Shown: one piece after another, positions 1 to 64,000 of the stretch
Numbering within the stretch: the first letter of the stretch is position 1
Layout: every line of letters starts with the position of its first letter
Source: Caulobacter segnis
GTDB lineage: Bacteria > Pseudomonadota > Alphaproteobacteria > Caulobacterales > Caulobacteraceae
NCBI RefSeq assembly: GCF_019931575.1
Contig: NZ_CP082923.1
Span: 930,001 to 994,000 of the forward strand
Direction of reading: 5' to 3'
DNA length: 64,000 nt
The notes under the pieces: model-generated
Database searches by the model: none
The model's input: only the letters and a program-made list of their open reading frames with translations
What the model was told of the DNA's origin: nothing
Position numbers and translations under genes: made by a program

Positions 1-168
1 TCGGACCTGGTGGCCATCTGGTCGCGCCAGGTGCGGATCGCCCTGTTCCGGATGGACGGATCCATCGTGTCCGAGGTCCAGTATTCGACTTACGATCAGC
101 GCATGCTGTACGACAAGGCGTCGGGGCCCGAACAGCTGGTCGTGCTGCAGCCGGCCCTGGCCGACTGA
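1..168 (+). CDS. C-terminal fragment of an unidentified protein
   Basis: An open frame enters from the left edge and ends at the TGA at 166-168, giving the last 55 residues (it ends with PALAD). The start lies outside the window. The fragment is hydrophilic, contains no motif I recognise, and has GC-rich third positions like its neighbours. It points toward the minus-strand pseudouridine synthase gene, with only six bases between the two stop codons. Function unknown. Confidence 0.6.
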   Translation, partial: SDLVAIWSRQVRIALFRMDGSIVSEVQYSTYDQRMLYDKASGPEQLVVLQPALAD

Positions 169-174
169 CCGTCG

Positions 175-939
175 CTACCCGCTGATCAGCGCCGCTCGTT
201 CGGCGCTGGTCAGCGGTCGCCAGCGGCCCTCGGGCATCTCGCCCAGGGTCAGCGGGCCGATGCGGACGCGGAACAGGTCGACGACCTTCAGCTCGACCAA
301 CTCGCACATCCGGCGGATCTGGCGGTTGCGGCCCTCGCGCAGCACGATGCGCAGGCGCTGATCCGAGATGACCTCGACCTCGGCCGGGCGCAGCTCGCGA
401 CCGTCCAGCTCCAGGCCAAAGCGCAGCAGCTCGATCTTCGCCTCGGTCAGCTCGCCCATCACCGCGACGCGGTATTCCTTTTCCAGGTCCGACTGCGGGC
501 CGATCACCGCCTTGGCCACCACGCCGTCCTGGGACAGCAGCAGGAGGCCGCGCGAGTCCTTGTCCAGCCGGCCGATCGGCGGCAGCAGGTCGCCCGATTG
601 CGGGATCGGCGCGGGGACGCCGCCCCAGATGTTCTGGCGGGTCAGCAGGCGGGCGGCCGGAACCTGGCCGGGATCCGGCTGGGCCGAGACCACGCCAGCC
701 GGCTTGTGGATCATGTAGGTCGTGGCCGCGTCCAGCTTGGCCGTGGCGCGATCGGCCAGCACCAGGGTCTGGCCGGGCAGGATCTTGCGGCCGACGTCCT
801 CGACCACTTCGCCGTCGATCGAGACCAGGCCGTCGGAGATCAGCTGTTCGGCTTCGCGCCGCGAGCACACGCCGCTCTGGGCCAGCCACTTGTTGACCCG
901 CTGGGGCTCGCCCTCGTCATAGGTGCGGGTGAAGGCCAT
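175..939 (-). CDS. RsuA/RluB/RluF-family rRNA pseudouridine synthase
   Basis: The 254-residue protein isomerises a specific uridine in ribosomal RNA to pseudouridine. An S4 RNA-binding domain covers about residues 14-60 (RVNKWLAQSGVCSRREAEQL). The catalytic block GRLDKDSRGLLLLSQDG follows, with the nucleophile expected at Asp126. Near the C-terminus is GRNRQIRRMCE, the conserved motif of the small-subunit-type family. The GRLDKDSRG version looks most like RluF or RluB, but the exact target base cannot be read from sequence. The ATG at 937-939 lies three bases after the stop of prfA, so the two are probably co-transcribed and both serve translation. Family call firm, subfamily uncertain. Confidence 0.9.
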   Translation of the reverse strand: MAFTRTYDEGEPQRVNKWLAQSGVCSRREAEQLISDGLVSIDGEVVEDVGRKILPGQTLVLADRATAKLDAATTYMIHKPAGVVSAQPDPGQVPAARLLTRQNIWGGVPAPIPQSGDLLPPIGRLDKDSRGLLLLSQDGVVAKAVIGPQSDLEKEYRVAVMGELTEAKIELLRFGLELDGRELRPAEVEVISDQRLRIVLREGRNRQIRRMCELVELKVVDLFRVRIGPLTLGEMPEGRWRPLTSAERAALISG

Positions 940-942
940 GGC

Positions 943-2028
943 TCAGCCGAAGCTCTCTTCCAGGCTGGCCAGGCGCTCGGCCTGGTCCTCGGCGATCAGC
1001 GGGTTGATCACGTCGTCCAGGGCGTCGCCCTCGATGATCCGCGACAGATTGTAGAGGGTCAGGTTGATGCGGTGATCGGTGACCCGGCCCTGCGGGAAGT
1101 TGTAGGTGCGGATGCGCTCGGAGCGGTCGCCGCTGCCGACCTGGCTCTTGCGGGCCTCGGAGCGGGCGCTGTCCAGGGCCTCGCGCTGCATGTCGTACAG
1201 GCGCGCCTTCAGGTTCTTCATGGCCCGGGCGCGGTTCTGGTGCTGCGACTTTTCCGAGGAGGTCACCACCACGCCGGTCGGCAAGTGGGTGATGCGCACG
1301 GCCGAGTCGGTCTTGTTGACGTGCTGGCCGCCCGCGCCCGACGAGCGATAGGTGTCGATCCGCAGGTCGCTTTCCTTGATGTCGATTTCGACGTCCTCGG
1401 CTTCCGGCAGGACGGCGACCGTGGCGGCCGAGGTGTGGATGCGGCCTTGCGCCTCGGTGGCCGGCACGCGCTGCACGCGGTGCACGCCGCTCTCGAACTT
1501 CAGACGGCCGAACACGCCGTCGCCGGTGATCGAGGCGACGATTTCCTTGTAGCCGCCCATCTCGCCTTCCGAGATGCTGTCTATCTCGACGCGCCAGCCC
1601 TGCAGGGTGGCGTAGCGCTGGTACATGCGGAACAGGTCGCCGGCGAACAGGGCCGCCTCGTCGCCGCCCGTGCCGGCCCGCACTTCCAGGATGGCCGAGG
1701 CGTTCTCGTCCTTGTCCTTGGGGGCCAGCATCAGGGCCAGGTCGTGCTCCAGGGCGGGGAGCTTCTCGTCCAGGGCCTGGATCTCGTCGCGGACCATGTC
1801 GGCCATCTCGGGATCGGCGGCCATGGCGTCCAGCTCGGCGCGCTCGGCGGAGAGCTTGGCCAGGCGCTCGACGGCCTCGGCCACCGGCTTCAGTTCGGCG
1901 TGCTCCTTGGAGAGCTTGACGATCTCGGTCCCGTCCGTCGCGGCGCCCATGCGGGCCTCCACTTCGCGGAAGCGGTCGAGAACCTGGTCGAGGCGGGCCT
2001 GGGGCAGTCGCAAGGGAGCTGGTCGCAC
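943..2028 (-). CDS. prfA: peptide chain release factor 1
   Basis: RF1 recognises UAA and UAG in the ribosomal A site and triggers peptide release. The GGQ hydrolysis motif is at about residues 233-235 ([17 protein letters not shown]). The tripeptide PAT at 189-191 matches the PxT anticodon motif of RF1 rather than the SPF of RF2. Length, about 360 residues, is normal. The start is uncertain: the longest frame opens with GTG at 2028, but a TTG at 2013-2011 would give [11 protein letters not shown], which resembles the usual N-terminus of alphaproteobacterial RF1. Its methyltransferase prmC, often the adjacent gene, lies about 10 kb away. The pseudouridine synthase gene follows three bases downstream. 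Confidence 0.95.
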
Positions 2029-2194
2029 GGCTGGAGGGATGGGGCGGTTTCTCTAGAACCTTTCGAGGGCGAAGGGAATGGATGGGTCGAAACCCAGTTC
2101 GGGGCATGTGCGAACGCGCGTTAGGCGCAGCTTAGCCATTGTCTGCGCAGTGTCCGGCCTCCTTGGAGCGAACCCGCGGGCCCCTTTCGCGAAG

Positions 2195-4405
2195 ATGAAG
2201 CGCATCGAGACCCGTCTGTCGGCCCCTCTCGCGGGAATGGCCATGCTGACCGTCGGCCTGCTGGTCGTGGTGCTGTTCATGTCCGCCGCCCGCGTCGACC
2301 GCGACGCCCTGGAGCACGAGCAGGCCCTGGTCGCGCGCGGCATGCAGGCCAAGGTCGTCGACATCGAGCGGACCATCTGGTCGGAGGTCGGCTGGGACGA
2401 GGCGGTCGAGCATCTGGACCACCGGTACGATCCAAGCTGGGCGCGCGAGAACATTGGCGCCTACCTGGTGGGCCAGGCCGGGTTCGACCAGATCGTCGTG
2501 CTGGACCACGCCGGCCGTCCGGTGTTCAACGAGCGCCTGGGCCAGCCGGTGTCCAGCGCCTGGTACGACCGCCACGCTCCGACCTTCTTCGGGCCGATCC
2601 TGGACCGCCTGCGCCAGCGCGAGGCCACCACTCCGCGCCCAACCGGGCCGCGCCCGGACGGCGACATGGTCTCGCGGCCCATCCAGGTCAGCGCGGTCGA
2701 GCGCCTCGACGGCGACGCCTATCTGGTCACCGCCAGCCTGGTGCAGTCCGACTTCGGCAAGGCCCTGATCCGCCACGCGCGCGCGCCGGTGGTGCTGACG
2801 GCGCTGAAGCTGGACGCGGCCTTCCTGGACGGCTTCGCCAGCCGCTTCCTGCTGCCCGGCGTCCACCTGCATTCGGGCGACGCCACCGCCCAGGCCGACG
2901 ACGCCCATCTGGGCCTGCGCAACCTGAACGGCCAGATCGTGGCCACCCTGGACTGGCAGCCGCCGCATCCGGGTCAGCGCCTGCTGCGCAAGGCGATCCT
3001 GCCGATCCTGCTGGTGGTTGGCGGCCTGGGCGTGGCGGTGATCGTCTTCGCCCGCCGCAGCCGCAAGATCGCCGAGGGTCTGATCGCCAGCGAGGCGCGG
3101 GCCAAGCACATGGCCGTGCATGACGCCCTCACGGGCCTGCCCAACCGCGTGCTGTTCGAGGAGCGCCTGCGCCAGGCGGTCGACGGCCTGTCGCGCCGTC
3201 GCCAGGCCATGGCCGTGCTGGCCATCGACCTCGACCGCTTCAAGGCGGTCAACGACACGCACGGCCACGCGGCCGGGGACGAGCTGATCCAGGCGATGGC
3301 CAAGCGGCTGCAGACCCTGTGCCGGGCCGGCGAGACCGTGGCGAGGCTGGGCGGTGACGAATTCGCCGTCGTGGCCGTCGACCTCGAGCCCAAAGGCGCG
3401 GCCGCCCTGGCCGAGCGGCTGGTCCAGGCCATGAGCGCGCCCGTCGAGCTGTCGTGCGGGGCGGTGTTCGTCGGCGGCTCGGTCGGCGTGGCCCTGATCG
3501 ACCGCGCCGAGGGCCATGTCGGCGCCGTCGAGGCCGCCCGCCGCGCGGACGTCGCCATGTACCGCGCCAAGGAGGAGGGCCGCGGTCGCTACTGTTTCTT
3601 CGAGGCCGAGATGGACGCGGCGCTGAAGGCTCGGCGCGGGCTGGAGGCCGACCTGCGCGCCGCCCTCGGCGACGGCGGCGTCTGGCTGGCCTACCAGCCG
3701 CAGGTCGACGCCAACGGCCGGGTGGTCGGGGTCGAGGCCCTGGCCCGCTGGACCCATCCCGTGAAGGGCCCGATCTCGCCCTCGGCCTTCGTGCCCCTGG
3801 CCGAGGACTGCGGCCTGATCGACGAGCTGGGCCGCATGGTCATGCGCCGCGCCTTCACCGACAGCCGCCGCTGGAAAGGGCTGAAGGTGGCCGTCAACGT
3901 CTCGGCCCTGCAGATGAAGCAGGCCGACTTCCCCGATCAGGTCGCGGCCCTGCTGGTCGAGACCGGGGCCCGGGCCAAGGGCATCGAGCTGGAGATCACC
4001 GAGGGCGCCCTGCTGGGCGACGACGAGACCACGCACCGGGCGATCGCTCGTCTGCGGGCCATGGGCTTCTCGCTGGCCCTGGACGACTTCGGCACCGGCT
4101 ACAGCTCGCTGAGCTATCTGCGGCGCTATCCGATCGACAAGATCAAGATCGACCGCAGCTTCATCACCCCGCTGGGCGAGGACGAGGAGGCCGGGGCGGT
4201 GGTCGCGGCCATCGTGCGCCTGGCCAAGGCGCTGAGCCTGTCGGTGATCGCCGAGGGCGTCGAGACCAACCAGCAGCACAGGCAGCTGCGCGAGATCGGC
4301 TGCGGCCAGGCCCAGGGCTTCCTGTTCAGCCCGCCGACCCCGGCCGACCGCATCGACGCCCTGGTGGCCGGCGGCGGCCGCATCCGGGTCCCCGTCGAGG
4401 CCTGA
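2195..4405 (+). CDS. CHASE4-GGDEF-EAL membrane c-di-GMP signalling protein
   Basis: This 736-residue protein can in principle both make and degrade cyclic di-GMP. From the ATG at 2195 it has a membrane segment at about 11-31, an extracytoplasmic CHASE4 sensor domain (about 35-262), a second membrane segment at 267-287, a GGDEF domain with intact GGDEF at 386-390, and an EAL domain with intact EAL at 514-516. The EAL domain keeps the DDFGTGYSS loop and the EGVET motif. The product-inhibition site before GGDEF reads RAGE rather than RxxD, so feedback inhibition may be weakened. An upstream in-frame ATG at 2078 would add 39 residues without domain character and was not chosen. The gene stands alone, divergent from prfA. 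Confidence 0.93.
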   Translation: MKRIETRLSAPLAGMAMLTVGLLVVVLFMSAARVDRDALEHEQALVARGMQAKVVDIERTIWSEVGWDEAVEHLDHRYDPSWARENIGAYLVGQAGFDQIVVLDHAGRPVFNERLGQPVSSAWYDRHAPTFFGPILDRLRQREATTPRPTGPRPDGDMVSRPIQVSAVERLDGDAYLVTASLVQSDFGKALIRHARAPVVLTALKLDAAFLDGFASRFLLPGVHLHSGDATAQADDAHLGLRNLNGQIVATLDWQPPHPGQRLLRKAILPILLVVGGLGVAVIVFARRSRKIAEGLIASEARAKHMAVHDALTGLPNRVLFEERLRQAVDGLSRRRQAMAVLAIDLDRFKAVNDTHGHAAGDELIQAMAKRLQTLCRAGETVARLGGDEFAVVAVDLEPKGAAALAERLVQAMSAPVELSCGAVFVGGSVGVALIDRAEGHVGAVEAARRADVAMYRAKEEGRGRYCFFEAEMDAALKARRGLEADLRAALGDGGVWLAYQPQVDANGRVVGVEALARWTHPVKGPISPSAFVPLAEDCGLIDELGRMVMRRAFTDSRRWKGLKVAVNVSALQMKQADFPDQVAALLVETGARAKGIELEITEGALLGDDETTHRAIARLRAMGFSLALDDFGTGYSSLSYLRRYPIDKIKIDRSFITPLGEDEEAGAVVAAIVRLAKALSLSVIAEGVETNQQHRQLREIGCGQAQGFLFSPPTPADRIDALVAGGGRIRVPVEA

Positions 4406-4451
4406 TCGCGCGCGGGAACGGACTGCTGACAGGAATTGTCATCAGTCTTTA

Positions 4452-4480
4452 TTGAAAACGCTCATAAGCGTGGCTAACTG
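4452..4480 (+). promoter_or_regulatory. candidate housekeeping promoter of the DUF1993 gene
   Basis: TTGAAAA at 4452-4458 and GCTAACTG at 4473-4480 are separated by 14 bases. This resembles the Caulobacter sigma-73 pattern TTGACGS-N10-14-GCTANAWC. It lies about 50 bases before the start codon. Only the pattern supports it. Confidence 0.4.
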
Positions 4481-4516
4481 CGCTGGGCGGCCGGACCGGA
4501 GGGGTCCAGCCCAGCG
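4481..4516 (+). other. stem-loop in the leader of the DUF1993 gene
   Basis: CGCTGGGC at 4481-4488 pairs with GCCCAGCG at 4509-4516, and inside it GGACC (4493-4497) pairs with GGTCC (4503-4507). The hairpin ends just before the AGGAAG ribosome binding site, so it would sit in the 5' untranslated region next to the translation start. Function unknown. Confidence 0.5.
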
Positions 4517-4527
4517 AGGAAGCTCCC

Positions 4528-5061
4528 ATGTCCGTCTCCATCCAGCACGTCGCCGTGACCAGCATTGCGCGCGGCCTCAACACGCTGTCGGCCCTGCTCG
4601 ACAAGGCCAAGGACCACGCCGCCGCCGCCGGGACCGATCCGGACGCCTATGTCGCCGCGCGTCTGTTCGAGGACATGCTGCCGCTGTCCGGCCAGATCCA
4701 GCGCGCCTCCGACACCGCCAAGGGCGCCGTGGCCCGCCTGGCCGGCGTCGACGCGCCCAGCTTCGCCGACGACGAGACCACCATCGCCCAGCTGCGCGAA
4801 CGCATCGCCAAGACCCTGGCCTATGTCCAGAGCGTCCCGGCCTCGGCCTTCGAGGGCGCCGAGAGCCGCGAGATCACCGTCCCGGCCGGCCCGTCGATCA
4901 CCCTGGGCTTCACCGGTCTGGACTACCTGCTGGAGTTCGTGATCCCCAACTTCCAGTTCCACGTCGTCACCGCCTACGACATCCTCCGCAACCAGGGCGT
5001 CCCCCTGGGCAAGCGCGACTTCCTGGGCATCGGTCCGGAACGGGTGAAGACGGCGGCTTAG
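4528..5061 (+). CDS. DUF1993 family protein
   Basis: The 177-residue soluble protein has the pattern I associate with DUF1993: an N-terminal helix followed by LFEDMLPLSGQIQRASDTAK, and a C-terminal FHVVTAYDILRNQGVPLGKRDFLG. The family is conserved but has no settled biochemical role; its fold is related to DinB-like helical bundles. The ATG at 4528 has AGGAAG eight bases upstream. The gene is single, with a structured leader before it and a dispersed repeat element immediately after it, and it converges on the LysE exporter gene. Confidence 0.85.
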   Translation: MSVSIQHVAVTSIARGLNTLSALLDKAKDHAAAAGTDPDAYVAARLFEDMLPLSGQIQRASDTAKGAVARLAGVDAPSFADDETTIAQLRERIAKTLAYVQSVPASAFEGAESREITVPAGPSITLGFTGLDYLLEFVIPNFQFHVVTAYDILRNQGVPLGKRDFLGIGPERVKTAA

Positions 5062-5072
5062 GGTCCGCGCCT

Positions 5073-5246
5073 CTCCTCCCCATTAGGGGGAGGTGGATCG
5101 ATGCGGATACGCAGCGAGACGGAGGGGGGCCGCGCAAGCGGTTCTGACGTTCAGCGCCCCAAAGCCCCCTCCACCGGCGTTCGCCGGTCCCCCAGAGGGG
5201 GAGGAGATCAACACACGCCCTCCTCCCCGTTAGGGGGAGGAGATCA
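5073..5246 (-). repeat. dispersed intergenic repeat, family 1, copy 1 (reverse orientation)
   Basis: This element fills the gap between two convergent genes. It contains short hairpins such as CTCCCCATTAGGGGGAG, the core GATGCGGATACGCAGCGAGA, a GC-rich middle, and the block CCACCGGCGTTCGCCGGT. It is followed by GATCAACACACG and a second terminal hairpin at about 5220-5246. The same blocks, reversed, occur twice in tandem at 34579-34876, and the join sequence (GATCAACACAC) is shared. No open reading frame or transposase is associated. Confidence 0.85.
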
Positions 5247-5254
5247 ACAGAGCC

Positions 5255-5932
5255 CTAGCCGTGCGAGCGCATCACCGGCAGGGGCGGGGCCTCGATCGCC
5301 ACTTCGCGCGGCGCCTGGGCCGGGGGCGAGCCTGGCTTGTGGTCGACGAGCAGCGGGTACAGCGAGACCACCAGCAGCAGCGCCATGGTGACATTGAAGG
5401 TCCGCAGCACCGCCGGCCTGTCCAGGAACGGCCGCAGGCCCTGGCCGAAGCCGGCCCAGGCGGCGCTGCACGGCGCGCCGACCAGCATGAAGGTTCCGGC
5501 CAGCAGCGGCACGATGGTCCAGCCCGAGCCTTCCGGCGCGTAGGTCGTCACCGCGCCCAGCGCCATGGCCCAGGCCTTGGGATTGACCCACTGGAACGCG
5601 GCCGCCTGGACGAAGGTCATCGGCTTGCCCAGGGCCTTGTCGCTGACCGAGCTGGACGTGCCGATCTTCCAGGCCAGCCACAGCATGTAGGCCCCGCCGA
5701 CCCAGCGCAGGATCTCGTGCAGCACCGGATAGGCGCGGAACACCCCACCCAGGCCAAGACCCATGGCCAGCACCATGAAGCCCAGGCCGCAGCTGATCCC
5801 CAGGATGTGCAGCACCGTCCGGCGGAAGCCGAAGTTCGCCCCAGATGCGAGCAGCATCATGTTGTTCGGGCCGGGCGTACCGGCCGTGGCGAAGCAGAAC
5901 AGGACGTAGGCCAGCAGCAATTCAGGGGTCAT
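5255..5932 (-). CDS. LysE/RhtB-family amino acid exporter
   Basis: The 225-residue protein is predicted to export amino acids or related metabolites across the inner membrane. It starts MTPELLLAYVLFCFATAGTP and has the family N-terminal motif TPGPNNMMLLASG at about residues 18-30, followed by five or six hydrophobic segments, and the central FQWVNPKAWAMALG motif. The short C-terminal tail is hydrophilic and proline-rich. The gene diverges from a MocR-type regulator whose start is 120 bases away, with a perfect palindrome between them, so the regulator probably controls the exporter. The substrate is not predictable. Confidence 0.9.
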   Translation of the reverse strand: MTPELLLAYVLFCFATAGTPGPNNMMLLASGANFGFRRTVLHILGISCGLGFMVLAMGLGLGGVFRAYPVLHEILRWVGGAYMLWLAWKIGTSSSVSDKALGKPMTFVQAAAFQWVNPKAWAMALGAVTTYAPEGSGWTIVPLLAGTFMLVGAPCSAAWAGFGQGLRPFLDRPAVLRTFNVTMALLLVVSLYPLLVDHKPGSPPAQAPREVAIEAPPLPVMRSHG

Positions 5933-6020
5933 GTCGGTCTCCTTGTCGTCTCCTTGTCTCGGTGTGGGCGGCCGAGGTGTCACCGTGATGATTTCCATTG
6001 TATCGCGAGTCAAATTGCAT

Positions 6021-6037
6021 ATTGTCATCGTGACAAT
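6021..6037. promoter_or_regulatory. palindromic operator between exporter and MocR-type gene
   Basis: ATTGTCATCGTGACAAT is a perfect inverted repeat with 7-base arms and a 3-base spacer. It lies between the divergent starts, 15 bases before the regulator's GTG. Its position and symmetry suggest the binding site of the neighbouring GntR/MocR protein, controlling both directions. Confidence 0.6.
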
Positions 6038-6052
6038 AAAGGAGACATCGGC

Positions 6053-7435
6053 GTGACCGCGACCTGGACGCCCGTCATTCCCGACGGCGACGCCCCGTTG
6101 TACGAGCGGCTGGTGTCGGTGCTGCGCGCCGATATCAGCTCTGGCGTGCTGACCGCCGGCGTGCGCCTGCCGCCGCAGCGCGACCTGGCTTATCGCCTGG
6201 GCGTGGGCCTCGGGACGGTGACGCGGGCCTATGTCGAGGCCGAGAAGGCCGGGCTGGTCAGCGCCCATGTCGGCCGGGGCAGCTTCGTCAACGCCCCGAC
6301 CGCCCACCGCGTCTCCGAGCGCGACGGGCCGATCAACCTGGCCCAGAACATCGCACTGTCGTCGCCGGCCGGGACCCGCATCGCCGAAGCGCTGTCGCGG
6401 GTGCGCCGGCGGCCCGACCTGCTGGAGCACCTGGCCTACGCCCCGCCGATGGGCCACGAGTCGCAGCGGCGGGCCGGAGCGGCCTGGCTGGCGCGAACCA
6501 GCAGTTACGAGAGCGTCGACTGGCGGCGGCTGATCTGCTGCGGCGGGGCCCAGCAGGGGCTGTCCCTGGCCCTGGGAGCGCTGCTGCGGCCGGGCGACGT
6601 CCTGCTGACCGAGGCCCTGGCCTATCACGGCCTCAAGTCCCTTGCCCTGCACAGCGGCTGGCGGGTCCGGGGCCTGCCGATGGACGCCGAGGGGCTGCGC
6701 CCCGACGCGCTCGAGGAAGCGATCATCGCCACCGGCGCGCGGGTTCTGGCCGTGCTGCCGACCCTGCAGAACCCCACCGGCCGGATCATGAGCCGCTCGC
6801 GCCGCGACGCTATCGTCGCCATCGCCCGCAAGCACGACCTGACCCTGGTCGAGGACGACATCTACGGCGCCTACGCCCAGGACGCCCCGCCGCCGTTCGC
6901 CATGCTGGCGCCCGAGCGGACCTTCCACGTCTCCGGCGTTTCCAAGACCCTGGCCCCGGGGCTGCGGGCCGGCTTCGTGGTCGCCCCGGCGCCGGACCAG
7001 TTCGAGCGGGTGCTGGACGCGGTGCGGGTGACGACCTACGCGCCGCCGGCCTTCGGCGGGCTGATCGCCACCCAGTGGATCGAGGACGGCACCGCCGACA
7101 CCATCCTGGCCGAGGTGCGCGAGGAGGCCGCCGCCCGCCTGGTCATGGCCCGCCAGCTGCTGGGCGTGGCGATCGAGACCCCGCGCTCGGACCTGGCGCC
7201 GCACGTCTGGCTGCCGATGAGCGAGCTGGAGGCCGAGCGCCTGGCGGGCCGGGCTCTGCGCGGCGGCGCCGAGGTCACCCCGCCGTCGGCTCCGGTCGTC
7301 GAGCCCGGCCACGAATGCGGCGTCCGCGTCTGCCTGGGCGCCGTCCCCGACCGCGAGACCCTGCGGCGCGGGCTGGAAATCGTCGCCGGCGCGTTGTCCA
7401 GCGAGGTCGGCGAGCGGTCGCTGGCGATGATCTAG
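6053..7435 (+). CDS. MocR-type transcriptional regulator (GntR DNA-binding plus aminotransferase-like domain)
   Basis: The 460-residue protein has a GntR winged helix-turn-helix at about residues 14-80 (PPQRDLAYRLGVGLGTVTRAY) joined to a fold-type I PLP-binding domain. The PLP lysine is in VSGVSKTLAPGLRAGF, and the upstream motifs LPTLQNPTG and LVEDDIYG are intact. MocR proteins sense amino acids or vitamin B6 forms through the PLP domain and act as transcription factors. I chose the GTG at 6053 because GGAG sits eight bases upstream and the protein then begins at the DNA-binding domain. It diverges from a LysE exporter. Its TAG overlaps the stop codon of the convergent ATPase gene. Confidence 0.92.
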   Translation: MTATWTPVIPDGDAPLYERLVSVLRADISSGVLTAGVRLPPQRDLAYRLGVGLGTVTRAYVEAEKAGLVSAHVGRGSFVNAPTAHRVSERDGPINLAQNIALSSPAGTRIAEALSRVRRRPDLLEHLAYAPPMGHESQRRAGAAWLARTSSYESVDWRRLICCGGAQQGLSLALGALLRPGDVLLTEALAYHGLKSLALHSGWRVRGLPMDAEGLRPDALEEAIIATGARVLAVLPTLQNPTGRIMSRSRRDAIVAIARKHDLTLVEDDIYGAYAQDAPPPFAMLAPERTFHVSGVSKTLAPGLRAGFVVAPAPDQFERVLDAVRVTTYAPPAFGGLIATQWIEDGTADTILAEVREEAAARLVMARQLLGVAIETPRSDLAPHVWLPMSELEAERLAGRALRGGAEVTPPSAPVVEPGHECGVRVCLGAVPDRETLRRGLEIVAGALSSEVGERSLAMI

Positions 7436-7956
7436 AGCGCCCCCAGCACCGCCTTTACCCGATCCGCCACCGACCCCGGCGGCACCGAGACCAGGTCGTA
7501 GCCGAACTCGGCATAGGCCGCTTCATGCACGCGCTCGAAGGCGAGGGCGTCGTCCAGACTGATCCGCCGCGCGGCGGTGGGCGTCACGAAGCCCAGGCTC
7601 CGCACCAGGAACACACGCCGCTGGTAGACGCCCTCGGCCGCGATCCGCGCCAGCTCGGCGTGCAGCGGGGGCGAGACCGGGTGACCCAGGAACCGCGCCA
7701 GGGCCAGGGCGCAGATCGGCGAGCGGTCGAAGAAGACGGGATCTCCAACGGCCCGCGCCTCGCGCTGCTTCTGCAGGGCGACGACGGCGTCGATGAAGCC
7801 CGGATCGGTCCAGGGCTCGGCGACGCCCTGTCCTTGCGCCAAGGCGATGACGTCGGTCGCGGCCTCCTCGACCACGGCGTGGCCCGCGCACTCCAGGGCG
7901 CGCAGCAGCACGGTTTTCCCAGCGCCCGGGGCGCCGGTCAGGATGTAGCGTCGCAT
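7432..7956 (-). CDS. small AAA-type P-loop ATPase
   Basis: The 174-residue protein opens with MRRYILTGAPGAGKT, a Walker A loop at residues 8-15, and has a Walker-B-like DPVFFDRSP segment near residue 75. It resembles the AAA_28/NadR-like group of small nucleotide-binding proteins, many of which are predicted nucleotide or cofactor kinases. No substrate can be assigned. The stop codon shares a CTAG with the stop of the convergent MocR gene. The upstream neighbour on the same strand is an acetyltransferase about 50 bases away, so they may share a transcript. Confidence 0.8.
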   Translation of the reverse strand: MRRYILTGAPGAGKTVLLRALECAGHAVVEEAATDVIALAQGQGVAEPWTDPGFIDAVVALQKQREARAVGDPVFFDRSPICALALARFLGHPVSPPLHAELARIAAEGVYQRRVFLVRSLGFVTPTAARRISLDDALAFERVHEAAYAEFGYDLVSVPPGSVADRVKAVLGAL

Positions 7957-8004
7957 GTAGGGGGATCCTCGCCGAAAGCGGCGTGTCCCGGGACGATAGC
8001 GCCC

Positions 8005-8529
8005 CTACAGCGCCTTTTCCAGGATCACGAAATGCAGGTCGTCGCGCTGGGGGACGCCGAAGCGTTCGTCGCCGTAGGGGAAGGGCTCGGTGGCGCCGGT
8101 CAGGTGGTAGCCGCGCCGCTGGTACCAGGCGATCAGGGTGTCGCGCACCGAGATGACGGTCATCTCCAGGGTCTTGCCGCCGCGCTCGCGGGCGTAGGCC
8201 TCGGCGGCCTCCAGCATGGTCCGGCCGATGCCGCCGGCCTGGCGCAGGGGCGAGACGGTGACCATGCCGACATACCAGGCGTCCGCTTCCGAGGGCTGGA
8301 CCCACACGCAGGCGTGCGGCGCGGCGTCCTCGGCGTCGCGCAGGGTCAGCAGGGCCGAGCCCGGATTGTCCGCCAGGTCGGCCCGCAGGGACGCCTCGTC
8401 GGTGCGCTGGCCGCCCAGCAGATAGCTCTCGCTGGTCCAGCCCTTCTGGGCCAGCTCGCCGCGATAGGCCGAGTTGACGAGGACGGCCAGGGCGGCCAGT
8501 TCGTGGTCTTGGGCGGGGGCGATCAGCAT
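8005..8529 (-). CDS. GNAT family N-acetyltransferase
   Basis: From the ATG at 8529 the protein has 174 residues and a GNAT fold. The acetyl-CoA binding region is VGMVTVSPLRQAGGIGRTMLEAAEAYA, a version of the V-x-P-x-x-R/Q-x-x-G-x-G/A motif. The C-terminal WYQRRGYHLTG segment is also typical of the family. The acceptor substrate is unknown. A strong AAGGAGG lies only one base before this ATG, which is closer than usual; a TTG at 8559 would add ten residues. The gene diverges from a methyltransferase gene 90 bases away. Confidence 0.85.
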   Translation of the reverse strand: MLIAPAQDHELAALAVLVNSAYRGELAQKGWTSESYLLGGQRTDEASLRADLADNPGSALLTLRDAEDAAPHACVWVQPSEADAWYVGMVTVSPLRQAGGIGRTMLEAAEAYARERGGKTLEMTVISVRDTLIAWYQRRGYHLTGATEPFPYGDERFGVPQRDDLHFVILEKAL

Positions 8530-8618
8530 GCCTCCTTCTAGCCACGCGGATCGGCGCAAGCCAAGCCTTGCGAGAATCGCTTAGCCTCCGGTTCTGGCTG
8601 GGACGATATTTGGGGGAA

Positions 8619-9164
8619 ATGATGCCGGAGCTTCTGATCGGCTGCGGCAACAGTCGCGACAAGCGGGTGGGCGACCTGTCCGACTGGGCGTGGAAGGATC
8701 TCACCACCCTGGACATCGACCCGCACGCCGGGGCCGACGTCATCCACGACCTCAACGACATCCCCTATCCGTTCCCGGATGACCATTTCGACGAGGTCCA
8801 CGCCTACGAGGTGCTGGAACACACGGGCCAGCAGGGCGACTGGCGGTTCTTCTTCAAGCAGTTCAGCGAGTTCTGGCGCATCCTCAAGCCCGGCGGCCTG
8901 CTGTGCGCCACCTGCCCGTCGATGGCCTCGCGCTGGGTGTGGGGCGATCCGGGCCATACGCGGGTGATCCAGCCCGAGAGCCTGATCTTCCTGCAGCAGC
9001 CGCAGTACGCCCAGGTCGGGATCACCTCGCTGACCGACTATCGCGCGGTCTACCAGGCCGACTTCGACATGCCGTTCACCCAGGACGACGGCGAGACCTT
9101 CAAGTTCGCGCTGCGGGCGGTGAAGCCGTCGCGGATCCAGCCGAAGGGCGCGCCGGCGGTCTAG
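8619..9164 (+). CDS. class I SAM-dependent methyltransferase
   Basis: The 181-residue protein begins MMPELLIGCGNSRDK, with the glycine-rich SAM-binding motif at its very N-terminus, followed by LTTLDIDPHAGADVIHDL (the acidic ribose-binding position) and FDEVHAYEVLEHTG. This is the methyltransferase_11-type arrangement also seen in predicted SAM-dependent methyltransferases with unknown targets. Two adjacent ATG codons (8619 and 8622) follow GGGGGA, so the start is good to within one codon. It ends three bases before the stop of the convergent BrkB gene. Confidence 0.85.
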   Translation: MMPELLIGCGNSRDKRVGDLSDWAWKDLTTLDIDPHAGADVIHDLNDIPYPFPDDHFDEVHAYEVLEHTGQQGDWRFFFKQFSEFWRILKPGGLLCATCPSMASRWVWGDPGHTRVIQPESLIFLQQPQYAQVGITSLTDYRAVYQADFDMPFTQDDGETFKFALRAVKPSRIQPKGAPAV

Positions 9165-9167
9165 AGT

Positions 9168-10379
9168 CTAGCGCCCTCGCACCTTCTTCCAGGCTCCGCC
9201 GGCCATGCGCTTCACGCCGCCGGCCTCGCGCTTGATCATCTCCCAGGGATGGAAGGCCAAGCCGACCGTATCGGCCATGGCCGCGCCGCGCGCGCCCATC
9301 GGGCGCTCGGGGCCGGTGGTGGAGTCGACGGCGGTCTGGTGCTCGATCTCGGCGTTCAGCTCGGCCCCGACCAGGATGGCCATGATCGAGAACCACACCC
9401 AGACCATGAAGGCGATCACCGCCCCCAGCGGGCCGTAGGTAGCGTCGTAGTGGGCGATGCGGTTGACATAGACCGAGAAGCCCAGCGAGCCGACCAGCCA
9501 TCCGGCCGAGGCCGCGCCGGCCCCGATCCACACCCAGCGCCAGCGGGCCTGGGCGCGGCTGGGGGCGAAGCGGTAGAGCACGGCGAAGGCCCCGGCGGTC
9601 ATGGCCATCACCAGCAGCCAGCGCAGCGGCGCGACGATCGCGTCCAGGGCCGACAGTCGCGCGGCCTCCAGCAGCAGAGGGGTGACGATCAGCACCCCCG
9701 AGGCCACCGCCGCGTACAGCAGGGCGCAGAAGGTGAAGAGGTAGCTGAGCAGGGTGCGCGGCACGAGGTGGCGCTTCTCGTCCTCGTCATAGGCGATGTT
9801 CAGCCCGTCGAAGAGGGCGCGCATGCTGGCGTTGGCGCTCCAGATCGACAGCAGCAGGGAGAAGGCGAAGGCCAGCCCCAGCTTGGCCTGGCCCTGGCTG
9901 GCCAGCCGCAGCATCTGCTCGCCGACGATCTGGACCACGCTGGGCGGGAAGACGCCGCGCATGCCGCGCAGTTGCTCCTCGACGGTCCGCACGTCGGCGA
10001 ACAGGCCGTACATCGAGACGAACGCGCCAATGGCCGGGAACAGGGCCAGAAGGGTGTAGAAGGTCACGCCCCCGGCCACAGCCGGCAGGCGGTCGACACT
10101 GATCTCGCGCCAGGTGCGCCACAGGATGTCGCGCCAGCCGAGCAGGGGGATGTGGCCGGGATGGCGGGCGGCGCGGCCCCGGCGCGGCTCGGCCTGGTCG
10201 AACTCGGCCGGCGGCATGGCGCGGTCCTCCGACAGGCCCGGCGGCGCGTCGATGTGTTCCTCGGTCGGCTTCCGGGGAAGGGCGAACGGCGTCAGGGCCA
10301 GCAGCACGATCCAGGGCGCCAGGTGGTACGGACGCGACTTCAGCCAGGACAGGATCGGACGCGGCGAAGCGTCGGTCAT
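9168..10379 (-). CDS. YihY/BrkB-family inner membrane protein
   Basis: The 403-residue integral membrane protein has one N-terminal hydrophobic segment (WIVLLALTPFALP) and a proline-rich linker. The BrkB core follows: SVDRLPAVAGGVTFYTLLALFP, IWSANASMRALFDGLNIAY, and about six membrane helices up to FMVWVWFSIMAILVGAELNAEIEHQT. The family was once misnamed as RNase BN; its role in transport or envelope integrity is unsettled. The extra N-terminal segment of about 90 residues is longer than in minimal members. The ATG at 10379 gives a normal N-terminus. It diverges from the MOSC gene. Confidence 0.9.
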   Translation of the reverse strand: MTDASPRPILSWLKSRPYHLAPWIVLLALTPFALPRKPTEEHIDAPPGLSEDRAMPPAEFDQAEPRRGRAARHPGHIPLLGWRDILWRTWREISVDRLPAVAGGVTFYTLLALFPAIGAFVSMYGLFADVRTVEEQLRGMRGVFPPSVVQIVGEQMLRLASQGQAKLGLAFAFSLLLSIWSANASMRALFDGLNIAYDEDEKRHLVPRTLLSYLFTFCALLYAAVASGVLIVTPLLLEAARLSALDAIVAPLRWLLVMAMTAGAFAVLYRFAPSRAQARWRWVWIGAGAASAGWLVGSLGFSVYVNRIAHYDATYGPLGAVIAFMVWVWFSIMAILVGAELNAEIEHQTAVDSTTGPERPMGARGAAMADTVGLAFHPWEMIKREAGGVKRMAGGAWKKVRGR

Positions 10380-10471
10380 GGAACGCCCTCCAGGCCATGG
10401 AAACCCCGCCGGTTCCGCTCCGTTCCCGCCAAGCCTTGCCATGGAGCGAGTCGGCCCTGATCTTCCGCGTT

Positions 10472-11233
10472 ATGGACGCCCGCATCGCTTCGATCTACCG
10501 CCACCCGGTCAAGGGCTTCACGCCCGAGCGGATCGCCGCCGCCACGCTGGAGGCGGGGGCCTGTTTCCCGTGCGACCGGCTCTACGCGGTCGAGGACGGG
10601 CCCAGCGGCTTCGATCCCGCCGCGCCGGGCCACATCTCGAAGATGAAGTTCACGGTGCTGGCCAAGATCCCCGCCGTCGCCAAGGCCCGCACGGCCTATG
10701 ACGAGGCCACCGGCGTGTTCAGCGCCCGGGCCGAGGGGCGGCCCGACTTCGCCGGCGACCTCGCGACCGACGCGGGGCGGGCGGGGCTGGAGGCTTGGCT
10801 GGCCGACCTGCTGGCCGGCGAGATCACCGGGCCGCTGCGGGTGATCGAGGGACCGGGCGCGCACCGGTTCATGGACAGCAAGTCCGGCTATGTCTCGATC
10901 GTCAACCTGGCCAGCGTCCGCGACCTTGGCCAGCGCCTGGGCATGCACCTTGATCCGCTGCGCTTCCGCGCCAATCTCTATGTCGAGGGCTGGCCGGCCT
11001 GGGTCGAGAACGACTGGACCGGCCGCACCCTGACCATCGGGGCCGCGACCGCCGAGGTCCTGAAACCCATCGTCCGCTGCGCCGCCACCCACGTCGACCC
11101 GACGACCGCCGAGCGCGACGTCGAGCTGGTCAAGGCGCTGTTCGACACCTACGGCCATATGTTCTGCGGGATCTATCTGAACGTGACGGGCAGTGGCCGG
11201 GTGGGCGAGGGGGATGGGGTGGCTGTGGGGTGA
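10472..11233 (+). CDS. MOSC domain protein (YcbX-like)
   Basis: The 253-residue protein has an N-terminal MOSC_N beta-barrel (ASIYRHPVKGFTPERI) and a C-terminal MOSC domain. The conserved cysteine expected to carry or contact the molybdenum cofactor is in KPIVRCAATHVDPTT. MOSC proteins transfer sulfur or bind Mo-cofactor and can reduce N-hydroxylated compounds, as in YcbX and mARC. No separate ferredoxin domain is present. The ATG at 10472 was chosen because the MOSC_N domain starts there; a longer frame begins at 10397. The small toxin gene is next, convergent, three bases beyond the stop. Confidence 0.87.
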   Translation: MDARIASIYRHPVKGFTPERIAAATLEAGACFPCDRLYAVEDGPSGFDPAAPGHISKMKFTVLAKIPAVAKARTAYDEATGVFSARAEGRPDFAGDLATDAGRAGLEAWLADLLAGEITGPLRVIEGPGAHRFMDSKSGYVSIVNLASVRDLGQRLGMHLDPLRFRANLYVEGWPAWVENDWTGRTLTIGAATAEVLKPIVRCAATHVDPTTAERDVELVKALFDTYGHMFCGIYLNVTGSGRVGEGDGVAVG

Positions 11234-11236
11234 ACG

Positions 11237-11530
11237 TCAGGAGAGATGGCTGTCTATGTCCATATTCTGGTGCAGCACGCGTACAATCTCGATGAAGTCG
11301 TCTTGTCGCCGGTGGAAAATGAAATGCGAGCCGGTTGAGCGTCTTCGATAGCCACTCGGAAGATCTTCGTCGAAAGGGCTGAGGTCGGGATTTGCGGCGA
11401 CCAGCGCGATCGTCGCTCGAATTTCCCGCAAATAGGCCAGTGCTCGCCGCCCGCCCCATGTGGCTTTCGAATAGATCCAGATCTCGTCGAAATCACGTTG
11501 CGCGCGAGGCGTGAGCCGATAGGCGCTCAC
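11237..11530 (-). CDS. parE: RelE/ParE-family toxin
   Basis: The 97-residue protein has the compact ParE/RelE pattern: YRLTPRAQRDFDEIWIYS at the start and FHRRQDDFIEIVRVLHQNMD at the end, where the VLH-x-NMD tail is characteristic. ParE toxins poison DNA gyrase, whereas RelE toxins cut mRNA; the ParD-type partner supports ParE. The start ATG overlaps the antitoxin stop by four bases (ATGA), so toxin translation is coupled to antitoxin translation. Confidence 0.9.
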   Translation of the reverse strand: MSAYRLTPRAQRDFDEIWIYSKATWGGRRALAYLREIRATIALVAANPDLSPFDEDLPSGYRRRSTGSHFIFHRRQDDFIEIVRVLHQNMDIDSHLS

Positions 11531-11778
11531 TCTTCGAGGCCTTCCTCTCTAGCTTTATCGGCGATGAAGGCGTCAAGATCGAACTCCTCGGCCACGCCGC
11601 TTTGCTCGCCTTCAAGAAGGGCGGCGCGCAACCGCGCCAACCGCGTTTCGCGATCTTCCAGAAGCCGCAATCCGGCGCGTACAACTTCGCTCGCGGAACC
11701 GTATCGGCCGTCTTCGACCTGCTCGGCGATGAAGGACTGAAAATGCTCGCTGAGCACGATGGACGTGTTCTTGGTCAT
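11527..11778 (-). CDS. parD: ParD-family antitoxin
   Basis: The 83-residue protein begins MTKNTSIVLSEHFQSFIAEQ, a ribbon-helix-helix DNA-binding N-terminus, continues with the family block YGSASEVVRAGLRLLEDRE, and ends in an acidic tail (FDLDAFIADKAREEGLEE) that would wrap the toxin. It should neutralise ParE and repress its own operon. A palindrome lies 25 bases upstream of its start. The pair sits between the MOSC gene and prmC without other mobile signatures. Confidence 0.92.
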   Translation of the reverse strand: MTKNTSIVLSEHFQSFIAEQVEDGRYGSASEVVRAGLRLLEDRETRLARLRAALLEGEQSGVAEEFDLDAFIADKAREEGLEE

Positions 11779-11802
11779 GGCCAGCTCCGGTCGTCCCCAA
11801 AA

Positions 11803-11819
11803 GTACCAAAAACTGGTAC
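11803..11819. promoter_or_regulatory. palindrome upstream of parDE
   Basis: GTACCAAAAACTGGTAC has 6-base inverted arms with a 5-base centre. It lies just upstream of parD in the short gap to prmC and is a good candidate ParD autoregulatory operator. Confidence 0.5.
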
Positions 11820-11866
11820 CTCATTCAATCTCGCCTCCGGAACCTCAAAGCGCTAAATCCCCCGTC

Positions 11867-12736
11867 ATGACCCTGACCCTCGTCAAAGCCTGGACCGCCG
11901 CCAAGGATCGTCTGAAGGACGCCGGCATCGATCAGCCGTCGATCGATGCGCGCCTGATGCTGGAGGTGGCCGCCAATGTCACCCGCACCGAGATCGTCAC
12001 CGATCCCTATCGCGAACTCACCGAGGCGCAGATCGCGACGCTCGAGGAATATCTGGCCCGCCGGGCCAAGCGCGAGCCGGTCAGCCACATCATCGGGCGC
12101 AAGGGCTTCTGGAAGATCCTGCTGCAGGTGAACAAGGACGTCCTGACCCCGCGTCCCGAGACCGAGGTCATCGTCGACGAGGTGCTGAAGGCCTTCCCCG
12201 AGCAGATGCCGTTCTCGATGCTGGACCTGGGCGTGGGCTCGGGCACGATCCTGCTGGCGGTGCTGGCCGAGCGTCCGGCCGCCAAGGGCCTGGGCGTGGA
12301 TGCTTCCAGCGAGGCCTTGGCCGTGGCGCGCGACAACGCCGCCAACCTGGACCTCAACACGCGCGCGGCGCTGATGCACGGCGACTGGACGGCGGGGCTG
12401 GGCGACGCGGGCTTCGACCTGGTGGTCTCCAACCCGCCCTACATTCCGACGGCGGTGATCGACACCCTGGAGCCGGAGGTTCGCGACCACGAGCCGCGCC
12501 TGGCCCTGGACGGTGGGACCGACGGCCTGGACGCCTACCGCCTGCTGGCGCCGGAGATCCTGCGGGTGCTGAAGCCCGGCGGCATGTTCGCCGTCGAGAT
12601 CGGCCACGACCAGTCCAAGGACGTCGAGGCGCTGTTCAAGGCCGCCGGCGCGCGGGAGGTTCGGACGGTCAAGGACCTGTCGACGCACGACCGCGTTGTG
12701 GTCGGGGTGAAAAATCCCTTGGAAACCGGGGCGTGA
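11867..12736 (+). CDS. prmC: release factor glutamine N5-methyltransferase
   Basis: PrmC (HemK) methylates the glutamine of the GGQ motif in release factors RF1 and RF2. The 289-residue protein has the N-terminal helical domain with REPVSHIIGRKGFW, the SAM site LDLGVGSGTILLAVLAE, and the catalytic NPPY motif in VVSNPPYIP. The ATG at 11867 is used because an upstream extension to 11759 would run through the parD promoter. prmC is often next to prfA, but here prfA is about 10 kb away on the other strand. Confidence 0.93.
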   Translation: MTLTLVKAWTAAKDRLKDAGIDQPSIDARLMLEVAANVTRTEIVTDPYRELTEAQIATLEEYLARRAKREPVSHIIGRKGFWKILLQVNKDVLTPRPETEVIVDEVLKAFPEQMPFSMLDLGVGSGTILLAVLAERPAAKGLGVDASSEALAVARDNAANLDLNTRAALMHGDWTAGLGDAGFDLVVSNPPYIPTAVIDTLEPEVRDHEPRLALDGGTDGLDAYRLLAPEILRVLKPGGMFAVEIGHDQSKDVEALFKAAGAREVRTVKDLSTHDRVVVGVKNPLETGA

Positions 12737-12901
12737 ACCGTTAGACGAGTCATGTCCCCTTCCAGATCGCCAGGTGACGGGAAAAGCAGACGTCGTTGAC
12801 GCCTTCGGTGTCGGACGAATGCGATGCTCCCCTGGCAGGCGCGCCCGGTCCGCCGGTCGCCGCGCCGCAAAGAGCAGGGCGGGGGCTCTACGGAAACCAG
12901 T

Positions 12902-12940
12902 GTCTCTGAAAACTCCCCAGGGTTCGACCCGCCCAGAGAC
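12902..12940 (+). other. stem-loop in the leader of the DUF4167 gene
   Basis: GTCTCTG at 12902-12908 pairs with CAGAGAC at 12934-12940, and a nested GGGTTCGACCC lies at 12920-12930. It is 58 bases before the start codon and probably within the transcript. The rest of the 261-base gap before the gene shows nothing clear. Confidence 0.4.
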
Positions 12941-12997
12941 CAGCAAGGCCGGACGCGCCAGCATAAGACTGACCTCCGGACAGGTTCAGAAGAGAAC

Positions 12998-14101
12998 ATG
13001 AGAGATTTCAAAGGCATGAAGCGCCAGCGCGGCCGCAACAATCGCGGCGGCAACGGCGGCAAGCCTCAGCAGCACAACGCCAATCGCGCCTTCGACTCGA
13101 ACGGCCCTGAGGGCGTGAAGGTGCGCGGCGCGGCCCAGAGCGTCTATGAGAAGTACCAGCAGCTGGCCCGCGACGCCTCGTCGTCCGGCGACCGCGTGCT
13201 GGCCGAGAACTACCTGCAGCATGCGGAGCACTATTTCCGCGTCCTGCGCGCCATCCAGCCGAATCGTCCGGTGTCCGACATCGTCGGCAAGGACGTCTAC
13301 GCCGCCTACGAGATCGACTTCGAGGCCGAGCCGCCGGAAGAGCCCGAGGTCGTCGAGACCCCGGCTCAGGCCGAGGGCCAGGGCGAAGGCGGCGAGGGCG
13401 GCGAAGGCGGCGAACAGCGCCGTGACCGCTTCGAGAGCCGTGACCGCAACCGCGACGGCCGCGACCGTGACCGCAATCGCGACGACCGCAACCGTGACGG
13501 CGAAGGCCGCCGCGACCGCTGGCGCGACCGCGACGACCGTCCTCGTGATGATCGGCCCCGTGACGATCGCCCGCGTGACGACCGCCCGCGTGACGATCGG
13601 CCTAGGGATGATCGTCCCCGCGACGATCGCCCGCGTGACGACCGTCCTCGTGAGGACCGCTTCCGTGATCGCGACGACCGTCCCCGCGACGACCGTCCGT
13701 CCGCCGCCGAGGGCGAGCAGCCGCAAGGCGAGAGCGGCGAGCGCGAAAGCCGTCGCCGCGACCGCAATCGCAACCGCGACCGTGATCGCGACTGGCAGCC
13801 GCGCGGCGAGCGCGATCCGCTGGCCGTGATCGAGCCGGAAGCCTCGCCCCTGCCGTCGTCCAGCGACGCCCCGGCGGGTGAAGGCTCGCCGCTGCTGCGC
13901 GGCCAGGACGGCGACGTCAGCCACGCCCCGGCCTTCCTCGGTCGCAAGACCGGGCGGGCCGCGCCCGAGGCCGCTCCGGCCGCCGAGGCCCCCGCGGCCG
14001 AAGGCGGCGAGGAGGCCAAGAAGCCCCGCCGCCGCCGCGCCCCGCGCAGCTTCGAGGCGGGCGAGGGCGCTCCGGCCGGTTCGGAGTCCGAGGACGCCTG
14101 A
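12998..14101 (+). CDS. DUF4167 protein with an Arg/Asp repeat region
   Basis: The 367-residue protein begins with a basic RGRNN/RGG-like segment. The conserved DUF4167 domain follows (VKVRGAAQSVYEKYQQLARDA, SSGDRVLAENYLQHAEHYFRV). After an acidic Gly/Glu stretch comes a long low-complexity region rich in Arg and Asp. In it, RDDRP is repeated eight times exactly between 13529 and 13648, and the repeat then decays. The tail is Ala/Pro-rich with KKPRRRRAPRS. The composition suggests an RNA- or nucleic-acid-associated disordered protein, but the family has no established role. The ATG at 12998 fits the usual family N-terminus. A strong terminator follows. Confidence 0.85.
   Translation: MRDFKGMKRQRGRNNRGGNGGKPQQHNANRAFDSNGPEGVKVRGAAQSVYEKYQQLARDASSSGDRVLAENYLQHAEHYFRVLRAIQPNRPVSDIVGKDVYAAYEIDFEAEPPEEPEVVETPAQAEGQGEGGEGGEGGEQRRDRFESRDRNRDGRDRDRNRDDRNRDGEGRRDRWRDRDDRPRDDRPRDDRPRDDRPRDDRPRDDRPRDDRPRDDRPREDRFRDRDDRPRDDRPSAAEGEQPQGESGERESRRRDRNRNRDRDRDWQPRGERDPLAVIEPEASPLPSSSDAPAGEGSPLLRGQDGDVSHAPAFLGRKTGRAAPEAAPAAEAPAAEGGEEAKKPRRRRAPRSFEAGEGAPAGSESEDA
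13529..13648 (+). repeat. in-gene tandem repeat of 15-base units encoding RDDRP
   Basis: Eight consecutive 15-base units each encode Arg-Asp-Asp-Arg-Pro, with synonymous differences between units (CGTGACGATCGCCCG, CGTGACGACCGCCCG and others). Degenerate copies follow to about 13700. The repeat is coding, not a CRISPR array. Confidence 0.9.
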
Positions 14102-14123
14102 TCCTCCGACCATCGACCTTTCG

Positions 14124-14155
14124 AAGGGGAGTCGCGAAAGCGGCTCCCCTTTTTG
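14124..14155 (+). terminator. rho-independent terminator after the DUF4167 gene
   Basis: AAGGGGAGTCGC at 14124-14135 pairs with GCGGCTCCCCTT at 14140-14151 around a GAAA tetraloop, followed by a T run. A textbook intrinsic terminator. Confidence 0.9.
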
Positions 14156-14301
14156 TTTTCCATCGGCGGCGAGGGCGCTCCGAGAACGCCGTTACGGTGC
14201 GACAAACCGCCAAGGCCTCAAATCATAAGGCATAGCTAGTATTGCTAGATAGGCGACAACTTCGGCGATAGGGTCGGGTTCTCGACAGGGCGGAGCCGTC
14301 A

Positions 14302-15366
14302 ATGGCCGGAGCGGGTAAGCTTACCCCTGGTGCAAAAGCGTCGGATACACGTCGCGGGGCCAAGGCGGCCGCCGTCGACGCGCGTTATCGCGCCATCGTT
14401 GACACCGCGGTCGACGCCATCGTGGTGATCGACGAACGGGGCCGAATCTCGGCCTTCAACCCCGCCGCCGAGCGCCTGTTCGGCTACATGGCCGGGGAGA
14501 TGGTTGGCCAGAACGTCAACCGCCTGATGCCAGAGCCGTATCACGGCGAGCACGACGGTTATCTGGCGCGCTATCGCGAGACCGGCGAGCGCCGGATCAT
14601 CGGCATCGGGCGCGAGGTCAGCGGCCTGCGCAGCGACGGGACGACCTTTCCGCTGGAGCTGTCGATCGCCGAGTGGTGGGACGGGGGCAAGCGCTTCTTC
14701 ACTGGCGTGATGCGCGACGTCACCGATCGCCGCCGCGCCGAGGAGCTGCAGCGGCTGATGATCAACGAGCTGAATCACCGGGTGAAGAACACCCTGGCCA
14801 CGGTGCAGTCGGTGGCCGGCCAGACCCTGCGCAACGCGACCGACCTGGGCGACGCCCGTGATTCCCTGACCACCCGGCTGCTGGCCCTGGCGCGCGGCCA
14901 CGACATCTTGACCCGCGAAAGCTGGGACGGCGCCGAGCTGGCCGACATTGTCGGCTCGGTGGTGTCCGCCCACGGCGACGCCGGGCGCTTCGTGCTGGAC
15001 GGCCCGGCCGTACGCCTGGCGCCCAAGGCGACCCTGGCGCTGTCGATGGCGCTGCACGAACTGATGACCAACGCGGCCAAGTATGGCGCGCTGTCCAACG
15101 CGGACGGCCAGGTGTTGCTGACTTGGCGTCGCGAGCGCGAAGAGTCCGGCGAGCGGCTACAATTGAGGTGGGAGGAAACCAATGGGCCGTCTGTCAGCGC
15201 GCCGACACGCCAGGGCTTCGGCACCCGTCTCATCACCGGCGGCCTGGCGCGGGAACTTGGCGGTGAGGTCCGCCTCGACTATCCGCCAGGGGGGGTCGTT
15301 TGCGAGATCGACGCGGAGCTCGCTCGGACCGGCCAGTCGAACCGCTTCATCCGCGGCGCGGCCTGA
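14302..15366 (+). CDS. PAS-domain HWE/HisKA_2-type sensor histidine kinase
   Basis: The 354-residue soluble kinase has a PAS domain (YRAIVDTAVDAIVVIDERGR to VMRDVTDRRRAEELQ, about residues 28-150). The HWE-type dimerisation and phosphoacceptor region follows (LMINELNHRVKNTLATVQS), with phospho-His in NHRVKN. The ATP-binding N-box is ALHELMTNAAKYG, then the diagnostic W-x-E in LRWEETNGP and the glycine box GFGTRLITGG. It has no membrane segment and no recognisable FixL-type haem signature. Such kinases feed general stress or light responses in alphaproteobacteria. A receiver domain gene follows almost immediately, in another frame. Confidence 0.93.
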   Translation: MAGAGKLTPGAKASDTRRGAKAAAVDARYRAIVDTAVDAIVVIDERGRISAFNPAAERLFGYMAGEMVGQNVNRLMPEPYHGEHDGYLARYRETGERRIIGIGREVSGLRSDGTTFPLELSIAEWWDGGKRFFTGVMRDVTDRRRAEELQRLMINELNHRVKNTLATVQSVAGQTLRNATDLGDARDSLTTRLLALARGHDILTRESWDGAELADIVGSVVSAHGDAGRFVLDGPAVRLAPKATLALSMALHELMTNAAKYGALSNADGQVLLTWRREREESGERLQLRWEETNGPSVSAPTRQGFGTRLITGGLARELGGEVRLDYPPGGVVCEIDAELARTGQSNRFIRGAA

Positions 15367-15370
15367 GCCG

Positions 15371-15712
15371 CTGCGAATTCTGGTCGTCGAGGACGAGCTG
15401 TTCGTCGCCATGCTGGTCGAGGACCTGCTGGGCGACCTGGGCTGCAAGGTCGTGGGGCCCGCCGCCTCGGCCCGCGAGGCCGCCCGGGCCGCCGAAGGGG
15501 AGGCCTTCGACTTCGCCCTGCTCGACGTCAATCTGGGCGACGGCCAGACCTCGTTCGAGACCGCCGAGATCCTGCGCCGGCGCGGGGTGCCGTTCGCCTT
15601 CGTCACCGGCTACGGCGACCAGGGGGTGCGCCCCGACCTGCGCGACGCGCCCATCCTGTCCAAGCCCATCGACCCTCGCCAACTGGCGCGGGTGATCGAG
15701 CGGCTGGGGTAG
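15371..15712 (+). CDS. single-domain response regulator with unclear start
   Basis: The reading frame encodes a complete receiver domain of about 113 residues: acidic pair in LVVEDELF, phospho-Asp in LLDVNLGDG, Thr in FVTGYG and Lys in LSKPIDP. The domain begins four bases after the kinase stop. No ATG, GTG or TTG lies at the domain boundary in this frame. The nearest candidates are a CTG at 15371 (used here), or a GTG at 15263 and a TTG at 15257 inside the kinase gene, which would add a non-domain leader. Possibilities are a CTG start coupled to kinase termination, a long overlapping start, or a frameshift that has split a kinase-receiver fusion. The domain call is firm, the start is not. 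Confidence 0.75.
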   Translation: MRILVVEDELFVAMLVEDLLGDLGCKVVGPAASAREAARAAEGEAFDFALLDVNLGDGQTSFETAEILRRRGVPFAFVTGYGDQGVRPDLRDAPILSKPIDPRQLARVIERLG

Positions 15713-15807
15713 AGGACTTTCACATCCTGGGCGCTCCGTCCGATTTGTGGAATTTCCCGCGCGTCTCGACGCGCTAAGGTCCCCGCCAAACAGGTCGGGG
15801 AGACATC

Positions 15808-17049
15808 ATGAAGCGGACGATGCTGGCGCTGGCGGGCGCCTTGCTGCTGGCCAGCGCGACGCCCAGCCTGGCCGAACGCCTGTCGCCCTGGGTCAGCGCC
15901 TGGTCGACCGGCCTGGTCTCCGCCGACGCCGACAAGCCGCCGCCGTTTCCGCAAGGCCCTTTCACGATCCGCGAGGTGGCGCGCCTGACCGCCGGCGGGC
16001 CGCGCGTGCGGCTGCGTCTCTCCAACGCCTTCGGGACCACGCCGCTGCGGATCGACGCCGCCCACGTCGCCCTGTCGGCCGCGCCGGAGAGCGCCGCCAT
16101 CGTCGCCGGCAGCGACCGCAAGGCCACGTTCGACGGCCGCGAGAGCGTGATCATCCCGCCCGGCGCGGTCTGGCTCTCGGATCCCATCGCCCTGCCGGTG
16201 AAGGCCCTGGACCGCCTGGCCGTCAGCCTGGTCCTGCCCGAGGCGCCGGGCCTGTCGACCCAGCACCGCTCGGCCCGCACCACCACCTATCTGGCCGCCG
16301 GCGCGGCGGCCGACGCCGCCGACCTGCCGGGCGCGGCGACCACCCTGATGTGGCTGCAACTGGCCGGGATAGAGGTCGACAACGCCAAGGTCTCGGCGGT
16401 GGCGACGTTCGGCGACTCGATCACCGACGGCAGCGGGGCGGGCGTGAACCGCTACGAGCGCTGGCCCGACGTCCTGGCCGAGCGGCTGCAGGCCGATCCC
16501 CGGACGCGGGGGCTGTCGGTCATCAACGCCGGCATCGGGGCCAACCGCCTGTTGAAGGACGGCTCCAGCCCCAGCGGCCTGGCGCGGCTGGACCGCGATG
16601 TCCTCAGTCAGCCCGGCGTCGCCACCCTGATCGTGCTGATCGGCGTCAACGACATCGGCATGCTGTCGCGCGAGGGGCCGGTGACCCCAGAGGGCCGTCA
16701 GGTGGTGGTCGAGGGGCTGAAGGCCGGCTATCGCCAGGTGATCGAGCGCGCCCACGGCCTGGGGATCCGGGTGGTCGGGGCGACCATCCTGCCGTTCGGC
16801 GGGACCAAGACCTACCGCTCCGACGCGGACGCCGACGCCGACCGCCAGGCCGTCAACGCCTGGATCCGGACCTCGGGCGCCTTCGACGCGGTGGTCGATT
16901 TCGACGCCGCCACGCGCGACCCGGCCGATCCCTCGCGCCTGAAGGCCGAGTACGACAGCGGCGACCTGCTGCACCCGTCCCCGGCCGGCTATCGCGCCAT
17001 GGCGGCGGCGATCCCGCTGTCGATCCTGGCGCCGGCCAAGGGCCGCTAG
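15808..17049 (+). CDS. secreted SGNH/GDSL-type hydrolase
   Basis: The 413-residue protein has a Sec signal peptide (MKRTMLALAGALLLASATPSLA), an N-terminal beta-rich domain of about 180 residues, and an SGNH hydrolase domain. The domain starts at AVATFGDSITDGSG (block I serine) and continues with INAGIGANRLL (block II Gly), VLIGVNDIG (block III Asn) and LLHPSPAGY (block V, catalytic His). It is probably an esterase acting on acylated carbohydrates in the periplasm or outside. The next gene, another predicted carbohydrate esterase, starts two bases after the stop, indicating an operon. Confidence 0.92.
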   Translation: MKRTMLALAGALLLASATPSLAERLSPWVSAWSTGLVSADADKPPPFPQGPFTIREVARLTAGGPRVRLRLSNAFGTTPLRIDAAHVALSAAPESAAIVAGSDRKATFDGRESVIIPPGAVWLSDPIALPVKALDRLAVSLVLPEAPGLSTQHRSARTTTYLAAGAAADAADLPGAATTLMWLQLAGIEVDNAKVSAVATFGDSITDGSGAGVNRYERWPDVLAERLQADPRTRGLSVINAGIGANRLLKDGSSPSGLARLDRDVLSQPGVATLIVLIGVNDIGMLSREGPVTPEGRQVVVEGLKAGYRQVIERAHGLGIRVVGATILPFGGTKTYRSDADADADRQAVNAWIRTSGAFDAVVDFDAATRDPADPSRLKAEYDSGDLLHPSPAGYRAMAAAIPLSILAPAKGR

Positions 17050-17050
17050 G

Positions 17051-17869
17051 ATGCGCCGCCTCCTGCTGGCCGCCTGCGTCGCCGCCCTGATCACGCCCCT
17101 GGCGGCCACGACCGCCGTCGCCGCGAAAAGGCCGGACGTCTATCTGCTGACCGGCCAGTCCAACATGTCGGGCCGAGGACTGCTGGAGGAGCTGACGCCC
17201 GAAGAGCGCCTCGCCGACCCGGCCATCCAGCTCTACGGCAACGATGGCGTGACCCGGCCGGCCCTGGATCCGCTGGACGACCCGGCGAGCCAGGTCGACG
17301 CGGTCTCGACCGACGTCCAGGCGGCGGTCGGGCCGGGGCTGTTCTTCGCCCGGACCCTGCGCGGGCTGAACGGCCGGCCGATCCTGCTGGTCCCGTGCGC
17401 CAAGGGCGGCTCGTCCATCGGCCAATGGACGCCGAGCGAGGCCCGCGACACCCTCTATGGCTCCTGCCTGGCGCGGGTCCGCGAGGTCGGCGGTCGCGTG
17501 AAGGGGATCCTCTGGTACCAGGGCGAAAGCGACGCGGGCCGCCCGGACTCGGCCGCCGGCTGGCGTGAAGGCTTCGAGGCCTTGGTCGGCCGGTTTCGGA
17601 GCGACCTGAAGGCCCCGCGCCTGCCGCTGGTGCTGGTCCAGCTGGCCGACCCGCCGTCGCCCGAGGTCAGCGCGCCGCGCACCTATCCATGCTGGGCGGC
17701 GATCCAGGCGGTCCAGGCCGGCCCGACGCCCGCCTGCGTGGCCATGGTCCCGGCCCAGGGCCTGCCGCTGAAGGCCGACACCCTGCACCTGACCACGGCC
17801 GGCCAGCGGGTCCTGGGCGGAAAGCTCGCCGAGGCGATGGACGGGCTGCGACGGCGGGGGTGCCGTTAG
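17051..17869 (+). CDS. sialate O-acetylesterase-like (SASA domain) secreted esterase
   Basis: The 272-residue protein has a signal peptide (ending near AVAAK) followed by the SASA/CE6-like motifs: VYLLTGQSNMSGRG with the catalytic Ser, the PCAKGGSSIGQW block, ILWYQGESDAG, and a C-terminal DTLHLTTAGQRVLG with the catalytic Asp/His. Members remove acetyl groups from sialic acid or from xylan. With the preceding SGNH hydrolase it forms a two-esterase operon, which suggests use of acetylated plant polysaccharides, although that is inference. Confidence 0.9.
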   Translation: MRRLLLAACVAALITPLAATTAVAAKRPDVYLLTGQSNMSGRGLLEELTPEERLADPAIQLYGNDGVTRPALDPLDDPASQVDAVSTDVQAAVGPGLFFARTLRGLNGRPILLVPCAKGGSSIGQWTPSEARDTLYGSCLARVREVGGRVKGILWYQGESDAGRPDSAAGWREGFEALVGRFRSDLKAPRLPLVLVQLADPPSPEVSAPRTYPCWAAIQAVQAGPTPACVAMVPAQGLPLKADTLHLTTAGQRVLGGKLAEAMDGLRRRGCR

Positions 17870-17927
17870 TCGAACTTCGGCCGCCAACCCCGCGTTAACT
17901 CCTGACCTCAACCCCCAGGAGCCGCCC

Positions 17928-18518
17928 ATGCGCGCCGCCGTCGCCGTCGTCCTTTCCCTGCTCGCCGCTGGTCCGGCGCTCGCCGCCTCGGGCGACTGGC
18001 GCGCCGACGCCCGCCGCAACGACATCCGCCGGCTGGAGCGGCTGGACGAGGCCTGGGACGCGGCGCTGTCGCAGGCGCGAGGCGAGGGCCACGGGCGGGC
18101 GCTGCGAGCCCTGGGGCCGCTGGTCGATCCGCGCGTCGCCCTGGCCCGGCCGCAGCCGACCCCGGGCGCCTATCGCTGCCGGACGATCAAGCTGGGCTCC
18201 CCCGGGTCCGGGCCTTCGTACGTCGCCTATGGCTGGTTCCGCTGCCGGGTGACGCTGACGCCGGGCGGCGACCTGGTCCTGGAGAAGACCACCGGCTCGC
18301 AACGCCAGGCCGGCAATCTCTATCCCGAGGCCGCGCGGCGGCTGGTGTTCCTGGGCGCGGTGGCTTGGGGGACCGGCGAGGGGCGGGCCCGCTACGGCCG
18401 CGACGCCGAGCGCGACCAGGTCGGGGTGTTCGAGCGGATCGGCGCGGGCCGCTACCGCCTGGCCCTGCCGTGGCCCCGTCAGGAGTCGAAGCTGGACATC
18501 CTGGAACTGCGCCGCTGA
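17928..18518 (+). CDS. DUF4893 secreted protein
   Basis: The 196-residue protein has a signal peptide (MRAAVAVVLSLLAAGPALA) and a mature part with the DUF4893 pattern: WRADARRNDIRRLERLDEAW near the start, PGAYRCRTIKLGS, and WFRCRVTLTPGGDLVLEKTTGSQRQ. Two cysteines (in YRCRTI and FRCRV) could form a disulfide. The family is periplasmic and of unknown function. It lies 58 bases after the esterase pair and may be transcribed with it. Confidence 0.85.
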   Translation: MRAAVAVVLSLLAAGPALAASGDWRADARRNDIRRLERLDEAWDAALSQARGEGHGRALRALGPLVDPRVALARPQPTPGAYRCRTIKLGSPGSGPSYVAYGWFRCRVTLTPGGDLVLEKTTGSQRQAGNLYPEAARRLVFLGAVAWGTGEGRARYGRDAERDQVGVFERIGAGRYRLALPWPRQESKLDILELRR

Positions 18519-18615
18519 GCGGATGACAAATGGGTAAGGGCGGGATGGGGCGGTTGCGTCCGTCACGCCGGCCGTCGATAAGGCTTGTGTCGCGTTTGAA
18601 ACATAGCCGAGCGTC

Positions 18616-19386
18616 ATGGCCATCCTCCGCCGCCTCACCCTGCCGCTGCTCCTGGCCGCCGCCTGCATGGTGTCGGGCTGCGCCTACAACGCCGACCTGG
18701 GCCGCGACCAGCTGTTGATCGTCAACGATGACAGCCTGGCCCGCGACGGCGAGAAGGCCTGGGCCGATACGCTGCGCCAGAGCTATGTCTCCAAGGAGCC
18801 GCGCAAGAACGCCCGAGTGCAGGCCGTCGGCCAGCGGGTGATCGCGGCGGCGGGCCTGGCCAACCGGCCGTGGGACTACGCGGTGTTCCTGGACGAGGCT
18901 CCCAACGCCTTCGTGCTGCCCGGCGGCCATGTCGGGGTGACGGTGGGCCTGCTGGCCTTGGTGCAGAACGACGACCAGCTGGCCGCCGTGATCGGCCATG
19001 AGGCCGGCCATGTCGTCGCCCACCACGCCGCCGAGCGTGTCTCGCAGCAGACCACCTCGCGCATCCTGCTGGGCATCGCCGGGGCGGCGGCCGGGAGCAC
19101 CGATCTTGGCAAGCTCCTGAAGGACCATGGCGACGACGCGGCCAAGTACGGCGTGCTGCTGCCGTTCTCGCGCAAGCAGGAGCTGGAGGCCGACAAGCTG
19201 GGCGTCGACTTCATGGCCCGCGCCGGCTATCGCCCGCGCGAGGCGGTGACGCTTTGGAAGAGCATGCAGGCCCTGGACGAGGCCCAGGGCGGCAAGTCCG
19301 GCGGCGACGAACTGGGCTCGACCCACCCCTCGGACGCCGTGCGGATTTCCGAGCTGGAACGATATCTGGCCAGCCGGGGCTGGTAG
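18616..19386 (+). CDS. M48-family metalloprotease lipoprotein
   Basis: The 256-residue protein has a lipoprotein signal with lipobox cysteine at residue 22 (MVSGCAYN). The zinc protease motif HEAGH is in AVIGHEAGHVVAHHAAE, and the third zinc-ligand region is SRKQELEADKLGVDFMARAGY. It resembles BepA/YcaL-type M48 peptidases that monitor outer membrane protein assembly or degrade misfolded envelope proteins. It precedes clpB, whose probable heat-shock promoter begins three bases after this gene's stop codon, so both may belong to protein quality control. Confidence 0.92.
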   Translation: MAILRRLTLPLLLAAACMVSGCAYNADLGRDQLLIVNDDSLARDGEKAWADTLRQSYVSKEPRKNARVQAVGQRVIAAAGLANRPWDYAVFLDEAPNAFVLPGGHVGVTVGLLALVQNDDQLAAVIGHEAGHVVAHHAAERVSQQTTSRILLGIAGAAAGSTDLGKLLKDHGDDAAKYGVLLPFSRKQELEADKLGVDFMARAGYRPREAVTLWKSMQALDEAQGGKSGGDELGSTHPSDAVRISELERYLASRGW

Positions 19387-19388
19387 GC

Positions 19389-19417
19389 CTTGTGTGGCTG
19401 ATCCGCCACACCTAAAT
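19389..19417 (+). promoter_or_regulatory. candidate sigma-32 (RpoH) heat-shock promoter of clpB
   Basis: CTTG at 19389-19392 and CCTAAAT at 19411-19417 are 18 bases apart, matching the alphaproteobacterial heat-shock pattern CTTG-N17-18-CYTATNT at all but one position. It lies about 70 bases before clpB, a classic RpoH target. The spacer contains a perfect 7-base inverted repeat, GTGTGGC and GCCACAC, around TGATCC. Confidence 0.65.
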
Positions 19418-19483
19418 GCCCCATCGGAAGGCGTTGTGCTTGATCAAGGCGACGCGTTCCGATCCGCCTAGGAAGGGGACACC

Positions 19484-22063
19484 ATGAACATCGATCTCTA
19501 TTCGGACCGCGCCAAACAGGCGATCCAGTCGGCCCAGAGCCTGGCCCTCGCGCGAGGCCATCAGCAATTCGCGCCGGAACACATCCTCAAGGTCCTGCTC
19601 GAGGAGAAGGACGGTCTTTCCCGCGCCCTGATCCAGAGCGCCGGCGGCCGCCCCGACCAGCTGGACGGCGGCGTCGAGACCCTGCTGGCCAAGACACCGC
19701 GCGTCGACGGCGCCGGCGGCCAGCTCTACATGAAGCCTGACACCGCCCGCGTCTTCGCCGAGGCCGAGAAGGCCGCCAAGGCGGCCGGCGACGCCTTCGT
19801 GACGACCGAGCGCCTGCTGATCGCCATCGCCAAGGAGGGCGGCGACGCGGGCAAGCTGTTCAAGGAAGCCGGCGTCTTGGCCCAGAGCCTGGAGGCCGCC
19901 GCCAACGCCATCCGCAAGGGCCGCACCGCCGACAACCCCAACGCCGAGGAAGGCTACGAGGCGCTCAAGCGCTACGCCCGCGACCTGACGGCCGCCGCCC
20001 GCGACGGCAAGCTGGATCCCGTGATCGGCCGCGACGAGGAGATCCGCCGCACCATCCAGGTCCTGTCGCGTCGCACCAAGAACAACCCCGTGCTGATCGG
20101 CGAGCCCGGCGTCGGCAAGACCGCCATCGTCGAGGGCTTGGCCATTCGCATCGTCAACGGCGACGTGCCCGAAAGCCTGAAGGACAAGAAGCTGCTGTCG
20201 CTGGACATGGGCAGCCTGATCGCCGGCGCGAAGTACCGCGGCGAGTTCGAGGAGCGCCTGAAGGCGGTCCTGGGCGAGGTCACCGCCGCCGAGGGCTCGA
20301 TCATCCTGTTCATCGACGAGATGCACACCCTGGTCGGGGCCGGCAAGAGCGACGGGGCGATGGACGCCTCCAACCTGCTGAAACCCGCCCTGGCGCGCGG
20401 CGAGCTGCACTGCGTCGGCGCCACCACGCTGGACGAGTACCGCAAGCACGTCGAGAAGGACGCGGCCCTGGCCCGTCGCTTCCAGCCGGTGTTCGTGCAG
20501 GAGCCGACGGTCGAGGACACCATCTCGATCCTGCGCGGCCTGAAGGAGAAGTACGAGGTCCACCACGGGGTGCGCATCAGCGACAGCGCCATCGTGGCCG
20601 CCGCGACGCTCTCCAACCGCTACATCGCCGACCGCTTCCTGCCGGACAAGGCGATCGACCTGGTCGACGAGGCCTCCAGCCGCGTGCGCATGGCGATCGA
20701 CAGCAAGCCCGAAGAGCTGGACGAGATCGACCGTCGCCTGGTGCAGCTGAAGATCGAGCGCGAGGCCCTCTCGAAGGAAACCGACGCGGCCTCGAGGCAG
20801 CGCCTGGAAAACCTCGAAGTCGAGGTCGACGACCTGCAGTTCCGCAGCGACGAGATGACCGCCAAGTGGAAGGCCGAGAAGGAGAAGGTCGGCGGCGCGG
20901 CGCAAGCCCGTGAAGCCCTCGACCGCCTGCGCGCCGACCTCGCCAACGCCCAGCGCGCCGGCGACTTCGCCCGCGCCGGCCAGATCCAGTACGGCGAGAT
21001 CCCGGCGCTCGAAAAGCGCCTGGCCGACGCCGAGCAGGGGGACGCCCAGGCGCTCACGCCGGAAGTCGTCGACGCCGAGCAGATCGCCGCCGTGGTCAGC
21101 CGCTGGACCGGGGTGCCGGTCGAGAAGATGCTGGAAGGCGAGCGCGAGAAGCTGCTCAAGATGGAGGACGAGCTGCGTGGTCGCGTGGTCGGCCAGGACG
21201 AGGCGCTGGCCGCCGTGTCCGACGCCGTCCGCCGCGCGCGGGCCGGCCTGCAGGATCCGTCCAAGCCGATCGGCTCGTTCCTGTTCCTGGGCCCGACGGG
21301 CGTGGGCAAGACCGAGCTGACCAAGAGCCTGGCCGAGTTCCTGTTCGCCGACGAGCACGCCATCACCCGGATGGACATGTCCGAGTACATGGAAAAGCAC
21401 TCGGTCAGCCGCCTGATCGGCGCGCCTCCCGGCTATGTCGGCTACGACGAGGGCGGGGCGCTGACGGAAGCCGTCCGCCGGCGTCCGTACCAGGTGGTGC
21501 TGTTCGACGAGATCGAGAAGGCCCACCCGGACGTCTTCAACGTGCTGCTGCAGGTGCTGGACGATGGTCGCCTAACCGACGGCCAGGGGCGCACGGTCGA
21601 CTTCCGCAACACGCTGATCATTATGACCAGCAACCTTGGCGCCGAGTTCCTGGCCAACCAGGAGGAGGGCGAGGACGTGGACGCCGTCCGGCCGATGGTG
21701 ATGAACATGGTGCGCGGCCACTTCCGCCCCGAGTTCCTCAACCGGATCGACGAGATCATCCTGTTCAAGCGCCTGTCGCGCGCGCACATGGGCGACATCG
21801 TCAAGATCCAGCTGCAGCGGGTCGAGAAGCTGCTGACCGACCGTCGCATGACGCTGTCGATCGACGCCGAGGCGCTGAACTGGATCGCCGACAAGGGCTA
21901 CGACCCGGTCTATGGCGCGCGCCCCTTGAAGCGCGTGATCCAGAAGGAGCTGGTCGACCCGATCGCCCGCAAGCTGCTGGCCGGCGAGATCGAGGACGGC
22001 GGCGTCATCGCCGTCGGGGTCGAGGACGGTCAGCTGTCGTTCGGCAAGGCGACGCTTCAGTAA
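19484..22063 (+). CDS. clpB: ATP-dependent disaggregase ClpB
   Basis: ClpB is the Hsp100 chaperone that, with DnaK, pulls proteins out of aggregates. The 859-residue protein has the N-terminal Clp repeats, the first AAA+ module with GEPGVGKT and the [12 protein letters not shown]alker B, the long coiled-coil middle domain (about residues 410-520, [20 protein letters not shown]), and the second AAA+ module with GPTGVGKT and [14 protein letters not shown]. The middle domain distinguishes it from ClpA and ClpC. The ATG at 19484 is preceded by GGAAGGGG. Promoter evidence upstream indicates heat-shock control. Confidence 0.97.
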
Positions 22064-22069
22064 GGTAAT

Positions 22070-22188
22070 CCCTCTCCCCTTGCGGGAGAGGGTGGCCCGC
22101 AGGGCCGGGTGAGGGGTTTCTCGGCGACGCCGCGCGACCCCTCATCCGTCCGCTTCGGCCGACACCTTCTCCCGCAAGGGGAGGAGGG
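22070..22188. repeat. dispersed double-hairpin repeat, family 2, copy A
   Basis: Two hairpin modules face each other after clpB: CTCTCCCCTTGCGGGAGAG with GGCCCGCAGGGCC at the left, and CTTCTCCCGCAAGGGGAG with CGCTTCGGCCG at the right. GAGGGG and CCCCTC mark the inner ends. The same two modules in the opposite order occur at 32218-32350. This BIME/REP-like organisation could help transcript ends fold. It starts seven bases after the clpB stop. Confidence 0.85.
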
Positions 22189-22226
22189 AGCCTTTTTCTC
22201 GCGCTCACATCGGGGTATTCCCCCGC

Positions 22227-22559
22227 ATGGCCAAAACCACCAAGCTCACCGTCGAGTTCGACATCGAGGTCGACGAAAACCCCTATGTCTGGCGCCTGCA
22301 CCGCCTGCCGCAATGGTCGTACGACCCGTCCGAGCGGCACGGCAAGGTGATCGCTGCGCGCCACAAGGAAGGCCAGCGCGAGGCGCTGATCGAGTTCCCG
22401 CCCGGCCCTCGCCCCAAGTTCAGCGCCCCGCCCCTGAAACCCTCGCAGATCCCCGTGCGCGTCGTCGCCAAGGCCATCGCCTCGGCCATCGAAGCCGGCT
22501 GGGAGCCGCTGTCGCGCGGCAAGCCGGTGGTGATCTATGTCGACGAGGAGGGGGCGTGA
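22227..22559 (+). CDS. conserved hypothetical protein, 110 residues
   Basis: The protein MAKTTKLTVEFDIEVDENPY... is soluble with no signal peptide or membrane segment. It looks like a small alpha/beta protein: a beta-strand N-terminus, a basic middle (RHKEGQREALIEFPPGPRPKF), and a C-terminal helix and strand (AKAIASAIEAGWEPLSRGKPVVIYVDEEGA). I do not recognise a family. Codon use is like that of neighbouring genes, and the frame is closed and plausible. It lies between a repeat element and a long intergenic stretch. Confidence 0.65.
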   Translation: MAKTTKLTVEFDIEVDENPYVWRLHRLPQWSYDPSERHGKVIAARHKEGQREALIEFPPGPRPKFSAPPLKPSQIPVRVVAKAIASAIEAGWEPLSRGKPVVIYVDEEGA

Positions 22560-22896
22560 GCTAACGCCCCGCGCTGCGACACCGTGGTGGAGCCTGCTTT
22601 CAGGGCGGACGCCATTTCCCGCTTCCGGCCCACCGCGGACGCGGCCTGCTAGGCCAGCAAGGTTAAAGCCGACGTTCTCCGATCGACGCTCTGTCGAAAG
22701 GGCGCGCGGACGCGCGCCCACGTGCAGGGCTGCGCCGTGAGGTGGCGGCAGGTTGCTTTGGCTGGAATTTTAGATGTGGAGATGCATCGAAAGGTTGGTG
22801 ACAGTAAAGGATCGCCACGTGCGCCACGCATTTACCAAATCACAAACAATCTCATGGTTGAATAGTGGATAATGATAGCGGGAGGCGTGCGACATT
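22560..22896. other. 337-base intergenic region before the TonB-dependent receptor
   Basis: No gene or RNA was recognised here. A GC hairpin GGGCGCG/CGCGCCC occurs at 22700-22719. The last 100 bases turn AT-rich, unlike the surroundings, and contain GATAATGATA at 22868-22877 and a GGGAGG before the receptor start. This AT-rich part probably holds the receptor promoter. Confidence 0.6.
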
Positions 22897-25386
22897 ATGA
22901 AGCTATTCTACATTTCGGCGGTCTTGGCTCCGCTTCTATTTGTCGCACCTTCGTGCGCACTGGCAGAAACCGCCGTGGCCAAAGCCGGGGCTGGAAAGCG
23001 GGAGACAAACGCGCCGGCCAGCCGTGAGGAGGTCTTCTCCACGGGCGTCGCCAAGGGGCGCGACCGACTGGACAGCGCAACCTCGACAAGCGCGCTGCGC
23101 GAGAAGGACATCGAGGTCCTGGGCGGCCGTTCGCTGGGCGACTTGCTCCGCAACCTGCCGGGTATCAGGACCGAGTCGTCCACCGGCGACGGCAGTTCCG
23201 CCTACACGATCCGCGGCCTGCCCCTGGCGTCCGGCGGGTCGAAATACATGCAGCTTCAGGAAGACGGCCTGCCGGTCCTGGAATTCGGCGACTTCTTCAA
23301 CGGCGCGTCCGACATCTACATTCGCGCCGACCTCAACCTCTCCGCGATCGAGTCCATCCGCGGCGGCTCGTCTTCAACGTTCGCGTCGAACTCGCCGGCC
23401 GGCGTGATCAACCTGATCTCCAAGACCGGCGACGTGGCTGGCGGCGCGGTCCAGCTGAGCACCGGGCTCGACTACGACACCAAGCGTGTGGACTTCGAGT
23501 ACGGCGCGCCCATCAACGACAGCTGGCGGTTTCACATCGGCGGCTTCTACCGGGTCGGCGAAGGGCCGCGCCGGGTCGGCTTCAACGCCTTCAAGGGCGG
23601 TCAGCTGAAGTTCAACGTCACCAAGCAGTTTTCCAACGGGTACGTCCGGCTCTCGGGCAAGTATCTGGACGACCGCTCGCCGCACTATCTGCCGGGCCCG
23701 GTGCGCATCACCGGAACCAATGACAACCCGGTCTACGGCAGCTTCAATACCTACGATGTCCGGCGCGACTCGATGCTCTCGGGCTATCTGGGCAATCTTG
23801 TCACGCTGGACGCCGACAACAAGCCCGCCGAGCTTCCGGTCAGCCAGGGCCAGAGCGCCCTGGTGAAATCGATCGGCCTGGAATCGCAGTTCGAGGTCGC
23901 CGGCTGGACGGTCACCCAGCGCGGCCGGTATTCCGACATCCAGGGCGGGACGACCCGCAACCTGGTCTCGGCGATCTATTCGGGGAGCGCGCTGCCGGCC
24001 TCGCTGGGCGGCGGCGCGGGAACCTTCGCCTACGCCACGGGCCCGCGCGCCGGCCAGGTCATCACCAATCTCGGCGCCCTCAACGGCAACGGCCTGGTTG
24101 TCGCGAGCTCGCTGAACCGGATCGAGTCGCGCTCGCTGAACAACTTCATCAACGATCTGCGCGCCACCCGCGCGTATGGGGTCGGCAAGGGCGAGCTGAC
24201 GGTGACGGGCGGGATCTACAAGTCGCTTCAGGATTACACCAGCGATTGGCTGTACAGTAACCACATCCAGGATGTGGCGGACGACGGCAATTCGGCGTTG
24301 ATCAACTACACCAACGCCGCGGGCGTCCGGCAGACCCAGAACGGCTATCTGGGGTTCAATCGGTCCGGCTCCACCGCCTTTTTCCGGCGTGACTACGACG
24401 TCCGGTACAACATCACCGCGCCCTACGGGTCGCTCAACTATCGCTTCGGCAAGGTCGCGATCGGGGGCAGCGTCCGCTACGACTCGGGCCGAGTGCGCGG
24501 CCAACTGTTCGGGGCGGATTTGGGCGGCGGCCGCGTCGGCATGAAGTCCGTCGACTTCAACGGCGACGGCGTCATTTCCGTCGCGGAATCGAAGACCGCC
24601 TTCACGCCGTATGATCGCCCGGCGCCCGTCCACTACAACTACGGCTACGCCAGCTATTCCGTGGGCGTGAACTACCGGGTCGCCGAGCCGTTCGCGGTCT
24701 TCGCGCGCTACAGCCGCGGCGCGCGGGCCGGCGCCGACAAGGTGCTGTTCTCGGACAAGGTCAGCACCACGGATGGCCACCTGGTCAACAAGGCCGACGG
24801 CTACGACATCGTCAAGCAATTCGAAGGCGGGTTCAAATACCGCGCGCCCAGCTTCACGGTGAACGTCACGGGCTTCAACGCCGACACCGAAGACACGAAC
24901 GTGCAGGCGGGCGCCATCACCACCGATCGGAACTACACCGCCTATGGCGTGGAAGCCGAAGGGACCTATCGACACGGACCGTTCAGCCTGCGGGGCGGGG
25001 TGACCTACACCCACGCCAAGCTCGTCAACGACAAGCTGAACGCCGCCGTCGCCGGCAAGGTCCCGCGCCGCCAGCCGGACTTCATCTACCAGGTAACGCC
25101 CCAGTTCGAACTCCGCCAGGTGACGGTCGGGGCCAACATCACCGGCACGACCAGCAGCTGGGTGCAGGACAACAACCTGATGCGGATGCCGGGCTACAAG
25201 CTGGTCGACGCCTTCGTTCAGTACCGCCCGACGGATCGCGTGCGACTGATGCTGAATGTCGACAACCTGTTCGACAAGGTCGCCTTCATCGAGATCACCA
25301 CGCCGTCGGTCCCGGCCAATGGCATCGGCATCGGGCGCGCCGCCAACGGACGCACGATCTCCATGTCGGCCCGCATGAGCTTCTAA
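22897..25386 (+). CDS. TonB-dependent outer membrane receptor
   Basis: The 829-residue protein has a signal peptide (ends near CALAE) and a plug domain: LRNLPGIRTESSTGDGSS, YTIRGLPL, VEDG-like LQEDGLPV, and IESIRGGSSSTFASNSPAGVINLISK. A 22-stranded barrel follows, ending in a C-terminal Phe (MSARMSF), as required for barrel insertion. It should import a large ligand using TonB energy. No FecR/sigma pair, periplasmic binding protein or transporter lies nearby, so the ligand is unknown. Residues 553-564 (DFNGDGVISVAE) form a canonical EF-hand loop within a predicted extracellular loop. A TetR/SDR pair follows downstream. Confidence 0.93.
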   Translation: MKLFYISAVLAPLLFVAPSCALAETAVAKAGAGKRETNAPASREEVFSTGVAKGRDRLDSATSTSALREKDIEVLGGRSLGDLLRNLPGIRTESSTGDGSSAYTIRGLPLASGGSKYMQLQEDGLPVLEFGDFFNGASDIYIRADLNLSAIESIRGGSSSTFASNSPAGVINLISKTGDVAGGAVQLSTGLDYDTKRVDFEYGAPINDSWRFHIGGFYRVGEGPRRVGFNAFKGGQLKFNVTKQFSNGYVRLSGKYLDDRSPHYLPGPVRITGTNDNPVYGSFNTYDVRRDSMLSGYLGNLVTLDADNKPAELPVSQGQSALVKSIGLESQFEVAGWTVTQRGRYSDIQGGTTRNLVSAIYSGSALPASLGGGAGTFAYATGPRAGQVITNLGALNGNGLVVASSLNRIESRSLNNFINDLRATRAYGVGKGELTVTGGIYKSLQDYTSDWLYSNHIQDVADDGNSALINYTNAAGVRQTQNGYLGFNRSGSTAFFRRDYDVRYNITAPYGSLNYRFGKVAIGGSVRYDSGRVRGQLFGADLGGGRVGMKSVDFNGDGVISVAESKTAFTPYDRPAPVHYNYGYASYSVGVNYRVAEPFAVFARYSRGARAGADKVLFSDKVSTTDGHLVNKADGYDIVKQFEGGFKYRAPSFTVNVTGFNADTEDTNVQAGAITTDRNYTAYGVEAEGTYRHGPFSLRGGVTYTHAKLVNDKLNAAVAGKVPRRQPDFIYQVTPQFELRQVTVGANITGTTSSWVQDNNLMRMPGYKLVDAFVQYRPTDRVRLMLNVDNLFDKVAFIEITTPSVPANGIGIGRAANGRTISMSARMSF

Positions 25387-25438
25387 TCGGTCGAGGAGGC
25401 TGCGCGCCAAGGGCGTGCAGCCAGCCTCCCGGGCGAGC

Positions 25439-26041
25439 TCAGCGCGCCCGCAGCCCCGTCATCATCACGTCCAGCAGCCGTCGGGCGCCGGCGTCCCAGC
25501 CGGGTTGTTCGTAGCCGACGCTGAGGCCGCTCATCATTTTCAGGATGTCCTCGAAGCCTATGTCGGGGCGGATGTCGCCGGCCGCGTGGGCGGCTTCGGT
25601 CAGCTTCTGCAGCGTCGCCAGGATCGTCCCGCCCGAGCTGGCGTAGAGCCGCGAGCCCTCGCCCGGATCGGCGCGCAGGGCCGGGGCCACCACGCGCTTG
25701 GTGGCCATGTAGTCGATCAGCAGGTTCAGCCACGCGCCCAGGGCCTGGCCAGCCGGTCCTTGCGCCAGCAACGCGTCGGCCGAGGCCGCCAGCTGCTGGA
25801 TCTCGCGCGCATAGACCGCCGCCACCAGCGCCTCGCGCGTGGGGAAGTGGCGGTAGAGGGTGCCGATGCCGACGCCGGCCCGCCGGGCGATGTCCTCCAG
25901 CGGCGCCTCGGCCCCCGTCTCGGTGAAGGCCGTCTTGGCCGCCGTCAGCAGCAGGTCGCGGTTGCGCAGGCTGTCGGCGCGGGGTTTGCGCGGGGCCTTT
26001 TCCCCGGCCGTCTCAACGGCGGTTTCGGAATCTTCGGGCAT
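25439..26041 (-). CDS. TetR/AcrR-family transcriptional repressor
   Basis: From the ATG at 26041 the protein has 200 residues. The TetR DNA-binding domain is RNRDLLLTAAKTAFTETGAEAP followed by LEDIARRAGVGIGTLYRHFPTREALV. The C-terminal ligand-binding domain is all-helical and resembles those with TetR_C_33-type tails. A longer frame to 26095 would run through the intergenic operator region and is less likely. The gene diverges from an SDR oxidoreductase gene 110 bases away. The gap holds palindromes and a promoter, so this protein most likely represses the SDR gene and itself. Confidence 0.9.
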   Translation of the reverse strand: MPEDSETAVETAGEKAPRKPRADSLRNRDLLLTAAKTAFTETGAEAPLEDIARRAGVGIGTLYRHFPTREALVAAVYAREIQQLAASADALLAQGPAGQALGAWLNLLIDYMATKRVVAPALRADPGEGSRLYASSGGTILATLQKLTEAAHAAGDIRPDIGFEDILKMMSGLSVGYEQPGWDAGARRLLDVMMTGLRAR

Positions 26042-26046
26042 CGACC

Positions 26047-26109
26047 TTGAAAAGCGGAGGTTGCCTCCGAATATGTATCCGGAGCCTTCCTCCATTTAAT
26101 CCTCCGGAT
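26047..26109. promoter_or_regulatory. promoter and palindromes between TetR and SDR genes
   Basis: Toward the SDR gene, TTGAAA (26047-26052) and AATATG (26070-26075) are 17 bases apart. Their spacer contains the perfect palindrome CGGAGGTTGCCTCCG (26055-26069). A second inverted pair, ATCCGGAG (26077-26084) and CTCCGGAT (26102-26109), lies just downstream. A repressor bound at the first palindrome would block the promoter. Confidence 0.5.
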
Positions 26110-26150
26110 CGGCTCGGACAACACCAAACCCTTCAGGGGACGAGAGAGCC

Positions 26151-27119
26151 ATGAGCAATTCCTTCGGCGCCAAATCCACCACTGACGACGTCCTGGCCGG
26201 CGTCGATCTCAAGGGCAGGCGGGTGCTGGTCACCGGTGTCTCGGCCGGCCTGGGCGTCGAGACCGCCCGCGTCCTGGCCGCCCACGGGGCTGACGTGGTC
26301 GGCGCGGCGCGCGATCTGGCCAAGGCCGAGACCGCCACCGCCGTCGTGCGCGAGGCGGCCGCGACCAGCGGCGGATCGCTGCAGCTGATCGCGCTGGACC
26401 TGGCCGACCTTTCAAGCGTCCGCGCCGCCGCCGACGCGCTGGTCGCTGATGGCAGCGGTTTCGACCTGGTCATCGCCAACGCCGGGGTCATGGCCCCGCC
26501 GTTCGGCAAGACCGTCGACGGCTTCGAGACCCAGTTCGGCACCAACCACCTGGGCCACTTCGTGTTCGTCAACCGTATCGCCAGCCTGCTGAAGGCCGGC
26601 TCGCGGGTGGTGTCCCTAGCCTCGTCGGGCCACCGCTTCTCGGACGTCAATCTCGAGGACCCGAACTTCGAGACCACGCCTTACGTGCCGTTCGAGGCCT
26701 ATGGCCGCTCCAAGACCGCCAACATTCTGTTCGCCGTCGAGTTCGACCGTCGCCACAAGGATCGCGGCGTGCGGGCCGTGGCCGTGCATCCGGGCGGCAT
26801 CCAGACCGAGCTGGCCCGCCACCTGGATCCGGCCTTCATCCAGGGCTGGATCGACCAGCTGAACGCCCAGGCGGCCGAACGTGGCGAGCCGCCGATCGAG
26901 TGGAAGACCATCCCCCAGGGCGCGGCGACCAGCGTCTGGGCCGGCGTCGTGGCTCCGGTGGACGAGGTCGGCGGCCTCTATTGCGAGGACTGCCACGTGG
27001 CCGAGCTGGTCGAGGACGCCTCGCAGATCCGCGCCGGCGTGCGGTCCTATGCCCTCGACCCGGCCCGCGCCCGGGCCCTGTGGGCGCTGAGCGAGACGAT
27101 GGTCGGCGAGACGTTCTGA
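26151..27119 (+). CDS. short-chain dehydrogenase/reductase
   Basis: The 322-residue protein is an NAD(P)-dependent oxidoreductase: cofactor motif VTGVSAGLGVETARVL (TGxxxGxG) near residue 27, NAGVMAPP, and the catalytic Tyr-x3-Lys in AYGRSKTAN. The length and the conserved tail (GLYCEDCHVAELVED) place it with the retinol dehydrogenase/WW-domain-oxidoreductase-like SDRs found next to TetR regulators. GGGGACGAGAG precedes the ATG. The substrate is unknown; the paired TetR gene suggests induction by a small hydrophobic compound. Confidence 0.92.
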   Translation: MSNSFGAKSTTDDVLAGVDLKGRRVLVTGVSAGLGVETARVLAAHGADVVGAARDLAKAETATAVVREAAATSGGSLQLIALDLADLSSVRAAADALVADGSGFDLVIANAGVMAPPFGKTVDGFETQFGTNHLGHFVFVNRIASLLKAGSRVVSLASSGHRFSDVNLEDPNFETTPYVPFEAYGRSKTANILFAVEFDRRHKDRGVRAVAVHPGGIQTELARHLDPAFIQGWIDQLNAQAAERGEPPIEWKTIPQGAATSVWAGVVAPVDEVGGLYCEDCHVAELVEDASQIRAGVRSYALDPARARALWALSETMVGETF

Positions 27120-27126
27120 GGCCTTC

Positions 27127-27148
27127 GGGGCGCGCGCGGGCGCGCCCC
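27127..27148. terminator. bidirectional hairpin between convergent genes
   Basis: GGGGCGCGC (27127-27135) pairs with GCGCGCCCC (27140-27148). It fills the 34-base gap between the SDR stop and the stop of the RsaA-like gene. It lacks a T run. Confidence 0.55.
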
Positions 27149-27153
27149 GTCCC

Positions 27154-29346
27154 TCATCCGTAGTGGATGTCGTAGTCGCCCGCGCCGGTCCCGACCGTCA
27201 GGCCGGTGACGCCGACCAGGCGGATCAGGCCATCGCCCGTATTGGCCGAAGCGCCCATGTTGACGCCGACCGTGCCGTCCTGGGTGTAGACATAGGTGTC
27301 GCCGCCCCAGGTGAAGACCGCTGCGGTGTTGACCGCCACATGGGCCGAGACGGCGATCAGGGCGTCCTGCAGCGAGGTCTTGCCGTCGGCGTAGGTCTGG
27401 ACGCCGGCGGTCATCGCATGGGCCTGGGCGTCCAGGATCAGATGGTCGACGCCCTTCTGGAAGCCGATGATCTGGGGCGGGCCGCTGAGCGTGGTTCCGT
27501 CCTTGATGTGCAGGTTCGACAGGGTCGGCAGCGAGGCGTTGGAGCCCAGGCGGATCGTGTCGGCCCCGGCGCCCAGATAGAGCTTGGCGTCGGCGATGCT
27601 CAGCGACCCCTGGATCACGCCGGCGAAGGTCGCCGTCAGGCTGTTGGTCCCGTCGCCCAGGCGGACGGTCTGGGCCTGGCTGCCGGCCTGGAAGTCGTAG
27701 GACAGGGTCAAGTCGCCGGCCTGGGTGGCGTCGACATTGGTGAAGCTGCCGGCGATCTGCGCGGTCAGGCTGCCCGCGCCGTCGATGGTCAGGTTGGGCA
27801 GGGGACCGCGATAGTTCACGCCCGGGGCGCGGTTGGTCGACCAGCCGTAGATCAGGCCGGCGGTGCTGTCGGTGTCGACATGCAGGAAGAAGGTCCCGTT
27901 GTTGTCCTGGGGACCGTCGGCGATGGTGTAGAGGCCGATCGCGCCGCCGTTGGGGACGAAGACCCCGGGCGCGACCACGGCGTCGGTGGTTGGGGCGCCC
28001 TGGAAGTGCTGCAGGTGCAGGCCGATCCTCGCGCCATTCTGGGGATCGGCCGGGGCGTAGATCACCGTCGCGTTGGCCGTGTCCTTCAGGATCAGGGTCT
28101 GGCTGGCGTCGATGGAGATCGAGCCGCCGGCCAGACTGTAGATCACGCTGGCGCCGGTGAGGCCGGCCGGTATGCCGCCGCTGTGCAGATAGACCGTCTG
28201 GAAGCCGCTGATCGCACCCTCCAGCGCCGCGCCGCCGTTGTCGATGTGCAGGACGTTGGCCGTGCCGGTCGCGGTCACGCTGGTTCCCTGGGCCATGCCG
28301 CCCTTCAGGGTGACGAGATTGCCGTTCGCGCCCAGGGTCACGGTTCCATACTGGGCTGGCACGCCCAGGGTCGCGGTCGAGGCCCCCAGGGTTCCCAGGT
28401 TGAGGATGTCGTGGCCGTCGGCGGTGGTGATCGTTCCGTAGATCGTCCCTGTTACGAAGATCGAGTCTTCGCCCGCCCCCGCGTCGATGATCACCCCGGC
28501 GTTGAGGCCGGCCGAGCCTCGGATGATGTCCCCGTCGGAAGTGGACCTCTGGTCGGAATCGGTCGCCGAGGGGGAGATCGGCTTGTCGGGCGAAGCGGTC
28601 AACACCGCGCCGGTGCTTGAGGGCTGCCGCATCCCATAGCTCGTGATCAGGTCGCTGCGGAAGGCCGCCACGCCGTCGAAGGCCAGATCGGCCAGGAACA
28701 TGTCATTGGCCATTGCGTAGAAGCCGAAGTCGGCCTTGACCGCCTCGGCCATCAGCCAGCCGATCAGCGCCGCCTTGGTTCCCAGACCGCTCAGGCCATC
28801 GCCGCCGTAGCTGGCGAAGTAGTCGGCGCGTGTGTAGTCGACGCCCGCGCCGTTCGACACCTTGGCGTTCAGGATCGCGTCGATCTTGGCCGCGTCCGGG
28901 GTTGAGCCGAAGATCGCCGTATAGGCCTTGACCAGCGTATCGGTGAGGCCGAGCGCGCCGTAGTCGGCGCTGAACCGCGCCTGACCCTCGCCCACCTTGC
29001 CCAGGTTGACCGCGAAGTTGATGTAGCGGTTCTCGGTGTTGAACGACTGGTAGTAAGCGCTGTTGAGGCTGTTGCCGTTGGGGCCGCCGGCCGCGACCAG
29101 GAAGTCGAAGCCGCCCTCGGACGGCAAGCCGCCGGTGAAGAAGCTTTAGGTCAGGCTGGCGACCGAGGTCGTCCCCGCCGCCAGCCCGATTACCTGGCTC
29201 TGGGCGGCCGACAGGGTCAGGGTTCCGGCCTGGACCTGGGCCGACAGGTCGGTCAGCAGGGTCTGGTGGGCGGCCGGGATGTGGGCGTAGTCCGACCGCA
29301 TCACATTGCCGTACCAGGTCTTCAGGGTCTGCAGGGTGGCAGCCAT
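27154..29346 (-). pseudogene. RsaA-like (S-layer family, type I secreted) gene interrupted by one in-frame stop
   Basis: The frame starts at ATG 29346 (MAATLQTLKTWYGNVM). It meets TAA at 29148-29146, then continues in the same frame for about 657 codons to TGA at 27154. The text around the stop, VASLT-stop-SFFTGGLPSEGGFDFLV, aligns with VAIQTYQFFTG...GLDFLV of Caulobacter RsaA, so TAA stands where a Tyr codon is expected. Further RsaA-like blocks follow: NSAYYQSFNTENRYINFAVNL, TKAALIGWLM, and at the C-terminus FTWGGDTYVYTQDG and IRLVGVTGL, the likely type I secretion region. The middle has degenerate RTX-like pieces (GAGEDSIFV, GAGADTIRLG). Full length would be about 730 residues, shorter than RsaA. 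It could be a recent pseudogene, a sequencing error, or a suppressed stop. Confidence 0.8.
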
Positions 29347-29407
29347 CTACGCGCGCTCCGCTCCGTCGCCCGCCGCTCGGCGAGCTCGTCCCTTATGGAG
29401 CGGAGGC

Positions 29408-29464
29408 TATATAGGGTTTACTAAACACCCTCAAGCTGAGCTTTGGAGAATTAAACGCCCTAAG
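29408..29464 (-). promoter_or_regulatory. promoter-like and operator-like sequence upstream of the RsaA-like gene
   Basis: Reading the minus strand, TTGAGG (29434-29429) and TATATA (29413-29408) are 15 bases apart. A palindrome AAGCTGAGCTT (29433-29443) overlaps the upstream edge. It is flanked by two imperfect direct repeats, CTAAACACCCTCAAG (29421-29435) and TTAAACGCCCTAAG (29451-29464). The region is AT-rich compared with its surroundings. Confidence 0.35.
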
Positions 29465-29481
29465 GTGGAGATTGGCGCGTT

Positions 29482-32133
29482 CTAGCCGCCGACCTCCACC
29501 CTGGCCGCGACGCCGGCGGGCTTGGCCAGGCCCGGGCGGACGACGGGCTGGCCGCCGCCGATCCAGAGGTCGGCGGCGCCGGGGACGACGCCGCGCTGGC
29601 CCTTGTCGTCGACCGTGCTGAAGGCGGCAGGGTCGAGGGCGAAGGTCAGCTTGCGGGTCTCGCCCTTTTTCAGCGTCACGCGCTGGAAGCCCTTCAGCGA
29701 GCGGATCGGGGCGCCGGCGACGCCGGGGCGGGTGACGTACAGCTGGGCCACCTCGTCGCCCTCGCGGCCGCCCGTGTTGGTGACGTCGACCGAGACGGTC
29801 AGCGGCTGGCCGGGCTTGATCTTGGCCGCGCTCAGGACGGGCTTGCCGTACTTGAAGGTGGTGTAGGACAGGCCATAGCCGAACGGGTACAGCGCCTCGC
29901 CGCCGAAGTAGCGATAGGTGCGGCCGGCCATCGTGTAGTCCTTGAACGGCGGCAGCTGCTCGGCCGAGCGGTAGAAGGTCACCGGCAGGCGGCCGGCCGG
30001 GCTGTAGTCGCCGGCCAGCAGGCCCGCCACCGCCGTCCCGCCCTCGCCGCCGGGATACCAGGCCTCGACGATGGCCGGGATCTTCTGGTCGGCCCAGTTC
30101 ACCGACATGGCTGAGCCGTTGACCAGCACCAGCACGGTGGGCTTGCCGGTCGCGGCCAGGCCTTCCAGCAGCTTCTGTTGCGGGCCGGGCAGGTCGAGGC
30201 TGGTGCGGTCGCCGCCGGCGAAGCCCGGGGCGTGGACCGGCATCTCTTCGCCCTCGATCCGGGCCGACAGGCCGCCGACGAAGACGATCAGGTCCGCGTC
30301 CTTGGTGGCCGCCACGGCCGTGTCGGCGTTGTCGGCGGGCTGGCTCCAGGTCAGGCGCTGGCCGCCGCGACTGCTGTCCTGGCGCGCCTCGATGGTGATC
30401 GCATAGGCCTTGCCGGCGGTCAGCATGATGGTCTGGGCCTGGCCCGGATCCTGGATCGTGTCCCAGGCTTCGGCGACCGACTTGCCGTCGATCTTGATGC
30501 GCCAGCCGCGCTCGCCGTCGATGGCGAAGCTGTGCGGGCCGCTCTGCGTCGGCGTGACGAAGCCGGTCCAGCGGATCGAGGCCTGCCGCGCGGCCCGCGT
30601 CGGCCAGCCCCAGCGGAAGTTGGCGTTGGCGTCGACGCGCGTGGCGGTCGGCGCGCCGGCCAGCTCCAGCCCCGCGAACTCCTCGACCTTCAGCCCCTTG
30701 GCCGCGCAGGCGGCGTCCTGGCAGAAGATCGCGTCCGGAGTCGGCGCGCTGGGCGGGCCGATCAGCCCCGTGCCCGCGACATAGGTCACCTTGGCGCCGG
30801 GAAAGCGGTCGCGGATCCCGGCCAGCACCGTGACCGGCTTGGACGGCGTGCCGTTGTAGTTGCCGACCAGGGCGTCGACGCTGTCGGCGTTGGGACCGAT
30901 CACGGCGATCGACTTCGGCGCGGCCTTCAGCGGCAGGAGGCCGTCGTTCTTCAGCAGCACCATGGCCTTTTGCGCGGCCTTCAGGGCCAGGGCGCGGTGG
31001 GCCGGCGTGTCGTTGTCGGCGGCGGTGATCTTGCCCCAGGGCCCCGAGCCCGGCGGATCGAACAAGCCGAGGCGCATGCGGCCCTCGAACAGGCGGCGGG
31101 CGGCCTGGTCGACCTCGGCCTCGGTCGCCAGGCCTGAGCGCACGGCCTCGACGATGGCCGGGGCTTCGACGCCGTTCGGGCCGCCGAAGTCGCACAGCAG
31201 GTCGGTGCCCGCCTTGACCGTCACGGCGAAGGCCTCGGCGGCGGTCTTGCGATAGGCGTGCGAGGTCGGCAGGTAGACGTCGGCGATGGCGGCGCAGTCC
31301 GAGACCACGTGGCCGTCGAACTTCCACTGGCCGCGCAGCTTGTCCTTCAGCAGCATGTCGCTGGCGCAGGCCGGCTGGCCGTCGACGGCGTTGTAGGCGC
31401 ACATCACCGACTGGGCCTTGGCCTGGGTCACCAGGGCCTCGAAGGCCGGCAGGTAGGTGTCCTCCAGGTCGTGGCGCGAGGGGTGGATGTCGTCGCGGTG
31501 GCGGTCGGCCTCGGGCCCGCTGTGCACGGCGAAGTGCTTGGCCATGGCCAGGGTCTTCAGGTGGTTCAGGTCGGGACCCTGCAGGCCCTCGACGAAGGCC
31601 GAGCCCAGGGTCGCGGTCAGGACCGGGTCCTCGCCCCAGGTCTCCTGGCCCCGGCCCCAGCGCGGGTCGCGGAAGATGTTGATGTTGGGTGACCACACCG
31701 TCAGGCCGCGATACTGGGCCGTCGAGCCGTCGGGCGCGACCTTCTCGACATATTTGGCGCGGAACTCGGTGGCGATCGTGTCGGCGATCTCATGGACGAA
31801 CGGCGCGTCCCAGGTGGCGGCCATGCCGATCGCCTGCGGGAAGACGGTGGCCTCGCCGGCCCGGGCCACGCCGTGCAGCCCCTCGTTCCACCAGTTGTAG
31901 GCCGGGACGGAAAGGCGCGGGATCGCGGGGGCGGCGTGGCGCAGCTGGCCGGCCTTCTCTTCCAGCGTCATGCGCGAGACCAGGTCGGCGGCGCGCTGGG
32001 CGGCGGGGAGGCTGGGATCCTGGTAGGGCTGGGGCTTGCCGGCGGTCTGGGCCAGGGCCGGCCCGACCAGGGCGGCGGCCAGGATCAGGGCGCTCAGCGA
32101 GGGCGCGATGGTCTTTCCAGCGATCTGGCGCAT
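29482..32133 (-). CDS. secreted GH3 beta-glucosidase/beta-xylosidase with inserted PA14 domain
   Basis: The 883-residue protein has a signal peptide (ends GPALAQ) and a family 3 glycoside hydrolase catalytic domain: WWNEGLHGVAR, WSPNINIFRDPRWGRGQET, KHFAVHSGPE, and the nucleophile Asp in DGHVVSDCAAI. The second domain is interrupted at about 465-600 by a PA14-like insert (RWTGFVTPTQSGPHSFAIDGERGW), and a fibronectin III-like domain closes the protein (VTNTGGREGDEVAQLYV). The NINIFRDPRWGRGQET version is typical of enzymes acting on beta-xylosides or beta-glucosides. A LacI-type operator sits 63 bases upstream, implying control by a sugar. The likely job is oligosaccharide breakdown in the periplasm or at the surface. 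Confidence 0.94.
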   Translation of the reverse strand: MRQIAGKTIAPSLSALILAAALVGPALAQTAGKPQPYQDPSLPAAQRAADLVSRMTLEEKAGQLRHAAPAIPRLSVPAYNWWNEGLHGVARAGEATVFPQAIGMAATWDAPFVHEIADTIATEFRAKYVEKVAPDGSTAQYRGLTVWSPNINIFRDPRWGRGQETWGEDPVLTATLGSAFVEGLQGPDLNHLKTLAMAKHFAVHSGPEADRHRDDIHPSRHDLEDTYLPAFEALVTQAKAQSVMCAYNAVDGQPACASDMLLKDKLRGQWKFDGHVVSDCAAIADVYLPTSHAYRKTAAEAFAVTVKAGTDLLCDFGGPNGVEAPAIVEAVRSGLATEAEVDQAARRLFEGRMRLGLFDPPGSGPWGKITAADNDTPAHRALALKAAQKAMVLLKNDGLLPLKAAPKSIAVIGPNADSVDALVGNYNGTPSKPVTVLAGIRDRFPGAKVTYVAGTGLIGPPSAPTPDAIFCQDAACAAKGLKVEEFAGLELAGAPTATRVDANANFRWGWPTRAARQASIRWTGFVTPTQSGPHSFAIDGERGWRIKIDGKSVAEAWDTIQDPGQAQTIMLTAGKAYAITIEARQDSSRGGQRLTWSQPADNADTAVAATKDADLIVFVGGLSARIEGEEMPVHAPGFAGGDRTSLDLPGPQQKLLEGLAATGKPTVLVLVNGSAMSVNWADQKIPAIVEAWYPGGEGGTAVAGLLAGDYSPAGRLPVTFYRSAEQLPPFKDYTMAGRTYRYFGGEALYPFGYGLSYTTFKYGKPVLSAAKIKPGQPLTVSVDVTNTGGREGDEVAQLYVTRPGVAGAPIRSLKGFQRVTLKKGETRKLTFALDPAAFSTVDDKGQRGVVPGAADLWIGGGQPVVRPGLAKPAGVAARVEVGG

Positions 32134-32195
32134 GGTCGTCTTCTCCCCAGTCCCGGCTTGGCCGCCGGTGTCAGCGCGGGGGAGGCTAACAGAAA

Positions 32196-32209
32196 TGATA
32201 CCGGTAACA
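32196..32209. promoter_or_regulatory. LacI-family-type operator upstream of the GH3 gene
   Basis: TGATACCGGTAACA is symmetric at 12 of 14 positions around a central CG, with the perfect core TACCGGTA. This is the layout of LacI-family operators that control sugar utilisation genes in Caulobacter and related bacteria. No lacI-type gene lies in the window. Confidence 0.55.
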
Positions 32210-32217
32210 AGAGTGGT

Positions 32218-32350
32218 TCCTTCTCCCCTTGCGGGAGAAGGTGTCAGCGAAGCTGACGGATGAGGGGTTGAAAGACGTGTCCGGCGGGGCGGCGAGACCC
32301 CTCACCCGACCGCCTTCGGCGGCCACCCTCTCCCGCAGGGGGAGAGGGGG
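32218..32350. repeat. dispersed double-hairpin repeat, family 2, copy B
   Basis: The element has the same two modules as 22070-22188 in the opposite orientation: CTTCTCCCCTTGCGGGAGAAG with GTCAGCGAAGCTGAC on the left, and CCGCCTTCGGCGG with CTCTCCCGCAGGGGGAGAG on the right. It abuts the stop codon of the sensor kinase gene and separates it from the GH3 control region. Confidence 0.85.
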
Positions 32351-34015
32351 CTACGCCACGGGAGAGGCCAGCGCCACCGCCGCCACCTGGAACGCTGCCT
32401 CGACCGTGAAGCGGCTGCCCAGGCCCAGCTGGCTCTCGACGTCCAGGTCGCCGTCCATCATCTCGACGATCTGGCGGGTGATGCCCAGGCCCAGGCCCGC
32501 GCCGCCGGCGCGGCTGACCTGGTCGCCGACCTGTTCGAACGGGCGGAAGATAGCGTCCAGCTGGTCGGCGGCGACGCCGACGCCGGTGTCCTCGACCACG
32601 AAGCGCAGGCGGACGCTGGCGGCCTCGGCGGAGACCACGGACACCCGCAGGGTCACGCCGCCGGCCTCGGTGAACTTGATGGCGTTGCCCAGCAGGTTGA
32701 TCAGCACCTGGCGCACGCGCTTGCGGTCGGCGACGACGGCGGCCGGGACGTCGGGCGCGATGTCGACCGTGAAGTCCAGGCCCTTCTCCTCGGCGGGCAG
32801 GCGGAACATGTCGCCGACCCCGGCCAGGCATTCGCGCAGGTCGAACGGCGCGGCGACCAGCTCGAACTTGCCGGCCTCGATCTTGGCGATGTCCAGGATG
32901 TCGCTGATCATCGCCAGCAGGTGCTCGCCGCTGGACTGGATGGCCCCGACGGCGTCGCGCTGCTTGGGATCGAGATCGGTGCGGCTCAGCCAGTAGGCGT
33001 AGCCGATCACCGCGTTCAGCGGCGTGCGCAGCTCGTGGCTCATATTGCCCAGGAAGCGCGACTTGGCGCTGCTGGCGGCCTTCTCGGCGGCGTGGGCGCT
33101 GGCCAGCAGGCGGGCCTCCTGGGCCTGGAGCCGCTGGCGGACCTCGTAGGCGCGGCGCATGCCCAGCACGCGATGGACCAGGAAGCCCCCGCTCAGCACC
33201 AGCCAGGCGCCCAGGATGATCAGGTAGAACTGCTCGGTCGAGAGATAGGAGCCCTCGAAGGCGATCTCGTCGACGCTGACGGCCAGGGCGGCGGGCGCCT
33301 TGGCGTCGCTGGTGGTGATGGCCACGATGTGGACCTGGTCGAGGTTCGGTCCGGTCCCGCTGGGCGACAGGCCGTGACTGGCTTCCCACCACTGCTCTGG
33401 GGCCAGCTGGGCCAGCGGCAGGCGGACCTCGTTGCGGCCCTGGACGACCGGGAAGTCGATCGCCAGCGGCATCAGGTCATCGCGGCTCCGGCCCTGGAGG
33501 GGCGGCGGCGGCGAGGTCTTGACCAGCAGGCGCAGGTGGTCGGCCCGGCCGTGGTAGGCGAACCGCAGGGTGACGGTGCGCAGGCGCGAGAAGTCCAGGC
33601 CCGCGGTCGGGCGACCGGGGTCCAGCTGCAGGCCATAGCCGCAATAGGGATAGGCGACGCCCGAACGGATCTGGCACGACCAGGCCAGGGGGCGGGCCAG
33701 GTCGGGAGAGACGACCGAACCACCGCCGTTCTCGGCGTCGGAGAAGGCGAAGGTCGCGAAGCGCTCGGACTGCGGCGAGAAGACCAGCCGCTGGGTGGTG
33801 ATGGCGCTCTTGCCCAGCACGGCGGCGAAGGTGATGGCCAGCAGCAGGAAGACCGCCGCTTCCAGCTTCAGGTTGGCGTAGGCCAGCCACGGCTTGCGGC
33901 CGCGGGCGGCGCGGCTGACGGCGAGCGCCGTCGTCGTCGCGGCTTGATGGTCGAGACCCTTGGGCAAGCTCTTTCCCCGGCCCCCTCGAACCGTTCGAGG
34001 GCATGGCGCAAACAT
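32351..34015 (-). CDS. membrane sensor histidine kinase with a periplasmic jelly-roll-like domain
   Basis: From the ATG at 34015 the protein has about 554 residues. It has a membrane segment (AAVFLLLAITFAAVLG), a periplasmic domain of about 200 residues, and a second membrane segment (LIILGAWLVLSGGFLVH). The cytoplasmic part has HisKA (FLGNMSHELRTPLNAVIGYA) and HATPase_c (NLLGNAIKFTE, VEDTGVGV, GAGLGLGITRQIV). The periplasmic part (FSRLRTVTLRFAYHGRADHLR, NEVRLPLAQLAPEQWW, VSVDEIAFEG) resembles an ectodomain I know from diguanylate cyclases, with a carbohydrate-binding-module-like fold. There is no fused receiver. The start is uncertain: a TTG lies at 34072 and another nearer the first membrane segment. 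No partner response regulator is adjacent. Confidence 0.88.
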   Translation of the reverse strand: MFAPCPRTVRGGRGKSLPKGLDHQAATTTALAVSRAARGRKPWLAYANLKLEAAVFLLLAITFAAVLGKSAITTQRLVFSPQSERFATFAFSDAENGGGSVVSPDLARPLAWSCQIRSGVAYPYCGYGLQLDPGRPTAGLDFSRLRTVTLRFAYHGRADHLRLLVKTSPPPPLQGRSRDDLMPLAIDFPVVQGRNEVRLPLAQLAPEQWWEASHGLSPSGTGPNLDQVHIVAITTSDAKAPAALAVSVDEIAFEGSYLSTEQFYLIILGAWLVLSGGFLVHRVLGMRRAYEVRQRLQAQEARLLASAHAAEKAASSAKSRFLGNMSHELRTPLNAVIGYAYWLSRTDLDPKQRDAVGAIQSSGEHLLAMISDILDIAKIEAGKFELVAAPFDLRECLAGVGDMFRLPAEEKGLDFTVDIAPDVPAAVVADRKRVRQVLINLLGNAIKFTEAGGVTLRVSVVSAEAASVRLRFVVEDTGVGVAADQLDAIFRPFEQVGDQVSRAGGAGLGLGITRQIVEMMDGDLDVESQLGLGSRFTVEAAFQVAAVALASPVA

Positions 34016-34105
34016 CCTTGTCGTCCGTCCTACAAGAACAGCGTTTCCCCATCGTTTAGGCGAGTGCGACAATTTGGCTCGCGGATGCCGATATTGGGGA
34101 AGACC

Positions 34106-34456
34106 CTACCGGCGTCCCATCCGCGCCAGGGCGGCCTGCATGGCCGCCGCCTGGGCCGCCGGGGCCCTGGGCGGCGGGGGCGTGGCTGGCGGGGCGGCGT
34201 CGGTCTGGATCGAAGCGATCGCCGCCTCCAGCGGCGTCCGGCGGGGCTTGTCGTCGCGCGGCGGCGGGACCAGGGCGGCGATCCGGCGGGCCTCGACGGC
34301 CAGCTGGCCGGCCAGCCGAGCCTTGTCGCGGGCCTTGGCCAGCACGGCCGGATCGTCGCTGGACTCGATCAGGGCCCAGGCGGCGTCGATCGCGGCCATC
34401 AGCTTCTTCTGCAGGGTTTCGCACCAGCTGCGGGCGGGGGTGTCGGTGTGGCTCAT
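34106..34456 (-). CDS. hypothetical protein, 116 residues
   Basis: The ATG at 34456 opens MSHTDTPARSWCETLQKKLM. The first 65 residues look helical and charged (AAIDAAWALIESSDDPAVLAKARDKA). The C-terminal half is rich in Pro and Ala (DAAPPATPPPPRAPAAQ) and ends in a basic MGRR. It has no signal peptide and no recognised family. It could be a small regulatory or scaffold protein. The gene lies 90 bases upstream of the sensor kinase on the same strand, so they may be co-transcribed, but no shared role can be inferred. Confidence 0.6.
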   Translation of the reverse strand: MSHTDTPARSWCETLQKKLMAAIDAAWALIESSDDPAVLAKARDKARLAGQLAVEARRIAALVPPPRDDKPRRTPLEAAIASIQTDAAPPATPPPPRAPAAQAAAMQAALARMGRR

Positions 34457-34578
34457 GGCGGTAAAGCATGAGGCCGCCGGGAGGGCCGGGGACAAGGAGC
34501 CGACGTTTTTGTGTAAGGGGCTGTCGGAAAACGGAAACGTTGGTTTTTTAGCGGGGATATCCACGGGTGTTCAGGACC

Positions 34579-34724
34579 ATCTCCTCCCCTCTTGGGGGAG
34601 GGGGACCGCCGAACGGCGGTGGAGGGGGCTTTGGGGCGGGGCCTCTTCAGCACCGCTTGCGCGGACCCCCTCCGTCTCGCTGCGTATCCGCATCGATCCA
34701 CCTCCCCCTAATGGGAGGAGGGGT
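34579..34724 (+). repeat. dispersed intergenic repeat, family 1, copy 2
   Basis: The unit begins ATCTCCTCCCCTCTTGGGGG, passes through the GAACGGCGGTGGAGGGGGCT block and the core CCGTCTCGCTGCGTATCCGC, and ends in the hairpin CCTCCCCCTAATGGGAGGAG. A second unit follows 153 bases downstream, joined by GGTGTGTGTTG, which matches the join next to copy 1 at 5200 in reverse. Confidence 0.88.
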
Positions 34725-34731
34725 GTGTGTT

Positions 34732-34876
34732 GATCTCCTCCCCTCTTGGGGGAGGGGGACCGGCGAACGCCGGTGGAGGGGGCTTGGGGCGAGGCCTATG
34801 CAGAACCGCTTGCGCGGACCCCCTCCGTCTCGCTGCGTATCCGCATCGATCCACCTCCCCCTGATGGGGAGGAGAG
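34732..34876 (+). repeat. dispersed intergenic repeat, family 1, copy 3
   Basis: The unit is nearly identical to the one at 34579-34724, with small differences (CCGGCGAACGCCGGT for CCGCCGAACGGCGG, and CTGATGGGGAG for CTAATGGGAG). The tandem arrangement, with the same module also found reversed about 29.5 kb away, shows a spreading element rather than chance similarity. Confidence 0.88.
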
Positions 34877-34905
34877 ACGCCATTCCTGTGGATAACTTTC
34901 CGCCT

Positions 34906-35808
34906 CTACCCCCCGAACCCCGACGCCACGACCGCCCGCGCCACCCGCGCATGCACCGCGCTGCGGGCGTCGTCGTCGCTGCTGCCCCGGTCGTGGAAGC
35001 AGGCGATCAGGATCGGCTTGCGGCCCGGCGGCCAGGCGATGGCGATGTCGTTGGTGGTGTCCTTGCCGTTGTTGCCGGTCTTGTCGCCGACCCGCCAGCC
35101 GCGCGGCAGGCCCGCCCGCAGCCGCTTGTCGCCGGTGCGGTTGGCCACCAGCCAGTCGGTCAGTTGCTTGCGCGAGGCGGGGCTGAGGGCGTCGTCCAGC
35201 AGCAGGGTTCGCCAGGTCGCCAGGATCGCCGTCGGGGTGGTGGTGTCGCGCGGATCGTCGGGGACGCCGGTGTTCAGCTCGGGCTCGCGACGGTCGCTGC
35301 GGGTGGTCTGGTCGCCGATGGCGCGCAGGAAGCGGGTCAGGTCGGCGGGCGAGCCGAGGGCGTCGAACAACAGGTTGGCCGAGGCGTTGTCGCTCCAGGT
35401 GATGGTCGCCTCGCACAGGGCCCCGATGGTCAGACCGTCCTCAAGGTGCTTCTCGACCACCGGCGAATTGCCCATCAGCACGTCGCGGCCAAAGGTGACC
35501 CGGCGGTCCAGCCGCTCGCGGCCTTGGTCGACCCGGCGCAGGATGGCGGCCGACAGCGGCGCCTTGATCGTGCTGCACATGCGGAAGCGCTGGTCGCCGC
35601 GCCAGGCGAACCGCCGGCCGGTCTGGGTGTCCAGCACCGCCACGCCCAGGCGGCCGCCGCTGGCCTGCTCCAATTCGTTAATACGTGAAGTAAGGTCGGA
35701 AGTCGGCTTGCTGGCGAAAAGCGCGGCGTTCGCCAAGTCCGGCGAAAGTCCAGGCGCGAGGGCGGGCGCGGCCGCCAGGGCCGTTATCAGCGTTCTGCGA
35801 TTTAGCAT
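34906..35808 (-). CDS. bla: class A beta-lactamase
   Basis: The 300-residue enzyme hydrolyses penicillin-type antibiotics in the periplasm. It has a signal peptide with an RR pair (MLNRRTLITALAAAPALAPG), possibly Tat-dependent. All class A motifs are present: the STIK nucleophile in MCSTIKAPLSAA (Ser70 equivalent), SDN in WSDNASANLL, the omega-loop Glu in RREPELN (Glu166 equivalent), and KTG in VGDKTGNNG. The subtype and spectrum cannot be read reliably. It diverges from an ampR homologue across 97 bases, the classic inducible arrangement tied to peptidoglycan fragments. Confidence 0.95.
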   Translation of the reverse strand: MLNRRTLITALAAAPALAPGLSPDLANAALFASKPTSDLTSRINELEQASGGRLGVAVLDTQTGRRFAWRGDQRFRMCSTIKAPLSAAILRRVDQGRERLDRRVTFGRDVLMGNSPVVEKHLEDGLTIGALCEATITWSDNASANLLFDALGSPADLTRFLRAIGDQTTRSDRREPELNTGVPDDPRDTTTPTAILATWRTLLLDDALSPASRKQLTDWLVANRTGDKRLRAGLPRGWRVGDKTGNNGKDTTNDIAIAWPPGRKPILIACFHDRGSSDDDARSAVHARVARAVVASGFGG

Positions 35809-35905
35809 TCGGGGGTCTCCTTGCCCGCCAACCCTGCCCGGCGCTGGCCTTCGCCACAAACGACGATACCTTGGCGGAGCCATTAGATTAGTTAGGGTCT
35901 TGCAT

Positions 35906-36775
35906 ATGAGTCGCGCCCAGCTGCCCCTGAACGCCCTGCGCGCCTTCGAGGCCTCGGCCCGCCACCTGTCGTTCACGCGGGCGGCGATCGAGCTGTGCGT
36001 GACCCAGGCGGCCGTCAGCCACCAGGTGAAGGGGCTGGAGGCGCGGCTGGGCGCGGCCCTGTTCCGCCGCCTCCCGCGCGGCCTGGCCCTGACCGACGAG
36101 GGCTTGGCCCTGCTGCCCAGCGTGCGGGACTCGTTCGACAAGCTGGGCGACGTCCTGGCCCGGTTCGAGGGCGGCCGGGTGCTGGAGGTCTTGAGCGTCG
36201 GGGTGGTGGGCACCTTCGCGGTGGGCTGGCTGCTGCCGCGCCTGCCGGCCTTTCGCGAGGCCCACCCGTTCGTCGACCTGCGGCTCTTCACCAACAACAA
36301 CCGCACCGACCTGGCGGGCGAGGGGCTGGACTGCGCGGTGCGGTTCGGCGACGGCGCCTGGCACGGGACCGAGGCCGCGCCGCTGTTCGCGGCGCCGATG
36401 AGCCCGCTGTGCGCGCCGGCCCTGGCCGAACGGCTCGCCGAGCCCACGGATCTGTTCGGCGAGACCCTGCTGCGCAGCTACCGCGCGGCCGACTGGCCCG
36501 ACTGGTTCGCCGCCGCCGGCCTGTCGCCGCCGCCGATCCGGGGGCCGGTGTTCGACAGCTCCTGGGTGATGGTCGAGGCGGCGATGCAGGGATTGGGGGT
36601 GGCGCTGGCCCCGCCGATGATGTTTGCTCGCGACCTGCAGCAGGGGCGCCTGGTCCGCCCCTTCCAGACTCAGGTCAGCGCCGGCCGCTACTGGCTCACC
36701 TGGCTGAAGTCCAAGGCTCCGAGTCCCGCGCTTCGGGCCTTCCAGGCGTGGCTTTCGCGCACTTCAGAAGAATAA
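35906..36775 (+). CDS. ampR: AmpR-type LysR regulator of beta-lactamase
   Basis: The 289-residue LysR-family protein opens MSRAQLPLNALRAFEASARHLSFTRAA, very close to the AmpR signature, and keeps AmpR-like effector-domain blocks (VGVVGTFAVGWLLPRL, FTNNNRTDLAGEGLDCAVRFG, AWHGTEAAPLFAAPMSPLCAP). AmpR is controlled by muropeptides: repressing with UDP-MurNAc-pentapeptide and activating with anhydro-muropeptides. Its position divergent from bla supports that role here. The shared 97-base gap contains AT-rich TTAGATTAGTTAGGG near 35884-35898, a plausible LysR-type binding region. Confidence 0.92.
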   Translation: MSRAQLPLNALRAFEASARHLSFTRAAIELCVTQAAVSHQVKGLEARLGAALFRRLPRGLALTDEGLALLPSVRDSFDKLGDVLARFEGGRVLEVLSVGVVGTFAVGWLLPRLPAFREAHPFVDLRLFTNNNRTDLAGEGLDCAVRFGDGAWHGTEAAPLFAAPMSPLCAPALAERLAEPTDLFGETLLRSYRAADWPDWFAAAGLSPPPIRGPVFDSSWVMVEAAMQGLGVALAPPMMFARDLQQGRLVRPFQTQVSAGRYWLTWLKSKAPSPALRAFQAWLSRTSEE

Positions 36776-36819
36776 AAAACTTCGGAACCAAATTCCGGGC
36801 ACGGCGCTTGCGCGCGGTA

Positions 36820-36848
36820 TTAAAGTCTCCGAATTGTCGAGCTGTATC
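36820..36848 (+). promoter_or_regulatory. possible housekeeping promoter of the OmpA-like gene
   Basis: TTAAAGT (36820-36826) and GCTGTATC (36841-36848) are separated by 14 bases. The second box matches the Caulobacter minus-10 pattern GCTANAWC at seven of eight positions; the first box is weak. A GANTC site (GAATC) lies about 30 bases downstream. Confidence 0.3.
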
Positions 36849-36969
36849 AATGGTCTAGCTTGGCCCGGAAGCGCCGGAATCACGCCCATCTTTGGCCTAG
36901 TTTGGCTTGCCGAGTTCGTCCCAGCGAGCGTTGCAGGACGCCTCGCGCCCACTACGGATGAGACCCAAA

Positions 36970-37539
36970 ATGATAGCAAGCACGAAGACCATGATGGTCG
37001 CCGCCGCCCTGGTGATGGGCGGCCTGTCGGTCAGCGGCTGCGCGACCAAGAAGTACGTGAATACCCAGGTCGGTCAGGTCAATGAGCGGGTCAGCGCTCA
37101 CGACACCCAGATCGGCGAACTGGACAAGACCTCCAAGGAAGCCCTGGACCGCGCCATCGCGGCCGGCAAGCTGGCCGAGGGCAAGTTCCAGTATGCCCTG
37201 GTGCTGTCCGACGACTCGGTGAAGTTCCCGGTCAACGCCGCGAACCTCTCGCCGGAAGCCGAGCAGCGCCTCTCGGAGTTCACCGAGAAGCTGAAGACCG
37301 ACAACAAGAACGTGTACCTGGAAATCCAGGGCCACACCGACAACTCGGGCTCGAAGGAATACAACGACGAGCTCGGCGAGAAGCGCGCGGAGACCGTGCG
37401 CAAGTTCCTGAGCCAGCATGGCGTCGCCCTGAACCGCATGGCGACGATCTCGTACGGCCAGGAAGCCCCTGTCGCCCCGAACGAAACGCGCGAAGGCCGG
37501 GCTCAGAACCGCCGCGTGGTCGTGATGGTGCTTTCGTAA
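36970..37539 (+). CDS. OmpA-family lipoprotein
   Basis: The 189-residue protein has a lipoprotein signal (LVMGGLSVSGCATKK, lipobox Cys at about residue 24). A helical coiled segment follows (VNTQVGQVNERVSAHDTQIGEL), then an OmpA-like peptidoglycan-binding domain (YLEIQGHTDNSGSKEYNDEL, EKRAETVRKFLSQHGV, and the late RAQNRRVVV). It should anchor the outer membrane to the cell wall, like Pal or YiaD. The ATG at 36970 gives a standard lipoprotein signal; an ATG four codons earlier is also possible. Two hairpins follow the stop. Confidence 0.92.
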   Translation: MIASTKTMMVAAALVMGGLSVSGCATKKYVNTQVGQVNERVSAHDTQIGELDKTSKEALDRAIAAGKLAEGKFQYALVLSDDSVKFPVNAANLSPEAEQRLSEFTEKLKTDNKNVYLEIQGHTDNSGSKEYNDELGEKRAETVRKFLSQHGVALNRMATISYGQEAPVAPNETREGRAQNRRVVVMVLS

Positions 37540-37552
37540 GTTTCGCGTTCCA

Positions 37553-37593
37553 GAGGTCTTTCACTGGGCGGCATCAACCCAGTGACAGACCTC
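37553..37593 (+). terminator. long hairpin after the OmpA-like gene
   Basis: Sixteen-base arms (37553-37568 and 37578-37593) pair with one mismatch around CGGCATCAA; the arm sequence is GAGGTCTTTCACTGGG. No T run follows, so it may stabilise the mRNA end rather than terminate. Confidence 0.6.
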
Positions 37594-37655
37594 AGGGCGG
37601 ACTCGCCGGCGCGGGAGTGAGCGCCGCGCCGGCGAGCTTTCCGCCATCAGCGTAT

Positions 37656-37679
37656 GGGGCCGCGGGGCGCGGCCCCTTT
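37656..37679. terminator. GC-rich terminator between convergent genes
   Basis: GGGGCCGCG (37656-37664) pairs with CGCGGCCCC (37668-37676), followed by TTT on the plus strand. It lies just before the convergent SDR stop at 37700. Confidence 0.7.
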
Positions 37680-37699
37680 CGCGCGTCAGGCGGTCCGGA

Positions 37700-38497
37700 T
37701 CAGGCGGTCTTGAAGCGGTCGGCCGGATAGCGGCGCGACAGGTTCGGGGCCAGCGCGCCGCGCGCGGCCTGGAACGCGTTCCAGTCGGCCGGGTCCGGCA
37801 GCGACGGGATGGTGACCAGCTCGCCCTGGTCGAAGCCCGCCAGGGCCGCGTCGACCAGGTCGTCGACGTCCATGACCATGTTGGGATCCAGCTCGTTCAC
37901 GTCGCGGCCGGCCCGCTCCCAGATCTCGGTGCGGGTGGCGCCCGGCAGCACGGCCTGCAGGCGCACGCCGGCGGGGAATTCCTCGCGCAGGGCCTGGGTC
38001 AGGTAGAGCACGAAGGCCTTGGTCGCGCCGTACACCGGCGAGCGGAACTCGGGCATCAGCCCCACGACCGAGGCCAGGTTGATGATCGTCCCGCGCTCGC
38101 GGGGCACGAAGGCCGACGAGGCCGCCTGCGCCAGACGGGTGACGGCGGTGACGTTCAGCTGGATCAGCCGGTCGATCGCGTCGCGGTCGCTGGTGGAGAA
38201 GCCGACGAAGCCGGCCGCGCCGGCGTTGTTGACCAGAATGTCGATGGCCGGATCGGTCGCCAGGCGCTCTTCCAGCGTCACGAGGTCGGCCTTGTCGGTC
38301 AGGTCGGCCTTGATGACCTCGACCTTGACGCCGGTCTCGGCGCGCAGGCGCTCGGCCAGGGCGTTCAGGCGGCTCTCGTCGCGGGCCGCCAGGATCAGGT
38401 CGTGGCCGCGCTTGGCCAGGCGGTCGGCATAGACCGCGCCGATGCCGGTCGAGGCGCCGGTGATCAGGGCCACGCCCTTGGTGTTGGTGTCGCTCAT
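37700..38497 (-). CDS. short-chain dehydrogenase/reductase
   Basis: The 265-residue classical SDR has TGASTGIG (cofactor loop) near residue 14, the NNAGAAGF block, the catalytic Ser in INLASVVG and Tyr-x3-Lys in VYGATKAF. It would use NAD(P)H on an unknown carbonyl or alcohol. The start is MSDTNTKG at 38497. It diverges from an HxlR-type regulator with a palindrome in the 101-base gap, so that regulator probably controls it, perhaps in response to an electrophilic compound. Confidence 0.92.
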   Translation of the reverse strand: MSDTNTKGVALITGASTGIGAVYADRLAKRGHDLILAARDESRLNALAERLRAETGVKVEVIKADLTDKADLVTLEERLATDPAIDILVNNAGAAGFVGFSTSDRDAIDRLIQLNVTAVTRLAQAASSAFVPRERGTIINLASVVGLMPEFRSPVYGATKAFVLYLTQALREEFPAGVRLQAVLPGATRTEIWERAGRDVNELDPNMVMDVDDLVDAALAGFDQGELVTIPSLPDPADWNAFQAARGALAPNLSRRYPADRFKTA

Positions 38498-38561
38498 GGT
38501 GGTAAAGCTCAGTCCCTCGCCGAGGCCCCAACGGTCCGGCATTCCGCATAGCTATGAGGTA

Positions 38562-38578
38562 ACTTGCATTTCGCAAGT
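38562..38578. promoter_or_regulatory. palindrome between SDR and HxlR genes
   Basis: ACTTGCATTTCGCAAGT has perfect 6-base arms with a 5-base centre. It is 20 bases before the HxlR start and is the likely HxlR operator. TTGC/GCAA half-sites also appear at the second HxlR locus near 42174-42201. Confidence 0.55.
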
Positions 38579-38598
38579 GAGTGGCCAAATCTTTCGTC

Positions 38599-39096
38599 AT
38601 GAGCAAATCTGAACGTCCCCCCACGCAATGTCCGGTCGGCCGCACGCTGGAGCGGGTCGGCGATGGCTGGACCTTCCTGATCCTGCGCGACGCCAGCCAC
38701 GGCCTCTCCCGCTTCGACCAGTTCGAGAAGAGCCTGGGCGTGGCGCCCAACATCCTGACCAAGCGCCTGGCGGCCCTGGTCGAGAACGGCCTCTTGGAAA
38801 AGCGCCGCTACCAGGAGCGGCCGCCGCGCTTCGAGTACGTGCTGACGGACCTGGGCCGCGACTTCGGCGGAGTGCTGACGGCCATGCTGGCGTTCGGCAA
38901 CCGCCACTTCGCTCCCGAGGGCGCGGCCGGCCAACTGGTCGATCGCCAGACGGGCCAGGTCGCCGAGCCGATCCTGGTCGACCGGGTCAGCGGCAAGCCG
39001 ATCACCGCCGAGGCCTTTACCTACGCCCCCGGCCCGGCGGCGGGGCCCGAGGTGCTGGACCGGGTGGCGTTCATCGCGGCCAGGGCAGGGCGCTGA
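38599..39096 (+). CDS. HxlR-family transcriptional regulator
   Basis: The 165-residue protein has the HxlR winged helix: CPVGRTLERVGDGWTFLILRD, FDQFEKSLGVAPNILTKRL and ALVENGLLEKRRYQERPPRFEYVLTDLGR. A C-terminal extension of about 60 residues may bind a ligand or aid dimerisation. The cysteine in QCPVGR is at the position used for redox or aldehyde sensing in some members. It diverges from the SDR gene. An upstream GTG at 38581 is possible, but the ATG at 38599 fits the family better. Confidence 0.9.
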   Translation: MSKSERPPTQCPVGRTLERVGDGWTFLILRDASHGLSRFDQFEKSLGVAPNILTKRLAALVENGLLEKRRYQERPPRFEYVLTDLGRDFGGVLTAMLAFGNRHFAPEGAAGQLVDRQTGQVAEPILVDRVSGKPITAEAFTYAPGPAAGPEVLDRVAFIAARAGR

Positions 39097-39160
39097 GCGG
39101 AAGGGGATTGCCCGGAAGGCCGGTCATCGGCAACGTCCGCTCTCTCGTTCTGGAGCCCGC

Positions 39161-40540
39161 ATGCGCCTGCCTCTCGTCCTCGCCGCCGCCGCCCTGCTGA
39201 CCGCAAGCGTCGCTCACGCCGAAACGCCCGCCCCTTCGGCCGACCAACCGCTGCTGCGGACCATCGCCGCCGACGTCGATCCCAAGGCGCTGGAGAGCAC
39301 GATCCGCTCGCTGGTCGGCTTCGGCACCCGCCACACCCTGTCGGACACCCAGTCAAACACGCGCGGCATCGGCGCGGCCCGCCGCTGGGCCAAGGCCCGG
39401 TTCGAGGCGATCTCCAAGGACTGCGGCGGCTGCCTGACGGTCGAAACCCCGGCCCAGACCTTCACCGGCAAGCGCGCGCCCAACGGCGTCGAGGTGGTGG
39501 ACGTGCTGGGGGTCCAGAAGGGGACGACCGATCCTGGCCGGGTGATCATCATCGCCGGCCACCTGGACAGCCGGGTGTCGGACGTCATGGACTTCACCAG
39601 CGACGCGCCGGGGGCCAATGACGACGCCTCGGGCGTGGCGGCGGTGCTGGAGGCGGCGCGGGTGCTCAGCAAGCACAAATACGCCGCCACCCTGGTGTTC
39701 GCGGTGCTGTCGGGCGAAGAGCAGGGGCTGTACGGCGGCAAGGTGCTGGCCGACTACGCCAAGGCCCAGGGCTGGAAGGTCGAGGCCGACCTCAACAACG
39801 ATATCGTCGGCAACAGCCGGGGCCAGAGCGGGGTGATGGACAACACCCACGTGCGGGTGTTCTCGGAAGGCACCAAGGCGGTCGAGACGCCCGAGCAGGC
39901 CAACGGCCGCCGCTACAATGGCGGCGAGGTCGACAGCCCCTCGCGCAACCTGGCCCGCTACCTGGACGGCTTGGCCGACCGCTACCTGACCAATTTCGAC
40001 GTGGTCATGGTCTATCGCACCGACCGCTACGGCCGGGGCGGGGACCAGGTGCCGCTGCTGGAGGCGGGCTATCCGGCCGTGCGGGTGACCGAGGCGGTCG
40101 AGAACTACGACCGCCAGCACCAGACCCTGCGCACCGAGAACGGCAAGGTCTATGGCGACAAGATCGAGGGCGTCGACTTCGCCTATCTGGCCCAGGTGAC
40201 GCGGCTGAACACCGTGGCCATGGCCAGCCTGGCCTCGGCGCCGGCCCCGCCGTCGGGCGTCAAGATCGAGGGCGCGGTCAGCCCCGACACCAAGGTCTCG
40301 TGGACGGCGACGCCGGGCGCGGCCGGCCACAAGGTCTGGTGGCGCGGCACCACCGACCCGACCTGGCGCTTCAGCCGCTGGGTCCCGGCGGGAACGGGGA
40401 CGACCCTGAAGGACGTGGTGATCGACGACTTCTTCTTCGGCGTCTCGGCGGTGACCGCCGACGGCTGGGAGAGCCCGGTGGTGTTCCCGGGCGCGGCGGG
40501 CAGCTTCGAGAGCGTGGTCCCGACACCCAAGCAGCCCTAA
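39161..40540 (+). CDS. secreted M28-family zinc peptidase
   Basis: The 459-residue protein has a signal peptide (ends SVAHAE) and an M28 aminopeptidase domain. Zinc and catalytic residues are in IIAGHLDSR, PGANDDASGVA, VLSGEEQGLYGG (catalytic Glu and zinc Glu) and ADLNNDIVGN, with a late His in YDRQHQTL. A fibronectin-like C-terminal domain starts at about residue 365 (PSGVKIEGAVSPDTKVSW). It is a probable periplasmic or extracellular aminopeptidase. Its TAA overlaps the stop of the convergent acetyltransferase gene. Confidence 0.93.
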   Translation: MRLPLVLAAAALLTASVAHAETPAPSADQPLLRTIAADVDPKALESTIRSLVGFGTRHTLSDTQSNTRGIGAARRWAKARFEAISKDCGGCLTVETPAQTFTGKRAPNGVEVVDVLGVQKGTTDPGRVIIIAGHLDSRVSDVMDFTSDAPGANDDASGVAAVLEAARVLSKHKYAATLVFAVLSGEEQGLYGGKVLADYAKAQGWKVEADLNNDIVGNSRGQSGVMDNTHVRVFSEGTKAVETPEQANGRRYNGGEVDSPSRNLARYLDGLADRYLTNFDVVMVYRTDRYGRGGDQVPLLEAGYPAVRVTEAVENYDRQHQTLRTENGKVYGDKIEGVDFAYLAQVTRLNTVAMASLASAPAPPSGVKIEGAVSPDTKVSWTATPGAAGHKVWWRGTTDPTWRFSRWVPAGTGTTLKDVVIDDFFFGVSAVTADGWESPVVFPGAAGSFESVVPTPKQP

Positions 40541-40806
40541 GCGATCAGGTCCGGGTCGTTCCGCTTCAGCCAGGCCGCCGCGTAGGAGCAAAGCGGGGTG
40601 ATCCGCATGCCTTCGGCGCGGGCGGTCTCGGCGACCTTGCCCATCAGCCGTCCGGCCGCGCCCGTGCCGCGTAGCGGCATGTCGGCCTCGACGTGCGGGA
40701 TGACCAGCCGGTGGCCGGAGCGCTGGTAATCGGCCCAGGCGAGATGCCCGTCCTCCTCCAGCTCGTAGCGGCTGAGTTCGGGGTTGTGGCGGAAGGTGTC
40801 GGTCAT
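40537..40806 (-). CDS. small GNAT acetyltransferase (YjdJ/NATD1 type)
   Basis: The 89-residue protein MTDTFRHNPELSRYELEEDG... is the minimal GNAT type. HVEADMPLRGTGAAGRLMG is the acetyl-CoA loop, and RITPLCSYAAAWLKRNDPD is the typical ending with a conserved Cys in PLCSYAAAW. Family members are single-domain, predicted acetyltransferases of unknown substrate. The stop overlaps that of the M28 peptidase gene. The upstream thiolase gene on the same strand ends 48 bases away. Confidence 0.9.
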   Translation of the reverse strand: MTDTFRHNPELSRYELEEDGHLAWADYQRSGHRLVIPHVEADMPLRGTGAAGRLMGKVAETARAEGMRITPLCSYAAAWLKRNDPDLIA

Positions 40807-40853
40807 GACGAGTGAACGCGTCTCGCGGGCAATCTGATCCTCACCAGATAGGC

Positions 40854-42041
40854 TCAGACCAGCTCCACCGCCATGGCCGTGGCCTCGCCGCCGCCGATGC
40901 ACAAGCTGGCCAGGCCCTTCTTGCCGCCGCGCGCCTGGAGGGCCGAGATCAGGGTGCAGAGGATCCGCGCGCCCGAGGCGCCGATCGGGTGGCCCAGGGC
41001 GCAGGCGCCGCCGTTGACGTTCAGCTTGTCCGGGTCGATGCCCAGTTCCTGCTGGGCGATCATGGCCACCACGGCGAAGGCCTCGTTGACCTCGAAGAGG
41101 TCGACGTCCGAGACCTCCCAGCCCGCCTTCTTCAGCGCCTTGCGCATGGCCGGCACCGGAGCGGTGGTGAACAGGCCCGGCTCGTGGGCGTGGGCGGCGT
41201 GACTGACCACGCGGGCGACGATCGGCAGGCCCAGGGCCTTGGCCACGCTCTCGCGCGTCATGACCAGGGCGGCGGCGCCGTCGCTGATCGAGCTGCTGTT
41301 GGCCGCCGTGATGCCACCGTCGCGGGCGAAGGCCGGGCGCAGGGTCGGGATCTTGGCCGGATCGGCCTTCAGCGGCTGCTCGTCGGTGTCGACGACCTCG
41401 GTCCCCTTGCGGCTGACGACGGTCACCGGGGTGATCTCGGCCTTGAAGGCCCCGCTCTCGATGGCCGCCTTGGCCTTGGCCAGGCCCCGTGTCGCGTAGT
41501 CGTCCATGGCCTCGCGGCTGAACTGGTACTGGGCGGCGGTGTCCTCGGCGAAGGCCCCCATCAGCTTGCCGGGGGTGTAGGCGTCCTCGAGGCCGTCCAG
41601 GTACATCGAGTCCCACATCTGGTCGTGGCCGATGCGAGCCCCGGCGCGGTGCTTGGACAGCAGGTAGGGGGCGCCGGTCATGCTCTCCATGCCGCCGGCC
41701 ACCACGACGTCAACCGAGCCAGCGGCGAGGGAATCGTAAGCCAAAATGGCGGCCTGCATGCCGCTGCCGCACATCTTGTTGACGGTGGTCGCCTCGACCG
41801 AGAGCGGCAGGCCCGCGCCCAGCGCCGCCTGCCGGGCCGGCGCCTGGCCCAGGCCCGCCGGCAGCACGCAGCCCATGATGATCTGCTCGACCTTGTCGCC
41901 CGCCACGCCGGCCCGTTCGATGGCCGCCTTGACCGCGCTGGCGCCCAGATCGGTGGCCTTCACCCCACCCAGCGCGCCTTGGAAACCGCCCATCGGCGTG
42001 CGGGCGTAGGAGACGATGACGACGGGATCTGCGGCGGACAT
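40854..42041 (-). CDS. acetyl-CoA C-acetyltransferase (thiolase)
   Basis: The 395-residue thiolase condenses two acetyl-CoA or cleaves acetoacetyl-CoA. Cys91 in TVNKMCGSGMQ is the acyl-enzyme residue. The catalytic NEAFA block and the C-terminal GGACALGHPIGASGARI, with His and Cys, are present, as is the final IGGGEATAMAVE. The biosynthetic or degradative direction cannot be decided. The start MSAADPVVIV at 42041 fits the family; an ATG at 42059 would add six residues. It diverges from a second HxlR-type regulator. Confidence 0.95.
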   Translation of the reverse strand: MSAADPVVIVSYARTPMGGFQGALGGVKATDLGASAVKAAIERAGVAGDKVEQIIMGCVLPAGLGQAPARQAALGAGLPLSVEATTVNKMCGSGMQAAILAYDSLAAGSVDVVVAGGMESMTGAPYLLSKHRAGARIGHDQMWDSMYLDGLEDAYTPGKLMGAFAEDTAAQYQFSREAMDDYATRGLAKAKAAIESGAFKAEITPVTVVSRKGTEVVDTDEQPLKADPAKIPTLRPAFARDGGITAANSSSISDGAAALVMTRESVAKALGLPIVARVVSHAAHAHEPGLFTTAPVPAMRKALKKAGWEVSDVDLFEVNEAFAVVAMIAQQELGIDPDKLNVNGGACALGHPIGASGARILCTLISALQARGGKKGLASLCIGGGEATAMAVELV

Positions 42042-42173
42042 GAACTGGGCTCCCTGCATGGATTTTGAGGCGAGATAGGCCCTCATCACCTCGCCATGCG
42101 CAAGCGGCTTGCGATTTCGTGATGGGAAAGGGGCGAGCGGCGCCGACGGGGGATCGCCAGGCCGCTCGCCAGT

Positions 42174-42201
42174 TCGCAATAACCGAGAGAGTCAATTGCG
42201 A
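42174..42201. promoter_or_regulatory. inverted repeat between thiolase and HxlR genes
   Basis: TCGCAAT (42174-42180) and ATTGCGA (42195-42201) are perfect inverted arms 14 bases apart. Another TTGCGA occurs at 42109-42114. These resemble the GCAA/TTGC half-sites of the palindrome at the other HxlR locus, so they probably bind this regulator. Confidence 0.45.
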
Positions 42202-42277
42202 TAAAAAACCTACTCCGGTTCATATTCAAACGCAACGCTCTCTTGCTTTCCCTCGCGGAACGCCGCACCCTGCCAAA

Positions 42278-42778
42278 ATGGGCCGCACAGCTGACTATAC
42301 GAACGAACAGTGCTCGGTCGCCGCCACCCTCGAAGTCGTGGGCGATCCGTGGACCTTGCTGATCCTCCGCGACGCCTTCGCCGGGGTGAAGCGCTTCGAG
42401 CAATGGCAGGAGCGGCTGGGCGTGGCCCGCAACGTCCTGGCCGCGCGCCTCAAGACCCTGGTCAGCCACGGGGTCATGGAAACCCGGCTCTATTCCGAGC
42501 GGCCGCCGCGCAACGAATACTGGCTGACCCAGAAGGGCCTGGCCCTGTCGCCGGTGCTGCTGACCATGGCCGAGTGGGGCGACCGCCACGTCTATGGCCG
42601 CGACAACTCGCCGGTGCTGTTCCACCACAAGACCTGCGGCTGCGCCTTCCATCCCGTCTTGGCCTGCGAGGCCTGCGGCGAGGTCGTCCAGCGCCGCGAC
42701 CTGGAGCGCGCCCCCCGGAAGGCCCAGAGCCTGACCGTCGGCGAGGCCCTCGAGGCCGTGAAAATCGCGGCCGAGTGA
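42278..42778 (+). CDS. HxlR-family regulator with a Cys-rich tail
   Basis: The 166-residue protein has the HxlR winged helix (CSVAATLEVVGDPWTLLILRD, FEQWQERLGVARNVLAARL, SERPPRNEYWLTQKG). It also has a C-terminal CGCAFHPVLACEACG, four cysteines spaced like a small zinc knuckle. ATG 42278 is the natural start. It diverges from the thiolase gene, with inverted TTGCGA-type sites between. The HxlR paralogue at 38599 controls another divergent enzyme gene, and the two regulators may have related operators. Confidence 0.9.
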   Translation: MGRTADYTNEQCSVAATLEVVGDPWTLLILRDAFAGVKRFEQWQERLGVARNVLAARLKTLVSHGVMETRLYSERPPRNEYWLTQKGLALSPVLLTMAEWGDRHVYGRDNSPVLFHHKTCGCAFHPVLACEACGEVVQRRDLERAPRKAQSLTVGEALEAVKIAAE

Positions 42779-42820
42779 GCTATCGCTTGGAGAAGCCCGG
42801 GTCCTGAGCATCCCCCATTA

Positions 42821-42852
42821 CCGCTCATCCCCGCTTTCGCGGGGATGAGCGG
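42821..42852. terminator. perfect 14-base stem-loop after the HxlR gene
   Basis: CCGCTCATCCCCGC (42821-42834) pairs perfectly with GCGGGGATGAGCGG (42839-42852) around TTTC. The CATCCCCGC/GCGGGGATG core is a common bacterial extragenic palindrome. It separates two convergent genes and may act as a terminator. Confidence 0.65.
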
Positions 42853-42888
42853 ATTTGGATAGCTTGAAAGCTGAGCGTTGACCAAACC

Positions 42889-43515
42889 CTAGCGCGCGAC
42901 CTTGCCGTAGGCGCTGATGGCGGCGGCCATTTCCGGCGTGGCGTCCACGGGCGCGGCCGGCGCGGCGTCCGGCGCGGCGCCGCCGGCGAGGTGGGCCTGG
43001 GCCTCGGCCGAGAGGGTGACGCTGTCGCGCGGTTCGGCCGGCGTGGGCTGGACGCTTTCCAGATCGGCCTGCAGCCGGCCGCGGTACTCGGAGACCGAGG
43101 CCGGGCCCTTGCTGTCGCTGACGCCGACCTGCAGGGAGGCGATGATCGTCTGGTCGGTTTCGGAGAGGCTGTCGAAGGCGTCGAGCGCCTGGCGTTGCGG
43201 CGCGGGCGGCGCGGCGTCGGCTCCGGCCCAGGCCGCGCGCGTGAAGGTGTTGAGCGCCGACTGGATGGTCTTGGCGAACGGCGACTCGGTTAGCGCCTGG
43301 GTCAGGTTGGACCGCTCGGCGAAGCTGGCGCCGTTCCAGCGGTTGGCCAGGGCGTGATAGGCGCTCAGTTGCTGGTCCACCCCGACCGAGCCGGTGGTGT
43401 CGTTGAGCGCCGCCGTCGCCGCGGCGACGCCGCCGGAAGAGGCGAGGGAAGACCGGGCCGCATCAATCGTCGAGGTCTGCGATATCTGCATCTTGCCGGC
43501 AGTTTGGCGAGTCAT
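42889..43515 (-). CDS. hypothetical protein, 208 residues
   Basis: MTRQTAGKMQISQTSTIDAA opens a soluble protein with no signal peptide. Its N-terminal two thirds look helical, and the C-terminus is Ala/Pro-rich. The segment RDSVTLSAEAQAHLAGG resembles the SAEAQ-type motif seen in several flagellum-associated or axial-related proteins, but that alone is not enough to assign a role. The flagellar cluster begins about 2 kb away. Coding is supported by frame and composition only. Confidence 0.6.
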   Translation of the reverse strand: MTRQTAGKMQISQTSTIDAARSSLASSGGVAAATAALNDTTGSVGVDQQLSAYHALANRWNGASFAERSNLTQALTESPFAKTIQSALNTFTRAAWAGADAAPPAPQRQALDAFDSLSETDQTIIASLQVGVSDSKGPASVSEYRGRLQADLESVQPTPAEPRDSVTLSAEAQAHLAGGAAPDAAPAAPVDATPEMAAAISAYGKVAR

Positions 43516-43588
43516 GGTGAAGGCCGCGTGAATACCGACGTTTTTGCACGGAAAACGTGGCCTTTACGCTGCGGCGGAATGGCGCGGC

Positions 43589-43744
43589 CTAGTCCGCCAC
43601 GCCGCCGCGCAGCGGATCCTCGCCGGTCAGGTCCTTGATGTGCTGACGCTGGCGGCGGACGCCTTCGGCCGTGACCTTGGGCTCTGGCGGCTTGGGCGGC
43701 TTGGGCGGCCCGGGCGGCGCGGGCTGAGGCTTTTTCTCGCTCAC
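43589..43744 (-). CDS. small proline-rich protein, 51 residues, coupled to the DUF4126 gene
   Basis: The GTG at 43744-43742 overlaps the stop of the upstream gene as GTGA, so translation would be coupled. The product is MSEKKPQPAPPGPPKPPKPP, then EPKVTAEGVRRQRQHIKDLTGEDPLRGGVAD. The first half is nearly all Pro and Lys, and the second half is a basic helix. I do not recognise it. The four-base overlap and matching codon use support a real gene. Confidence 0.6.
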   Translation of the reverse strand: MSEKKPQPAPPGPPKPPKPPEPKVTAEGVRRQRQHIKDLTGEDPLRGGVAD

Positions 43745-44190
43745 CGCAGGGCTCGCGTGACCAGCTGGGCCGCGCCGACAGTCAGGGCGTCCTCCACCAG
43801 GCCCGACGGCGTCTGGCCGTAGCGTTTCAGCGCCTTCATGCGGAAATGGAAGGTGACATAGGCGGCCGCCACCGCCGCGCTGGCCGCGAGGGCGCCGCCC
43901 AGCAGCATCCGCTTGCGGGGCGCGAGCGCCGCGCCGGTCAGGCCGGCCGTGACGACCCGTGCGGCGATGCCGAGCGGCACGATGCGGTCGGGGGCGGACT
44001 TGAGCTTGTCGCCCCACAGCTCGCCGGCCGCCAGGGCTTTGGTCCCGGCGGCGACCAGCGGGTGGCCCAGCAGGCGGGCCGAAGGATTGTCGGCCTCGAG
44101 ATGGCCGCCATGCGCAGCTTCGCTGACGGCGGCCAGCGGCGTCATGGAGCGGGAGCCGGCCGAAAGGCCGATGAGCAGGGATCGGAGCAT
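43741..44190 (-). CDS. DUF4126 family membrane protein
   Basis: The 149-residue protein begins MLRSLLIGLSAGSRSMTPLAAVSEA, the DUF4126 signature, and has Ala/Gly-rich hydrophobic segments (IAARVVTAGLTGAALAP, MLLGGALAASAAVAAAYVTFHFR) that should cross the inner membrane. The family has no established function. The start at 44190 gives the standard N-terminus. Its stop overlaps the start of the small proline-rich protein gene. Confidence 0.85.
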   Translation of the reverse strand: MLRSLLIGLSAGSRSMTPLAAVSEAAHGGHLEADNPSARLLGHPLVAAGTKALAAGELWGDKLKSAPDRIVPLGIAARVVTAGLTGAALAPRKRMLLGGALAASAAVAAAYVTFHFRMKALKRYGQTPSGLVEDALTVGAAQLVTRALR

Positions 44191-44254
44191 GCGGGTCTTC
44201 CGTCTGGGGTTCCTGTCGAGAACCCCGGAGGCTCGTGTTCGATCCGCCAAACCC

Positions 44255-45469
44255 TCAGGCGAGGTCCATCGTCCGCGTCGTGCCGGCGATGAAGCCGCCG
44301 CCCAGCACGCGCTCGGGATCGGCCGGATCATAGAGCACGCAGGCCTGGCCGGGGGCCACGCCTTCCTCGGCGCCGTCGAACATGACCGCGATCTGGCCGT
44401 CCTGCAGCGCCAGGCGGCCGGGGACCGGCTCGCGGGTCGAGCGGACGCGGGCCAGCACGCGCTGGCCGTCCTCGGCGGCGGCCTCCAGGCTGTCCTGGCC
44501 GCCCAGCCAATTGGCTTCCTTCAGCGTCAGGGACGCCGTCAGCAGGGCCTCGCGCGGGCCGACCACCACATGGCGCTTGTCGGCGTCGATGCGGACCACG
44601 AACAGCGGGTCGCCGACGGCGATGTTCAGGCCCCGGCGCTGGCCGATGGTGTAGCGGGTCACGCCCTCGTGGCGGCCCAGGACGCGGCCGTCCAGGTGCA
44701 CGACGTCGCCCGCTTCCGCGCCCTGAGGCCGGATGCGGTCGATGACCGTCGTGTACTTGCCCTCGGGCACGAAACAGATGTCCTGGCTGTCGGGCTTGTC
44801 GGCGATGGAAAGGCCCAGGCCCGCGGCGACGGCGCGCACGGTCGGCTTGTCCATGCCGCCCAGCGGGAAGCGCAGGAAGTCCAGCTGGTCGCGCGTGGTG
44901 GCGAATAGGAAGTAGCTCTGGTCCTTGGCCGGGTCGGCGGCGCGGCGCAACTGCGGGCGATTGGCCCCGCCCACGAAGCCGCGCTGGACGTAGTGGCCGG
45001 TGGCCATGGCCTCGGCGCCCAGGTCGCGAGCCACGTCCAGCAGGTCGCGGAACTTGACCGTCTGGTTGCAGCGCACGCACGGGATCGGCGTCTCGCCGCG
45101 CAGATAGGCGTCGGCGAACTCCTCGATGACCTGCTCGCGGAAGCGGCTCTCGTAGTCCAGCACGTAGTGCGGGATGCCGATGCGCTCGGCGGCCATGCGG
45201 GCGTCCAGGATGTCCTGGCCGGCGCAGCAGGCGCCCTTGCGCGAGATCGCCGCGCCGTGGTCGTAGAGCTGCAGGGTCACGCCGACCACGTCGTAGCCCG
45301 CGCGGGCCAGCAGAGCGGCGGTGACGGTGGAATCCACGCCGCCGGACATGGCCGCGACGATCCGCGTCCCCTCCGGCAGGCCGACGGCCGCGCGCGCCTG
45401 CTCGACCGCGCGCGCGATCAGCGCTTCAGGGTCTTGGGTCGCGGCGGGGATCAGGACGTCGGCGTTCAT
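44255..45469 (-). CDS. mnmA: tRNA-specific 2-thiouridylase
   Basis: MnmA adds sulfur to U34 of the wobble position in Lys, Glu and Gln tRNAs. The 404-residue protein has the PP-loop [11 protein letters not shown] (SGGVDS at 42-47). The first catalytic Cys is in [12 protein letters not shown], the tRNA contact block in GHYVQRGF, the conserved [13 protein letters not shown] and [13 protein letters not shown], and the second Cys in PGQACVLYD. The roughly 35 N-terminal residues before the PP-loop are longer than in E. coli MnmA. The gene lies between the DUF4126 gene and flgL. Confidence 0.96.
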
Positions 45470-45534
45470 CCGCCGCCATATAGCGGTTGGGGACCGTTTT
45501 TGCGAGGTCGCGGCGGGGCGGCTTGTCGCCGCCC

Positions 45535-46458
45535 CTACTTCAGGACGTTCAGCAGCGACGACTGCTGCAGGCTGCTGAACACCTGGGCCGAGGCCTGGAC
45601 GGCCAGTTGGGCGGCCTGCAGGCGGGTGGCCGCGTCGGCCATGTCGACGTCGGTGATGCCGCCGACCATGGACGTCAGGGTGTCGGCCTGGTTGGAGAGG
45701 TCCTTCTGGGCGCTCTCGAAGCGCTTCTGGGTGACGCCGTTCTTGCCCTGGGCGTCGATCACGCCCTTGTAGGCGTTGTCGAAGGTGGGCAGCAGGCCCT
45801 TCAGGAACGTGACCTGGGTGTCGGTCAGGTTGCCGGTGAACGGCCCGTTGGCGTCGACATAGGCCTGGACCTGCTTGAAGGCGTCGAACACGTCGACGCC
45901 CACGGCGTCGCCCAGGATGCCGGTCTTGGCGCTGGTCTGCTCGTCGACCCGGTTGGTCATGACGTACTGGTCGTTCTGGAACAGGTCCGTGGTCGCCGCC
46001 GCCGCGGTCAGGTCGGGCATGGTCGTCGCGGTGGTGGTGGCCGTGTCGGTCTTGGCCCCGGAGAAGACATAGAGGCCGTTCGACTTGGTGTTCAGCCCCT
46101 GGACCACCTCGCCGAAGCTGGCGGTCAGCTGCTGCATCAGGGTGGAGGCGCTGCCGGCCGCCAGCGAGTTGGCGATGGCCTCGCGGGCGCTCTGGGTGGC
46201 CGCGCCGACGCGGCCCAGGCCCGTGTCCTGCATCTCCAGCCGGTTGCCGACCATCTTGGCCTGATCGATCAGGCCGTTGATGCGCGTCTGCGTGCCGCGC
46301 ATGGCGGTCAGCATCTCGGCGTTCTTGGCGTAGCCCTTCAGGTCGGAGGCGACCTTCTGACTGGACACCTGGGCGCCCACGTCATTCTGGCGCACCTGCG
46401 CCTTCATGAGGTTGGACGTCATGACGTTATAGTTCTGGACGGTTGAGACGCGGGTCAT
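45535..46458 (-). CDS. flgL: flagellar hook-filament junction protein FlgL (HAP3)
   Basis: FlgL joins the hook to the filament together with FlgK. The 307-residue protein has the flagellin-like N-terminal helices ([39 protein letters not shown]). The flagellin-like C-terminus ([38 protein letters not shown]) closes it, with a variable middle. Its ATG is three bases after the flgK stop, so the two form an operon that would be expressed late, under sigma-54 and FlbD. Confidence 0.93.
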
Positions 46459-46461
46459 GGC

Positions 46462-48573
46462 TTACCCCAGGATTCCGGTGAGCACGTCGAACATGTCCTT
46501 GGTCGCCTGGATCAGGCGGGCCGAGGCGTTGAAGGCTTGCTGGTAGGTGGTCAGGTTGATCAGCTCTTCGTCGAGGTTCACGCCCTCTTCGGACTGGCGC
46601 TGGCTGTCGACTTCGCTGGACACCGCGTCGGCGGCGTCCTTGCGGCTGGCGGCCGTCGCGGACTTGCGGGCGATGGAGCCGCTGAAGTCCGAGGCGTAGC
46701 GGCTGACGGTCATGGTCACGGCCGAGGCGTCGCCGGCGGCCGAGAAGGCGGTGGTGGTCTCGCCGGCCTTGGCCAGGGCCAGGGCCCCGCGGCCGTCGCC
46801 GATGGCCAGGGCCGCCGCGCCGCCGACTACCTGGGTCAGGTCCAGCTGAGCGAAGGGCAGCAGCTTGGGGTTGCCGTCCATGGCCGTGTTGACGAAGAAC
46901 TTCTCGCCCCGGGTGCTGCGCTCGGCCGGGCCGATGCCGAAGAGCTGGCTGGCCGAGGGGCCGCCGACGCCGCGCTCGGTCGTGTCGGCCTGGATCGACA
47001 TGGTCACCGGCGTGGTGCTGTTCGAGGCGAAGCTGATCTGGCCCTTGCTGTTCAGCGAGAACTGGCCGTAGAGGCCTGTGCCGGTGGCGCGCGAGTTCAG
47101 GGCGTCCAGCATGTCCTGCATGGTGCCGCCGACCGGCGGGGCGACGGTGATGTCGCGGATGCGGCCGCCCTCGACGTCGGTCAGGCGGATGGTCATGGCG
47201 CCCGAGGTGAAGCCGTTCGGGTCGGCGGCCGTCAGGCCCGTCTCGTAGGGCGAGTAGCCGTTCGTGCGGATGATGTCGTTCAGGCCGAAATAGTGGCTGA
47301 AGCCCTTGCCGGCCTTGCTCGCCGGCGTGGTCGCGTCGTCGGCGATGGCCACGCCCAGGCCGCCGTTGCCGGTGATGCTGAGCGCGCCGCCCGAGAAGCC
47401 CGCCGCGCCCGCGCCGCCCATGGCGGTGTTCAGCTGGGTCATGAAGTTGGCGGGGGTGAAGGCCGGGCCGGCGGCGCCGTTGACGGTCATCGTGCCGGCG
47501 TCGAAGTCGATGTCGATCCGGCGCTGGATGACGCCGCTGCCGTCGGTGAAGGCGATCGTGGTCTTGCCGGTGAAGCCGGTGATCGCCGCCTGGGCGTCCA
47601 GGCCGGTGTCGCGCCCGTTCATGGTGGTCGGGGCGGGGACGGACGAGGCGGCGTTGGACGCGCGGTTGATCTCCTCGGCGGCGCGCGAGGTGAACTCGCC
47701 CAGCTGGTCGGACAGGCTGACCAGCTCGATGTTGCGCACGTCCATCAGGCCCTTGATCTCGCCGCTGGAGATGTTCAGCGGGGTGGGCTGGACCGAGCCG
47801 TTGGCCAGCTGCACCGTCAGATAGCCCGTGGCCGTCGGCGAGGTCTGGTAGGTCAGCTGGGCGGCGCCGTCGCCGGCCAGCGGCAGGCCCTCGGTCGAAC
47901 GCACATAGACGCCGCCCAGGGTGCGGGGCGTGATCTGGACGTTCATCAGCTTGCTGAGCTCGTCGATCAGGCCGCTCTGGACGTTCTCGGCGCCGGTGGC
48001 GTCGGCCCCGGCCACCTTGGCGCGGGTGATGTCGGTGTTCAGGCCGTTGATCTGGCTCAGCAGGTCGTTGACGCGGTCGACGTCGCCCGAGATGCGGGCG
48101 TCGGCGTCCTTGCCCAGCTTGGACAGCGACGAGGTGATCCGGCTGGATTCGCTGAGGAAGTCGTCCACTCGCGTGAGCGCCTGGGTGCGCAGCAGGGAGG
48201 ACGACGGATCGTCCTGGGCCGCCGAGAAGGCCGAGTAGATGTCGTCCAGGGTCGAGAAGAAGCTGTTGTCGCCGCTGGGGTCGCCGAACAGCTGCTGGGC
48301 GTTGTTCAGGGTGTCGGAGATGGCCGACGCGCGGCCGTTGTCCGAGGCGGCGTTCAGGCTGGCCGACTGCAGGAAGCGGTCGGTCGCGCGCTTGATGGCG
48401 TCGATGCTGACGCCCACGCCCATGCCGTTGGACAGCAGGTTCGACTGGCTGACCGTCTTGCGGACGTAGCCGTTGGTGTTGACGTTGGCGATGTTGTCCG
48501 ACGTGACGCGCAGACCCGTCTGCGCGGCCATCATGCCGGACGTCGCCGTGCTCATGATCGCGTTAAGCGACAT
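46462..48573 (-). CDS. flgK: flagellar hook-associated protein FlgK (HAP1)
   Basis: FlgK is the first junction protein at the hook tip. The 703-residue protein begins MSLNAIMSTATSGMMAAQTG with the axial-protein motif SDNIANVNTNGYVRK and ends with EEGVNLDEELINLTTYQQAFNASARLI, typical of HAP1. AAGGGGGA lies eight bases before the ATG. It is first in the flgK-flgL operon, transcribed from a sigma-54 type promoter about 165 bases upstream. In Caulobacter this operon was historically called flaN. Confidence 0.95.
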   Translation of the reverse strand: MSLNAIMSTATSGMMAAQTGLRVTSDNIANVNTNGYVRKTVSQSNLLSNGMGVGVSIDAIKRATDRFLQSASLNAASDNGRASAISDTLNNAQQLFGDPSGDNSFFSTLDDIYSAFSAAQDDPSSSLLRTQALTRVDDFLSESSRITSSLSKLGKDADARISGDVDRVNDLLSQINGLNTDITRAKVAGADATGAENVQSGLIDELSKLMNVQITPRTLGGVYVRSTEGLPLAGDGAAQLTYQTSPTATGYLTVQLANGSVQPTPLNISSGEIKGLMDVRNIELVSLSDQLGEFTSRAAEEINRASNAASSVPAPTTMNGRDTGLDAQAAITGFTGKTTIAFTDGSGVIQRRIDIDFDAGTMTVNGAAGPAFTPANFMTQLNTAMGGAGAAGFSGGALSITGNGGLGVAIADDATTPASKAGKGFSHYFGLNDIIRTNGYSPYETGLTAADPNGFTSGAMTIRLTDVEGGRIRDITVAPPVGGTMQDMLDALNSRATGTGLYGQFSLNSKGQISFASNSTTPVTMSIQADTTERGVGGPSASQLFGIGPAERSTRGEKFFVNTAMDGNPKLLPFAQLDLTQVVGGAAALAIGDGRGALALAKAGETTTAFSAAGDASAVTMTVSRYASDFSGSIARKSATAASRKDAADAVSSEVDSQRQSEEGVNLDEELINLTTYQQAFNASARLIQATKDMFDVLTGILG

Positions 48574-48626
48574 AGGCGTAGTCCCCCTTCAGCTGGGCAA
48601 TCCGCGCAACGCACGGCGCACCCTTG

Positions 48627-48645
48627 CCCGGCGAAACTTGCCGGG
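48627..48645. promoter_or_regulatory. ftr-like palindrome in the flgK leader
   Basis: CCCGGCGAAACTTGCCGGG has perfect 6-base arms. It lies about 80-100 bases downstream of the expected flgK transcription start. Its CCCGGC-AAA pattern resembles the FlbD (ftr) sites near Caulobacter flagellar promoters. Confidence 0.5.
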
Positions 48646-48737
48646 TCCGGGTGGGGATCAAGATCCAGATATATGCCAAGCCATTGAAAATCATGGCGAA
48701 ATGTTCCGGTGGTCGGAAATTCGACAAGTGACCATGC

Positions 48738-48752
48738 GCAAGGACGGCGCCA
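48738..48752 (-). promoter_or_regulatory. sigma-54 promoter of flgK-flgL
   Basis: On the minus strand TGGCGC-CGTCC-TTGC fits the minus-24/minus-12 pattern TGGCAC-N5-TTGC, with the required ten bases between GG and GC. Transcription would start near 48726. Confidence 0.65.
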
Positions 48753-48817
48753 ACTTGCCCCCTGACCCGATTGCGACGCGCCGACGCGGCAACTCCCGTC
48801 CTTGTTGACCCTCGTCA

Positions 48818-48834
48818 CCCGGCAAAAAGCGCCG
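48818..48834. promoter_or_regulatory. ftr-like FlbD site upstream of fliK
   Basis: CCCGGCAAAAAGCGCCG resembles the ftr element bound by FlbD. It lies about 95 bases upstream of the fliK sigma-54 promoter, the normal distance for an activator site. Confidence 0.55.
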
Positions 48835-48845
48835 CACGGGAAGCG

Positions 48846-48884
48846 ATTTTTCTTCGTAAATGAGAAATTAAAATCAACAAATAC
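48846..48884. promoter_or_regulatory. AT-rich IHF-like site
   Basis: An AT-rich stretch, unusual in this GC-rich window, includes AATCAA at 48872-48877, the first half of the IHF consensus WATCAANNNNTTR. It sits between the ftr-like site and the fliK promoter, where IHF bending would be expected. Confidence 0.4.
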
Positions 48885-48910
48885 AGTGTCTTGCGGGTTG
48901 TTTTCCGAGT

Positions 48911-48925
48911 TGGCCCAACCGTTGC
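48911..48925 (+). promoter_or_regulatory. sigma-54 promoter of fliK-flgD-flgE
   Basis: TGGCCC-AACCG-TTGC matches the minus-24/minus-12 pattern with ten bases between GG and GC. Transcription would start near 48937, about 65 bases before fliK. Confidence 0.7.
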
Positions 48926-49000
48926 TCAGAGGAAGGCCGATCAAGGCGTGTTCGTCATGGACCGCCGCCTCAACCGAGCCCAAGCGAGCAACGACTGCGA

Positions 49001-50833
49001 ATGACCGCGATCGCCGCACCTACCGCCGCTCTCCCCGCCGCGCCGGCCCCGTCCGCGAGCGCCAAGTCGTCGAACGACGGCTTCGACGCCCTGCTGGCCA
49101 TCGCGGGCCAGGACGACGAGGCGCCCGCGCCCCGCGCCTCGCGCTCGGAAAGCAAGAGCGAGCCCCGCGAGGACCGCTCCCGTGAAGACCGCGACGTGAA
49201 GACGGCCGACAAGCCGGCTCGCGACACGTCCAAGGCCGACGCCAAGGCCGCTGATCGCGCCGACGCCGCCCAGGACGCCCGGGCCGATCGCGCCGACGCC
49301 GCCGGCAAGGCCGCCGACCGGGCCGCCGACCGCGCCTCGGACAAGGCCGACGCCACCCAGGACGCCAAGACCGACAAGGCTGACGCCGCCGGCGACAAGG
49401 CCGACGCCGCCGCCGACAAGGCTTCGGACGCCGCCCAGGTCGATACGACCGACGCCGCCGCCCAAGCCGCCGCGGCCCAGGCGGCCGCCACCCTGATCGC
49501 GGCCATGACCACGCCCGTGCAAGCGCCGGTCCAGGTCGAGCCGACCGCCGACGCCCAGCCGGCCGTCGAGGCCGCGGGCGCCGACCAGGCCGCCGACTTC
49601 ACCGCCGCCGTCGCGGCCGCCCAGACCGCGCCGGTCGCCGCCCAGGCGGCGCCGGTGGCTCAGGAAGCCCAGGCGACGACGGCCCAGCCGACCGCCGCCC
49701 AGGCTCAGCCGACGGCGACGACCGCCCAGGCCGCCGCGCCGCAAGGCCAGGCCGTGGACGCCGCCGCCCTGGAAGCCCTGGCCCAGCTCGCGACCGAGGA
49801 GCCGACCCCGGTCTCCGCCGAGGATCTGGCCGCGCCGAAAACCGCCGAGACCAAGCCCGCCGCCGACGCCGCCAAGACGGCCGAGGCGCCGAAGGCCGCC
49901 ACGGCCCAGCCGGCCGCGCCGGCCCCGGTCGCCGCGCCTGTCGTCGCCCCGGTCCAGGCCGAGGTCGTCGCCGAGGCCGCGCCGGTCGCCGACGTGGCGA
50001 CGGCCGAAGCCGCCGTGGAAACCGTCGAGGCCGCCGCGCCGGACGTCGCGTCGACCACCACCAAGACCGCCGAGGCCCCCAAGGCCGCGCCGGCGCCGCT
50101 GGCCGCCCAGGCCAAGGCCGCCGACGCCGTGGCCGTCGAGACCGCCCAGGCCGTCACGGCCGTCGCCGCCGGGTCCGCCGGCGCCGGGGGCGAGACGACG
50201 ACCGACGGCAAGGGTTCGGACAACAACAACACCGCGACGGTCGCCGCGATCGACGCGCCCGCCGCGACCGCCGCCGTGGCGGACACCAACGCCCTGGCCG
50301 CGCCGGCCCCGGCCGTCCAGGCCCAGGCCGCCAGCGCCTCGGCCCCGGCCGCCGCGCCGGCCCCGGTGCGCGGCTCGCCCGAGACGGTGGCGGCCCTGTC
50401 GGCCGAGATCATCAAGAAGGCCGACGCCAAGACCACCCGCTTCGACGTCGCCCTGACGCCGGAAGGCCTGGGCAAGGTCGACGTGCGCATCGAGATCGGC
50501 CGCGACGGCGCCCTGACCGCCTCGATGAAGTTCGACACGGTCCACGCCGCCCAGGAGCTGCGCAACAAGGCCGGCGAGCTGCGCCAGGCCCTGGCCGACG
50601 CCGGCTTCAACGTCGCCGACAACGCCCTGAGCTTCGACGTCTCCAGCCAGAACGGCGGCCAGAGCCAGAACCCCTTCTTCGCCTTCCAGGACTTCGGCGA
50701 CCGGGGCCAGCGCGCCTTCACCGGCCGCGCGTTCCAGGCCGCCCTGACCGGCGAGGAAGACATCGTCATCACCCCCGAACTGCTGCCCGGCCTGAAGACG
50801 GCCGCCGACAGCGGTCTGGACATCCGGATCTAA
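49001..50833 (+). CDS. fliK: flagellar hook-length control protein FliK
   Basis: FliK measures hook length and switches the export substrate. The 610-residue protein has a long low-complexity N-terminal region rich in Ala, Asp, Lys, Pro and Gln, including many ADAADKA-like units at about residues 65-150. The conserved C-terminal Flg_hook domain follows at about 465-560 (TTRFDVALTPEGLGKVDVRIE, LRQALADAGFNVADNALSFDV). The identification rests on the C-terminal domain and on its place before flgD and flgE. The ATG at 49001 has only a weak ribosome binding site. It is first in the hook operon. Confidence 0.9.
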   Translation: MTAIAAPTAALPAAPAPSASAKSSNDGFDALLAIAGQDDEAPAPRASRSESKSEPREDRSREDRDVKTADKPARDTSKADAKAADRADAAQDARADRADAAGKAADRAADRASDKADATQDAKTDKADAAGDKADAAADKASDAAQVDTTDAAAQAAAAQAAATLIAAMTTPVQAPVQVEPTADAQPAVEAAGADQAADFTAAVAAAQTAPVAAQAAPVAQEAQATTAQPTAAQAQPTATTAQAAAPQGQAVDAAALEALAQLATEEPTPVSAEDLAAPKTAETKPAADAAKTAEAPKAATAQPAAPAPVAAPVVAPVQAEVVAEAAPVADVATAEAAVETVEAAAPDVASTTTKTAEAPKAAPAPLAAQAKAADAVAVETAQAVTAVAAGSAGAGGETTTDGKGSDNNNTATVAAIDAPAATAAVADTNALAAPAPAVQAQAASASAPAAAPAPVRGSPETVAALSAEIIKKADAKTTRFDVALTPEGLGKVDVRIEIGRDGALTASMKFDTVHAAQELRNKAGELRQALADAGFNVADNALSFDVSSQNGGQSQNPFFAFQDFGDRGQRAFTGRAFQAALTGEEDIVITPELLPGLKTAADSGLDIRI

Positions 50834-50842
50834 GGAAGAGCC

Positions 50843-51565
50843 ATGACCACCGCTGTCTCCTCGCAGAACACCTCGTCGGTCCTCGACAAGATCAACAACT
50901 CGCGGACCTCCCTCGCCAACAACGAGCAGACGTTCCTGAAGCTGCTGACCACCCAGCTGAAGAACCAGGATCCGCTGTCGCCCACCGACACGACCCAGAT
51001 GACCAGCCAGATCACCCAAATGACGGGCGTCGAGCAGCAGCTGGTCACCAACGACCTGCTGGCCGCCCTGGTCGGCATGAACACCGGCACGGGCCTGTCG
51101 GAAGGCGTCAACATGATCGGCAAGCAGATCACGGCGACCACCGACAACTCGACCCTGAAGAACGGCAAGGCCACCTTCTCGTGGAGCCAGCCGGGCGCCT
51201 CGACCTCGCTGACGGTCGAAGTGAAGAACGCCGCCGGCAAGGTGGTCCGGACCCTGAAGCCGGAAGACCAGAAGAGCGGCAGCCACACCATCACCTGGGA
51301 CGGCAAGGACGACAGCGGGGTCCAGCTGTCCGACGGCGGGGTCTACACCATCGCCGTGACCGCCAAGGGCGCCGACGGCAAGGAGCTGAAGGCCACGAAC
51401 GTCAAGGGCCGCGCCGAAGGCCTGGTCACCGCCGTCGACAACTCCACCGGCTCGCCGATGGTCATCGTCGACGGCCAGTCGATCCCCGTCGACAGCGTCA
51501 TCGCCATCACCGCGGCCGCCTCGAACAGCAACGCCAATACCCAGACGGAACAAGAAGCCGCCTGA
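50843..51565 (+). CDS. flgD: flagellar hook capping protein FlgD
   Basis: FlgD is the scaffold on which hook subunits assemble. The 240-residue protein has the family start (NEQTFLKLLTTQLKNQDPLSPTDTTQMTSQITQMTGVEQQ). A beta-rich capping domain contains the FLIG-like motif TFSWSQPGASTSLTVEVKNA and TITWDGKDDSGVQLSDGGVY. GGAAG lies eight bases before the ATG. It follows fliK by nine bases and precedes flgE. Confidence 0.96.
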   Translation: MTTAVSSQNTSSVLDKINNSRTSLANNEQTFLKLLTTQLKNQDPLSPTDTTQMTSQITQMTGVEQQLVTNDLLAALVGMNTGTGLSEGVNMIGKQITATTDNSTLKNGKATFSWSQPGASTSLTVEVKNAAGKVVRTLKPEDQKSGSHTITWDGKDDSGVQLSDGGVYTIAVTAKGADGKELKATNVKGRAEGLVTAVDNSTGSPMVIVDGQSIPVDSVIAITAAASNSNANTQTEQEAA

Positions 51566-51595
51566 TCCGCCTCTCGCCAATCCACCGATCGAACG

Positions 51596-51612
51596 GGCGT
51601 CAGAATGACGCC
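51596..51612 (+). other. hairpin in the flgD-flgE gap
   Basis: GGCGTCA (51596-51602) pairs with TGACGCC (51606-51612). It may shape flgE mRNA processing or stability in the 134-base gap. Confidence 0.5.
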
Positions 51613-51624
51613 GACGCGGTCCCC

Positions 51625-51639
51625 GGAAGACGGTCTTCC
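51625..51639 (+). other. second hairpin in the flgD-flgE gap
   Basis: GGAAGA (51625-51630) pairs with TCTTCC (51634-51639). It lies 12 bases after the first hairpin and 60 bases before the flgE start. Confidence 0.45.
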
Positions 51640-51699
51640 CCGGGATCCAAACGCAAACAGCGCTGAACCCTCGAACCCCTTCAAAGCAGGAATTCAGTC

Positions 51700-53460
51700 A
51701 TGAGCATCAACAGCGCCATGCTCGCCGGCGTCTCGGGTCTGATCGCCAATTCGTCGGCCCTGGCCGCGATCTCGGACAACATCGCCAACGTCAACACGGT
51801 CGGTTACAAGCGCTCCAGCGCCAACTTCTCGACCCTGGTCACCTCGGGTTCGAAGAACCAGACCTACAGCGCCGGCGGCGTTAAGGCCCAGACCCACCAG
51901 TTCATCAGCCAGCAGGGCCTGACCCAGTCGACGACGTCGAACCTGGACCTGTCGATCTCGGGCTCGGGCTTCTTCGTCACCACGGAAAAGCCGGAAGGCC
52001 TGACCGCCACCGACACCCGCTCGTTCACCCGCGCCGGCTCGTTCCAGCTGGATAATCTGGGCTACCTGCGCAACGACGCCGGCCTCTATCTGCAAGGCTG
52101 GCTGGCCGATCCGGTCACCGGCTCCATCACGCCCGACCCGTCGGACCTGATGCAGCTGTCGTCAATCAACGTCGGCACCGTCGGCGGCACCGCCGAGAAG
52201 ACCACCCGCGTCGGCGTCAACGCCAACCTGCGCTCGGAGCAGCCGGTGGCCGCGGCCGTCTCGTACAAGGTCGGCACGGCCGGCACGGCGTCGAAGACCA
52301 ACGTCGTCGACTCCGCGGGCGTCAGCCACGACTACGACGTCGTCTACAGCTCGACCGGCATCGCCAATCCGGCGGCCTCGGGCAACAACGAGTACCAGGT
52401 CGACATCAAGGAAAACGGCGTCATCATCGCCACGGGCACCGTGGGCTACGACCCGGCGACCCACGAGATCGTCACCTCGGCCATCGACTACAAGGGCGCT
52501 TCGCCGGTCGCCGGCAGCACCACCACCACCCGCATCAACGCCGCCGGCGACACCATCAACCTGGTCGACCTGGGCGTCACCTCGGCCGGCGCCGACGACG
52601 CCGACGTCCTGACGGGCAAGCTGTACGATCCCAGCACCTGGTCGATGTCGGACTACGCCAAGGACAACACCAAGGGCGTGAAGCCGGACTTCGAAATCCA
52701 GATCCCGCTGTCGGACTCCAAGGGCGGCCAGCGCACCGTCACCCTGTCGCTGCTGAAGGGCCCCGGCCCGAACCAGTGGTACGCCGAACTGCGCGCCAAG
52801 CCGGGCGACCTGGCCAACAACTCCAACGGCCAGATCAGCACGGGCATCGTCACCTTCACCACCGACGGCAAGCTGCAGAGCACGGGCAACCTGTTCGGCG
52901 GCACGGTCCCGACCTCTATCACGATCCAGGCCTCGGGCACGGCTCCGGCCGTCGCGCCGGCCGTGACGCCGCCGACCTGGGCCGACGGCCTGGGCATCGA
53001 CACCCAGGACGTCCAGATCGACCTGGCCAGCGCCGCCGGCGGCTTGACCCAGTACAACAGCCAGTCGGTCGTCCAGTCGGTGAACACCAACGGCACGGCC
53101 TTCGGCAACCTGACCAACATCGAGGTGGACGAGGACGGCTACGTCTCGGCGATCTTCGACAACGGCGTCACCCGCCGGATCGCCCAGGTCGCCGTGGCCA
53201 CCTTCAGCAACCCGAACGGCCTGAAGGGCGTCAACGGTAACGCCTATCGCGTCACCAACGAGAGCGGCACCTACAGCCTGAAAGCTCCGGGCCAGGGCGG
53301 CGCCGGTTCGCTGGCCCCCTCGACCTTGGAAGCTTCGACTGTCGACCTGTCGACTGAGTTCACCGGCCTGATCACCACGCAACGAGCCTACTCGGCTTCG
53401 TCGAAAATCATCACGACGGCAGATCAGATGCTGGAAGAACTTCTGAATATTAAGCGGTGA
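51700..53460 (+). CDS. flgE: flagellar hook protein FlgE
   Basis: FlgE is the hook subunit, made in large amounts. The 586-residue protein begins MSINSAMLAGVSGLIANSSA with the axial motif SDNIANVNTVGYKRS, has the QQGLTQSTTSNLDLSISGSGFF block, and ends ASTVDLSTEFTGLITTQRAYSASSKIITTADQMLEELLNI. A strong AGCAGGAATT precedes the ATG. The 134-base gap after flgD contains two hairpins, which could mark processing that boosts hook mRNA. In Caulobacter it was known as flaK. Confidence 0.97.
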   Translation: MSINSAMLAGVSGLIANSSALAAISDNIANVNTVGYKRSSANFSTLVTSGSKNQTYSAGGVKAQTHQFISQQGLTQSTTSNLDLSISGSGFFVTTEKPEGLTATDTRSFTRAGSFQLDNLGYLRNDAGLYLQGWLADPVTGSITPDPSDLMQLSSINVGTVGGTAEKTTRVGVNANLRSEQPVAAAVSYKVGTAGTASKTNVVDSAGVSHDYDVVYSSTGIANPAASGNNEYQVDIKENGVIIATGTVGYDPATHEIVTSAIDYKGASPVAGSTTTTRINAAGDTINLVDLGVTSAGADDADVLTGKLYDPSTWSMSDYAKDNTKGVKPDFEIQIPLSDSKGGQRTVTLSLLKGPGPNQWYAELRAKPGDLANNSNGQISTGIVTFTTDGKLQSTGNLFGGTVPTSITIQASGTAPAVAPAVTPPTWADGLGIDTQDVQIDLASAAGGLTQYNSQSVVQSVNTNGTAFGNLTNIEVDEDGYVSAIFDNGVTRRIAQVAVATFSNPNGLKGVNGNAYRVTNESGTYSLKAPGQGGAGSLAPSTLEASTVDLSTEFTGLITTQRAYSASSKIITTADQMLEELLNIKR

Positions 53461-53469
53461 TCCTAGGGA

Positions 53470-53483
53470 TTAACGATCTTTAA
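53470..53483. promoter_or_regulatory. CtrA-box-like sequence upstream of sciP
   Basis: TTAACGATCTTTAA contains two TTAA sites ten bases apart, close to the CtrA consensus TTAA-N7-TTAA (eleven apart). It lies about 150 bases before sciP, a gene known to be CtrA-activated in Caulobacter. Confidence 0.4.
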
Positions 53484-53628
53484 TTCTTGTGTTTCACACT
53501 GAGACACTACGGACTGCTTAAGAGCCATCTTGTTTAGGCCTTTCTTTACTATTGGAATTAAGCCGATGTTATTGGGCGGCGCCTATAGTGGGTCTCAACA
53601 GTGATGGTTGTGGGAAAGGCGTAAAGCC

Positions 53629-53910
53629 ATGTTGCAGCAGCAGCGCACGAACAGCCGGGGTGAAAAGTATGTCATCGGTCCGACCGGTGCGCCTCTTACC
53701 CTGTCGGATTTGCCGCCGCCGGAAACCCAGCGTTGGGTGATCCGTCGTAAGGCCGAGGTCGTGGCCGCCGTCCGCGGGGGCCTGCTCTCGCTCGACGAGG
53801 CTTGCGATCGCTACAAGCTGACCAACGAGGAGTTCCTCGCGTGGCAGCAATCGATCGATCGGCACGGCCTGGCCGGCCTGCGGACCACTCGGATCCAGCA
53901 GTACCGTTAA
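53629..53910 (+). CDS. sciP: CtrA inhibitor SciP (DUF1153)
   Basis: SciP binds CtrA and blocks its recruitment of RNA polymerase in swarmer cells, restraining CtrA-dependent cell-cycle and flagellar genes. The 93-residue protein MLQQQRTNSRGEKYVIGPTG... has the compact DUF1153 helix-turn-helix (RRKAEVVAAVRGGLLSLDEA, CDRYKLTNEEFLAWQQ). The ATG at 53629 gives the standard SciP N-terminus; an ATG seven codons earlier (53608) is less likely. It lies between the hook operon and the fliF operon, as in Caulobacter crescentus. Confidence 0.94.
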   Translation: MLQQQRTNSRGEKYVIGPTGAPLTLSDLPPPETQRWVIRRKAEVVAAVRGGLLSLDEACDRYKLTNEEFLAWQQSIDRHGLAGLRTTRIQQYR

Positions 53911-53934
53911 GGTCCGGCGCGTTAAGAACCGGGC

Positions 53935-53960
53935 GGGGGTGCGTTAATGTGACCACCCCC
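53935..53960 (+). other. hairpin after sciP
   Basis: GGGGGTG (53935-53941) pairs with CACCCCC (53954-53960) around a 12-base loop that contains GTTAAT. It lies 25 bases after the sciP stop and may contribute to termination. Confidence 0.5.
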
Positions 53961-54014
53961 TTGAGACCCCGAAAATCCCCAAGGCCTTGCGCCAAAGGGG
54001 TTTGAAGACCTTCA

Positions 54015-54050
54015 GCGGCCGCTCCCGAAAGGGGGCGGCCGCGACGTTTT
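54015..54050 (+). terminator. intrinsic terminator between sciP and fliF
   Basis: GCGGCCGCTCCC (54015-54026) pairs over 12 bases with GGGGGCGGCCGC (54031-54042) around a GAAA tetraloop, followed by GACGTTTT. Each arm contains a NotI site. Confidence 0.8.
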
Positions 54051-54094
54051 GGCGCCTCCGCGCGGCCTTCCGAGCCCCAAATATAAACGCCTCG

Positions 54095-54114
54095 TTTACC
54101 TTGTACTGGGTAAA
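54095..54114. promoter_or_regulatory. inverted repeat in the fliF promoter region
   Basis: TTTACC (54095-54100) and GGTAAA (54109-54114) are inverted around eight bases. It lies about 80 bases before fliF in an AT-rich pocket. The fliF operon is a CtrA-controlled class II operon in Caulobacter, so this is where its regulatory site should be, but the match to the CtrA box is poor. Confidence 0.35.
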
Positions 54115-54192
54115 TCCTGCCTACCGACGGGCGGTTCTCGTTCGCGTGTCGGTTCCTCCTCGCGGAGGCGTTGGGATCAGGGGTGAGGCTTC

Positions 54193-55854
54193 GTGGAAAG
54201 CTTTCTGGGTTCGATCAAGCAGTTCGGCGTCGGGCGACTGGCCGCGATGCTCGGCGTGGGCGCCGGCGTCGTCGCGGTTCTGGTGGCCCTCGTCATGTTC
54301 ATGGGCAAGGAGCCCAATGAACTGCTGTACTCGAACCTCGACCTGAAGGAAGCGTCCCAGGTCACCCAGGCCCTCGACCAGGCCGGTATTAAGTATGAGA
54401 CCAAGGGCGACGGCTCGACGATCATGGTGGCGCGCGACAAGGTCGCCAGCGCCCGCCTGATGGTCGCCGGCAAGGGCCTCGTGAGCTCCGGCTCCATCGG
54501 TTACGAAATCTTCGACGGCAGCAGCGCGCTGGGGCAGACCGACTTCGTCCAGCAGCTGAACCGCCAGCGCGCCCTGCAGGGCGAGCTGGAACGCACGATC
54601 AAGGCCATGCAGGGCGTCAACAGCGTCCGCGTCCACCTTGTGCTGCCCAAGCGCCAGCTGTTCGAGGAGGACGCCGAGCAGCCGTCGGCCGCCGTCACCA
54701 TCGGCATCGGCTCCCGCGAGCCGGGCTCGGACATGGTCCGCGCCGTCCAGAACCTGGTCGCCTCGTCGGTCCCCAACATGAAGGCCGAGAAGGTCACGGT
54801 CATCGACCAGCACGGCAAGACCCTGTCGGCGCCCAGCGACGACAGCCTGGCCGGCAAGGAAGCCCAGGACCGCCGCACCGAGGCCGAGGCCCGCATCGCC
54901 AAGACCGTCAAGGACATGATCGAAGGCGTGCTCGGCCCGGGCAAGGCCCGCGTCAACGTCACCGCCGACATCAACCTGGACCGCGTCACCACCCAGGAAG
55001 AGCGCTTCGATCCGGACGGCCAGGTCGTCCGCTCGGAAAGCAGCAACGAGGCGGGCAGCTCGGAAACCAAGAACGACGACACGTCGGGCACGACCGCCAC
55101 CTCGAACGTTCCCGGCCAGGCCGCCAACGCCGGCTTCCAGCAGCTGGGCTCGCGCTCGAACGAGAACGGCACCGTCACCAACTACGAGATCTCCAAGTCC
55201 GTGAAGACCACGGTCCAGGAGCCGGGCACGATCAAGAAGGTCGCCGTGGCCGTGGCCATCGACGGCGTCACCGCCCCGATGGGCAAGGACGGCAAGCCGG
55301 GCGCCTACACCCCGCGCACCGCCCAGGAGATCCAGCAGATCGAAGAGCTGGTGAAGACCGCCGTCGGCTACGACGCCACTCGCGGCGACCAGGTCAAGGT
55401 CACCAACATCAAGTTCCCGCAACCCGAGGACCAGGGCCTGGAGAAGCAGGGCCTGCTGGCCGGCTTCGACAAGAACGACATCATGCGCTTCGCCGAACTG
55501 GGCATCCTGGGCGTCGTGGCGCTGCTGGTCCTGCTGTTCGCGGTCCGTCCGTTCATCAAGAACCTGGTCGAGCCCGCGCCGGTGCAGATGGCCCTGGCCG
55601 GTCCGGGCGGCGCGCCGGCCCTGACCCGCCTGGTCACCCTGTCGGACGGCACCCAGCAGCAGGTCGTGGTCGACGAGAGCGGCGAGCCGATCGCCATCGC
55701 CGGTCCGACCAGCGACATCGACTCGCGCATCGACATCGCCAAGATCGAGGGCCAGGTTAAGGCCTCGTCGATCAAGCGCGTCTCGGAGTTCGTCGAGAGG
55801 CATCCGGAGGAATCGGTCGCGATCCTCCGTAACTGGCTGCACGAGTCGAACTGA
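54193..55854 (+). CDS. fliF: flagellar MS-ring protein FliF
   Basis: FliF forms the membrane ring on which the basal body is built. The 553-residue protein has an N-terminal membrane helix ([21 protein letters not shown]), the YscJ/FliF ring domains ([53 protein letters not shown]), a long periplasmic part, and a second helix at about 435-455 ([18 protein letters not shown]). A C-terminal FliG-binding tail ([24 protein letters not shown]) follows. The start is GTG. Its TGA overlaps the fliG ATG by one base. It heads the fliF-fliG-fliH-fliN-flbD operon. Confidence 0.97.
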
Positions 55855-56876
55855 TGGCCATGAAAGTCGCCGTCAACGACCTGAAGAACCTGTCGGGGCC
55901 GGAAAAGGCCGCGATCGTTCTGCTCGCGCTTGGCGAAGAACACACGAAGATCTGGGAGGCCCTGGACGACGAGGAGATCAAGGAAGTCTCCCAGGCCATG
56001 GCCGGCCTGGGCACGGTTTCCGCCTCCGTCGTGGAAGAGCTGCTGGTCGAGTTCGTCTCGGGCATGAGCTCGACCGGCGCGATCATGGGTTCGTACGAAC
56101 AGACCCAGCGCCTGCTGGCGTCGTTCATGCCGCAGGACAAGGTCGACCAGCTGATGGAAGAGATCCGCGGTCCGGCGGGTCGAACCATGTGGGACAAGCT
56201 CGGCAACGTGAACGAGGCCGTGCTCGCCAACTATCTGAAGAACGAATACCCCCAGACCGTCGCCGTGGTGCTGTCGAAGGTGAAGAGCGACCACGCCGCC
56301 CGCGTGCTGGCCTGCCTGCCGGAAGACTTCGCCCTGGAATGCGTCACCCGCATGCTGCGGATGGAGCCGGTGCAGCGCGAGATCCTCGACAAGATCGAGA
56401 TGACCCTGCGCACCGAATTCATGTCGAACCTGGCGCGCACGTCCAAGCGCGACAGCCACGAGATGATGGCCGAGATCTTCAACAACTTCGATCGCCAGAC
56501 CGAAGCCCGCTTCATCGCCGCGCTGGAAGAGCGCAACCGCGAGGCCGCCGAGCGCATCCGCGCCCTGATGTTCGTCTTCGAGGACCTGTCGAAGCTGGAC
56601 CCGGGCGGCATCCAGACCCTGCTGCGCGGCACGCCGAAGGAGCAGCTGGGCCTGGCCCTGAAGGGCGCCTCGGACAAGCTGCGCGACCTGTTCTTCTCGA
56701 ACATGTCCGAGCGGGCCGCCAAGATCATGCGCGAGGACATGGAGAGCATGGGCCCCGTGCGCCTGAAGGACGTCGACGCCGCCCAGGTGGGCATGGTCCA
56801 GGTCGCCAAGGACCTGGCCGCCAAGGGCGAGATCATGCTGGCCGGCAGCGGCGGCGACGACGAACTGATCTACTGA
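55854..56876 (+). CDS. fliG: flagellar motor switch protein FliG
   Basis: FliG is the rotor part of the C-ring that meets the stator. The 340-residue protein has the three FliG domains: [22 protein letters not shown] at the N-terminus, the middle [25 protein letters not shown], and the C-terminal torque helix with [19 protein letters not shown] and [18 protein letters not shown]. The EHPQTIA-like motif and the charged torque residues are present. The ATG shares a base with the fliF stop. Confidence 0.97.
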
Positions 56877-56889
56877 GGGACATGGCCTG

Positions 56890-57522
56890 ATGGAAACCCC
56901 TCGCAAATTCGGCTTCGACACGGTCTTCGACGACCGCGGCGGCGTCGCCTACACCCCGCCCAAGGTGAAGAAGAGCTTCACCCTCGAGGAGGTCGAGGCC
57001 GCCAAGGCCCAGGCCTATGCGGAAGGCGAGCGTTCGGCCGTGGCCCACGCAGAGCGCGACGCGGCCAACGCCCTGGCCGAGGTCGCCCACGCCGTGCGGG
57101 AAGCCTTCGGAGCCCTGACCCACGTGGCGCACGAGCACCGCGAAGGCGCGGCCATGCTGGCCCTGGCCTGCGCCCGCAAGATCGCCGACGCGGCCCTGCA
57201 GCACTTCCCCGAGGCCCCGGTGACGGCGGCCCTGGAGGCCCTGGCCCGCGAGGTCGAGGCCCAGCCGCGCATCTTCGTCCGCGTCTCGCCAGAACTGGAG
57301 GGCCGCACCCAGGAGGCGCTGGAGCATGTGGCCGCCCAGATCGGCTTCCAGGGGCAAATCGTCGCCCGCGCCGACGGCGCCATGGCCCCCGCGGCCTTCA
57401 CTTTCGACTGGGGCGACGGCCGCGCGGCCTTCGACCCGGAAGGCGCCGCCCACCGCGTCGCCGAAGCGCTGGAAGCGGCCATCGCCGCCGAAGGTCTCCA
57501 CGCCGAACCCCTGTTCTCCTGA
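56890..57522 (+). CDS. fliH: FliH-like flagellar export regulator FlbE
   Basis: The 210-residue protein occupies the flbE position between fliG and fliN in the Caulobacter fliF operon. It has an N-terminal segment with [20 protein letters not shown], a coiled-coil middle rich in Ala and Glu ([20 protein letters not shown]), and a C-terminal FliH-like domain ([40 protein letters not shown]). FliH holds the export ATPase FliI inactive and brings it to the export gate; FlbE is also reported to influence FlbD-dependent transcription. It lacks the GxxxG repeats of E. coli FliH. Confidence 0.85.
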
Positions 57523-57537
57523 AAAGGCTGAAGTCCG

Positions 57538-57870
57538 ATGGCCGAAGACAATCTCCCGCTCGACGAATTCGGAGGCTCGATGCTGGCCTCCGAAATGCCG
57601 GTCGAGCTCAGCGACAAGACCGCGTCGGACCTGGCGCCGGTCTTCGACGTGCCGGTCAACATCTCGGCCGTGCTGGGACGCGCGCACATGTCGGTGGCGC
57701 AGCTGCTGCAGCTGAACCAGGGCTCGATCCTGGAGCTGGACCGCAAGGTCGGCGAGGCGATCGACATCTACGTCAACAACCGCCTGGTCGCCCGGGGCGA
57801 GGTCGTCGTCGTCGACGAGCGCCTGGGCGTGACCATGACGGAAATCATCAAGGACGGCGACCAGGGCTAA
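57538..57870 (+). CDS. fliN: flagellar motor switch protein FliN
   Basis: FliN forms the lower C-ring with FliM and helps dock export substrates. The 110-residue protein carries one SpoA domain: FDVPVNISAVLGRAHMSVAQLLQLNQGSILELDR, VGEAIDIYVNNRLVARGEVV, and the final VDERLGVTMTEII. The short N-terminal extension is typical of FliN. It lies 16 bases after flbE and 29 before flbD. Confidence 0.97.
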   Translation: MAEDNLPLDEFGGSMLASEMPVELSDKTASDLAPVFDVPVNISAVLGRAHMSVAQLLQLNQGSILELDRKVGEAIDIYVNNRLVARGEVVVVDERLGVTMTEIIKDGDQG

Positions 57871-57898
57871 GGCCCAGGTTGGATTGGGAGAGTAGATT

Positions 57899-59272
<1,374 letters not shown>

Positions 59273-59327
59273 GGGATTGCGACAACATGGCTCGGCGCCG
59301 CGACCATCCGTCCGGCGCCGAACATGG

Positions 59328-59341
59328 CTAATTTTGGTTAA
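59328..59341. promoter_or_regulatory. CtrA half-site-like sequence upstream of flhA
   Basis: CTAATTTTGGTTAA contains TTGGTTAA, the reverse of the CtrA half-site TTAACCAT with one mismatch, in the 139-base gap before flhA. In Caulobacter flhA (flbF) has its own CtrA-dependent promoter. Confidence 0.45.
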
Positions 59342-59411
59342 GGAGATGGCGGCGGACCGCAAATCGCTTCAAGCGCTGGTCTAGCTTTCCATCCACGGTT
59401 CAAGGTTCAGC

Positions 59412-61517
59412 ATGGCCGACGCCGCCGCCCCGACAGCCGCCAGATCCGTCCCCAGCGCCAGGTCGCTGCTGGATGGTTTCCTGCGCGGCGAGATGGGCCT
59501 GGCCCTGGGCGTCGTGGGCATCATCGTCCTGCTGATCCTGCCGGTTCCGCCGATCCTGCTGGACCTGCTGCTGGCCATCTCGCTGACCGGCTCGGTGCTG
59601 ATCCTGATGACGGCGATCTTGATCAAGAAGCCGCTGGAATTCACCTCGTTCCCGACCGTTCTGCTGGTCGCGACCCTGTATCGCCTGGGCCTGAACGTGG
59701 CCTCGACCCGACTGATCCTCGGCCATGGCCAGGAAGGCACCGGCGGCGCCGGCGCGGTCATCGAGGCCTTCGGTCACCTGATGATGCAGGGCAACTTCGT
59801 CATCGGGGTGATCATCTTCATCATCCTGGTGGTGGTGAACTTCATGGTCGTCACCAAGGGTTCGGGCCGGATCGCCGAAGTCGCCGCCCGCTTCACCCTG
59901 GACTCCATGCCCGGCAAGCAGATGGCGATCGACGCCGACCTGTCGACGGGCCTGATCGACCAGGAGATGGCCAAGATCCGCCGTAAGGAGCTGGAGCAGG
60001 AAAGCACGTTCTTCGGGGCCATGGACGGCGCCAGCAAGTTCGTGAAGGGCGACGCGATCGCCGGCCTGATCATCACCGGCATCAACATCGTCGGCGGCAT
60101 CATCATCGGGGTCGTCCAGCACAAGATCCCGATCGGCGAGGCCGCCTCGTCCTACACCATCATGACTATCGGCGACGGCTTGGTCAGCCAGATCCCGGCC
60201 CTGATCATCTCGATCGCCGCCGGTATGGTCGTGTCGAAGGCGGGCGTCGAAGGTTCGGCCGACAAGGCCCTGGTCACCCAGCTGGCCATGAACCCGGCCG
60301 GCCTGGGCATGGTCTCGGCCTCGGCCGGCATCATCGCCCTGATCCCGGGCATGCCGATCATCCCGTTCGCGGCCCTGTCGCTGGGCGCGGGGGCCCTGGC
60401 CTACAAGCGGATCCAGGACGCCAAGAAACCGAAGGCGATCGATCCCGCCGCCCTCGAAGCGGCGGCGCCAGCCGAGGCCGAGGAGGAGCCGATCAGCGCC
60501 TCCCTGGCCATCGACGACGTCAAGATCGAGCTGGGCTACGGCCTGCTGACCCTGATCAACGACCTGGACGGCCGCAAGCTGACCGACCAGATCCGCGCCC
60601 TGCGCAAGACCCTGGCCGGCGAGTTCGGCTTCGTCATGCCGCCGGTGCGGATCCTCGACAACATGCGCCTGGCCAACCAGGGCTACGCCATCCGCATCAA
60701 GGAGATGGAGGCCGGCGCGGGTGAAGTGCGCCTGGGCAACCTGATGGCCATGGACCCGCGCGGCGGCCAGGTCGAGCTGCCCGGCGAGCACGTGCGCGAA
60801 CCCGCCTTCGGCCTGCCGGCCACCTGGATCGCCGACGACCTGCGCGAGGAAGCCACCTTCCGCGGCTACACGGTCGTCGACCCGGCCACGGTGCTGACCA
60901 CGCACCTGACCGAGATCCTCAAGGAGAACATGGCCGACCTGCTGTCCTACGCCGAGGTCCAGAAGCTCCTGAAGGAGCTGCCGGAATCGCAGCGCAAGCT
61001 GGTCGACGACCTGATCCCAGGCACCGCCACCGCCACCACCGTCCAGCGCGTGCTGCAGTCGCTGCTGAAGGAGCGGGTCTCGATCCGCGACCTGCCGCAG
61101 ATCCTGGAAGGCATCGGCGAGGCCGCCCCGCACACCGCCTCGGTCACCCAGCTGGTCGAGCAGGTCCGCGCGCGCCTGGCCCGCCAGCTGTGCTGGGCCA
61201 ACCGCGCCGACGACGGCGCCCTGCCGATCATCACCCTGTCGGCCGACTGGGAGCAGGCCTTCGCCGAGGCCCTGATCGGACCCGGCGACGACAAGCAGCT
61301 GGCCCTGCCGCCCTCGCGCCTGCAGGACTTCATCCGCGGCGTCCGCGACGCGTTCGAACGCGCCGCCCTGGCCGGCGAGGCCCCGGTGCTGCTGACCAGC
61401 CCCGGCATCCGCCCCTATGTCCGCTCGATCATCGAACGCTTCCGCGGCCAGACGGTCGTGATGAGCCAGAACGAGATCCACCCCCGCGCGCGCCTGAAGA
61501 CGGTGGGGATGGTCTAG
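59412..61517 (+). CDS. flhA: flagellar export gate protein FlhA
   Basis: FlhA is the largest part of the flagellar type III export gate. The 701-residue protein has about eight N-terminal membrane helices, beginning LALGVVGIIVLLILPVPPILL. It carries the conserved FHIPEP-family cytoplasmic loop between helices (SRIA-like SGRIAEVAARFTLDSMPGKQ, MAIDADLSTGLIDQ). A cytoplasmic domain from about residue 365 (ELGYGLLTLINDLDGRKLTDQI) binds export substrates and chaperones. Length is normal. Known as flbF in Caulobacter; it is the last gene of the flagellar block here. Confidence 0.97.
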   Translation: MADAAAPTAARSVPSARSLLDGFLRGEMGLALGVVGIIVLLILPVPPILLDLLLAISLTGSVLILMTAILIKKPLEFTSFPTVLLVATLYRLGLNVASTRLILGHGQEGTGGAGAVIEAFGHLMMQGNFVIGVIIFIILVVVNFMVVTKGSGRIAEVAARFTLDSMPGKQMAIDADLSTGLIDQEMAKIRRKELEQESTFFGAMDGASKFVKGDAIAGLIITGINIVGGIIIGVVQHKIPIGEAASSYTIMTIGDGLVSQIPALIISIAAGMVVSKAGVEGSADKALVTQLAMNPAGLGMVSASAGIIALIPGMPIIPFAALSLGAGALAYKRIQDAKKPKAIDPAALEAAAPAEAEEEPISASLAIDDVKIELGYGLLTLINDLDGRKLTDQIRALRKTLAGEFGFVMPPVRILDNMRLANQGYAIRIKEMEAGAGEVRLGNLMAMDPRGGQVELPGEHVREPAFGLPATWIADDLREEATFRGYTVVDPATVLTTHLTEILKENMADLLSYAEVQKLLKELPESQRKLVDDLIPGTATATTVQRVLQSLLKERVSIRDLPQILEGIGEAAPHTASVTQLVEQVRARLARQLCWANRADDGALPIITLSADWEQAFAEALIGPGDDKQLALPPSRLQDFIRGVRDAFERAALAGEAPVLLTSPGIRPYVRSIIERFRGQTVVMSQNEIHPRARLKTVGMV

Positions 61518-61547
61518 GCGGCGTCTTTTCGCGCCTGAGCCCGTCAG

Positions 61548-61576
61548 CAGTCGTAAAACCGTCATCGAAACGTCGC
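61548..61576 (+). promoter_or_regulatory. three-unit Pho-box-like repeat
   Basis: CAGTCGT (61548-61554), CCGTCAT (61559-61565) and ACGTCGC (61570-61576) recur every 11 bases with four-base spacers AAAA and CGAA. This is the layout of PhoB sites (CTGTCAT-N4-CTGTCAT). It sits 38 bases upstream of the phosphate-porin-like gene. Confidence 0.55.
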
Positions 61577-61614
61577 ATGGAGAGCGGGCAGGTAGTTCGT
61601 TCGATGGTGATGTT

Positions 61615-63015
61615 TTGCATCCGACCACGTTGCTCGTCGCGCTGGGCGCGACGGGGCTCTGCCTGCTTGCGCCTCCCGCCCTCGCGCAAGACGCCCTAAG
61701 TCCCGAGGACGCCGCCGCCCTGCGCGCCGAGATCGCGAGTCTCCGGGCGCAGCTCCAGCGCATGGAAAGCCGTCTCGACGCGGCGAGCGGCGTGCACGCC
61801 ACCGCCCCGCCGACGCCCGCCGCCGCCGCCGCGCCCCCGGCGCCGTCCAAGCCCGCCTCGTCGTCGACCGAGATCAGCTGGAAGGGCTCGCCGCAGTTCT
61901 CGGCCAGCGGCGGCAGGACCTTCAAGGCCAAGGGCCGCATCCAAGCCGATATTGGCCATGTCGACGCGCCCAAGGCTCTCGCCGACCGGGGCCTGGGCAC
62001 GGCGTCCGAGATGCGCCGCATCCGGCTGGGCGGCGAGGGGAGCCTCGGCGCGGGGATCGGCTACAAGCTGGAACTGGAGCTGTCGGACAACGCCGTCGAC
62101 CTGGTCGACACCTTCGTCAGCTACAAGACCGGCCCCTGGCTGCTGGCCTTGGGCAACCAGAACCAGTTCCAGTCGCTGGACGAGCTGACGGGCGACACCT
62201 CGGGCGCGTTCATGGAGCGGGCGGCCTTTACAGACGCCTTCAACTTCGAGCGCCGCCTGGGGCTGTCGGCCCAGTACGAGAAGGGCGGCTGGGTGTTGCA
62301 GGCGGGCCTGTTCGCCGACGATGTCACCGCGCTGTCCAACAGCAGCGACGGCCCGGCCGGCGGCGACGAGAACAACAGCCACGGCGTGGACGGCCGGGTG
62401 GTCTGGGCGCCGAAGTGGGGCAAGACCCAGCTGCACTTCGGCGGTTCGGCCCACTGGCGCGACCTTGGACGGGTGGCCGACACCGCCACCCGCTATCGCC
62501 AGCGGCCCTACCTGCATACCAGCAACAGCCGCCTGATCGGCGCGCCCGCCTTGGCCGTGCGCGAGGAGACCCACTACGGCCTCGAGGCGGCGTTCGTGCG
62601 CGGCCGCTGGCACGGCGCGGCCGAGGTTCACGGGCTGGAAGCCGAGTTGAAGACCGGTCCTGACGCCCGCTTCCTCGGCGGCTACGCCGAGCTGGGCTAT
62701 TTCCTCACGGACGACACGCGCGGCTACAAGAGCGGGATCTTCGATCGCGCCAAGCCCTCCAAGCCCTTGGGCGGCGGCGGTCTCGGGACGCTGCAACTGA
62801 ACGTCCGCTACGACCATCTGGACCTCAACGACCGGGTGATCGTCGGCGGCAAGCAGGACGCCTGGCTGGCGGCCCTGATCTGGCAGCCGGTCGAGTATCT
62901 GCGCTTCAACCTGAACGGCGGGGTCCTGGCCTACCGGGACGCCACGCCGCTGCCGGACGGCGACCGCGACTATACCGCGCAGGTCGTCGGGGCCCGAATG
63001 GAGCTGGACTTCTAG
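61615..63015 (+). CDS. phosphate-selective porin-like outer membrane protein (OprO/OprP family)
   Basis: The 466-residue protein has a signal peptide (LLVALGATGLCLLAPPALAQ). A short coiled coil follows (LRAEIASLRAQLQRMESRLD), then a beta-barrel with the family blocks FKAKGRIQADIGHVDAP, ASEMRRIRLGGEGSLGAGI, YKLELELSDNAVDLVDTFVSY and GNQNQFQSLDELTGDTSGAFMERAAFTDAF. It ends in Phe. The only in-frame initiator before the signal peptide is TTG at 61615; no ATG or GTG lies in frame nearby. A Pho-box-like repeat supports a phosphate-starvation role. Its stop shares CTAG with the convergent gene. Confidence 0.9.
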   Translation: MHPTTLLVALGATGLCLLAPPALAQDALSPEDAAALRAEIASLRAQLQRMESRLDAASGVHATAPPTPAAAAAPPAPSKPASSSTEISWKGSPQFSASGGRTFKAKGRIQADIGHVDAPKALADRGLGTASEMRRIRLGGEGSLGAGIGYKLELELSDNAVDLVDTFVSYKTGPWLLALGNQNQFQSLDELTGDTSGAFMERAAFTDAFNFERRLGLSAQYEKGGWVLQAGLFADDVTALSNSSDGPAGGDENNSHGVDGRVVWAPKWGKTQLHFGGSAHWRDLGRVADTATRYRQRPYLHTSNSRLIGAPALAVREETHYGLEAAFVRGRWHGAAEVHGLEAELKTGPDARFLGGYAELGYFLTDDTRGYKSGIFDRAKPSKPLGGGGLGTLQLNVRYDHLDLNDRVIVGGKQDAWLAALIWQPVEYLRFNLNGGVLAYRDATPLPDGDRDYTAQVVGARMELDF

Positions 63016-64000
63016 GCGGCGGCCGGCTTGGCGTTTCCGGCCGGCCTGTACTTGTCGGCGTCCGACGTGAACTCGGCGTGGCCGTAGCGTTTCAGCTGGC
63101 GCCTCAGCTTGGCCACCAGGTGGGCGTCGGCCAGGTCGGAGACGCCGGGGACGTTGCGGGCCAGGCGGTAGGCCATCAGCTGGCTGGTCACCAGCAGGGC
63201 CACTAGGCCGAACATCATGAAGTCGCGCGGGCCGATCTCGACGCCCATGCGCCGGGCGGCGGCCAGGTCGCCGTTCATGAAGTTGCGCAGGAAGAACACC
63301 TTGGAGAAGCGGCGCTCGACCTTGTCGAACAGGCGGTTCTCGGGGCGCTCGTCGGGCGGCAGGTAGGCGTTCAGCGTGGCGCGGACCAGCTCGCCGCAGG
63401 TGGCGTCGTCGAAGCCGGCGCGCAGGGTGGCGCTGCGGGCGTTCATGGTGTCGACGACCCCTTGCGGCGTATCGGCCAGCAGGTCCTCGGGCAGGCCCAG
63501 CAGGAAGCAGCGGTAGCGGGCCAGCTCGACCCGGGCGCGCTCCTCGGCGGTGAAGGTCTTCCGGCCGCTGGCGACGATCTTGTAGCTCATCAGGAAGATC
63601 GGGATCAGGCCGGCGGGCATCTGGTCGACCTGCGGGATCGGGATCCCGTAGACCCCGACGTCCCAGCGGTCCGAGCGCTTCAGGGCGTTGAACCGCACCA
63701 TCGAGTGCATCAACCGCACCATGGCGGCAGCCTTGAAGCCGGCGCCGTGGCGCTCAAGCGAGCCGGGCAGCAGGGTGGTGGTGAAGAAGGTCGCCGTCTC
63801 GTTGACCCGCCGGGCGGCGGTGTCGTTCGACAGGGTTCCGGTCAGGGCCATGGGCAAGGCGGCGTACTTGTTCATGAAGGTGGCGATGAACGCGCCCCGG
63901 ATCGCGAATGGCCCCAGGTTGGCGGCGGCGTTGCGGTCCAGGCGCTGGCCCTCGCGGACCAGGTCCATGTCCAGCCACTCGGGGACGCGCTCCATGTCGG
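63012..64000 (-). CDS. oxygenase MpaB-like protein (DUF2236), 5' end outside the window
   Basis: At least 327 residues are encoded, starting from an internal methionine at 63995 (VPEWLDMDLVREGQRL). The frame stays open to the right edge, and family members are longer, so the N-terminus lies beyond the window. The pattern RDNAAA-like RLDRNAAANLGPFAIRGA, FMNKYAALPMALTGTLSN, RHGAGFKAAAMVRLMHSMVR and FNALKRSDRWDVGVYGIPI fits the MpaB/rubber-oxygenase-like DUF2236 family. These proteins bind haem b through a conserved His (likely in RLMHSMVR) and can cleave isoprenoid or farnesyl chains. The substrate here is unknown. Confidence 0.85.
   Translation of the reverse strand, partial: DMERVPEWLDMDLVREGQRLDRNAAANLGPFAIRGAFIATFMNKYAALPMALTGTLSNDTAARRVNETATFFTTTLLPGSLERHGAGFKAAAMVRLMHSMVRFNALKRSDRWDVGVYGIPIPQVDQMPAGLIPIFLMSYKIVASGRKTFTAEERARVELARYRCFLLGLPEDLLADTPQGVVDTMNARSATLRAGFDDATCGELVRATLNAYLPPDERPENRLFDKVERRFSKVFFLRNFMNGDLAAARRMGVEIGPRDFMMFGLVALLVTSQLMAYRLARNVPGVSDLADAHLVAKLRRQLKRYGHAEFTSDADKYRPAGNAKPAAA

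Follow-up and report, generated by a model that had tools for sequence, protein, structure and literature searches.

How should a gene for a surface protein be read when a single in-frame stop codon interrupts it near the start: as a gene lately inactivated, as one whose stop is read through, or as an intact gene bearing a wrong base in the assembly? The question arises on the minus strand of the window, by which we mean the whole stretch of 64,000 nucleotides analysed (bases 930001-994000 of a one-contig Caulobacter genome of 5,173,281 bases, listed as 100% complete). Sequence and translation agree that a single ATG-started frame runs from 29346 to a TGA at 27156-27154, giving an RsaA-like gene of 730 codons plus the final TGA (27154-29346), and that the TAA at 29148-29146, in the place of codon 67, is its sole internal stop; the sequence-only reading of this locus had likewise described one frame with this one lesion. 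Translation from the normal start still covers 66 codons (29149-29346). After the TAA, the frame continues for 663 sense codons and not for 657 as first counted, the smaller figure being obtained when counting starts at the first start-like codon, a TTG at 29127. This 657-codon remainder serves as a warning against annotation as a separate gene.

When read across the stop, the protein matches the Pfam domain RsaA_NTD (PF19198) at residues 59-241 with an E-value of 8.9e-71 and a score of 237.9 bits, far above the gathering cut-off of 27. The match covers window positions 28621-29172, and the codon-67 stop therefore lies inside the domain. Solved structures that match by sequence are RsaA entries only, the best being 6t72 (the N-terminal domain; E 2.6e-23). 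An AlphaFold model built from five sequences has a mean pLDDT of 60.2, with both ends mostly below 50, and was used for gross architecture only. In this model, the first 240 residues are helical, much of them at low confidence, and are followed by a beta-rich body (about residues 245-640; 27427-28614) in which much of the stretch has a pLDDT of about 80. The C-terminal region (27157-27426), the presumed seat of an export signal, is modelled at very low confidence. The RsaA-like secretion region that had been proposed for this end shrinks to a weak likeness: the last 110 residues agree with the end of the genome's own RsaA at 23 of 78 positions (32.7 bits). A bluetail surface-protein domain falls slightly under its cut-off (19.4 versus 21 bits), and Pfam detects neither an RTX repeat nor a protease domain in the protein.

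The closest known system is RsaA, the S-layer protein of Caulobacter crescentus (PDB 6t72, 5n8p, and 6z7p). Both proteins carry RsaA_NTD at the N terminus; the beta-rich remainder of the window protein, as modelled, also points to RsaA, as the only two PDB fold matches with an E-value below 0.001 are RsaA structures, and the C termini are weakly similar. The window gene differs in its length (730 codons against the 1,026 residues of RsaA), in having no RTX repeat recognised by Pfam, and in lying away from secretion genes. In RsaA, the N-terminal domain binds the O-antigen of lipopolysaccharide. One report assigns binding of lipopolysaccharide on the cell surface to RsaA residues 1-249 (PMC11026435). 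RsaA_NTD is also carried by SapA, the S-layer-associated protease, in which it is C-terminal and stands behind an M10 protease; the window protein, in contrast, has no protease domain and matches only the last part of the SapA model, the part that corresponds to RsaA_NTD, at 223.2 bits against a cut-off of 1200. The genome's SapA is a separate gene that scores above the cut-off of the NCBIfam model (1249.8 versus 1200).

Seven RsaA_NTD matches were found in this genome. One belongs to an uninterrupted RsaA-like gene of 953 residues at 1.251-1.254 Mb, which is followed by genes for a PrtD-type transporter (TIGR01842, 791.9 bits, cut-off 510.15; C1:1254545-1256158) and an HlyD-type adaptor (TIGR01843, 474.7 bits, cut-off 208.65). 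A TolC-type component is encoded at 1.263 Mb (228.6 bits, cut-off 225.15), with a stronger match at 2.03 Mb. The search for a full rsaA with its transporter elsewhere in the genome, which the sequence-only reading had suggested, thus succeeded, and so did its claim of a second RsaA-family gene distinct from the classical one. The window gene (C1:957154-959346) is not beside type I secretion genes, the adjacency expected of RsaA. Because the uninterrupted 953-residue gene adjoins such genes elsewhere, the window gene is one for an accessory surface protein and not the S-layer gene.

The remaining RsaA_NTD proteins of the genome are varied. In four of the seven (L045, L046, L047, and L048, all encoded outside the window), the domain is C-terminal and stands behind FG-GAP repeats, RTX repeats, or the SapA M10 protease; another, short at 480 residues, carries the domain at residues 67-247. 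RsaA_NTD is therefore found at either protein end in this genome. The idea that RsaA paralogues are frequently broken here was rejected after a second and a third paralogue had been traced: the TGA in the second marks where a SapA-type protein with C-terminal RsaA_NTD normally ends and is not a lesion, and the two supposed pieces of the third lie in one open frame of 480 amino acids.

Matches to the window protein occur in at least 24 of 75 Caulobacter genomes, its own included. Among the matches listed, seven other genomes hold a full-length orthologue that is 56%-66% identical, and none of the seven is interrupted by a stop; these orthologues are 718-755 residues long and align from residue 1 to residue 729 or 730. 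They were aligned together with five more distant full-length homologues (39%-45% identical), and all 12 have a tyrosine codon opposite the TAA of the window. Two further copies with near-whole query coverage (G038:C104:149980 and G013:C4:482831), both free of a stop, were left out of this alignment. Among the fetched loci, 37 distinct copies fit a simple sequence motif, to which this count is confined; 36 of them have tyrosine at the position, and the one with a stop is the window gene itself. The tyrosine predicted from the sequence alone is thus borne out, both in the full-length homologues and in the wider set. Each aligned homologue is encoded by a single frame that opens at the upstream start and not at a separate gene start further down. 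That the stop fell on a tyrosine is unremarkable, since 54 of the 147 single-base changes that yield a stop in the frame of this gene begin at tyrosine codons.

With RsaA_NTD itself as the query, 242 matches were obtained in 24 of the 75 Caulobacter genomes, and the window gene is the only one with an in-domain stop among the 150 that were listed. In a draw of 299 genomes from the family, with at most ten candidates scored per genome, 29 genomes have RsaA_NTD matches, and the listed rows include no other in-domain stop; frameshifted copies may escape the protein and domain searches in both genus and family. In the protein search, 15 other rows show stops within the match, at places where the domain search gives no in-domain stop; one of these rows, in this genome, was traced, and its stop is the natural end of the protein.

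The surroundings of the gene are partly shared with its relatives. A gene for ClpB lies about 5 kb from it in the window and is near the orthologue in five of the six genomes examined (a set that does not include G070), being missing from the stretch taken from G072. Directly upstream is a GH3 glycosidase gene (29482-32133), which occupies the same place in G038 and is unmatched in the stretches taken around each of the five other orthologues. Between the two genes is a promoter-like block on the minus strand (29407-29440) that contains the palindrome-bearing element TGTTTAGTAAAC at 29416-29427. Four of the seven orthologues keep its core, GTTTAGTAAAC, exactly; G038 departs from it at a single base, and the G017 and G069 copies have diverged. 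Even when one mismatch is tolerated, TGTTTAGTAAAC occurs nowhere else in the genome, and hence no regulon can be drawn from this palindrome. Folded singly, eight leaders gave differing structures and no conserved hairpin.

That the continuation of the frame past the stop exceeds chance follows from the RsaA_NTD match running across it and from the seven orthologues that align over the full length. A further measure was a codon-usage scan over 166,006 bases of the genome, in which 5,469 stops were examined, 844 of them with 40 open codons on each side. The window's stop ranks fifth. For each of the other six stops in the top seven, an ATG lies no more than about six codons away, the usual arrangement where one gene ends and the next begins; the window's stop, unlike these, has none so close. 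Ranks 8-11 comprise one normal gene junction, two stops with short frames on both sides, and a stop at window position 40539 that closes a frame of 390 codons, beyond which 117 codons run without an early start. The window gene is thus the one clear interrupted gene in the 166-kb sample, in a scan that is blind to frameshifts.

Signs of decay are slight. Relative to G017, protein identity is 66.7% ahead of the stop and 65.3% behind it, and for four other orthologues the two values lie within five points of each other; identity drops after the stop relative to G038 (from 69.7% to 60.8%) and G069 (from 63.6% to 54.2%). The window protein deviates at 17 of the 256 columns that are invariant in the other seven orthologues, inside the leave-one-out range for those orthologues (2 of 241 to 29 of 268), and by our own grouping, 11 of the 17 deviations are replacements by similar residues. 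In relative-rate comparisons, the window sequence shows more amino-acid change than G017 in all four cases (84 versus 63, 78 versus 50, 80 versus 77, and 89 versus 49), whereas those against G038 are split (97 versus 46 and 69 versus 87). There is thus a hint of faster amino-acid change on the window's branch relative to G017, inconsistent relative to G038, and the evidence for relaxed selection on the gene is mixed. The frame has been kept, as has the bulk of the constraint on the protein; the gene was therefore constrained for most of its history, and the stop is either young or false.

Between these two, we consider it probable that this strain has very recently lost an accessory surface protein of the RsaA family to a genuine nonsense mutation, the lesion being absent from relatives in a gene that is otherwise conserved. 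We infer that the base itself is real; the stop, the conserved frame and domain, the intact relatives, and the uninterrupted rsaA with its secretion genes are direct observations. The main rival, which we regard as unlikely albeit well ahead of any other, is that the TAA arose in base calling or assembly, the organism itself carrying an intact gene. A single changed base would then explain everything: apart from it, the frame and the promoter-like block are kept, along with most of the constraint on the protein, and one lesion accompanied by little decay is equally expected from a wrong base. Against an error stand the single contig and listed completeness of the genome, the several neighbouring genes that align in one piece with their relatives, and the stop scan, in which the top matches of the 166-kb sample contain no other clearly interrupted gene, frameshifts being invisible to it. 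The sequence-only reading had left recent mutation, sequencing error, and read-through side by side; the first is now favoured and the second remains, and the evidence speaks against the third.

In its programmed or regulated form, such read-through would yield a small amount of full-length surface protein, and the 663 codons beyond the stop are open and conserved as it would need. The stop is, however, shared by none of the 12 aligned homologues, and the codon is UAA, which one report gives as the least leaky of the stop codons (PMC5289835). No suppressor tRNA was found: neither the 51 Rfam tRNA matches nor ARAGORN, run on the loci covering them, includes a stop-reading anticodon, a search concerned with such anticodons and not with ordinary near-cognate misreading. 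(ARAGORN calls at window positions 43256-43348 and 50023-50118 are absent from the 51 Rfam matches and are probably spurious.) Nor is the RNA after the stop unusually structured, with a z-score of -1.09 and 29 of 200 shuffles folding as well. Programmed read-through is thus poorly supported, and we think it very improbable. The same small likelihood is given to the broader notion of a maintained off-switch, whether by low-level read-through or by an on/off polymorphism selected within the population; if true, few cells would make the accessory coat protein, or its amounts would be small, and the selection might come, for instance, from phages binding to surface proteins. Translation might instead restart beyond the stop, at the TTG (29127) seven codons past it, from where 657 codons remain and the C-terminal region is kept. 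Such a restart after codon 67 would remove the first part of the anchor domain, leaving a protein that might be exported yet shed. This TTG has no Shine-Dalgarno match, later in-frame starts match 0 to 4 bases, and the single upstream-started frame of the aligned homologues also weighs against restarting, which we hold to be scarcely likely. Rather than a new mode of control, the stop is most likely an everyday loss-of-function mutation of recent date.

Under a recent nonsense mutation, the intact protein, as in its orthologues, would have carried RsaA_NTD at its N terminus, followed by a beta-rich body and a C-terminal region with some resemblance to the corresponding part of RsaA. Presumably, the type I secretion system of the RsaDEF type encoded at another place in the genome would have exported it, and the N-terminal domain would have attached it to the cell surface. 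In the present sequence, ribosomes would stop after 66 residues, within the anchor domain, and the resulting fragment, devoid of the export region, would probably never reach the surface. No effect on the S-layer is expected, as the genome has a separate rsaA, free of interruption, together with secretion genes.

Loss of this kind has a precedent in the genus. A premature stop in rsaA has deprived the laboratory strain CB2A of its S-layer, and in its derivative JS4038, in which 152 pseudogenes are annotated among 4,090 genes, a frameshift in rsaA leads to a stop at residue 360 (PMC12896265). As in these strains, an RsaA-family gene of Caulobacter would have been lost through a premature stop; in CB2A and JS4038, however, the S-layer gene itself is hit, whereas the window's in-frame stop, at codon 67, strikes an accessory paralogue. 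No paper on the window gene was noticed in the open-licence literature, which is not to claim that none is in print. On its own, the case carries little weight, amounting to the loss of one strain's accessory surface protein or to a wrong base in an assembly.

Of more use is what the analysis shows, in passing, about the family. The share of genomes with an RsaA_NTD match in the family draw (29 of 299) is of the same order as the 7.8% of Caulobacteraceae species for which one publication gives an S-layer, the two measures being different (PMC12700997). Single Caulobacter genomes hold up to 29 (G058) and 27 (G046) RsaA_NTD matches, partly in close succession, as at G046:C1:397333-402022, and the anchor domain of RsaA looks to be widely reused.
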